33,080 bases of DNA from a virus. The translations under genes were made by a program, and so were the position numbers. The DNA lies in the IMG/VR virus record IMGVR_UViG_3300037104_000279, positions 1 to 33,080 of that record; one strand, written 5' to 3'. Positions 1 through 33,080 of this stretch are shown piece after piece (the first letter of the stretch is position 1; each line of letters opens with the position of its first letter). The notes under the pieces are model-generated. The model saw only the letters and a list, made by a program, of their open reading frames with translations, ran no database searches and was not told the origin of the DNA.

Positions 1-179
1 AACGTTGCTATATCTTCGACCCCACGAAGATTCAACTTCGCCCCATGAGTCAAGAAGACGGCAAGGTCTTGACCCCGGAACGGCCGTATCAATACATGGT
101 GTTTCTGCACACCAAAACGTGGACTGGCGCACTCACGTGCAAGCAGCTCAATGCGCATGGCGTGTATGAAGTCGCTTAA
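1..179 (+). CDS. C-terminal end of a probable major capsid protein (partial)
   Basis: An open frame enters from the left edge (first full codon at position 3) and ends at a TAA at 177-179, giving the last 58 residues of a larger protein. The visible part contains FDPTKIQLRPM, PYQYMVFLHTKTW and a final GVYEVA, an aromatic and beta-rich ending. Position is the main clue: a head-tail adaptor, nozzle and ejection genes follow, and in such genomes the gene just before the adaptor block is normally the capsid gene. A capsid call is therefore an inference from synteny plus the look of the C-terminus. No catalytic or diagnostic motif is visible. A scaffold or other head protein remains possible. Confidence 0.5.
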   Translation, partial: RCYIFDPTKIQLRPMSQEDGKVLTPERPYQYMVFLHTKTWTGALTCKQLNAHGVYEVA

Positions 180-197
180 TAACAAGGAATAACGATT

Positions 198-869
198 ATG
201 AAACTGAATAAACTTATTTCTCTCGGCTTGGGCCTGTGCCTTAGTGGCACGGCTATGGCTGCAACTCCGGTGCATTTTACTGACCGACTGTTGACTGGCA
301 CTTACTTGTGCTTGAGCAACTCGGTTACGTTCTTGTCCGGCAGCACGAATCAGGTGTATTATTCTTACTCCGCTGGAACGAACGTTCTCGCTGGGGCTAC
401 GAATGGTGCGAATATGACTATCGCGTCGCCGCTTGGCTTCGGGGACATCGTGCCTGACGTGAACGCAGACGTTAACCCGAACTTGGCGTTGCAGGTTATC
501 GTCGGATATACAAACAAACTCTTCCTTGCTGGCGTGCAATCGCCGGTGATGTTGAACACTGTTTGGACTAATCCGGTGCCGTTTATGATTCCCGGCACGG
601 GTCAAACGAACACACTAACGGTGACTTTAACTCCTGTGTCGAGCGGGGATTTCCTCGTAGCAGACACCGCAGAGGGGCTGAAGTCATTCACAGTGGTTAT
701 GGGTCAGACCAATGGTGTGGCTTCGGTTGTTACCACGAACCTCCCAGTGGGCTTCTTGCAAGGCTGCGCGAAGTTCAGTGTTAGCCTCGCATGTGGCACC
801 GGCACGACCAATGCCGCTGGTGCGGGTATCGTGGTGGATGCGGTGAATCTGGTTGGCTGGAAACCGTAA
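198..869 (+). CDS. Exported TN-rich protein next to the capsid gene, possible head decoration protein
   Basis: This 223-residue protein begins with a clear Sec signal peptide: KLNK, then a hydrophobic stretch (LISLGLGLCLSG), then TAMA followed by ATP, so cleavage is predicted after residue 21. The mature part is rich in T, N, G and V, with many TN dipeptides, and looks like a beta-sandwich without enzymatic motifs. It ends in GIVVDAVNLVGWKP. The start lies 18 nt after the capsid stop and has only a weak purine-rich upstream sequence (aaggaa). Its place between the capsid end and a strong terminator-like hairpin suggests co-expression with the capsid gene and a role on the head, but a cleavable export signal is unusual for a cytoplasmically assembled capsid part. 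A host-acquired surface protein is the alternative. Confidence 0.6.
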   Translation: MKLNKLISLGLGLCLSGTAMAATPVHFTDRLLTGTYLCLSNSVTFLSGSTNQVYYSYSAGTNVLAGATNGANMTIASPLGFGDIVPDVNADVNPNLALQVIVGYTNKLFLAGVQSPVMLNTVWTNPVPFMIPGTGQTNTLTVTLTPVSSGDFLVADTAEGLKSFTVVMGQTNGVASVVTTNLPVGFLQGCAKFSVSLACGTGTTNAAGAGIVVDAVNLVGWKP

Positions 870-884
870 GTAGAAATTAACCCT

Positions 885-922
885 GGGAGTTTGGTTCTAT
901 AAAAGAACCAAACTCCCTTTTT
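885..922 (+). terminator. Perfect 14-bp hairpin with T-run; copy 1 of the dispersed palindrome
   Basis: The arms GGGAGTTTGGTTCT (885-898) and AGAACCAAACTCCC (904-917) are perfectly complementary around the loop ATAAA, and TTTTT follows at 918-922. This is a textbook intrinsic terminator for the capsid and exported-protein transcript. It is also a member of the repeated GGTTCT-N5-AGAACC family found elsewhere in the window, and it sits 25 nt before the next start codon. Confidence 0.85.
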
Positions 923-941
923 AAGAGAAAGCTAAAATAAA

Positions 942-1442
942 ATGCAAACAGGACACGCATGGGTGGAGATCAATGACCTGCACGATAATGTGCAGCTTAA
1001 ACACATCACCCCCGCAGAAGCACTCGTCATCCGCAAACAGTTCGGTATTAAGGTTCCCGGTCAGGCGAAACCCTCGTCCCCGATTACGCATCTTGACATT
1101 CACGTCAAGGGCACTGATCGTTCAAAGGACGCGGAGTTCACTCGCTTGGTTAAGAAATACGGCGACAAGCTCATCACCACGGTGTTCCCCGGAGAGAATC
1201 CCAACATCCCTGACACGTTCAAGGAAGCCGGTATTGAAGCTACCGAAGAAGGGGCACCAAAAGCCGGCAAACCAACCGAGGTGATTGAACTGGCAAAGCT
1301 GCCCAAGGAAGAGACGCAGGACGAAGAGAGCGTCGTCGAGAAGGCTGCGCGCGAACAACAGACCGCTACGCTCAAAGCACAGGCGGAACAGATTGCGCAA
1401 CTCACGGAACTGGTTAAGAAACTGACTGCGCCCAAGGCGTAG
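942..1442 (+). CDS. Hypothetical head-region protein with C-terminal coiled coil
   Basis: The 166-residue product is not recognised. Residues 1-85 look globular, with HAWVEINDLHDNVQLKHITPAEALV near the start and a DIHVKGTDRSKDAEF stretch. Residues 85-125 are acidic, Pro-rich and probably disordered. Residues 130-166 form a likely coiled coil (EKAAREQQTATLKAQAEQIAQ) that could mediate oligomerisation. The gene follows the terminator hairpin and precedes the adaptor by 27 nt, so it belongs to the head-completion block. A role as a head-neck accessory protein is an inference from position only. The ATG at 942 is preceded by an A-rich leader without a Shine-Dalgarno sequence. Confidence 0.7.
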   Translation: MQTGHAWVEINDLHDNVQLKHITPAEALVIRKQFGIKVPGQAKPSSPITHLDIHVKGTDRSKDAEFTRLVKKYGDKLITTVFPGENPNIPDTFKEAGIEATEEGAPKAGKPTEVIELAKLPKEETQDEESVVEKAAREQQTATLKAQAEQIAQLTELVKKLTAPKA

Positions 1443-1469
1443 TCGCCCACATAATACCCCACGTTATCT

Positions 1470-2183
1470 ATGGCACGGCTCACTGCACTATCCACGCTCT
1501 ATACGATGCTCATGGCACGTATTGGAGCCGACACGAGTTTCACCGGAACGAAGTCACGCTACTACCAGTTGCTTTCTGATAAACAGAAGTGGCTCGCGAA
1601 TGAGTATGACTTTCCGTTTCTTGAAGATCGTTTCGACGTGGCCTGTGCTGGCGGCTCACGTTACGTGAGTTTTCCTACCATAGATAACGCTGGGGTTACA
1701 GTGGCTATGAATTTAGAACGACCGTATAAGGTCGAAGTGTTTTGGAATAATGTTTGGTCAGAGTTAGAGTATGGCATAGGCAGTGAGGAATTTAACTACT
1801 TGAACAGCGACCAAGCGGGGAACGCACAAGACCCGATACAGCGCTGGCGCTGGTCTAGCGAGGGTAAGTTCGAGGTCTGGCCGGTTAATAACACAGCACA
1901 GGCGGTGCGGTTCACTGGCCAGCGGGCGCTTGACACATTGGTGGCAGACTCGGACACATGTGACCTCGATGATTTAACCATCGTGCTGTTCGTGGCGGCG
2001 GACATTTTAATTAAAGGTAAGCAAGCAGACGGGCCGGGAACACTCGCAGCGGCACAGGAACGTCTTGCACGTCAGCGCGGGGCGTATCCCGGACGCCCGA
2101 AAGGGTTGGTGTTCGGCGGTTGCGAAGACACAAACAGAGAACGTCGGGTCAAACTAATCCCGATTGCGGTTGCTGGAAATTAA
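1470..2183 (+). CDS. Head-to-tail adaptor protein (SU10 adaptor-like)
   Basis: The 237-residue protein has the layout of podovirus adaptor proteins that ring the portal. An N-terminal helical segment (residues 1-25) is followed by KSRYYQLLSDKQKWLANEYDF-type sequence, then a beta segment with GGSRYVSFP (residues 62-70). In the SU10 and P22-like families the pattern 'helix, W-x-N-E, aromatic-P-F-L, G-x-R-Y-x-x-P' marks this component. The middle contains RWRWSSEGKFEVWP, and the C-terminal part is helical (LAAAQERLARQRGAYPGRPKG). It lies between head genes and the fibre, tailspike and nozzle genes, as expected. Recognition is by pattern, so the exact family remains to be confirmed. Confidence 0.68.
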   Translation: MARLTALSTLYTMLMARIGADTSFTGTKSRYYQLLSDKQKWLANEYDFPFLEDRFDVACAGGSRYVSFPTIDNAGVTVAMNLERPYKVEVFWNNVWSELEYGIGSEEFNYLNSDQAGNAQDPIQRWRWSSEGKFEVWPVNNTAQAVRFTGQRALDTLVADSDTCDLDDLTIVLFVAADILIKGKQADGPGTLAAAQERLARQRGAYPGRPKGLVFGGCEDTNRERRVKLIPIAVAGN

Positions 2184-2201
2184 CCTTGGAGATTAAAAAT
2201 T

Positions 2202-2936
2202 ATGATGACTAAAACTATTACCGGACTGGGGGTGGCATCACTGGGGCTGGCCACGAATTACGAGCAGCTTAACGTTATGTGCGTTGAGGGCTTTTGCAAA
2301 GGCACTGCGGATACGCAGTATTTTATTCAACTACATCGGGCGTCGACACCGACATCGACTGTGGCTGTGCCTGTGCGCAGTTGGCAAGTTATAGGTCAGA
2401 ACGGATTTACATTTGATCAGCGGCCGAATGGATTACAAGCGGGGAATTTAGCAAACACCGTGGATACGGGAATGTTGTATTTATTCCTTTCGTCAACGGA
2501 CGCGGTTTATACTGCAGTTGCGGACGGCGCGGTGTTGGACGTTAATGTTGATATTGAGGAGTATAATCTTGAATCTGGCAGGTATTCGAACACTGCGACG
2601 GGGGCTACCATCGCTGGCGTGAAGTTGATATTTGCTGACCCGAACACTAATTTGAAACTTTCAAAACTGACTGTAACTGAAACGGCTGGTGCTGCTAGTT
2701 ATGTTCAGCTTTTTAGCAAAGCGCCTGCGTTGAATGCCGTGCCGATTATGCAGTGGCCGCTGGCAGTGAACGCTACTCAAGTTTGGAACTTCGGCGTTAG
2801 TGCAGGGGTGAATTTTACTACATCAGGCGCTGACGGCATAGTGCACTCTGGGATGTATGTTGGTGTGAGTCTTACGTCAGGTGCATTTGATACGGCCGGC
2901 GCGGCTACTGTTACTGGCGTGTATCGTAGTGTGTAA
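2202..2936 (+). CDS. Virion surface protein, decoration or fibre-like
   Basis: This 244-residue, beta-rich protein has two apparent parts. Residues 1-125 include TQYFIQLHRAST and a DVNVDIEEYNLE ending. Residues 155-244 begin KLSKLTVTETAGAASYVQLF and continue through a hydrophobic beta region to a final VYRSV. The second part resembles small C-terminal domains of phage decoration or fibre proteins with a YVQLF motif followed by a GV-x-F strand. The start at 2202 is a double ATG; the second ATG at 2205 is equally possible. The gene is 18 nt downstream of the adaptor and just upstream of the tailspike, so a surface role is likely, but the specific function is unknown. Confidence 0.6.
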   Translation: MMTKTITGLGVASLGLATNYEQLNVMCVEGFCKGTADTQYFIQLHRASTPTSTVAVPVRSWQVIGQNGFTFDQRPNGLQAGNLANTVDTGMLYLFLSSTDAVYTAVADGAVLDVNVDIEEYNLESGRYSNTATGATIAGVKLIFADPNTNLKLSKLTVTETAGAASYVQLFSKAPALNAVPIMQWPLAVNATQVWNFGVSAGVNFTTSGADGIVHSGMYVGVSLTSGAFDTAGAATVTGVYRSV

Positions 2937-2942
2937 GCGGTT

Positions 2943-2977
2943 AGTAAAAAGTAAAAAGTAAATAAATAAATAAAAAG
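2943..2977 (+). repeat. A-rich tandem repeats in the tailspike leader
   Basis: The heptamer GTAAAAA is repeated at 2944 and 2951, followed by GTAAATAAATAAATAAAAAG, a TAAA tandem. This almost GC-free leader sits directly before the tailspike ATG at 2981. It may keep the start region unstructured or act as an AU-rich translation enhancer where no Shine-Dalgarno sequence is present. Confidence 0.6.
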
Positions 2978-2980
2978 ACT

Positions 2981-5482
2981 ATGCAAAAGTATTTTTTGAA
3001 AGCAGTCGTGTTCTTTTTTGGAACCGGACTTCTACTGTGTGAAGCCGCACCACAGTATGGGCCGTATCCGCAACCGATTGCGGCGCAGGTTATCGCAGCG
3101 GTGAACGGCGGCCAGACGGCGGCGGTGACGAATAAGATGTTCCTGAACGTGCGCGACTTTGGAGCCTACGTTGACGGCGTGTCAGTCCGTCAGACCAACG
3201 GACTGCTGATTACGCCGGGAAGTTCTACCGTCGTTGCTTCAAACTGGGTTTTCTCGGCGGCGGATGTGGGGAAGAATGTCGAGATTGTCAATTACATGAC
3301 TAGCACTAATGCCGTGCCGGGTTTGGGGATGTTGAGCAATATCAGCACCACCATCACGGCGGTCAACAGCGCGACCAACATAACACTTGGCATATCTGTC
3401 CCATTCATCACGGCGCAGTATCACATGGATTATGGACATAACGATACTCCGGTGGTTCAGAAGATGGTTGACTTCATTACCACTAACGGTGGGACAGGGG
3501 TAATCTTTGTTCCCAACGGCTACGGCAGATTCTTGTTTTTGGACGACCCATGGCATACCAACGCCAGCGCCAATCCCGGCCCGAACGCTGTATTTTACAG
3601 CCAGATTGTTTTGCCCTACTGGAAGGCATTCGGCGACAATTTGGTGAACATTGAGTTCCTAGGTGAATCACCTGACCTGCCTCGCGATACAGCTATGGGC
3701 AGCCGGATGGTATGTAGCCGTCAACCGCTCACGTCCGCTCTGACATGGAATGGTGGTTCAGGTAGCCGCCCAACCCTCTATGATATTAACGGAAGAATCA
3801 TTAACTATGCTACACCAATCACTGTAATTGGAGCATGTGCGACATATACCGTCAGTGGGTTCAATAATGGTGGCATGTCAACCACTTCGATTGGGCTTAG
3901 CCACATCACTTTGGACACCTATTATTGCGCACCGTATAGTCCACTGAATATGTCCTACATGTGGGAATATTCACTAAATAATGTGTCTATTGGCAATAAC
4001 TACCCGAACAAGTATGAAAACAACTTGGCTGGGGGTAGTGTTGGTTCAGGAACTCCTGTATCCATAAGCGGAAATTATATGTCGGCAGGAACCATTTTCC
4101 CAGCCAATGATAACTCCATCGAACAATGCTACAATATGCTTCAAGTGGATGGCTATGATATCGCTGAGGTGTCTTACGAGTGTGTGCGTGGCGATAATCT
4201 GTTTGGTCGCGGGTGTTTTATCGGAATTTTGCAGATGTCCGCCATGCATCCATCGACATATGGCCGAATTTTCCCATGGAACCCCTATTATGGAATCGTC
4301 TTCGGATACAATCAGTTCCAGCCCGGCGCTGATTTTGGACACGCTGTCGTTCATGTCGGTTGTTTGGACATGGAAAATATCTACGCAATGCCAGTGTATA
4401 ATCCGCTGGGGGTCGGGGTTGGAACAGTGAACTTTTTCCTTACAGGCCTGGACCCGATTAACAACTCGATTAACGCCAACCCCATGCTTGAACTCTACGA
4501 TTTGAATAGTGGTATCCACTCTGGCATCAATATTGGTTCCAACGCTACGAATAGTTTTAGGCTTGCTGGCAACGATGCCAATAATGGGTTTAAGCTTACC
4601 TTGCCGAATGGTTCGTCAGTCGTCGCATCAAGCTCTGGCACTAATGCACTGACGCTTGCTGGCAATACATTCAGCACCCTCGCCTATTCTACTAACACAA
4701 CTGGCCTGACCAACTCGTTTCTTTTCAACGAATCCGGTAACCTTTATTCAAACGCTTTTGGTAATTTAGTTTTATCAAAATATGGCGGAGTAACTACCAA
4801 CGCTGACAGCGTAGTGCCCGGAACATGGTCGCTCGACTTTAAGCCTACAAGTGGCAACTTTTATGTGGCAAATTCATCTGGGACACCTTTTGCCTTTGGG
4901 ACTAATGACGTCACCTTTTCGTTATTTATTAAACCAAGGTATTCGACAATGAGCAAGTATGGATACACCTACATTTTCGACACTCTAAATGTTGGGGGAA
5001 CTGAAAGTTCGGCAACTTCCATGCAATTAACTATCGTATCCCAAGCAAGTGGGTCTTTTGCTAACAGCCTACAACTTCGATTTGGGAACAATGTTGTCAT
5101 AGCCACAACCAACACAGTCAATTTCAACCAGTGGAATCATATTATCGTAGAACGGCTGCTTGGTGTCTGGTCAATTTGGATTAACGGCGCACAGGATGTG
5201 CAATACAGCAACCCGACATATTCGGACGCTGGTGCGGGTTTGGTGTTCGGGAATCAGTCCAGTGCGACGTGGTATGGAGCAACTGAGTTCACCGGTCTGA
5301 TCGACAAGCCCCAAGTCTGGAATCGTGGCTTATCTGCGGCTGAAATAGCAGTGTTGCAACTTGGTGGTGTTCCGTTAACATTCGCAGGAAACTTTCGCGC
5401 TTACGCCACCAACAGCCCAGTCCCTATTTACGCATGGGTGACCAATAATGTTGTGACGTGGACAACTTCTAAAACGCCATGA
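2981..5482 (+). CDS. Tailspike-like protein: signal peptide, pectate-lyase-type beta helix, C-terminal LamG domain
   Basis: The 833-residue protein starts with a probable export signal (residues 1-22: QKYFLK, then VVFFFGTGLLL, then CEAA before PQYGPYP). From about residue 55 the sequence NVRDFGAYVDGV, the later DYGHNDTPVVQKMVDFI and GTGVIFVPNGYGRFLF matches the N-terminal part of pectate-lyase-superfamily beta helices used in tailspikes (typical: DFGA-x-x-DG, D-T-x-A-x-Q, G-V-x-P-G). A long beta-helix-like region follows. Residues about 610-785 form a LamG/concanavalin-A-like domain (FNQWNHIIVER, WSIWINGAQD, FTGLIDKPQVWNRGLSAAEI). The likely role is receptor or capsule polysaccharide binding and possibly cleavage at the tail. 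Active-site residues cannot be placed. An export signal on a virion spike is odd. Confidence 0.75.
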   Translation: MQKYFLKAVVFFFGTGLLLCEAAPQYGPYPQPIAAQVIAAVNGGQTAAVTNKMFLNVRDFGAYVDGVSVRQTNGLLITPGSSTVVASNWVFSAADVGKNVEIVNYMTSTNAVPGLGMLSNISTTITAVNSATNITLGISVPFITAQYHMDYGHNDTPVVQKMVDFITTNGGTGVIFVPNGYGRFLFLDDPWHTNASANPGPNAVFYSQIVLPYWKAFGDNLVNIEFLGESPDLPRDTAMGSRMVCSRQPLTSALTWNGGSGSRPTLYDINGRIINYATPITVIGACATYTVSGFNNGGMSTTSIGLSHITLDTYYCAPYSPLNMSYMWEYSLNNVSIGNNYPNKYENNLAGGSVGSGTPVSISGNYMSAGTIFPANDNSIEQCYNMLQVDGYDIAEVSYECVRGDNLFGRGCFIGILQMSAMHPSTYGRIFPWNPYYGIVFGYNQFQPGADFGHAVVHVGCLDMENIYAMPVYNPLGVGVGTVNFFLTGLDPINNSINANPMLELYDLNSGIHSGINIGSNATNSFRLAGNDANNGFKLTLPNGSSVVASSSGTNALTLAGNTFSTLAYSTNTTGLTNSFLFNESGNLYSNAFGNLVLSKYGGVTTNADSVVPGTWSLDFKPTSGNFYVANSSGTPFAFGTNDVTFSLFIKPRYSTMSKYGYTYIFDTLNVGGTESSATSMQLTIVSQASGSFANSLQLRFGNNVVIATTNTVNFNQWNHIIVERLLGVWSIWINGAQDVQYSNPTYSDAGAGLVFGNQSSATWYGATEFTGLIDKPQVWNRGLSAAEIAVLQLGGVPLTFAGNFRAYATNSPVPIYAWVTNNVVTWTTSKTP

Positions 5483-5799
5483 TTGAAAACTTCAAAGGCT
5501 ACTTGACCACCGTGACGGCTGTTATCGCTGCTGGTGCTGTCTCGGCATCGGCTGGCACCGGCCACCGCATCCCGGCGGGCAGTGGAACGGTGGGGCCGAA
5601 GGTGGTTGCTGTCGTGCCGGTGATTACGCTTGCGTGGACGCCAAACTCGCTGGCGACGCGGACGGTGATTGTATCAGCCACCGACCTGTTGACGCCGCCG
5701 CCGTGGCCGATTCGGGCAAGTGTTATCAACAGCGTGACCAACGCAATCAGCTTTCCGAAAACCAACGCCTGTGAGTTTTTCCGGGCGTATAGCGAATGA
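5479..5799 (+). CDS. Small exported or membrane-anchored protein of unknown function
   Basis: A 106-residue product overlaps the tailspike stop by an ATGA junction, so translation is probably coupled. Residues 8-25 are hydrophobic and end in SASA before GTG, giving either a signal peptide or a membrane anchor. The remainder has VITLAWTPNS and a final NACEFFRAYSE, a pattern similar to the C-terminal strand of fibronectin-like or choice-of-anchor extracellular domains in Verrucomicrobia. The protein could be an accessory of the tailspike or the first member of the lysis-like cluster that follows. No enzyme motif is seen. Confidence 0.55.
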   Translation: MIENFKGYLTTVTAVIAAGAVSASAGTGHRIPAGSGTVGPKVVAVVPVITLAWTPNSLATRTVIVSATDLLTPPPWPIRASVINSVTNAISFPKTNACEFFRAYSE

Positions 5800-6002
5800 A
5801 AACAGATTGGGAAACAATCAACCCTAACCCTATGTCGAATGAAGCAACTAGATTAGCTGTTATGGAAAACGAAGTAGAGACCATCAAAGACAATCAACGG
5901 ATTATGTTTAAGAAGCTTGAATCAATACAACGCTTTCAGTGGATGAGCATGGGAGGCTTAGCTATACTAGAACTCCTACTGCGCCACGGAACAACACAAT
6001 GA
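5796..6002 (+). CDS. XhlA-like coiled-coil protein with C-terminal membrane segment
   Basis: The 68-residue protein has a heptad-rich middle (TRLAVMENEVETIKDNQ, then FKKLESIQ) followed by one membrane-spanning helix (residues about 49-62, WMSMGGLAILELLL). This is the layout of the XhlA/hemolysin-associated proteins often encoded beside phage holins: an N-terminal coiled coil and a tail anchor. It overlaps the previous gene by ATGA and lies 11 nt before a holin-like gene, which supports a role in lysis or membrane association. Assignment rests on architecture only. Confidence 0.6.
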   Translation: MKTDWETINPNPMSNEATRLAVMENEVETIKDNQRIMFKKLESIQRFQWMSMGGLAILELLLRHGTTQ

Positions 6003-6013
6003 AAGGATAAACA

Positions 6014-6208
6014 ATGAACAAAGACCAAGCAACCGCACTCGCAACTGGAGTGCTAAAGGTAATCGGTGTGGTATTAACCATGCGCGGGGCTACTGCTGCT
6101 GCGGCTATCGTGGACACATCGTCGGTAATTGAGGTAGTGAGTGGCTTGATTGTCACCATTGCGTCTTTTATCGCGTCACATAAAATCAACGAAACCACTA
6201 CGAAATAA
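6014..6208 (+). CDS. Putative holin (small two-helix membrane protein)
   Basis: The 64-residue product has a hydrophobic helix at about residues 10-33 (ATGVLKVIGVVLTMRG, then ATAAAA) and a second at about 38-54 (VIEVVSGLIVTIASFIAS), with short polar ends and a charged C-terminus. This size and topology fit small holins such as the Pam3-gp28-type group. The gene lies between a coiled-coil tail-anchored protein and a lipoprotein gene, the usual neighbourhood for lysis proteins. Its stop overlaps the next ATG by 1 nt (taATG). Alternative: another small inner-membrane phage protein. Confidence 0.6.
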   Translation: MNKDQATALATGVLKVIGVVLTMRGATAAAAIVDTSSVIEVVSGLIVTIASFIASHKINETTTK

Positions 6209-6579
6209 TGAGAAAATTACTGTTCCTATCAGGTGCACTGGTAATTAGCACGTTGTGCTATACTGGATGCCAAACTAAACCCGCCGTGGTTATCACGCAG
6301 TCTGAAGGAGTTATTATTAACTCCGTGGACGTTGGGATGAACACTTGGGCGCTGTATGTTAAAGCACACGTTAGTGACGGTGCTGTGACACAGCAGCAGC
6401 TTGATACTGTTAAGTCTGCTTACACTACGTATTACAATGCACAGCTCATTGCGAAAGCTGCGCTGGAAACCTACATCGTTAATGGCAGCACCAATACCGT
6501 GGATATTACCACGGCCAATACTGCTGTAAGCGGCGCTGAAACTGCCCTGCTCTCAATCCTTAACCAATACATTAAATAA
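6208..6579 (+). CDS. Small phage lipoprotein
   Basis: Residues 1-21 form a lipoprotein-type signal (MRKLL, hydrophobic core, then CYTGC), with Cys21 as the probable lipidated residue. The lipobox is imperfect because Tyr is at -3. The mature protein (about 100 residues) is mainly helical, with VTQQQLDTVKSAYTTYYNAQ and a second helix near the C-terminus. Its place directly after the holin-like gene suggests an outer-membrane lysis component comparable in position to an o-spanin, although it is not Pro-rich and has no obvious inner-membrane partner other than the XhlA-like protein. Function is not proven by sequence. Confidence 0.6.
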   Translation: MRKLLFLSGALVISTLCYTGCQTKPAVVITQSEGVIINSVDVGMNTWALYVKAHVSDGAVTQQQLDTVKSAYTTYYNAQLIAKAALETYIVNGSTNTVDITTANTAVSGAETALLSILNQYIK

Positions 6580-6580
6580 T

Positions 6581-6796
6581 ATGCCTGTGTCACTTATCGT
6601 CCTTCTTGTGCAAGCTGGTCTGCAATATGGACCAGACTTTGTCTCGTCCATCGTAGCTATCTTGAACAACCCCAATGCCACGGTTAATGATGTCGAAGCC
6701 GCGTTCAAGAACCTCAAACCATATTCGGCGTATGGGATTCCTGAACAGCTCGTTGTTGCTGCGGTGCCTGCCGCAGTGAAACCTATTGTGCAATAA
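6581..6796 (+). CDS. Small hypothetical protein after the lipoprotein
   Basis: The 71-residue protein is unrecognised. It starts with a hydrophobic helix (VSLIVLLVQAGLQYG), continues as an amphipathic helical protein (ATVNDVEAAFKNLKPYSAYG) and ends in a hydrophobic Ala/Val/Pro stretch. It is 1 nt downstream of the lipoprotein stop and is followed by a terminator-like hairpin, so it is the last gene of the lysis-like cluster. It may be a membrane-associated accessory. Confidence 0.6.
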   Translation: MPVSLIVLLVQAGLQYGPDFVSSIVAILNNPNATVNDVEAAFKNLKPYSAYGIPEQLVVAAVPAAVKPIVQ

Positions 6797-6804
6797 TCCT
6801 AAAT

Positions 6805-6838
6805 GAGTCTGGTTCTTTTATAGAACCAGACTCTCTTT
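6805..6838 (+). terminator. Perfect 12-bp hairpin with pyrimidine tail; copy 2 of the dispersed palindrome
   Basis: The arms GAGTCTGGTTCT (6805-6816) and AGAACCAGACTC (6822-6833) pair perfectly around TTTAT and are followed by TCTTTTC. The hairpin closes the small-gene cluster and sits 21 nt before the nozzle start at 6855. It fits an intrinsic terminator and shares its sequence with the other palindromes in this window. Confidence 0.8.
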
Positions 6839-6854
6839 TCTAGCCGCCTCTACT

Positions 6855-9830
6855 ATGTATACCGCGATTACTAACTTCCGCTATGGACTTGACTCGCGCC
6901 GTAGTGAACTCTCGTCAATGCCTGGTAGTTTACTCGAAGCCCTTGATGGACACATCACACAGGGTGGGGAGTTCGAGAAGCGTAAGGCGTTTGTAAAGAC
7001 GGCACTTCCCGCAGGAGTAATCGGCTTTCAGCCCACGTCACAAGGGATTTATGTTTTCGGCACCGCTGCTACCGTAGCGACCACTGCACCGATTATTTAC
7101 CAACAGATTTTACACCCCAAGACCCTAGCTGGCCTTGGCGCAGTTGCGCTAACCAGTATCGTATCGTCCACGCAGATTAACGACGCGCCGTTTGTATGCG
7201 CGCTGTGGGCCGATGACAGCACGTTTTGCTACTACAATGGCGTGCTAGTTTCAGATTTCACTAACGGTCTGGTGGCGAGTTATTTAACCACCAACGCACA
7301 GGTCTGTGCAAATATGACCACAGCGATTAACGCCGCCGCACAATACACTGCTGTGCAAGACACGGGCACGCTTGCACACGAGACTGACGCATTTAGTCTG
7401 CCGGGGAATAGTTACACTGCTTCGATCGCGGTTGCAAGCACTGCGAATATCACAGTGTCGTCTACGAGTAGTGCGGATTTTACCGGAGCGAATGTCTACG
7501 CCACAGGCACAGGACAAAAGAACGCAGTTGACGGCTCGGTGCTTACTATCGGTAGCCGAGTGTATCAGTTTAAGCGTGTCATGGCACAGGCGTATGATGT
7601 GCAAATCGGGGGGAACATCACAGCTACGGTGCAGAATCTTTACCTAGCGATCAACGGCACTGGCACTGCGGGCACTACTGCGGGAGGCGCGAATTACTAT
7701 ACCGGCACGGTTGCGAATGTCGTGGTATATGCCACAGGGTTGAACCTTACCACGATACCGACGTTTCAGTTATCTGCGTTGGCTGCGAACATCACGGGTG
7801 TGGTGGAGAATGTTTTAACCGGGGTTGGGTTTGTGAACGAAGCTCCGACCGTGCCGAAGGCGATTGCAGTTAAAGCGCAGGGACAGTTTTCGATTCAGGC
7901 AGTGCGGCCGAGTGCGTATGCAACTGGCAAAGTGACTAGTGATGGGACTAACCCTGCGCTCAGCTCTACAGTTACAATAGGCGCCTTTACTTATGTGTTT
8001 AAGAACTACCCAGGAACACCCCGCCCATATGAAGTGTTTTTGCAAGGTAATACAGACATGACGTTACTTGCCTTGGCTGCTATTATTAATGGAAAACAGT
8101 ATTATACTTACTTGGGTAACGTTTTCACCGCAGGGAATATAGGCGTGCCGAATCCAGTGGCCACAGCAGGTGATTTATCCGGCACAGGGGCGGGGGCGTA
8201 TATTACAGTCACGGCAATCACCGTCGGCACAGCAGGTAACTCGATTGCACTCGCACGCACGACATCTCCCGCGTCGCATATGACCGTATCCGCTGCGACA
8301 TTACTCGGTGGTAATAGCTCTGGTATCGCGTCAATCACCATTGGAAATGTATTCGGTTCCGTCGCTTCCACAGGCACGATAGCGATTAGTAATACAAATG
8401 TATCCAACGGGGACACTGTAACCATTGGCTCAGTTACATATACATTCACAAACGCGGCACCACCAATCGGCACCACCTGGGCCGTGGCCATTGGCGCGAA
8501 CGCCCTTACGTCACTGTCGAACCTACTCGCGGCGATTAACATGACCGGTGTACAGACACAAACTTACGACATACCCAACATTCACCCACAGGTGCTCGCT
8601 GTGGCTGCGCTTAATGGGAATCTTTTACAAGTGAACTCTCGCTTGGGTGGTTCAGTGCAGAATAACATTGTGCTGTCTACAACATCTGCAGTGCTAACTG
8701 TAAGCGGCGCTACCATGGCCGGTGGCTCCGACGGAGTTTCTCTGCTGTCAGACACGGCGGCTTCACTTCCGTATCAGACACTATCGGCGTTTACGACCAC
8801 CGTTACAGCAGCCATCAATGCTTATTCTAGCACCAGTGGCTATTACGCACTACAAACCGGGAATACGATTTTTCTTTACACCAACGCGGGAAACTCGTTA
8901 TCCAACGACGCAATCATATCCGTGGTCGCGTCCGGCCAAGTCTGCATCGGATTTTGCGGAATGGAGTTTAATGCAGACTCCCCCGGTGGCACTGGTACTA
9001 GCGCACAGAGCATTGCATGGGCCACAGACGTGGGCGACGTCCCACTCACAACTATGCGGGGGTATGTTCTAAATGTTCAAGTCGACGGCTTTCGTGTGAC
9101 CGCATATAAGCATCGTTTGAAGGGCGATGGAGCAGGCTCGAATGTGGGCACTGTCGCTAACACAGTAGACCTCACGATGACCGACCTTTGCGCAGATATC
9201 GCACTGGACATTAATGCGTCGTCTGCTGGGGTTTATACCGCAGTCGGCGTTGGTGGTGCACTTTATATCTCACGCGTAACGACAACGAGCCTTGACGCTC
9301 CACTGCATGTTACTGTGGTTTTAGCCCAAGTGCAAGGTGTGACGGACACTAATCTGGCTAATTATATGACCCTTTCACCGCTGGGTCAGTCCGGGATTTA
9401 CGCAATCGTCTCTCCGACATCCGCACAGTTCGCGTCATATTACCTAGGCCAGCGGCCTGTTGCAGGTAAATCTCAAGCCGCGCCGACGAACGCTAAGACC
9501 GGGCCGAGTCAGGCTATCGGCTTCGGCGTGCCCGCTGCACTGTTTCCAAGTCTGTTTGGCGACGCCAATCCACAGGAGATTGTTGAACCATACTGCCCGA
9601 CTGTATTTATATGTCGTGCCTTCGGAGGCTATCCTCCGTATAAATTCCAATGGCAATGGGTGGGTGGCACGTCTGGGTTTCGTGTATCGGATGAAACCGC
9701 GCCGAGTGTCACGTTCTCTCGACAGCCGACTACGAAAGCTCCGGCTCTTGCCACATGGTCGTGCCTTGTGACCGACTCACTGGGGAATGATGTGTCAAGT
9801 AACACATTGCAGATTTATCAACCGGGTTGA
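6855..9830 (+). CDS. Tail nozzle protein, first part, with repeated beta domains and C-terminal Ig-like domain
   Basis: The 991-residue protein opens with NFRYGLDSRRSELSSMPGSL, then HITQGGEFEKRKAF, the typical start of podovirus nozzle proteins (NF-x-x-G-x-D-x-R, PGSL, GG-x-x-E-K-R). The middle holds at least three copies of a beta unit starting near residues 225, 370 and 517 (VLTIGSRVYQF; VTIGAFTYVF; VTIGSVTYTFTN), each followed by a helix ending AI-N. A weaker fourth copy is near 735. Residues about 905-991 look like an Ig or PKD-type domain (CPTVFICRAFGGYPPYKFQW, later TWSCLVTDSLGNDVSS). The propeller half expected in a single-chain nozzle is encoded by the next gene, so the nozzle appears split. 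The start codon follows the copy 2 hairpin. Confidence 0.7.
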   Translation: MYTAITNFRYGLDSRRSELSSMPGSLLEALDGHITQGGEFEKRKAFVKTALPAGVIGFQPTSQGIYVFGTAATVATTAPIIYQQILHPKTLAGLGAVALTSIVSSTQINDAPFVCALWADDSTFCYYNGVLVSDFTNGLVASYLTTNAQVCANMTTAINAAAQYTAVQDTGTLAHETDAFSLPGNSYTASIAVASTANITVSSTSSADFTGANVYATGTGQKNAVDGSVLTIGSRVYQFKRVMAQAYDVQIGGNITATVQNLYLAINGTGTAGTTAGGANYYTGTVANVVVYATGLNLTTIPTFQLSALAANITGVVENVLTGVGFVNEAPTVPKAIAVKAQGQFSIQAVRPSAYATGKVTSDGTNPALSSTVTIGAFTYVFKNYPGTPRPYEVFLQGNTDMTLLALAAIINGKQYYTYLGNVFTAGNIGVPNPVATAGDLSGTGAGAYITVTAITVGTAGNSIALARTTSPASHMTVSAATLLGGNSSGIASITIGNVFGSVASTGTIAISNTNVSNGDTVTIGSVTYTFTNAAPPIGTTWAVAIGANALTSLSNLLAAINMTGVQTQTYDIPNIHPQVLAVAALNGNLLQVNSRLGGSVQNNIVLSTTSAVLTVSGATMAGGSDGVSLLSDTAASLPYQTLSAFTTTVTAAINAYSSTSGYYALQTGNTIFLYTNAGNSLSNDAIISVVASGQVCIGFCGMEFNADSPGGTGTSAQSIAWATDVGDVPLTTMRGYVLNVQVDGFRVTAYKHRLKGDGAGSNVGTVANTVDLTMTDLCADIALDINASSAGVYTAVGVGGALYISRVTTTSLDAPLHVTVVLAQVQGVTDTNLANYMTLSPLGQSGIYAIVSPTSAQFASYYLGQRPVAGKSQAAPTNAKTGPSQAIGFGVPAALFPSLFGDANPQEIVEPYCPTVFICRAFGGYPPYKFQWQWVGGTSGFRVSDETAPSVTFSRQPTTKAPALATWSCLVTDSLGNDVSSNTLQIYQPG

Positions 9831-9854
9831 GCTTGTGCTGTAAAATATAACTTT

Positions 9855-11117
9855 ATGAATATCAAACTGAATAAGACCAAGCTCTCGCTCACGACCACAG
9901 CGCAGGCTATGACCGGGGGTAAAGACGCGGTGCAAGGTGTTGGCGAAGACGTGCTGTTTACGTTCGGTGCAGCGTATAATACACTGAGTTATAACCCTGG
10001 AGATTTACTCACTTTTGTGTTCACTGACGCTGCGACTGGGTATCAAACGCAAATCGGTGCGGGGTATGTCACAGGGCTGGCGATGAACTATTGCACGACA
10101 CTGAGTAATAAAGTTTACGCGCTTAATAATGGTTCGGTTTACTGTTGCGCTGTGGGCCAACCTACTATTTGGAACGACCCAAACGCACTAGGCAACGGGT
10201 ATGTTACGCTGTCGAACTGGTATGCTGCGACGGAGAACCTCGTGGCAATGGCACCGTTTCAAGGGAAGTTGGCGTTCTTCTCAAGAAGTTGCACGCAGGT
10301 CTGGAACATTAATGATGACGTTGCGCAGTGGAGTTTGTCACAGGTGCTGCAAAACGTTGGCACAATCGCAGCGCAAAGTGTGCAAGGCATTGGAGAGCTG
10401 GATGTGCTGTTTTTACAAGATTCCGGCATACGCAGTTTACGTGTGCGCTATGCGGATTTGAACGCCACGAGTAATGACGTTGGCAGCGCTATTGATGCGT
10501 TGGTTCAAGCGCAGCTATTGACATTAACAGACGCGCAGCGTGCGACATCGTGTAGCATCGTGGAGCCTAGCCAGAATCGTTACTGGTGCTTTATACCTAA
10601 CGCCGTGGGCACCGGTGGATATATTTGGGTGCTGAGTTACTTTCCTAGCAATAAGATAATCGCGTGGTCGCGGTATACTACTGTGGATAGCGCTGGTGCT
10701 GCGTTTGTGCCGAGCAAGTTTGTTATCTACGCGGGGCAGGTTTACGCTTATGACGCAGTGCATAATACGTATTTGCTTTTCGGCGGTGCTAATGGTAATA
10801 CGTATGACGCTACAGTGGCAACAATGCAGCTTCCATTTTATGACGAGAAAAAACCGGGGCACAAGAAGCACGCGAAGTTTCTTAATGTCGACGTAGCAAA
10901 GGTCACTAACGGCGCATGGACGGTTAAAGGCTCACCGGACTGGCTAGGGAATAGCTTCAAGACGGTTGGCTCTGCGGGGCAAGCCACGTTTGATAACGGC
11001 ATTGTCGGGTATGAAGACGTGGGCACGCATTTTTCATTCGAGTTCCAAAGCACAGGAAGCACCGCTGCTACAGTGTCAAGCGTCGTGTTTCATTACGAAA
11101 TGGCGGAAGAACAATAA
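9855..11117 (+). CDS. Tail nozzle protein, second part (propeller-like)
   Basis: The 420-residue protein has the core signature of nozzle and tail-stabilisation proteins: PTIWNDPNALGNGYV (residues about 104-118), LVAMAPFQGKLAFFSRS, TQVWNIND, then VLQNVGTIAAQSVQGIGELD and VLFLQDSGIRSLRVR. In family members these strands form a beta propeller that closes the short tail. The N-terminus is short and carries a G-G-K-D-A-V-Q-G-V-G segment resembling the entry to the propeller. It starts 25 nt after the preceding nozzle gene, consistent with a split version of a protein that is one chain in related phages. A gene fission or a two-subunit nozzle are both possible. Confidence 0.72.
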   Translation: MNIKLNKTKLSLTTTAQAMTGGKDAVQGVGEDVLFTFGAAYNTLSYNPGDLLTFVFTDAATGYQTQIGAGYVTGLAMNYCTTLSNKVYALNNGSVYCCAVGQPTIWNDPNALGNGYVTLSNWYAATENLVAMAPFQGKLAFFSRSCTQVWNINDDVAQWSLSQVLQNVGTIAAQSVQGIGELDVLFLQDSGIRSLRVRYADLNATSNDVGSAIDALVQAQLLTLTDAQRATSCSIVEPSQNRYWCFIPNAVGTGGYIWVLSYFPSNKIIAWSRYTTVDSAGAAFVPSKFVIYAGQVYAYDAVHNTYLLFGGANGNTYDATVATMQLPFYDEKKPGHKKHAKFLNVDVAKVTNGAWTVKGSPDWLGNSFKTVGSAGQATFDNGIVGYEDVGTHFSFEFQSTGSTAATVSSVVFHYEMAEEQ

Positions 11118-11140
11118 CCTAGTATAAGGAAAATTAAAAT

Positions 11141-11788
11141 ATGAGTAGCCAAGGCGGACAAGACCAAGCCCTGTTGCAACAGCGCCAGCAGCAGGATATT
11201 AGTAAAGCCACGGGAAAGATTAACGCTGCGTTCAGTGTGTTCGACCCGAAGTTCTACGCGCAAGCGAATAAGACGTTTTTGAATCAACTTATGCCGGCGG
11301 TGCAGCAGAACGCACAGCAAGAAGAAAGGTCGCTTGGGTTTAATCTCGCTGGACGTGGGCTGACGCAAAGTAGCGCCGCGCAACAGCTGGGCCAGAGTCT
11401 TGCGAAAGAGACGAATAACGCGCAGATGGACACGGTGAATAAAGCGCAAAGCATGACCAATCAGTTGAAGACAGGTATGGCACAGAAGCAAGCGGGGCTG
11501 ATTGGTGAGGCGGGCACGGCAGCAAGTCCTGCGGGAGTTGCCCAAAAGGCGTTGAACGATGCCAGCGGGTTTCAATCACCGGGTTGGTTCCAAGGCGTTG
11601 GCGAGGCTATTGGTGGGTGGGCAGATAGCTTTTTAACACAAAAGAACAAACAGAACTGGGCAAGTATGCCTGCGCCGAGTGCACCGAATAGCCTAGGGCT
11701 AGGGAGTAGTTTTATGTCGTATCAACCCGCGAGTAATCAAGGGTATGATTTGCCGACGAATATGCCATCGTTGTCGAGCATGAGCTAA
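11141..11788 (+). CDS. Internal virion (ejection) protein, small
   Basis: The 215-residue protein is Gln- and Ala-rich. Residues 30-75 carry a pattern common in podovirus ejection proteins: VFDPKFYAQANKTFLNQLMP, then QEERSLGFNLAGRGLTQSSA. The remainder is helical, with a possible amphipathic segment FQGVGEAIGGWADSFL and a disordered, Pro/Ser-rich tail. It sits immediately after the nozzle and begins a run of four probable internal virion genes, the classic order for DNA-ejection proteins. Such proteins are packaged in the head and form a conduit across the host envelope. Confidence 0.65.
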   Translation: MSSQGGQDQALLQQRQQQDISKATGKINAAFSVFDPKFYAQANKTFLNQLMPAVQQNAQQEERSLGFNLAGRGLTQSSAAQQLGQSLAKETNNAQMDTVNKAQSMTNQLKTGMAQKQAGLIGEAGTAASPAGVAQKALNDASGFQSPGWFQGVGEAIGGWADSFLTQKNKQNWASMPAPSAPNSLGLGSSFMSYQPASNQGYDLPTNMPSLSSMS

Positions 11789-11811
11789 GTTAATCTTTAT
11801 TAAACACCTTT

Positions 11812-12408
11812 ATGAGTGATACTAATACTAGTGGCGGTGCTGGATTCAACTGGGCAGGTGCACTTGGCGGCGGCATCGGTAGTATGATCGGACTACCGTT
11901 CGAGATGTATGCCGCCAATGCCGAGACGCAGAAGATGAACCAGATGTTGAATAACGAACTGGTTCGGCAGCTGGATTACGAGCAGCAAGGTCAGGGGATA
12001 CTCGCGCAGCATATTAAGGACTCAGGGCTGAAGCAGAGTAACCAAGACATCGCCAAGGGGCGTGGCGACGCGCAGCACGCGTATCAGCAGTTGCCAAGCC
12101 TTGCGCCGTCACAGATAAGCGCGCTGCCTACACTTGGTGCGTCGTTTCATACCCCGCAGGTCGCATCGGCACAGGCATTGGCACAGGGGAATTCTGCAGC
12201 AGCACAGGGGTATACGGACTGGGGCGTGAAGCAAGCGCTGGAGACGCTAAAGGCGAAAACGAAACTAGCGCAGAACGCGCAGTTCGCACAAGGTAGCGAG
12301 AGCGTGCTGCCGGCGGAATTAAGTGACGCGCAGAATAGTAAGTCTGATATTGCGAGCATTGGTAAATTGCTCGGCGCTGTAGGTGGACTGGCGGGAGGTT
12401 TCCTTTAA
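11812..12408 (+). CDS. Internal virion (ejection) protein
   Basis: The 198-residue protein begins with a glycine-rich hydrophobic segment (NWAGALGGGIGSMIGLPFEM), followed by long Gln/Ala-rich helices and a second glycine-rich hydrophobic end (IGKLLGAVGGLAGGFL). Two amphipathic or membrane-seeking ends around a helical core are common in phage ejection proteins. Genes before and after are of the same type and are 23-24 nt apart, so all are probably co-transcribed. No catalytic motif is visible. Confidence 0.6.
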   Translation: MSDTNTSGGAGFNWAGALGGGIGSMIGLPFEMYAANAETQKMNQMLNNELVRQLDYEQQGQGILAQHIKDSGLKQSNQDIAKGRGDAQHAYQQLPSLAPSQISALPTLGASFHTPQVASAQALAQGNSAAAQGYTDWGVKQALETLKAKTKLAQNAQFAQGSESVLPAELSDAQNSKSDIASIGKLLGAVGGLAGGFL

Positions 12409-12430
12409 CATTTAACTACTGAATAATCTT

Positions 12431-13336
12431 ATGTCATTCTTTTCATATTCCCCTTGGCAAGACGCGGCGAACTTCGGCCAAGGAGTTGGTCGAAGCTTGA
12501 GTCAAGCGCTGATACAACAGCCACAGGCACAAGCGGAGGTTGCGCTAATGCGTCAGCGTATGCAAGGTGAGCAGCAACAGCAGAGCAGAGAGGCGCAACA
12601 GTTTTCACTGACGATGGAGGAGTTAAAAGCTAGAACCGCGAATGAGAACGCACAGCCGGAGTTGCGCCAAGCACGTGCCGCAATGGAACAAATGCGAGTG
12701 CAGCAATTAGGGGAACATTATCAGAATCAAGACTCGGCAGTGGCAGATAAGGTCGCGTTGCTTGTTCAAGCGTTAGCGGATAAAGAGGCCAATGGTGGTA
12801 AGGGTGGGACGAAACCCACGACACCAGCACAAGGATTAACTAACACATCACTAGGCAATCGTGTGTTTGGGCAACTTGCTCAAAGCGAACCCGGCGTGAA
12901 TAAAGCACACCCCGCAGAAGTGCCAGCTTATGTAGCTCACACATTTGGCGATACGTTAAAAGACCCGGCTAACGCAGGGGAAGACGCGTTCGACATGGGC
13001 AAAGCGTATATGCGTCCAAATATGGAGTATGCTGCACCAAGTCACGGACTGGGGATGCTGGGTGCTATGTTGGAGAAACTTGGACTTACTACGCCGAGCG
13101 AACCACAACTAGTGCAGAATGGAGTATCGTTCAGAGTTCCGCCAGAGGTGATTGATTCTTTTGCGGTGCGGCATACCGGGATGTTGCCTAGTGCGAGTTT
13201 GCCTAGTCCGAGTGGTGCACCTATGACGGCACCTAGCGGGATGGTTCGTGTGCAGAGCAAGGAAGGTAAAACTGGTATGATTCCTGCGAGCCAGTTACAA
13301 GACGCACTGAATGAAGGTTATCAACAGATTAAATAG
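12431..13336 (+). CDS. Internal virion or ejection protein with long N-terminal coiled coil
   Basis: The 301-residue protein starts with SFFSYSPWQDAANFGQGVGR, then a Q/A/E-rich coiled-coil region (about residues 30-105). The central and C-terminal parts are less repetitive, with a Pro/Ser-rich linker (residues about 250-270) and a final GMVRVQSKEGKTGMIPASQ segment that looks like a small SH3-like peptide. That C-terminal KEGKTGMIPASQLQDAL element resembles short virion-associated motifs found at the ends of phage internal proteins. Its position between ejection proteins and the giant polyvalent protein supports an internal virion role. Confidence 0.6.
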   Translation: MSFFSYSPWQDAANFGQGVGRSLSQALIQQPQAQAEVALMRQRMQGEQQQQSREAQQFSLTMEELKARTANENAQPELRQARAAMEQMRVQQLGEHYQNQDSAVADKVALLVQALADKEANGGKGGTKPTTPAQGLTNTSLGNRVFGQLAQSEPGVNKAHPAEVPAYVAHTFGDTLKDPANAGEDAFDMGKAYMRPNMEYAAPSHGLGMLGAMLEKLGLTTPSEPQLVQNGVSFRVPPEVIDSFAVRHTGMLPSASLPSPSGAPMTAPSGMVRVQSKEGKTGMIPASQLQDALNEGYQQIK

Positions 13337-13347
13337 AATAAAATAGT

Positions 13348-16300
13348 ATGCCTATTGACTTTATTCCCGACGCGCCGAGCGCACCACAAGCGACGTCGAA
13401 GGTAAATTTCATACCCGATGAGATGCTGCCGCAGAATGGTTTGGTTCTAAAAAAGAACCAGACTCCTTTGCAGGTGGATACATTGGGTCAGCGGATGGCT
13501 GGTGCGGTGCCACAAGGTGTGGCTAGTTTAATTGAATCACAGAACCAACCGTTACTGCCGAAAGATTTTGATATCACACGTGTCTTCGCGCCTGATATTA
13601 GACAGACGCCGAGTTACATGAAGCAGCAGTTCACGCCTAGCCCGCATGGAGATATTGCGCCACAGCAAGATAAACTAGGGCGATTGCTTCAAACCGTAGC
13701 ACCAAGCCTGTTCGCAGACTATGGCACGCAGGTTAACCCAGAACAAAAAGGCTTAGTGTTGCGTGGAGGTGACGCTGTTGCTTCGGCAATTAAAAACTTG
13801 AACACGCAGCTAGTGGGCATGAGTGCGCCAACTTCTCTTGCAGTATTGCCTGCGTTATTGGCGTCAGGTGGTGGCGCACCACAAGTGGCCGTGAAAGCTG
13901 TGGTTAGTGCACAGATGGCAACTGCTACGGCCCATGATTTGCGCACCGCGTTTGATACGACAAAGTCGTCAGAAGAAAGAAAAGATGCGTTACAGAACGC
14001 GATGTTTTTAGGTGGTGGTGTAGCTGGCATGCTGGGGCACGATACGACTGCCACACCGGCGTTAGATTTTGGCGTGCGTGGTGTTAAAAGCCTCGTCGGC
14101 CCAGAAGTCGGCCCAAGTGCAGGTGGCCCGATTAACCTCCGGCCTGTGCCACAGGGCATGATGCCCGACCAGCGTATGCAGTTGGGCGCGCAGTTACCAG
14201 AGCGTGCGCAGAGTCTTATTGACGCGAAGGTGGAAGCCGCGCAAAGGAAGCTGGTGCAGGCACAGAAATTGCCAAGCACGGCAGAACACGGGTTCGTGGC
14301 GGGTGGAAGAGGTGTCGCGGCACAAGGCGATGTGGCGAAGGTGCATGATTTGACACGGCCAGTGGCGTTCATCGAGGATACAAAGCCGCAGTATCTTGGC
14401 AAGGTTGATGTTGGGAGTAAGCCGCCGTTTATCGGGGGCGTAAAGGATGTAACCGGTGCCGAGGGCATCACTCCCGTTACACGGGAGATGCAAGAACTCG
14501 GCAGTGGTGTGCGGCCGAGGAAGGACGTCTTGGCGGACTTGGAACGGGTTGGGAAACTGATGCCACAAGAGAAGCAAGAACTTCAGTTGGAAAGAGAAGC
14601 TAGTGCACAAGATTTGCGCCCAGCGTTAATGGTTAACGGGCAACCGGTGCTTGGTGCACAAGGTATGACCCATGCAGATGTTTTACAAAAGTCAATGAAG
14701 GAACACGGGCCGAGCCTTGAGCTGTTACAGGCGTTTCAGGATGACGCGAGCCACGTGTTTGTTGGCAAAGGTGGACAGGTCTATGACAGGTTACAGGCAG
14801 GGAAGGAGATTGGGTATCCTGGTCCGTTGCATAGCGAGGCGTTGAGGGCAGTGCAGGGGAAACCGGGCGTGGGGAGTCCCATGATTAAGTTACATTCGGG
14901 GGTGGACTGGGATGAGATTAAGAAAACCATTGGACTGAAGGGGGACTTTATGTCACAAGGTGCGAAGATTGCTATGCTGGATAGTGGGTTTAAGAGCAGC
15001 GGCACGGAGGTTGACGCAGGGCAGTTGAAGAATCGCGTGATGAATAAACTGGGCGGCGAGAGTGCCGAGGGGCGGTTGTGGAAGGCGCTGGGGATAGATG
15101 AGAAGTTCAAAGCGGGAGAGAAGACCACGCCGGAACAGATGGCCAAGTGGATGACGGAGAATGGGCCGCAAGTGAAGGTGGAAAGTTATGGCATGGGAGG
15201 GAAGGAGAGTGAGGAGAAGCAGGAGTATGATAAGATGACGCATGATTGGCTAGAAAAACTACCACATGATGTGCAAAGAGGTATAGAAAATGCTGCACCT
15301 GCTGAAAGTCTAATTCCACATACTATGGGTGAAATAGATGGTGTGGGACTAGAACCATGGCAGATAAAAGACAATAATGAAACCATAGCCAACATAAATA
15401 AATACCGTGAGCTAAAACAAAAAATAGCTAACGAACCCCGCGACACCTCCCCTCGCGCTACCTCCCACTACTCCTCTGTCTCCGCTCTCCCCACTGACGA
15501 ACCAATGCCTGAGTGGACAGCGACGAAGAGTAGTAAGAATGTGCAGAGAGTGGATGTGGTGATACCGCTACCTAAAGACGAACCTGCCGCACAACAGTAT
15601 AGTCTAACTCGCAAAGTGCCAAGTAAGAATACTCTCTGGCAACCCGACAACCTTCACGAAAACCTCCCCAACACTCTCGGATGGGCGATGATACAATATA
15701 AGACTGGCCCTAAGGGTGAGAAGATAGCGGTGATAGCAGAAGCACAGAGTAGGTGGGGGCAAGCAATGCGCGAACGAAAACAAGAACTAGCTAATACACC
15801 AGCTAGTGAAAGTAACTCCCGTGCCCTACAACAAAGTGCAATGGGACAAGACCACCCTCTCCTCCGTGACTACAACCGTCTCATCCTCAAAGCCGCTATC
15901 GAACAAGCACACAAAGAAGGTGCTACGCATATCATGGTGAGTGATGCGGAGACTGCGATGATGACGGAGGGGCATGATAACTCTATAACACCAAGACGTG
16001 TGGCGGAATATGGCTACGAACAAAAAGCACAAGCTGACGCAAAAGCAAAAGAAAACTCAAACTATGAAGTAAGGGATGCTGATGTAAATGGTGAAGAAGG
16101 GTGGGCAGTGTATGATATGTCTACACGGCCTAGTCAAGAACCCGGCATGCGTCTCAACTACGACTCCATCCTCCCGAAGATAACAGAAGAACTCACAGGG
16201 AGTAAGGGTGAGAGGGTGAGTCTCGGGGAGCATAAGAATGCGTATACACCAGAGAAGGGAAACTCTGGATATGCTGTGTATCGTAATGGGCAACGTGTGG

Positions 16301-18771
16301 ATAACATGACATGGCCTACACACGAGGATGCACTAGAGCACGCAAAACAAGGAGAAACAGTGCAGGAGATAAAAATACAACGCTCCAACCTCATCTTCCG
16401 CAACCCCGACGGCACTCCCAAGACCGACGTCTCCGGGCGTCTTTATCCGCTCGACGCAATCTCTGCACGTCTCGCGACCGGCGAGCCGATGACGCAGATG
16501 CAGAAATTATACTCCGGCGTACCCATCGAGGCTATGGACAAGGCGGCCGATGCCGTGCGCAAAGGTGCACTCCCCCTGCTCAACCAGACATACCAAGCGC
16601 CAGAGGAATCTGTTATCCATACGCGTCCTGATGGCACCACTACGAAAGTCAACGTCGATGTTAAAAAGCACCTTGACGCGCTTAAAAACGTCACGTCAAC
16701 TCCGCTTGAACATCGCCCTGATTACTCATCACACATCGGCGAGAAGACTCCCGTGGCCGAGCAAGTCGCACTCAAGGCTAACGCACTGATGAACAGTGTC
16801 TCGGGCTTCACTCATGCAGTGAAACCTATTGACGCCATCTTCGATGAACTCGGTGCAGGCAAAGGCACATACGATGGGTATTTATTTAAGAACTTCCGTG
16901 GCCCCGTTGACGACAGGTTCAATACTAAAGTCCAGCTTGAACGTGTGTTCATACGTCCGACGCTGGATTTTGTAAAATCAAAAAAGCTCACCCCGCAGAA
17001 CGCGGAGCGCATTAACGTCTTCGCCAACGTGCAGCAAGAAGGTGGTCGCGCACGTATGCTCGCGATGGGCGTGCCCGAAGCGGACATTAATAAGATTGTT
17101 AACGGCATCACCCCCGACGAACTACGCGCGTATCATATGATGCGCGGAAGTATGGAGGCTACGACGCCAGAATTAGTGCGCGTGATTAAAGCCATCACCG
17201 GCGAGGATATTAAACTCGTGGATAACTACTGGCCCATGCCGCGTGACTATGCCAAGCACGTGCCGATTGCCGATGAAGTTATCACAGGCACGATTGACCC
17301 GCATGGCACGTATGATTCGCAACGTAGCACGTATCATCCGCATGGCACGGCGGATGTGGTGCCCGGCAGTGCCATCACAAGGGTGCCCAACGCTAAGACT
17401 GCGATTAAACTTAATGCCTTCGAAACGTTTCAGGACCATATGGAAGAGCGTGCGCACCTATTAGCAATGGGTGAGACGCTAGTGAAGCTCGGCCAGATTG
17501 CACGTAGTGCGGAGTTCAAAGAAAAATTCGGCGACCATGGACAGCAGATTGTCCTTGACTGGCTTAATACAGTAGCCGCACAGGGTCGTGTTGGAAAGCA
17601 GGTCAAAGCGTTGAACATTATTAGAAATAACCTAGCGAAGTCCACGATTGGTATGCGCTTGAGTAGTCAGTTCGTGCACAGCGCGAACATCGCGTTAGCT
17701 GTGCATAGAACCGGTGGTATTGGTAACTGGTGGCAGGGCGTGTCAGATATGCACACGGAAAAAGGTCGAGCGTTTTTGGCGAAGAACTTCGCTGAGACTA
17801 CTGTGCGTGGCAGTAGCGAACCTACTGTGGCGGAAGCTAGTCAAGGTGGGAAGTCCGGCTGGGTGTTTGCGATTGAACGTGAGATCGACAGGATGAACGC
17901 GCAAGTCACTGTGCTTGGCGCATATCGAAATGAACTAGCGAAGGCAGGCAAAGACCCGGAGAAGTATCTGGACTTGCCGTTGGATGTGCAAGCACGGAAT
18001 AAAGCATTGGTGCTTACGCGGCGCGCGGTTGCTAGTCCCTTATATAAGGACACGCCACCGTTAATTGCACGTGGTGGTAGCGGCACGAAGATGTTCACAC
18101 AGTATCAAAATGTGATGCTAGACATCTGGTCAAACATTAGCCATGACCTGTGGACTGCAGGAGTTGAAAAAGTGTTTCAAAACAAATGGGGGGATAAAAG
18201 TGCGCCTGCGATGCAGGCAGTGAAAATGAGCATCGCACTAGGTGCAATGTTACTCGCGGCGAGTGCGGTAAAATATCAGTTCAAACGTGGTGTGAAAGAG
18301 GGCACGAAACTACTAGGTGAGGCAGCGGGAATGAAACCTGTGGAAGAAGCGCCGGATTCCTACTGGAACGAAGTAGGCAAAGAAGCATTGCGGTTCCCAC
18401 CGCTTGCGGGGCAGCTTGCGAGTGCTGCTGAGTATAAACAAACTGGAATACCGTTGCTTGACCAAAGTGCTACAATGCTACACGATGCTTACTCTGGTGT
18501 AACGGGTAAGAATATACCAGCGCAGAAGCGCCCAAGCGAATGGGTGCACGAGAAGGGGTTGACAAAGGGGTTGTTAGAGGTGCTTGGGTTCACGAGGTAC
18601 GGTGCCGGTAGCGGCCAGTATGGAGATGTAATTATGGGATTGTTAAAGCAACACCATGCGAATGAAACTGGACGTGGGTTGGATACTGGTGCCGAGACGG
18701 GAAATGAAAACGCACCACCGAAAGTTGTGAAAGGGCAAAACAAAAAGTCTCATTACACGATACTAAAATGA
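13348..18771 (+). CDS. Giant internal virion/polyvalent protein (1807 residues)
   Basis: The N-terminus carries two FIPD motifs (residues 5-8 and 21-24), then a long region without recognised domains. Residues about 635-1027 form a segment with IAEAQSRWGQ (~796), HPLLRDYNRLILKAAIEQA (~837), SDAETAMMTEGHD (~865), MRLNYDSILPKI (~933) and VSLGEH (~957). This pattern is known from large polyvalent phage proteins, whose biochemical role there is unclear. The C-terminal half is helical with one likely membrane segment near residues 1626-1643 (SIALGAMLLAASAVKY). Size and position after small ejection proteins suggest a packaged protein ejected with DNA. The segment 15250-16430 uses many ATA codons, unlike its flanks. 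A palindrome copy lies in codons 31-40, and Met50 (13495) is an alternative start. Confidence 0.7.
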   Translation: MPIDFIPDAPSAPQATSKVNFIPDEMLPQNGLVLKKNQTPLQVDTLGQRMAGAVPQGVASLIESQNQPLLPKDFDITRVFAPDIRQTPSYMKQQFTPSPHGDIAPQQDKLGRLLQTVAPSLFADYGTQVNPEQKGLVLRGGDAVASAIKNLNTQLVGMSAPTSLAVLPALLASGGGAPQVAVKAVVSAQMATATAHDLRTAFDTTKSSEERKDALQNAMFLGGGVAGMLGHDTTATPALDFGVRGVKSLVGPEVGPSAGGPINLRPVPQGMMPDQRMQLGAQLPERAQSLIDAKVEAAQRKLVQAQKLPSTAEHGFVAGGRGVAAQGDVAKVHDLTRPVAFIEDTKPQYLGKVDVGSKPPFIGGVKDVTGAEGITPVTREMQELGSGVRPRKDVLADLERVGKLMPQEKQELQLEREASAQDLRPALMVNGQPVLGAQGMTHADVLQKSMKEHGPSLELLQAFQDDASHVFVGKGGQVYDRLQAGKEIGYPGPLHSEALRAVQGKPGVGSPMIKLHSGVDWDEIKKTIGLKGDFMSQGAKIAMLDSGFKSSGTEVDAGQLKNRVMNKLGGESAEGRLWKALGIDEKFKAGEKTTPEQMAKWMTENGPQVKVESYGMGGKESEEKQEYDKMTHDWLEKLPHDVQRGIENAAPAESLIPHTMGEIDGVGLEPWQIKDNNETIANINKYRELKQKIANEPRDTSPRATSHYSSVSALPTDEPMPEWTATKSSKNVQRVDVVIPLPKDEPAAQQYSLTRKVPSKNTLWQPDNLHENLPNTLGWAMIQYKTGPKGEKIAVIAEAQSRWGQAMRERKQELANTPASESNSRALQQSAMGQDHPLLRDYNRLILKAAIEQAHKEGATHIMVSDAETAMMTEGHDNSITPRRVAEYGYEQKAQADAKAKENSNYEVRDADVNGEEGWAVYDMSTRPSQEPGMRLNYDSILPKITEELTGSKGERVSLGEHKNAYTPEKGNSGYAVYRNGQRVDNMTWPTHEDALEHAKQGETVQEIKIQRSNLIFRNPDGTPKTDVSGRLYPLDAISARLATGEPMTQMQKLYSGVPIEAMDKAADAVRKGALPLLNQTYQAPEESVIHTRPDGTTTKVNVDVKKHLDALKNVTSTPLEHRPDYSSHIGEKTPVAEQVALKANALMNSVSGFTHAVKPIDAIFDELGAGKGTYDGYLFKNFRGPVDDRFNTKVQLERVFIRPTLDFVKSKKLTPQNAERINVFANVQQEGGRARMLAMGVPEADINKIVNGITPDELRAYHMMRGSMEATTPELVRVIKAITGEDIKLVDNYWPMPRDYAKHVPIADEVITGTIDPHGTYDSQRSTYHPHGTADVVPGSAITRVPNAKTAIKLNAFETFQDHMEERAHLLAMGETLVKLGQIARSAEFKEKFGDHGQQIVLDWLNTVAAQGRVGKQVKALNIIRNNLAKSTIGMRLSSQFVHSANIALAVHRTGGIGNWWQGVSDMHTEKGRAFLAKNFAETTVRGSSEPTVAEASQGGKSGWVFAIEREIDRMNAQVTVLGAYRNELAKAGKDPEKYLDLPLDVQARNKALVLTRRAVASPLYKDTPPLIARGGSGTKMFTQYQNVMLDIWSNISHDLWTAGVEKVFQNKWGDKSAPAMQAVKMSIALGAMLLAASAVKYQFKRGVKEGTKLLGEAAGMKPVEEAPDSYWNEVGKEALRFPPLAGQLASAAEYKQTGIPLLDQSATMLHDAYSGVTGKNIPAQKRPSEWVHEKGLTKGLLEVLGFTRYGAGSGQYGDVIMGLLKQHHANETGRGLDTGAETGNENAPPKVVKGQNKKSHYTILK
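13440..13466 (+). repeat. Copy 3 of the dispersed palindrome, inside the giant virion gene
   Basis: TTTGGTTCT (13440-13448), loop AAAAA, then AGAACCA (13454-13460) with wobble-extended pairing to GACTCC at 13461-13466. It is the only copy within a coding region, encoding part of GLVLKKNQTP, and lies 28 nt before an in-frame ATG at 13495, a spacing similar to that of the intergenic copies. Confidence 0.75.
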
Positions 18772-18971
18772 GCCTACAACTAATCAAACAACTCGCAGTA
18801 AACCTAGCATTATTTAACCTATGCCCGAAGGATGGACAGAAGAAAGCCAAGACGCTAATGAAGAATACTACGACGACGGCGTCGAGGCAAGCGGCAGTAG
18901 CGGCAGTAGCGGCAGCGGAGACGGCGAGGAAGATTAGTCTCGCCAGAGAAAACGACATGGACTCGATTTAA
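18768..18971 (+). CDS. Small basic Ala/Thr-rich hypothetical protein
   Basis: The 67-residue frame overlaps the giant gene by ATGA, which favours coupled translation. Its first 20 residues are hydrophobic and helical (SLQLIKQLAVNLALFNLC). Residues 35-55 are Thr/Ala-rich (NTTTTASRQAAVAAVAAAE), and the end is charged. The Ala-rich run comes from reading the tandem GGCAGTAGC nonamer in this frame, while another frame of the same DNA gives an acidic Ser/Gly-rich peptide. Which frame is translated cannot be decided from sequence alone. Confidence 0.4.
   Translation: MSLQLIKQLAVNLALFNLCPKDGQKKAKTLMKNTTTTASRQAAVAAVAAAETARKISLARENDMDSI
18821..18937 (+). CDS. Nested 38-residue acidic peptide ORF
   Basis: An ATG at 18821 opens a second frame inside the 67-residue ORF. 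It encodes MPEGWTEESQDANEEYYDDG, then VEASGSSGSSGSGDGED, ending at TAG 18935-18937. It is strongly acidic (13 D/E), with an aromatic YY and a Ser/Gly repeat made by a GGCAGTAGC tandem. The ATP-grasp gene begins 40 nt later. The composition is that of a tail or linker peptide, and such small acidic ORFs are frequent in phages after virion genes. Expression is unproven; it competes with the 67-residue frame, and both could be used. Confidence 0.45.
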   Translation: MPEGWTEESQDANEEYYDDGVEASGSSGSSGSGDGEED

Positions 18972-18976
18972 CTACT

Positions 18977-20260
18977 ATGAACGAAAAAGTAAATCTCAAA
19001 GAGAAAACAGTCTGCATCGTGGACAACGGATTATTCGTCAGCTTTGCACGAGAACTAGCAAAAGGGTTCGGCCGGACGCTGTATCATAAACCGTTTCAAT
19101 CCGCTTTTGTTCGCACCAATGACCTAGCCCCGGGCCGGGGGTTTCCAGAACTAGAATGGTGCGAACAACCCCTCGCGCTACTAGGCAAGACACCGGACGA
19201 AGACGAAATAGACCTTTGGGTCTTTCTTGACTTGTATCAAGGAGGGCTTCAAGAATTTCTGCGTTCATCGGGGCGGCGGGTATGGGGCAGTGGCATGGGC
19301 GAAGAGATGGAACTAAAGCGCTGGGAGTTCAAAGAACACCTTAAGAAGCTCGGTATGTCCGTGCAACCAATGGAACATATATTCGGCATGGACAAGCTCC
19401 GGGAGTATCTCAAGAAGCACGAGGATAAATATGTTAAGACTTCATTCACGCGGGGGGATTTCGAGACCTTTCATCACGAAACCTATGCGCTATCGGAGCC
19501 GCGTCTTGACGAGCTTGCGCACACGCTTGGTGCTAAAAAGAGTGACTACGAATTCATTGTGGAAACGCCCATAGCCGATGCAGTCGAAGTCGGATACGAT
19601 GGGTTCACAGTGAATGGAAAATTCCCCACCCTCGCAATGATGGGTTATGAGATTAAGGACTGCGGCATGGTAGCTACCGTAAAGCCGTATGAACTCCTCG
19701 CTGACCCGGTTAAGCTGGTCAATGACCGGATGAGTAAGGACCTCGCGGGATATAACTATCGGGGTTTTTGGTGCACGGAAATCCGTTACACTAAAAAGAA
19801 AGAGAGTTTCTTTCTTGACCCGTGCTGTCGGTTGGGGACGCCGAGTAATGAACTCTTGCAGGTGTTGTTCGACGGTTGGGCGCAAGTGGTCTGGGCCGGG
19901 GCAGAAGGGGTCTGCACTACACCGAAGATGAAAGCCAGATTTGGCGCACTCGCCATGATAAACAGTGAATGGGCGGTTAATGACTGGCTCTGCGTGGATT
20001 TTCCGAAGGAACTTGACGAGTGGGTTAAGCTTAGGTTTCATGTTAAAAAGGATGGAAAAAATTACGTGGTGCCGAATACGATTGGGATACCGGACGTGGG
20101 GTGTGTTGTGGCTACTGGCGATACACTAGAAGCGGCGATTAAGTTGTGTAAAGAACGCGCAGAAAAGATTAAAGGGTTTCAGGTTAGTGTTAATTGCAGC
20201 GCGTTGGACAAAGGGCTGGAAGTAGTGAAACAGGGGGAGAAGTTTGGGGTTAAGTTTTAA
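18977..20260 (+). CDS. ATP-grasp family ligase (PurD-like fold), substrate unknown
   Basis: The 427-residue protein begins with a Rossmann-like strand (TVCIVDNGLFVSFAREL, residues 11-27). An ATP-grasp layout follows: VWGSGMGEEMELKRWEFKEHL (102-122; equivalent to G-x-x-x-E-x-x-K in glycinamide ribonucleotide synthetase), a nucleotide-binding strand YVKTSF (152-157), EFIVETPI (192-199) and a metal-site region WCTEIRYTKKKESFFLDPCCRLG (265-287). In PurD the last element reads E-F-N-x-R-x-G-D-P; here it is LDPCCRLGTPS, so one ligand is altered. ATP-grasp enzymes join a carboxylate to an amine or thiol through an acyl-phosphate. No purine genes are nearby, so a purine role is unlikely. Its stop is 2 nt from the convergent ATPase gene. 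Confidence 0.65.
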   Translation: MNEKVNLKEKTVCIVDNGLFVSFARELAKGFGRTLYHKPFQSAFVRTNDLAPGRGFPELEWCEQPLALLGKTPDEDEIDLWVFLDLYQGGLQEFLRSSGRRVWGSGMGEEMELKRWEFKEHLKKLGMSVQPMEHIFGMDKLREYLKKHEDKYVKTSFTRGDFETFHHETYALSEPRLDELAHTLGAKKSDYEFIVETPIADAVEVGYDGFTVNGKFPTLAMMGYEIKDCGMVATVKPYELLADPVKLVNDRMSKDLAGYNYRGFWCTEIRYTKKKESFFLDPCCRLGTPSNELLQVLFDGWAQVVWAGAEGVCTTPKMKARFGALAMINSEWAVNDWLCVDFPKELDEWVKLRFHVKKDGKNYVVPNTIGIPDVGCVVATGDTLEAAIKLCKERAEKIKGFQVSVNCSALDKGLEVVKQGEKFGVKF

Positions 20261-20262
20261 GA

Positions 20263-21519
20263 CTAGCTCGCCAGCTTCTGACTCATGAACTCCCGCATAG
20301 CCTTGGCTATTGCGGGTTGTTTCATGCCCTCGCCTGTGAGCAGCCATGTTTTAACCGGCCCCCCAGGTGGGTATGGAAAGGCTTGTTTCACAAGTTGATC
20401 AGAGTCACACAGGTGCTTGACGCTATGGTATAGTTCCTGCGGGGATAGGTCTTTGCCCGCATGACGTAGGAATTCCTTCTCGGCCATTATTCCACCGCGA
20501 GAGTTAATCACGTCAATGACCTTGACCCATTCGGCTTGTAGTTCATTGCGCCCACCGGATAGGTAGAGTTTCTTAAGGTTGGGTTCTACAAGTGCCAGCC
20601 AGACGAGTCCTTCTTCTATAAGTTCCTCGGTGATAAGATAGGTCGGGTTCTCTTCTGCGAGGTTGAGTAGCATACAGACTTTTAATAGCTGCTGGTCTTT
20701 AGTTGATTTGAACCCAGCGATAGATGAGTCATCTTCACGCTCGTTGAAGTTTTTAATATACCATGTGGTGAACGCCGCGAACCCTTTCGGGTGCCATGCG
20801 AAGTTCTTCGCCACGGTATGTAGCTTTTGCAAGTGCCGAACCATACGGGATTTGATTTCAACATGATCCGGCGGGAGGATGATCTGTGGCCGAGCCTCGT
20901 CAGGCTTGCCGTATTCGTAGCAGACGATGAAGCGGCGTGAGAAGCCACCGGTGACTACGCCTTCTTTCAAGCGACGAAGAAACCAGTCGGTGTTCTCGCA
21001 CGCGAGGATTGAGACAAAGGGGGATTGTGAGTCCTCGACGCCGCGCTTGATTGTGGAGCACTTGAAAAGCTTGCCGACCTTGTCATAGACGTTGACAAGG
21101 AAGTTAATCATCATCGCGGGGTTGTAAGATGTGAAGTCCTTGAACTCCGAAATATAGAACGCCAGCGGGTGGTAGATTTGCGGGTCATTATTCTGGTCGA
21201 CATAAGAGCGCTCGGTTATATCAAGCGAGAGAAGGCGCACAATGTCATCGCGAGAGGTGATGTCCGCTGCGATTGGATAGTCTGGAAATGCTTGGTCGAT
21301 AAGGTTCTTCGCGGCGTCCATTGCGTAGGACTTACGGTTACCTTGCGGGCCGACCAAGATGATATACATGATTGGGTAGATGTAGTAGGAGCCGTTTAAT
21401 AGGCGATAGCGTGGCCCGGCACAAGCGCCTAGCGCGGCCATTGCTGACCAGCGGAGATAGGATTTGTGACACTCGGTGCCGGAGTGATAGGTCATGAAGT
21501 CTTGGATGAAGTTAGACAT
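20263..21519 (-). CDS. DUF3987-like P-loop ATPase, probable replication helicase or primase-associated protein
   Basis: The 418-residue protein from ATG 21519 (an in-frame ATG at 21540 is also possible) starts SNFIQDFMTYHSGTECHKSY. It has a Walker A motif GPQGNRKS at residues 57-64 within YIYPIMYIILVGPQGNRKS. Further features are DITSRDDIVRLL, HPLAFYISEFKDF and an arginine-rich GGFSRRFIVCYE, the order seen in DUF3987/VapE-like ATPases of phages and plasmids that accompany primases. A winged-helix-like C-terminus follows (EKEFLRHAGKDLSPQELYHS). It is the last gene of the leftward replication block, after the polymerase and a zinc protein. A role in replication initiation or unwinding is inferred. 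The MSNF start is chosen because residues before it look non-conserved. Confidence 0.65.
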   Translation of the reverse strand: MSNFIQDFMTYHSGTECHKSYLRWSAMAALGACAGPRYRLLNGSYYIYPIMYIILVGPQGNRKSYAMDAAKNLIDQAFPDYPIAADITSRDDIVRLLSLDITERSYVDQNNDPQIYHPLAFYISEFKDFTSYNPAMMINFLVNVYDKVGKLFKCSTIKRGVEDSQSPFVSILACENTDWFLRRLKEGVVTGGFSRRFIVCYEYGKPDEARPQIILPPDHVEIKSRMVRHLQKLHTVAKNFAWHPKGFAAFTTWYIKNFNEREDDSSIAGFKSTKDQQLLKVCMLLNLAEENPTYLITEELIEEGLVWLALVEPNLKKLYLSGGRNELQAEWVKVIDVINSRGGIMAEKEFLRHAGKDLSPQELYHSVKHLCDSDQLVKQAFPYPPGGPVKTWLLTGEGMKQPAIAKAMREFMSQKLAS

Positions 21520-21746
21520 ACATCGGTGACTATGCGCCAATCTTTTGAGCGCGTAGAGATTTTGTTAAGTTGTGCGTTGGCTGCTTTTAGGTTTACGATA
21601 AGCCCACATATAGGACAGATATAAGCGTGATCGTTGAGTAGAAAGAGATGTATGTAACGTGGGTGGAAGGTCGTGCCCATGTTGTAGCATCGGCAAGTGG
21701 GTGGTCGTGCGGCGAACCACGCGGACTCTATTGGGGATAATGGCAT
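21492..21746 (-). CDS. Small Cys/His zinc-binding protein
   Basis: The 84-residue protein has CRC (residues 19 and 21) and CPIC (55-58), with several histidines between (FHPRYIHLFLLNDHAYIC). This is a plausible treble-clef or zinc-ribbon site. It starts 3 nt below the copy 4 palindrome and overlaps the ATPase start by 28 nt. The position between polymerase and ATPase suggests a small DNA- or protein-binding replication factor. Function is unknown. Confidence 0.6.
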   Translation of the reverse strand: MPLSPIESAWFAARPPTCRCYNMGTTFHPRYIHLFLLNDHAYICPICGLIVNLKAANAQLNKISTRSKDWRIVTDVCLTSSKTS

Positions 21747-21748
21747 AG

Positions 21749-21775
21749 GAGTTTGGTTCTTTTATAGAATAAGAC
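21749..21775 (-). repeat. Copy 4 of the dispersed palindrome, before the zinc-protein start
   Basis: On the leftward strand the arm ATTCT, loop ATAAA and arm AGAACCAAACTCC precede ATG by one base. The gene-proximal arm is intact and the distal arm is decayed (ATTCT instead of GGTTCT). The copy also lies between the polymerase stop (21779) and this start. Confidence 0.75.
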
Positions 21776-21778
21776 AGA

Positions 21779-24619
21779 TTAGATATTTCCGACTGAGAGG
21801 TCTGCCCATGACGGGCCATAGTTTCCTTCGAAAGGGATGCAAATAGGTATGCCGGCAATTACAAACGTGTTATCAAACCATGACCGAATCTTTTTAACTG
21901 CCCACTCGGTATCCTCGATACGGAACTGGCCGATGAGCGCATCGTGGACTTGGTGGAATGGCTCAGCACGTAATGCGCATCCTTGACGAAGCCCTTGACG
22001 TGCCCCCAGAATACGCGCTTGAGCTTCTGCTTGGTTGTTAATTCTATTTTCTGGATCACGCCAGAGCTTCCATGCTGCGAGGTTTGTTGCATATGTTGTG
22101 TTTGCTTGTGGTTCATGTGCTAGTGCTTGACCGAGAATATCGGTCTTGCGGGAAAAGAATCTGCGCTTGTGCCCTGATGGCACGGTTAAATAAGGGTTCT
22201 TGGCAAGGCGTATCTGCATTGCGTTGTGCCAGAGCTTGACGTTATAGCCTGCGTAAACGGCTTGACGAAACTGCTCAACCTCCGAGCGGGACATGACCAT
22301 CTTGCCTTGAGACTCCTCCATGATTTCCTCTGCGAGTAAGTCCACGCCCATGAGATAACATATCCCCCAGATGCCGACCTTACAGGCGAAGTAATCCCAG
22401 TCAGATTTCTTTACTTCTTTTAATAGTTCTTTCACCTCATCACGAGGCTTACGAATAAGACTACCATTGCCATGGCGCAGCATGTAACAAATTCTGCTGG
22501 CTGGTTTAATACCAGTGCGTAAGTCATCAAGCATATTAGGGTCACCGAGAGAAGCGAGGTTAGCTCCAATAGTCCAGCCATCAGACCCTTTGAGGTCACA
22601 TTGAAACATATGATACCCGGGGTCAGCGAGAAATAAATCACGCATACCGTGGCGCAGAGGGTGGTCAGTAGCGTAAGCTTCATAGTCATCGGGGATTGTT
22701 TGTAGGTTATAGCCAGAACCGGTAGGTGATGTGTAACATGTTATTCTCCCAGTGCTCGCGCCAACGATATTATATCCGCAACGGATTCGTCCATCATTGT
22801 CGGCGGAGATGTGAAGCATCTGGCTGCGAGTTCGAAGTTCTGATATTTGGATGGCGAGTTCAACTGCCGCATGAGGTCTTGCTTTCTGTATTTTGAGTAA
22901 CGCTTTGCCGTCAGTGGTGAGAACTTTCTTGCCTTCTTCGTCTTCTTTGTATTGCGGGGGTAGTCCGAGTGTCTCATATAGGTAGGTTTTGAACTTGGGT
23001 GATTTAAGATTCATTGACCACTTACAGACCATCGAGATGAAGCCGAGGTCTTCGGGCGTGAGTGCGTCAGGCTTGGTGAGGATAGCGGTGACGAGTGGGT
23101 AGGATTTTTCATACGCCTTTTTCGGCTGCGATGTGTCCCGCTTGAAGCACATGGTTTCTTTCACCGCAGCGAGGACGGAGTCGCGTGGCTGTCCGGCGAA
23201 GGTAGTTAAACCTACGTTAGCTAGGGAGTCAAGCTGTGATTGCAGACGATATATCCAGGAGTTGACGTAAGTGAGACGCTCGGCTGCTTTGGTTGAGTCA
23301 TAGGGGATGCCACGCAGTTCCATGTAGAGGAGCGCGTTTAGTAATTCGACGTTGAATTGATAATGGGTCAGGGACGCGGGCGGGAGTAACGGCGCAAGCG
23401 TGTTCGAGATCTCGTAGGTGACCGCAGAGTCTCGACAGCAATAACGCCAGAAAGTCTCACGGTCATCTGATTTCCGGTCACCTTTATAGTAAGGCTCGCG
23501 GGTGTAAAGGGAACAAAGAAAGCCGAGACCCTTGTCGAGTTCACAGTAAAGCTCCCAAGATTTGAGCATGGTGTCCTCGGTGTTGTTGCAGACACAAAGG
23601 GAATAAGAGTATTGCAAGACGAATCGGTCATAGAGTGCATTTTGTAAGATTTTAGGTATTGCGGGCGACGCCAAGACTTCGGCTAGGAGAGTCCAAATTC
23701 GTAACTCGTCATCGAATGAGTCCCAGTAATTATCACCGTTAGCAGTCGTAAACGGAATGATGAAGGACTCACTGGGGGAAGGTGCAATAGATATGCAAGA
23801 CATTGAGTTGATACCACCTTCAATGTCAATGGAAATTGAAGTTGGGTTGTCCAAGATTCGCTGGAGACGTTGGCATATGGTAAAGGAGTCTTCATGGATG
23901 ATTAAGTCACGTGCGGGTGGTGTAAAGGTAGGTGACGTGGATTCTGCTACGCATTTTTTAATATCAAACATCAAGAGCGGCAGCCATTCGTAGTTCTTGA
24001 AGCAGCGCTTGGGTTCATAACTGGCGATACATTTACGCCCGTAAAACGGGCCGGGCTTGGTTGAGATGAAGTAAGAGCCACGCCATGCGTCGAGTGGCGC
24101 GTTGTCCTTGGCGAGGTTTAATGTCGCGCGGCCGAGCAACAGGCAAATGTTAGGTTGGAAGGTTTGCAAGTCCCGCGTGAGTGCTGTGATGCCCTCGTCG
24201 ACGTCGAGTGGGTCGGCTTCGGTAAAGTCTCCCTTGAATGGAAACCGTTGCGTGATGTTGGATAAGAAGCACGCGGCACGGAGGACACCTGCTTTGGCTA
24301 GGAGGTTGGTTAGTGTCTGCCCAGTGATGCCAGAGAACGGCTTGCCTGTGAGTTCGTCATCACGGGATGGATTCTCACCAATGACGGCGATACGCTGGAG
24401 CTGGGTTAGAGTGGGGAATTCGCCGGGGATTACATGGATTGATGTGGTCCGGAATGTAAAAGAGGAAACAGGTAACGTGAATGGGTCGATTGCGTCGGGG
24501 CGTGGCGCGCGTGGGGTGGATGATGACGATGATGATGCCGCACGTGGCGCACGCGGTGCAGCGGTAACTGGCTCTGGGAGTAAGTCCTCAAGGCCGGACA
24601 TGGATTTCTTTTTTGCCAT
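21779..24619 (-). CDS. DNA polymerase A family with N-terminal uracil-DNA-glycosylase-like domain and 3'-5' exonuclease
   Basis: From the ATG at 24619 the protein has 946 residues. An in-frame ATG at 24649 would read through the palindrome and is less likely. Residues about 70-220 match family-4 UDG/SPO1 polymerase-type domains: IGENPSRDDELTGKPFSG near 79-96, then ACFLSNITQRFPF. The exonuclease has DIE (about 263), QNALYDRF and YCCRDSAVTY. The polymerase carries motif A CDLKGSDGW (Asp675), motif B CKVGIWGICYLMG (Lys747) and motif C VHDA (Asp893). Motif A lacks the usual E-L-R, and the O-helix Phe is Trp, as in divergent phage PolA groups. The enzyme replicates the phage genome with proofreading; the UDG-like part may act on uracil or be structural. 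Confidence 0.88.
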   Translation of the reverse strand: MAKKKSMSGLEDLLPEPVTAAPRAPRAASSSSSSTPRAPRPDAIDPFTLPVSSFTFRTTSIHVIPGEFPTLTQLQRIAVIGENPSRDDELTGKPFSGITGQTLTNLLAKAGVLRAACFLSNITQRFPFKGDFTEADPLDVDEGITALTRDLQTFQPNICLLLGRATLNLAKDNAPLDAWRGSYFISTKPGPFYGRKCIASYEPKRCFKNYEWLPLLMFDIKKCVAESTSPTFTPPARDLIIHEDSFTICQRLQRILDNPTSISIDIEGGINSMSCISIAPSPSESFIIPFTTANGDNYWDSFDDELRIWTLLAEVLASPAIPKILQNALYDRFVLQYSYSLCVCNNTEDTMLKSWELYCELDKGLGFLCSLYTREPYYKGDRKSDDRETFWRYCCRDSAVTYEISNTLAPLLPPASLTHYQFNVELLNALLYMELRGIPYDSTKAAERLTYVNSWIYRLQSQLDSLANVGLTTFAGQPRDSVLAAVKETMCFKRDTSQPKKAYEKSYPLVTAILTKPDALTPEDLGFISMVCKWSMNLKSPKFKTYLYETLGLPPQYKEDEEGKKVLTTDGKALLKIQKARPHAAVELAIQISELRTRSQMLHISADNDGRIRCGYNIVGASTGRITCYTSPTGSGYNLQTIPDDYEAYATDHPLRHGMRDLFLADPGYHMFQCDLKGSDGWTIGANLASLGDPNMLDDLRTGIKPASRICYMLRHGNGSLIRKPRDEVKELLKEVKKSDWDYFACKVGIWGICYLMGVDLLAEEIMEESQGKMVMSRSEVEQFRQAVYAGYNVKLWHNAMQIRLAKNPYLTVPSGHKRRFFSRKTDILGQALAHEPQANTTYATNLAAWKLWRDPENRINNQAEAQARILGARQGLRQGCALRAEPFHQVHDALIGQFRIEDTEWAVKKIRSWFDNTFVIAGIPICIPFEGNYGPSWADLSVGNI

Positions 24620-24621
24620 AT

Positions 24622-24647
24622 AGTTTGGTTCTAATTTAGAACAAGAC
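24622..24647 (-). repeat. Copy 5 of the dispersed palindrome, in the polymerase leader
   Basis: Leftward reading gives GTCTTGTTCT, loop AAATT, AGAACCAAAC, followed by TATATG of the polymerase start. One mismatch (T for G) weakens the distal arm. It fills the gap between the methyltransferase stop (24656) and the polymerase ATG. Confidence 0.75.
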
Positions 24648-24655
24648 ATCCTGGG

Positions 24656-26278
24656 CTATTTGAACTGATAGTTCGGGTTGATCGTGAGGTAATGCTGCTT
24701 GACGTTTTCGACAAGCGCGTTGAAATGTGCGTCGTTAAGTTCGCAACTAATGACGCGGCGCTTGCAGCGTAGGATTGATAAGACGCCAGAGCCACGACCG
24801 GAGAACGGCTCTAGGATGGTCTGGCCTTCGTAGGAAACGTGGTTGATGAGATACTGCCAGACATCGAACGGTTTCACAAAGGGGTGGCCGAGGGTGTCTT
24901 TGTAATCGTCGTGCGCGGCGAGGATATGACATTCGTCTGCGCGTGTGGCCATCGAAGCAGTGCCCTTGCGGCAGACCATAGCTATCTCTGTGGTCTTGGT
25001 GAAGTTCTTATCAATAGACTGGTTCATACAGCGGTGGGTTTTAACCCACGTGATAGGCCAGCGTTGAACACGGAAGCCCGCTGAAGTTGCGAGGTCATAG
25101 AGACGCTGCCATTGCATCATGTCCGCCCAGAGAATAAAGTATCCATTGGGCTTGAGCACGTTATATGCGGCGGGCATTAACTGTGTGAACAGTTCTTCAT
25201 TGCCAGAGACAGTGTGTTCTGCTTCGACTGTGTCAATGTCTTTGAACGCGTGCCCATCGTTACCTTGATTGAGCATATCCATGTCGATACCATAAGGCGG
25301 GTCGGTAATGATATGGTCGACTGAACTGGGGTAGGCGAGCATGTAGTCGATGCATGAGCAGTGATGTAGTAACGAAGACAGCGCTATGGTCTCGGTTTTA
25401 TACTCCGCGTAAACTGGGCCTAGTGTAATTTGTCCGGGGCCAGTGCCGGGACGCCAACCTAGGCCGGTTTGCTTGCAATGGCCGCAACCAGTAGCGAGTC
25501 CGTTGCACAATGGACAAGGCACAGCAAGGTCTGGTGGGGGGATAATCGGAGCGTAACCCGTGAGATAAGTGTTAGGTGGTTGCGAAACAGGGCCGGGGGC
25601 TACTGATGCAGTGTATGTTTCTGCGTCCACTGCGGGCAGCAGGTCATCTAACGTGGTCTCGGCTAGGGGTTTAACCACCGGTTGCTGCGTGATCTGCGTG
25701 GCAATCGCGGTGTCCTTGGCGAGCGACGCAGCGACAAGGTCTTCCTCGTCGCGTAAGCGAAGCTGCCATGCGCGGGACATATTCTCACAGGCCCAGTAGC
25801 GACGCGCAGTTGCATCAGGCAGAAGAAGTTCCGCACGCAGGCGCTTGGCAATTTCGTTATTATAGTGGACGTTCGACTGCCCACGGATGTTGAGCATTTC
25901 TGCGGTCTCACGCATGCCCCAACGCGAGCCTTCGATAGCCGAGCGGCGAGTCTTGAGTTCGTGGATTTGCAGAATGTTCAGCGCGCGCTCCTGCCACGAC
26001 ATCTCACGTCGACGCACGTTTTCTTCGAGTTCGAGTTCATGCAGCTCGTCGGTGCTTAAGGTCTCGCGAAATACCACATCAATATGAGTCCGACCAAGAT
26101 GTTGGTGAGCAGCCAGTCTACGACCACCAGCAATAAGACGCTTGTCTTGGTTGACGACGATTGGCTGGATAAGTCCGAAACGCGTAATAGAATCAGCAAG
26201 TTCAGCAATATCACCGAGGTCGATACGCTGACGGTCAATAACAAGAATTTCATTTATAGGTAGTGTTGTGCGGTTCAT
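24656..26278 (-). CDS. ParB-zinc ribbon-DNA methyltransferase fusion
   Basis: The 540-residue protein has three parts. Residues 1-110 form a ParB/Srx-type nuclease or NTPase domain (INEILVIDRQRI, then GGRRLAA at 51-57 and LEENVRRREM at 84-93) followed by helix-turn-helix-like sequence. Residues 255-268 hold a Cys4 zinc site of the CxxCxGx4-type (C255, C258, C265, C268) resembling DnaJ-type ribbons. Residues 310-540 are a beta-class amino-methyltransferase: motif IV DPPYG at 326-330 precedes motif I EPFSGRGSG at 490-498. Such enzymes methylate adenine N6 or cytosine N4. It lies between the helicase and polymerase genes. Likely roles are protection from host restriction or marking replicated DNA. 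Confidence 0.82.
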   Translation of the reverse strand: MNRTTLPINEILVIDRQRIDLGDIAELADSITRFGLIQPIVVNQDKRLIAGGRRLAAHQHLGRTHIDVVFRETLSTDELHELELEENVRRREMSWQERALNILQIHELKTRRSAIEGSRWGMRETAEMLNIRGQSNVHYNNEIAKRLRAELLLPDATARRYWACENMSRAWQLRLRDEEDLVAASLAKDTAIATQITQQPVVKPLAETTLDDLLPAVDAETYTASVAPGPVSQPPNTYLTGYAPIIPPPDLAVPCPLCNGLATGCGHCKQTGLGWRPGTGPGQITLGPVYAEYKTETIALSSLLHHCSCIDYMLAYPSSVDHIITDPPYGIDMDMLNQGNDGHAFKDIDTVEAEHTVSGNEELFTQLMPAAYNVLKPNGYFILWADMMQWQRLYDLATSAGFRVQRWPITWVKTHRCMNQSIDKNFTKTTEIAMVCRKGTASMATRADECHILAAHDDYKDTLGHPFVKPFDVWQYLINHVSYEGQTILEPFSGRGSGVLSILRCKRRVISCELNDAHFNALVENVKQHYLTINPNYQFK

Positions 26279-26300
26279 GGGAGTTTAGTTATAGTTAAAT
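26279..26300 (-). repeat. Decayed copy 8 of the dispersed palindrome
   Basis: Read leftward, the sequence ATTTAACTATAACTAAACTC, then CC, directly precedes the ATG of the ParB-methyltransferase gene. It keeps the proximal AACTAAACTCC tail of the family, but the stem has been lost. It overlaps the helicase stop codon at 26295, which may have constrained it. Confidence 0.45.
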
Positions 26301-27428
26301 GCAATAAGTTAATTTTTCAGACGCGCGTGTAATCGCGGTATACCTCCAGCGTTTCATGTCGGTCTTGAACATAATCTCGTCATAGACAAGAACATGTGGC
26401 CACTCGCTGCCCTGCGACTTATGACACGTGATAGCATACCCGTAGTCGAAGTATAACATATCCCGCGGCGGCTGTTCGAGCTTCTCCAGCGGGGTTAAGA
26501 AAGGCTTCTTCCACACGCGGATGCTATGGTATATCTTATCACCTTCGTCACGTAGCGTGCATAGCCAGTAATGCTCATGCTCGGTGAAGTCCTCAACATA
26601 GCATATCAGGCCGTTGAACATCGCATAGCGGCGGTTATTCCGCAAGCAGATTAACTTCTCACCGAGGTTGAGCGGCGCATCAACGCGGCCAAGCGCCGTT
26701 CTAATACGTCGATTAAGAATACTTCGTGTAGCGTTCTTCGCGCAGATGACTTGAGAGCATTGAGACAGCTCTTCGTCTGTAATGAATTTAGCTTTGACAA
26801 GACACGCGCCTGTGGGGTCAGTGATTTTGACCGGGAAGCCTTGCCGGACTTGGGTGGCGAGTGTAATGATGGGGGAGTTGAGTGCTTGACGGTGGATTTT
26901 AGTGAGGACATAATTTGGTGCGAGCATGAGGTTAGGGTTGTCGCCGACGGGTTCTAGCTGACCGGGGTCACCGATGAAGAGTAGGGGGATGTTAAAGGTT
27001 AATAGGTCGCGGTAGAGGTCGGACGAAAGCATGGACGCCTCGTCGATGACGATGAGATTAGGGTTGCCTTCGAGGCGGCGTTTGAGCACGAAGGACACGG
27101 AGCCGTCTTTGTTTTCTTCACAGTCGTATATCATTGAATGGATGGTTTGTGAAGAGTGGATGCCTTTCTTGCGTAGCACGTGGCAGGCTTTGCCGGTGAA
27201 GGCACAAACGTTAGCGCGGATGGATGTGATCTCGGTTAGAAGATAGTTGATGATGGTGGTTTTACCAGTGCCAGCGTAGCCACCGAGTTTGAACTCATGT
27301 CGCGGGACGTGGTTCATTGGCGTATGCCCGTTGAACCAAGCGAGGATGGAGTTAATGGCAGTTTGTTGTTCGTCGGTTAGGGTGATGGATGGAGGTGTTA
27401 GTGTTGGTGTTAGTGTTATAGTTTGCAT
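26295..27428 (-). CDS. SF1 helicase, RecD/Dda-like
   Basis: The 377-residue protein has Walker A GGYAGTGKTT at residues 49-58, motif II VIDEASMLSSDL near 130, GDPGQLEPVG shortly after, and a C-terminal UvrD_C_2-type motif YAITCHKSQGSEW near 331-343 followed by ITRASEKL at the end. This is the compact layout of phage Dda-like helicases that unwind DNA 5'-3' and help origin melting, strand displacement or recombination. The N-terminus has a short Thr/Pro-rich repeat (ITLTPTLTPPSITLT). Its gene lies downstream of the recombination genes and upstream of the methyltransferase, in the same leftward transcript. Confidence 0.88.
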   Translation of the reverse strand: MQTITLTPTLTPPSITLTDEQQTAINSILAWFNGHTPMNHVPRHEFKLGGYAGTGKTTIINYLLTEITSIRANVCAFTGKACHVLRKKGIHSSQTIHSMIYDCEENKDGSVSFVLKRRLEGNPNLIVIDEASMLSSDLYRDLLTFNIPLLFIGDPGQLEPVGDNPNLMLAPNYVLTKIHRQALNSPIITLATQVRQGFPVKITDPTGACLVKAKFITDEELSQCSQVICAKNATRSILNRRIRTALGRVDAPLNLGEKLICLRNNRRYAMFNGLICYVEDFTEHEHYWLCTLRDEGDKIYHSIRVWKKPFLTPLEKLEQPPRDMLYFDYGYAITCHKSQGSEWPHVLVYDEIMFKTDMKRWRYTAITRASEKLTYCI

Positions 27429-27591
27429 ATATTTTTATTGCTTTGAGTACTGAAAAGCGCTGAAAATTTTTGGCCGCTTTCGAGCGGGCGTAGTGCAATC
27501 GTGTCAGGATTGGATATGGCGCATTGCAAGGCGGAAAATGGACGCGCCTAAGGGGAGAATCAAAATGCCCTATAAATGAAATGATAGCAAT

Positions 27592-27708
27592 TTATTTCCG
27601 CCACTTGTCTTTGCACAGATATTTCGCAACAACGTTAATAGCGAGCAAGGCAAGCATAAGTGCAGCGGGGAGAAACGCAAGCGCAGCGACTGCGTTAGTG
27701 GCGGTCAT
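27592..27708 (-). CDS. Tiny single-pass membrane protein (38 residues)
   Basis: An ORF from ATG 27708 to TAA 27592 encodes a 38-residue protein: a short polar start (MTATN), a 24-residue hydrophobic helix (AVAALAFLPAALMLALLAIN, then VVA) and a basic end (KYLCKDKWRK). The charge pattern suits an inner-membrane helix with a cytoplasmic basic tail. It begins just below the copy 6 palindrome, at the spacing seen for the other leftward genes, which supports it as a real gene. The role is unknown. The next 163 nt (27429-27591) to the helicase start contain no other convincing gene. Confidence 0.6.
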   Translation of the reverse strand: MTATNAVAALAFLPAALMLALLAINVVAKYLCKDKWRK

Positions 27709-27713
27709 AAAGT

Positions 27714-27739
27714 AGTTTGGTTCTAAAATAGAACCAGAC
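27714..27739 (-). repeat. Copy 6 of the dispersed palindrome, before the tiny membrane protein
   Basis: Leftward: GTCTGGTTCT, loop ATTTT, AGAACCAAAC, then TACTTT and ATG at 27708. The core GGTTCT and AGAACC arms pair perfectly. It abuts a second, unrelated hairpin at 27736-27767. Confidence 0.8.
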
Positions 27740-27767
27740 CCGGAGATTTACTGGATACTCCGGGTCT
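27736..27767 (-). terminator. Strong 10-bp GC-rich hairpin after the DUF669-like gene
   Basis: AGACCCGGAG (27736-27745) and CTCCGGGTCT (27758-27767) pair perfectly around a 12-nt loop. It lies 25 nt beyond the stop of the gene at 27792, and copy 6 follows at once. No T-run follows on the leftward strand, so it may be a 3' stabiliser or processing element rather than an intrinsic terminator. Confidence 0.6.
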
Positions 27768-27791
27768 GGAGTGATGCCGTGTTAAGTGATG

Positions 27792-28298
27792 TTACCCTTC
27801 GAGGACAACACCCTTGATCTCGTTCCCTTCGGGATACTCGCTCGTCTCTTGCTTGTGTCCGACCTTCACCAGCGCGAGCTTACCCACGAGGATGCTGGGG
27901 TTATTAATCACGTCCAGCGGGGTGATGCTCGCAGACAGGCCCACGCCCTTGGCGAGACGCGCGATGTCCTGTGCGACGGCCTTGGCGGTCTTCTTCTCGG
28001 TGGCTTGCAAGCCCATGTATTGCGACAGCGTGAGCTGCTTGACAGCCATCATGTCACCTTTCGTGGACTTGATCTCCTTGGTGTTCTGCCACTTCAGGAG
28101 CAGGTTACGCCCGGTTTGGGCCTTGTTCGGAATGACGCTGGCCTCGGCGATGGACATCTCGTAGTTCGACGGTGGAGCAATCGGACGTGAGAGGTCGATG
28201 TCGCCGACGGGGGTTGCGAGGGGGTCGAGGGCGGAGTCGGCACCCGTGCCAGCAGCGGAGTCAACGTTGAGGAGGAACAGTGGGCGGTATGTTTTCAT
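27792..28298 (-). CDS. DUF669-like phage protein, probable ssDNA-binding/recombination partner
   Basis: The 168-residue protein resembles the DUF669 family by layout: a start region with PPSNYEMSIAEASVIPNK, then TGRNLLLKWQNTKE, a helical QDIARLAKGVGLSASI segment, and a final LVGKLALVKVGHKQE, then EGNEIKGVVLEG. DUF669 proteins occur beside Sak4-type recombinases and are thought to bind single-stranded DNA. Here the Sak4-like gene is three genes upstream in the same transcript. Residues 14-35 are low in structure and acidic. Assignment is by pattern and context. Confidence 0.6.
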   Translation of the reverse strand: MKTYRPLFLLNVDSAAGTGADSALDPLATPVGDIDLSRPIAPPSNYEMSIAEASVIPNKAQTGRNLLLKWQNTKEIKSTKGDMMAVKQLTLSQYMGLQATEKKTAKAVAQDIARLAKGVGLSASITPLDVINNPSILVGKLALVKVGHKQETSEYPEGNEIKGVVLEG

Positions 28299-28304
28299 TG
28301 TATT

Positions 28305-28565
28305 TTAGTTTTTGGTTATGTTTATGTTTGTTTCTTGTTGTTTGTGCGTTCCCAAGGTTCCACTGGAAACCTCCACTGGTGGATTAGCCACCGTGCGGAG
28401 TTTACGTTTCCTAGCGGACTTGGAAATGGTGATGGTATAAGGTATGTTGTTAACCTCTACCGAGATTTTGGTTTGATGCGCACCCATGTCGTGCATATGT
28501 TGCGCGAGGGCGAGTGCCGCGCGGGCGTTGTGTGAGAGCGAGGTGATGGTGTCAAGGTCGCTCAT
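28305..28565 (-). CDS. Hypothetical protein (86 residues)
   Basis: Not recognised. The N-terminal half (DTITSLSHNARAALALAQHM) is helical. The middle has a beta-like VEVNNIPYTITI segment followed by a basic KSARKRKLR patch, and the end is polar and probably disordered. The basic patch may contact nucleic acid. It overlaps the preceding gene by ATGA and is 6 nt before the DUF669-like gene, so it is part of the recombination operon. Confidence 0.6.
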   Translation of the reverse strand: MSDLDTITSLSHNARAALALAQHMHDMGAHQTKISVEVNNIPYTITISKSARKRKLRTVANPPVEVSSGTLGTHKQQETNINITKN

Positions 28566-28951
28566 ACGGGCTTGTCCATATCCGGCCCCACCATACCAGC
28601 AGAGACCATGTCGTTAATTTGCTTTTCAAGTTCCTCGGCGTGCATAATGGAGACGAGCATCACGAGTTCGTCCTTGGATAGGGAGTTGAACTTGTGCATG
28701 AACGAGTCCATGAGCAGGCGCTGAGTTCCAGCGGGGATGTAGGATTCTTTGTTGGGGAGAGATTTAAGCAGTGGTCGAGCGACGTTGCGTAAGACAGAGT
28801 CCCAGATGCCCATTGCGGTGCGTGCGAGGATTTGTTCTGGCGTGAGAACGTGCGCGGGTGGGGCTGAAGTGAGGCCACGCTGTTTTAGGTAGTCTTGCAA
28901 GGCGCGACGGCGTTCATGCGGTGGTAGGCGGTTGAGTTCGGCGTCATTCAT
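28562..28951 (-). CDS. Hypothetical helical protein (129 residues)
   Basis: Not recognised. It starts with NDAELNRLPPHERRRALQDY, a charged helix, followed by helical segments (TPEQILARTAMGIWDSVLRN) and an acidic end (MVGPDMDKPV). No metal-binding or catalytic motif is visible. Both ends overlap neighbours by ATGA (Sak4-like gene before, 86-residue gene after), so stoichiometric co-expression with the recombinase is likely. Confidence 0.6.
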   Translation of the reverse strand: MNDAELNRLPPHERRRALQDYLKQRGLTSAPPAHVLTPEQILARTAMGIWDSVLRNVARPLLKSLPNKESYIPAGTQRLLMDSFMHKFNSLSKDELVMLVSIMHAEELEKQINDMVSAGMVGPDMDKPV

Positions 28952-29754
28952 ACAAGAAGTTCCTTTCCATAGATGCTAGTAAAATCCGCCCCGCAAACCT
29001 GCGGGAGATTATTAGGCCACCGCACGCCGATTGCTTTGACATTACCCTTCGGCTTAGTATAGACTTGCAGCATGCCCGATTCATTCGTGGCATAGAGATA
29101 CTGCGACACCAAGCTGCCGATTTGCTCGCTTAACCGATTCGGCCCGAGTGGGATAATACTAATATCCCCGGTGAGTTCGTTCTTCTCCATGTGCGAGTGC
29201 GCGATGAACACTGTGTTCAGCGGAAGATTAGCCATCACTGCGACATTCTGGAGCACTTTACTCCCAATCGCAGGTGACCATTTACGCGCGTCCGAGAGCC
29301 ACGAGGTGTTCTTCTCCGCGACGAGGGACATTAACGTGTCGCAGAGCGTAGTAACCGAGTCCATTACGAAGGTCTTCCACGGGCAACCGATGGTGACGAG
29401 GTAATTGATAGATTGGTAGTATTGCATGTATGCCTGCGAGTCGGCAATGGGTTCGAACTTCTCAGTCATCTGAAGTTTCCGATGCGAGGTGAAGTCAATC
29501 ACGGTGACCTTGGGGAGGTCAGCGGTGGGCTTTTTACAGTATGTAATAAGTTCATCCGGTTTGATGAACACAAGGTCGGAGAACAGAACGTCGAGTTTAA
29601 TCGCCGCGCGGTCGGTGGTCGGTGTCGAGGGGATGACATCGAGTCCGCCTTTATCGAACAAGAAGACGAGCATTGGCTTTGGGTAGGTGCCGACCACGGC
29701 AACGGTCTTGCCGGATTTAGGTGGGCCGATTCGGAGTTCGCGGATGTGTTTCAT
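28948..29754 (-). CDS. Sak4-like RecA-family ATPase (single-strand annealing/recombinase)
   Basis: The 268-residue protein has Walker A GPPKSGKT at residues 10-17, a hydrophobic Walker B strand WKTFVMDSV ending near residues 131-132, and a later FIAHSHMEKNE sensor-like strand. Short RecA-core proteins of this type (AAA_24/Sak4) are encoded in many phages with an ssDNA-binding partner and a nuclease, and they promote annealing or strand exchange. Here the partner and nuclease genes are in the same operon. The 77-nt leader before it (29755-29831) is AT-rich and shows no palindrome. Confidence 0.82.
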   Translation of the reverse strand: MKHIRELRIGPPKSGKTVAVVGTYPKPMLVFLFDKGGLDVIPSTPTTDRAAIKLDVLFSDLVFIKPDELITYCKKPTADLPKVTVIDFTSHRKLQMTEKFEPIADSQAYMQYYQSINYLVTIGCPWKTFVMDSVTTLCDTLMSLVAEKNTSWLSDARKWSPAIGSKVLQNVAVMANLPLNTVFIAHSHMEKNELTGDISIIPLGPNRLSEQIGSLVSQYLYATNESGMLQVYTKPKGNVKAIGVRWPNNLPQVCGADFTSIYGKELLV

Positions 29755-29831
29755 AGTCGTATTGTATCTTTTGTTTGTTTTTTATTTTTCATTTTTGTTT
29801 TTGGCACTTTAAGGACTCGCGTCCATGAGAG

Positions 29832-30785
29832 TTATTTCAGCGGCGACCACTCATTCCGCGTGAAAAGATCACTCGCAAGCATCTGCTGTCTGCTTTCTTC
29901 GGGCAGATAACAGATGTCATAATACGGGCACTTGCCATATAACGTACAAGCCTTTTTCTTCTGCGGCATAAACCCACGCGAGTAATGCCAGAAGAACTCC
30001 TCGACCAAGGCGATTGTATTCGTGCGCCACTCGTCAAGTTGCCCCGGACGGAGATACTCCTTATGCGACATGAAGCACTCGTCCCACCATGCGGGCCAGC
30101 CCTTTGTAGGTTTCCCAGGTTTTGCTTTGGTGCGTATGCCCCGGACGAAAAACCCCGCAACAGGCTTCTTTGTGAGTTCCTGAAACGCCCAACAGTAGCC
30201 CTCGAACTGCGGGGAGACTTTCATTTCGTCTGTTTTGGACTGGCCCAAAGTGGAGGCGGTCTTGAAGTCCCCGATGAATATCTGTCCGTCCCAGAGAACA
30301 GGAAGGTCGACGCGGCCGGTGTAGATAATCGACACACCATTAGGTAAGGTGCAAAGCGGCACCGAGAAGGACATTTCGGCCATCACCTTACCCTCGCTAT
30401 CCACCATTAAGCTGAATGGTTCATGCTGGTAGCGCTGATTATACTGACCGATTATTTCCTGCGCGAGTTGCAGCGTCCGGTGGTCGTCTTCGGGCTGGGG
30501 ATTTTGTGCAAAATGCGGGGCAAGCGCGTGGTCGAAGATGTCTTGTTCGTCCAATACAGTGGGAGGCTCGTTTTTGAAATGCGTATAACGATATTCCAGC
30601 GCACAATGTACCGCGGAACCAAAGTTCAGCGCGGGCTTGTCACCGGCCCAGATGCGCTTGTAAAGGTCGTTGTATTCGGTTCTGCGCGGGCAGGTGATGA
30701 AGTGTTCGAGAAAAGAGTTGTCGATTTCCAAGCAGCCGTTTTTTAACGGCAGTGGCGGCAACGGTGCGCGATGAAAAGTGCTCAT
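29832..30785 (-). CDS. PD-(D/E)XK nuclease with Fe-S cluster motif, Cas4/RecB-like
   Basis: The 317-residue protein has the nuclease residues in order: GSAVHCALE (His60), TGRVDLPV (Asp160), GDFKTAS (Asp173, Lys175) and SPQFEGYCWA (Gln193). Four cysteines, Cys32 (TCPRR) and Cys280, Cys286 and Cys292 (CTLYGKCPYYDIC), match the 4Fe-4S arrangement of Cas4 and AddB-type nucleases. Such enzymes process DNA ends to give single strands for a recombinase. The neighbouring Sak4-like and DUF669-like genes complete a plausible phage recombination set. It overlaps the preceding short gene by ATGA. Cas4 homologues in phages may also act against CRISPR adaptation, but no evidence for that is seen here. Confidence 0.87.
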   Translation of the reverse strand: MSTFHRAPLPPLPLKNGCLEIDNSFLEHFITCPRRTEYNDLYKRIWAGDKPALNFGSAVHCALEYRYTHFKNEPPTVLDEQDIFDHALAPHFAQNPQPEDDHRTLQLAQEIIGQYNQRYQHEPFSLMVDSEGKVMAEMSFSVPLCTLPNGVSIIYTGRVDLPVLWDGQIFIGDFKTASTLGQSKTDEMKVSPQFEGYCWAFQELTKKPVAGFFVRGIRTKAKPGKPTKGWPAWWDECFMSHKEYLRPGQLDEWRTNTIALVEEFFWHYSRGFMPQKKKACTLYGKCPYYDICYLPEESRQQMLASDLFTRNEWSPLK

Positions 30786-30931
30786 AGCAAGTCCTCTAGG
30801 CCGGTGGTGATAGCGTCGGTTTTGTCTTGTCCTTCACCGGATTCAGCACCGACGCCGGCGCGCCACGAAGCAAAGTTCGTGCGCATATTACGTATTCTTG
30901 CTAGGTGTGATCTTTTTTCCTGCTCGGACAT
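30782..30931 (-). CDS. Short hypothetical protein (49 residues)
   Basis: The ATG at 30931 opens a 49-residue frame, SEQEKRSHLARIRNMRTNF followed by an acidic, Gly-rich tail ending TTGLEDLL. A much longer upstream extension in this frame (from 31066) overlaps the neighbouring gene and has low-complexity Ser/Thr sequence, so the short start is preferred. It overlaps the nuclease start by ATGA and the preceding gene by 44 nt. A small basic helix plus acidic tail could bind the nuclease, but this is speculative. Confidence 0.5.
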   Translation of the reverse strand: MSEQEKRSHLARIRNMRTNFASWRAGVGAESGEGQDKTDAITTGLEDLL

Positions 30932-31337
30932 TTCGCGCACTGGTTTTGGGCACAGGCCCAGCAGGGGTGCTTCCGATAGGAACGATGCTTTCGCGACCGT
31001 CGGTGACGTGGATGTTATTAAGGAAGTCGCAGTATTCGCGACACTGGGTGACTGTGGTGATTCCATGTGATTTTAGTTGTGTTTGGAGTTTTACGAGCAA
31101 TATATTAATGGTGGTCTGCATCATCCCTTTAACGGGGTTAATGCTACGAAAGAAGTTAAGATCATCCTTGGGCATGTCGACTTGCACACGTCCGTGGGTG
31201 AGTGGGTTATACGCACCGGAGAGTTCCAGTGGGTTGCGGAAACGTGCGATGGGGCTGGCGGCAGTGGCAGCGATGGCACTGGGGCTAGTCGCAGTTTCGG
31301 ATGTCGGCTGCGGTGTTGTGTTCAATGGTTCGATCAT
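30888..31337 (-). CDS. Hypothetical protein (149 residues)
   Basis: Not recognised. The first 30 residues are a Ser/Thr/Ala/Pro-rich, probably disordered segment. Residues 45-108 look folded (HGRVQVDMPKDDLNFFRSIN, then GMMQTTINILLVKLQTQL and TQCREYCDFLNN). The end is basic (ARNVRAGKKITPSKNT). It overlaps the genes on both sides in other frames, by 44 and 53 nt. The pattern of a helical core with basic tail would suit a DNA-binding accessory, but nothing specific is visible. Confidence 0.55.
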   Translation of the reverse strand: MIEPLNTTPQPTSETATSPSAIAATAASPIARFRNPLELSGAYNPLTHGRVQVDMPKDDLNFFRSINPVKGMMQTTINILLVKLQTQLKSHGITTVTQCREYCDFLNNIHVTDGRESIVPIGSTPAGPVPKTSARNVRAGKKITPSKNT

Positions 31338-31554
31338 AATTTTGTTTTAACAGCAATGCTGCGTTTTTGAATGTTTCAGCCGTGGTGCCTGTGCGGCAGG
31401 TTTGGTTCTGGCAACGGGAACAATAGATGTGTTTAATATGTAGCAGGTCAATGGTGATGAGTTTTGCACCGCAGTTCGGGCACGTGTGATTAAAGGACTC
31501 CAGCAATGCCTGTTGCGGGGTCGAGGTCGATGGAGACGTCGTATTTGAGTTCAT
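31285..31554 (-). CDS. Small zinc-ribbon protein (89 residues)
   Basis: From the ATG at 31554 the protein is 89 residues long. It begins with an N/S/T/P-rich stretch, then HTCPNCGAKLITIDLLHIKH, CSRCQNQTC and a helical tail (ETFKNAALLLKQNYD). The CxxC pairs form a canonical zinc ribbon, with an extra cysteine following. A longer in-frame version from 31752 would run through the neighbouring gene's sequence with an Arg/Cys/Ser-rich stretch and is less convincing. The gene overlaps the next gene's start and the previous gene's end (by 65 nt). Likely a small nucleic-acid- or protein-binding factor. Confidence 0.55.
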   Translation of the reverse strand: MNSNTTSPSTSTPQQALLESFNHTCPNCGAKLITIDLLHIKHIYCSRCQNQTCRTGTTAETFKNAALLLKQNYDRTIEHNTAADIRNCD

Positions 31555-32050
31555 ATTGGTGTTTGGTTTGTTCGGAAAAGCCGGTGCACTTGAGTTCAGC
31601 TGCGAGGAGTCGCAGTGTAGCGAGTTTGCAGATAAGGTCGCACTCGGCGTCGGTATCGAGGCGCAACAGCGGCGACGCTGACGGAGCGAAAGACGAACCG
31701 AGTCTTGCGGGAGAGTTAAGAATCGCCGCATCGGGGCGACGGAGTTCCGCACGGTCGCCGATACGAAGTAGGCCGTTTTCTTTCGTCATCGAGACGGCGA
31801 TGGAGTTAACGCAAGCAAGGAAGCGCTCACGGTCGATTAACTGCGTAGTCCAGTTATAGCGTTCGTGCGAACGCAGCGCGTCACGAAAGCGACACGCAAA
31901 GGTATCGGGCGAGAGTGAGTAGTTAAGCGACGGTGAGAAGGTAATTACACCTGGGTAGGCTTTGATTACCTGTGCGATGATGGGTTCGTAAGTGCGAAAC
32001 GCACGTTCGCGGAAGCGACAGGGGATTTGGGTTTGGTCTAGTGTGGACAT
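31490..32050 (-). CDS. Hypothetical protein (186 residues), first phage gene of the leftward block
   Basis: Not recognised. It starts MSTLDQTQIPCRFRERAFRT, has CRFRDALRSHERYNWTTQLI in the middle and a conserved-looking ECDLICKLATLRLLAAELKC helix, and ends with a YDVSIDLDPATGIAGVL strand. The repeated C-R-F-R motif (residues 11-14 and 53-56) is notable. The ATG at 32050 lies 19 nt below the copy 7 palindrome. As the first gene after the cassette junction it may be an early gene. Confidence 0.6.
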   Translation of the reverse strand: MSTLDQTQIPCRFRERAFRTYEPIIAQVIKAYPGVITFSPSLNYSLSPDTFACRFRDALRSHERYNWTTQLIDRERFLACVNSIAVSMTKENGLLRIGDRAELRRPDAAILNSPARLGSSFAPSASPLLRLDTDAECDLICKLATLRLLAAELKCTGFSEQTKHQYELKYDVSIDLDPATGIAGVL

Positions 32051-32068
32051 GGTTAATAATAGGGATAG

Positions 32069-32095
32069 GAGTTTAGTTCTTTTATAGAACGGGAC
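32069..32095 (-). repeat. Copy 7 of the dispersed palindrome, at the start of the leftward phage block
   Basis: Leftward: GTCCCGTTCT, loop ATAAA, AGAACTAAACTCC, then CTATTATTAACC and ATG at 32050. The five-pair core GTTCT/AGAAC is intact, with changes in the outer arm. It sits between the truncated attC-like site and the first phage gene. Confidence 0.7.
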
Positions 32096-32119
32096 AAATT
32101 TGGGGAGATTGGTTATTAT

Positions 32120-32194
32120 GTGGTGGCGCGGTCAGTTCCGCTATCGCGGTTGACGGTATTAGTCCCGCTTGGCTCATCTTGGTATGTTAGGGCG
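32120..32194 (-). other. attC-like site B (3' end of the methyltransferase cassette), right half missing
   Basis: Read leftward it begins CGCCCTAAC (32186-32194), continues with a GATGAGCCA block and the shared TAGCGGAACTGAC, and ends near GCGCCAC. About 70 nt align closely with attC-like site A, but the L' and R' boxes (GGCTC followed by GACTTGTTAG in site A) are absent, and the sequence runs straight into the phage leader. The R'' box also forms the last codons and stop region of the methyltransferase gene, as is typical of cassettes. CGCCCTAAC is the exact complement of the cassette's 5' boundary GTTAGGGCG at 32838-32846. Confidence 0.7.
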
Positions 32195-32929
32195 CGTTGC
32201 GCGAGTCCACTGGTCGGCCATAGCTTCAGCTATTCCGGTGTAGGTTATCGAACGCAGCTTTGCCCGAAGTTCAGGATGTTTCAGCGATGGGCCGAGCTTG
32301 TTTTGGCCGCTCGCGGTTTGATTGTCCCAGCGGATTCGCGGCGCGTTGTGTGACAGCGACGTTCGCTTTCCATTTTTATCCAGCTTGCCCCATTCCGGGT
32401 GCAGCACTTTTGTCGGCGTCAGTTTTGGCAGGCCGCGAAGCCAGAGGCACGTTGCTTTGCTGTCTGGGTGTCCGAACATCCATGGTTGGACGATTTGGTC
32501 GGGCTTGCGATATATCCCCGACATGATTCCCACGGGATTTTCGATGGCGAGCCGTGCGACCGGCGCATTGACCATCGCCATGAAGAAGTCCACGCCTTGC
32601 TGCTGCCGACCATCGGATTTCTTTGCGGCGAAGTATCGCGCCCCGCTGCTGCACAGGTGAGTGCATGGAGGGTGAGCTATCACGATGTCCCAGCTTTCAT
32701 GCAGGATGTCGCGCACGTCGCCCTGGAAGTGTTGGCCTTTAGATTCAGTCGGCAGAATGTCACACGACCACGCATCCCACCCGCGAGCAGCGAAGGCGTC
32801 ACGAACTTTTCCCGAAAATTCACACGCCACCAAAACGCGCCCTAACAAGTCGCCGGAGCCAATGCGCGTTGGCGCTGTCAGTTCCGCTACGCGGTTCACG
32901 GTTTCCGGTCGGCTGTGGCTCAGCTTCAT
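32174..32929 (-). CDS. C5-cytosine DNA methyltransferase-like protein in an integron-type cassette
   Basis: The core (from residue 31 on) matches the short phage/cassette Dcm-like family: motif I VLVACEFSGKVRDAFAARG, then WSCDILP, motif IV HPPCTHLCSSG with the catalytic-type Pro-Pro-Cys, and motif VI IENPVG. The protein is shorter than canonical Dcm and lacks a clear target-recognition domain. The open frame starts at ATG 32929 inside attC site A, so the first 27-30 residues are translated attC. The family normally begins M-R-V-L-V-A-C, so the native start is probably near Val32: TTG at 32848 or TTG at 32833. The gene ends within attC site B. Methylation of cytosine is the inferred activity. 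Confidence 0.78.
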   Translation of the reverse strand: MKLSHSRPETVNRVAELTAPTRIGSGDLLGRVLVACEFSGKVRDAFAARGWDAWSCDILPTESKGQHFQGDVRDILHESWDIVIAHPPCTHLCSSGARYFAAKKSDGRQQQGVDFFMAMVNAPVARLAIENPVGIMSGIYRKPDQIVQPWMFGHPDSKATCLWLRGLPKLTPTKVLHPEWGKLDKNGKRTSLSHNAPRIRWDNQTASGQNKLGPSLKHPELRAKLRSITYTGIAEAMADQWTRATRPNIPR

Positions 32930-32938
32930 ACGTTAGCT
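32838..32938 (-). other. attC-like recombination site A between two cassettes
   Basis: Read leftward it runs from AGCTAAC (R'', 32932-32938) through AAGCTGAGCC (L''), a variable stretch with a CCGC-GTA-GCGG hairpin, GGCTCCGGCGACTT (L') to GTTAGGGCG (R', 32838-32846). CTAAC pairs with GTTAG and GAGCC with GGCTC, the two-box imperfect hairpin that tyrosine integrases of integrons (IntI) recognise in bottom-strand attC. Length is about 100 nt, within the normal range. The preceding gene's stop codon (TAA) lies in the R'' box. Confidence 0.8.
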
Positions 32939-33080
32939 GCACCAGTCCTCAATGAACGCCGACACGTTTTTCTCATCGAACGCTTGCCGACTTGCCCACC
33001 CGTTCACTTCGGCGGGTATTCCCTTTTTGTCCAGCCACGTCCTATATTTTCCAAGCCAGTCTGTGAGCATCGAACCGCCG
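32933..33080 (-). CDS. C-terminal end of another cassette-borne gene (partial)
   Basis: An open frame enters from the right edge and ends at TAA 32933-32935 inside attC site A. It encodes at least 48 residues, ending KKGIPAEVNGWASRQAFDE, then KNVSAFIEDWCS. The product is not recognised. The Trp- and acid-rich ending suggests a small soluble protein. The stop codon embedded in the R'' box is typical of integron gene cassettes, so this is probably the next cassette in the array. The start lies outside the window. Confidence 0.65.
   Translation of the reverse strand, partial: GGSMLTDWLGKYRTWLDKKGIPAEVNGWASRQAFDEKNVSAFIEDWCS

Follow-up and report, generated by a model that had tools for sequence, protein, structure and literature searches.

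The right end of the window (the whole 33,080-base stretch of DNA analysed here, an entire IMG/VR contig catalogued as a virus) is very probably the start of an integron cassette array situated within an early/accessory region, in the genome of a lytic-type phage. In this reading the phage most likely infects Verrucomicrobia, its cassettes are exchanged by a host integrase, and cassettes with genes antisense to attC are the ones kept.

Phage backbone and position of the array

The window covers part of a phage that looks lytic, and its layout matches that of the closest complete record, MW202489. The phage part comprises:

1–20260, + strand: phage structural module, cut inside a gene by the left contig end; layout as in MW202489
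20263–30785, − strand: phage replication module, from PHROGs matches; same gene order in MW202489
31490–32050, − strand: the phage gene nearest the array, coding for 186 aa of unassigned function, in the direction of the cassette genes

Replication genes on the − strand span 20263–32050, and PHROGs matches in the module include a primase, a DNA polymerase, a ParB-methyltransferase fusion, a Dda-like helicase, a Sak4-like ATPase and an exonuclease. Because the left end cuts inside a gene, about a quarter of the phage genome is probably missing from the window. MW202489 carries about 7 kb of small early genes past its Dda helicase, at the position that the array occupies in the window. A PHROGs scan of the ORFs of this fragment detected no integrase, repressor or chromosomal gene.

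Three further features of the phage part were recorded. The fusion of a ParB-like domain to a DNA methyltransferase lies at 24656–26278 (−) within the replication module. Five copies of an imperfect palindrome (about GTTTGGTTCTWWAAWAGAACCAGACTCC) are scattered over the phage part, at 894, 6812, 13444, 27720 and 32076; one copy falls within a 1807-aa ORF and another lies 25 nt from the array boundary. A 427-aa protein encoded at 18977–20260 (+) had no match among 50,697 phage records, and its relatives at 32–37% identity were found in five contigs (G011, G012, G014, G023 and G026), all of them attC-bearing phage contigs; the protein is possibly a marker of phages of the same host group.

attC sites bounding a methyltransferase cassette

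The array part of the window contains the following features:

32120–32194, + strand: site B, the loop and L'-R' half of an attC, with R' box GTTAGGGCG at 32186–32194
32174–32848, − strand: orphan DNA methyltransferase gene, 224 aa if the start is TTG 32848, antisense to attC
32187–32932, + strand: methyltransferase cassette, from the TT of the site B R' box to the G of the site A R' box, with 14-nt matching ends
32838–32940, + strand: site A, a complete attC of Verrucomicrobia type (77.1 bits, E 9e-20, model R1)
32933–33080, − strand: gene X, the gene of the next cassette, of which only the 3' end lies within the contig

The first-pass annotation of this DNA had described two attC sites sharing about 70 nt, with the paired boxes complete in site A, and had recommended a search with attC covariance models. 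That search gave 77.1 bits for site A, whose top strand is the + strand. The match ran over the full length of the model, with paired R''/R' and L''/L' boxes (R'' CGCCCTAAC at 32838–32846, L'' GGAGCC, L' GGCTC and R' GTTAG from 32932), bearing out the completeness of this site. For site B the match was limited to the core at 32120–32166 (17.7 bits, E 0.007). The loop and L'-R' repeats are indeed common to both sites (repeats of 20 nt at 95% and of 21 nt at 81%), but the R''/L'' half is missing from site B, which is a truncated or decayed attC half-site. By inspection only, the bottom strand of site A has a single base bulging on its 3' arm. Minimum-energy folding of sites A and B revealed no stability excess over shuffles on either strand, and single-sequence folding is therefore not evidence for attC here. 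Rfam gave no match in the window. The window thus holds one full and one partial attC before the contig stops, 140 bases past site A. A CALIN is defined by two or more attC sites lying within a few kb in the absence of intI, and such clusters are present in most of the other attC-bearing phage contigs.

Both ends of a circular cassette derive from one attC and therefore match, and the two arms of a site in an array belong to different cassettes. The ends of the methyltransferase cassette, previously noted as complementary, are 635 nt apart and constitute a perfect inverted repeat of 14 nt (TGTTAGGGCGCGTT / AACGCGCCCTAACA). A 13-mer of these ends had no further copy in the window even at two mismatches, although this count is weak alone (expected mean 0.54, with 2 reached in 10 of 100 shuffles) and the weight is placed on the model score. 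The stop codons of both neighbouring genes had been placed in or beside R'' boxes. That of gene X (TAA, minus strand) falls inside the CTAAC of the R' box of site A, and the methyltransferase TGA (32174–32176) lies outside the R' box of site B, at a distance of about 10 nt. The 45-aa C-terminus of gene X had no Pfam match. Both genes are antisense to attC; a gene in the same direction as attC is the usual, not an obligatory, feature of cassettes.

The methyltransferase belongs to phrog_757 (E 2.8e-63), is about 43–50% identical to phage methyltransferases and, as its family suggests, probably guards phage DNA against host restriction. The gene was not found in the ten Verrucomicrobia MAGs with these integrons, which thus lend no support to a host origin. 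Among 80 viral methyltransferase relatives scanned, only one (L061) lay in an attC array, leading us to one more array, in contig G011; another relative (L089) had one weak match. In G011 the methyltransferase cassette of the window recurs, likewise inverted, with 53.6% protein identity, and the similarity ends at 32185, beside the R' box. The cassette ends match inside each phage and differ between the window and G011 (GTTAGGGCGCGTT / AACGCGCCCTAAC and GTTGGGCCGCGTT / AACGCGGCCCAAC).

The attC type of Verrucomicrobia integrons

Model R1 was built from 23 related sites, with the window left out. Their alignment contains 21 pairs, with 96.7% of cells paired and 8 pairs changed on both sides, and its covariation score exceeded that of every shuffle and every slid version. 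The loop pattern common to sites A and B was found in 23 stretches in 84,980 species genomes, nearly all of them Verrucomicrobia MAGs. Twenty-two of these stretches lie in one conserved site, GCCTAACAAGTCGCCGGAGCC...GGCTCAGCTTTTTTCGTTAGGC; the remaining one (L009) looks like a chance match. An integron integrase scored over the TIGR02249 cut-off in six of the ten Verrucomicrobia genomes tested. In all six MAGs the sites adjoin the integrase and the + strand of the model reads away from it, so that the canonical top strand can be assigned without reference to gene direction. Judged by its sequence, the attC type of the window is that of Verrucomicrobia MAGs, and it is this attC type, and only this, that points to Verrucomicrobia as the most likely hosts of the phage. 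Taken together, the model match, the matching ends and the presence of the same type beside Verrucomicrobia integrases support the earlier proposal that the methyltransferase cassette is bounded by integron attC. A Verrucomicrobia-type attC was also found at the extreme end of a contig labelled Micrarchaeota (L017, CAIXYX010000139.1); the label is probably a binning error, and cross-domain transfer is less likely.

attC arrays in other phage contigs

The R''-L'' half pattern occurred in 19 stretches in viral contigs, and the long exact loop pattern matched no other viral contig. When whole records were scanned, 17 further IMG/VR contigs were found to carry 1–16 attC sites each, and none of these 17 encodes an integrase over the TIGR02249 cut-off. 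An integrase just below it (263.6 vs 265 bits) is present in G017, where it adjoins three attC sites (28474–29355; L152, L153); this contig may be a chromosomal integron misfiled as a virus, or a phage with an integrase.

Direct terminal repeats are what assemblers leave on complete circular genomes. Three of the contigs (G016, G023 and G024) have direct terminal repeats of 127 bp and look like complete circular phage genomes, and they carry their attC arrays internally. Terminase, tail and virion structural families were matched across this set; a primase/helicase is encoded by both G016 and G024, and G016 also has a terminase large subunit, a portal protein and a head protein. Also found among the long proteins of the three contigs were transposase matches, one LAGLIDADG/intein match and a Cas12f1-like TNB domain.

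Footprints of cassette exchange

Across the seven outer bases of 77 phage cassettes, we counted 5.87 matches within a cassette, 3.76 in place and 3.73 in random pairings. Pairing in place (R'' with the adjacent R') thus agreed at chance level only, as expected for exchanged cassettes, and chromosomal arrays gave the same pattern of matching ends.

Two pairs of phages share cassettes. The partly related phages G018 and G021 have in common a 266-bp cassette at 99.6% identity, its own attC included; identity just outside it is 50% and 55%, and the change falls at the cut point between G and TT (G/TT) on both sides. G019 and G023 share a cassette at 99% and no other DNA outside the arrays; here the downstream break is at G/TT, and the similarity continues upstream through the preceding attC. 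Near-identical cassettes thus appear to have been swapped between phages at the exact expected cut point. At the level of sequence, the canonical attC structure, the matching cassette ends and the G/TT breaks between phages are established.

Gene orientation relative to attC

The longest ORF was antisense to attC in 39, sense in 11 and ambiguous in 34 of 84 phage cassettes, compared with 4 antisense, 27 sense and 12 ambiguous in chromosomal Verrucomicrobia cassettes. Longest-ORF calls are noisy in short cassettes (hence 34 of 84 ambiguous), and we therefore added protein-family matches and a codon score trained on the long genes of each set. By codon score, the phage cassettes were 71 antisense, 2 sense and 11 ambiguous, and the chromosomal ones 2 antisense, 11 sense and 30 ambiguous. 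Both differences between phage and chromosomal cassettes (Fisher p 9e-9 for the longest ORF, p 2e-10 for the codon score) must be read with caution, because sequences within one contig are not independent. Antisense ORFs of phage cassettes matched 25 PHROGs and 6 Pfam families, including methyltransferases, PAPS reductase, radical SAM, FtsK gamma and R2K ATP-grasp; sense ORFs of these cassettes had zero PHROGs or Pfam matches. The flanking phage genes were antisense to attC in 31 of 38 cases. In G019 and G014, two arrays lie by oppositely transcribed modules and the direction of attC flips along with them, indicating that the orientation rule follows transcription and not the replicon. The cassette genes of the window obey the phage (antisense) rule.

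The two sets of sites also differ in their likeness to terminators. At least five consecutive T residues stand before R' in 51% of the chromosomal sites and in 12% of those from phages. A hairpin-plus-T-tract test flagged 47% of top strands and 0 of 45 bottom strands in phages, and 38% of top and 20% of bottom strands in chromosomes; the test is a heuristic of our own making, and the terminator explanation does not suit a third of the chromosomal sites. The orientation bias, taken by itself, might instead reflect strand exposure: with the bottom strand, which is the recombinogenic one, placed on the lagging-strand template and left untranscribed, exchange during infection would be raised, and avoidance of termination would play no part. 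Inverting a Vibrio chromosomal integron into this orientation sharply raises excision (PMC11023631). Against this, more excision would also lose cassettes. We hold strand exposure to be possible though doubtful, and lean towards terminator avoidance as the reason that antisense cassettes are kept.

Alternative explanations and a proposed mechanism

A chimeric assembly, in which part of a cassette array from a Verrucomicrobia chromosome had been fused to a phage contig at about 32118, would be in keeping with the half-site nature of site B and with a shift in GC from 51% to 58%, and attC repeats can mislead assemblers. However, a repeat-driven join requires the repeat on both sides, and the phage side is without attC. 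The genes are antisense to attC and run along the phage operon, like those of phage arrays and unlike most chromosomal ones; the same methyltransferase cassette occurs in another phage contig (G011), and contigs with terminal repeats carry such arrays internally. A chimera is thus unlikely, and by analogy with these phages the DNA is probably continuous at about 32118. It is more improbable still that the window is a prophage in or beside a host integron, with the array as flanking host DNA. Such an arrangement has a precedent in the attC-bounded prophages of Vibrio anguillarum (PMC9892861), but there is no phage integrase, repressor or chromosomal gene among the scanned ORFs, the polymerase/primase/Dda set and MW202489 look virulent, and the left end of the window lies inside a phage gene. 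We give least credence to the idea that the repeats are attC-like intercistronic RNA hairpins or phage terminators and not recombination sites: they do sit between compact genes, and their top strand is often terminator-like, but ends match within cassettes and not across sites, identity breaks at G/TT, and the same sites adjoin integrase genes in chromosomes. The first-pass annotation had left a prophage by an integron array, a chimera and capture by a phage as three options. Capture has by far the strongest support, since complete circular phage genomes contain the same arrangement, and the other two are unlikely.

No integron integrase gene is present in the part of the phage seen. As integrases are absent from the phages and present in the MAGs, we infer that the enzyme is that of the host: the integrase of a host chromosomal integron would recognise the folded bottom strand of the phage attC and would insert, excise and exchange circular cassettes at G/TT. 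Cassette genes would be read within the phage's own operon, so that cassettes with antisense genes are kept. The mRNA would then carry the bottom-strand hairpin, which is not terminator-like, and not the often terminator-like top strand, a proposed cause of the bias; antisense placement would let the phage operon run through the array. With little more than even confidence, we propose further that Verrucomicrobia phages have a separate, actively exchanged pool of inverted cassettes, for which the host integrase acts as a gene-swapping machine, moving methyltransferases and further accessory genes, and in which inversion fits operon transcription.

Relation to known systems

Studies of integrons have treated them as devices of bacteria that phages carry only rarely and by accident. 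If phages do have their own inverted cassette pool moved by a host integrase, host integrons would work for phages too in the arms race, and unrelated phages would have one route for trading methyltransferases. The orientation rule would offer a simple way to distinguish phage-derived cassettes from chromosomal ones by sequence, and it opens to direct testing how attC direction is linked to transcription and recombination.

Seventeen attC clusters without an integrase have been described in phages, some of them virulent and with methyltransferase cassettes among them, and 5 of 6 tested phage attC sites recombined with attI1 (Qi et al. 2023, PMC9892861). CALINs of virulent phages include those of Tetrasphaera phage TJE1, Polaribacter phage P12002L and Pseudoalteromonas phage PH101 (PMC9892861). 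As phage attC clusters are already published, the window is another instance of a known phenomenon. The first-pass annotation had overlooked these clusters, along with the antisense genes, the half-site nature of site B and the indicated host group. The inverted architecture and the exchange footprints appear to be new: the Verrucomicrobia group, the inverted rule and the footprints were not found in the literature searched, which excluded most subscription papers and all preprints. Our covariance model found no site in TJE1.

The arrays described here resemble the published CALINs (PMC9892861) in being integrase-free attC clusters in phage genomes with methyltransferase cassettes. In the published set of 17, cassettes are described as co-oriented in the typical way or as mixed in direction, whereas our arrays have the Verrucomicrobia attC type, up to 16 sites, consistently antisense genes and G/TT breaks between phages. 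The orphan phage methyltransferases of phrog_757 (e.g. gp12 of Burkholderia phage Bcep1), compared as proteins, are of the same family as that of the window, at 43–50% identity. The chromosomal integrons of Verrucomicrobia (MAGs G001, G005 and G007–G010) have the same attC sequence, structure and matching cassette ends, but differ in having an integrase, sense genes and, in 51% of sites, a run of at least five T residues before R'.
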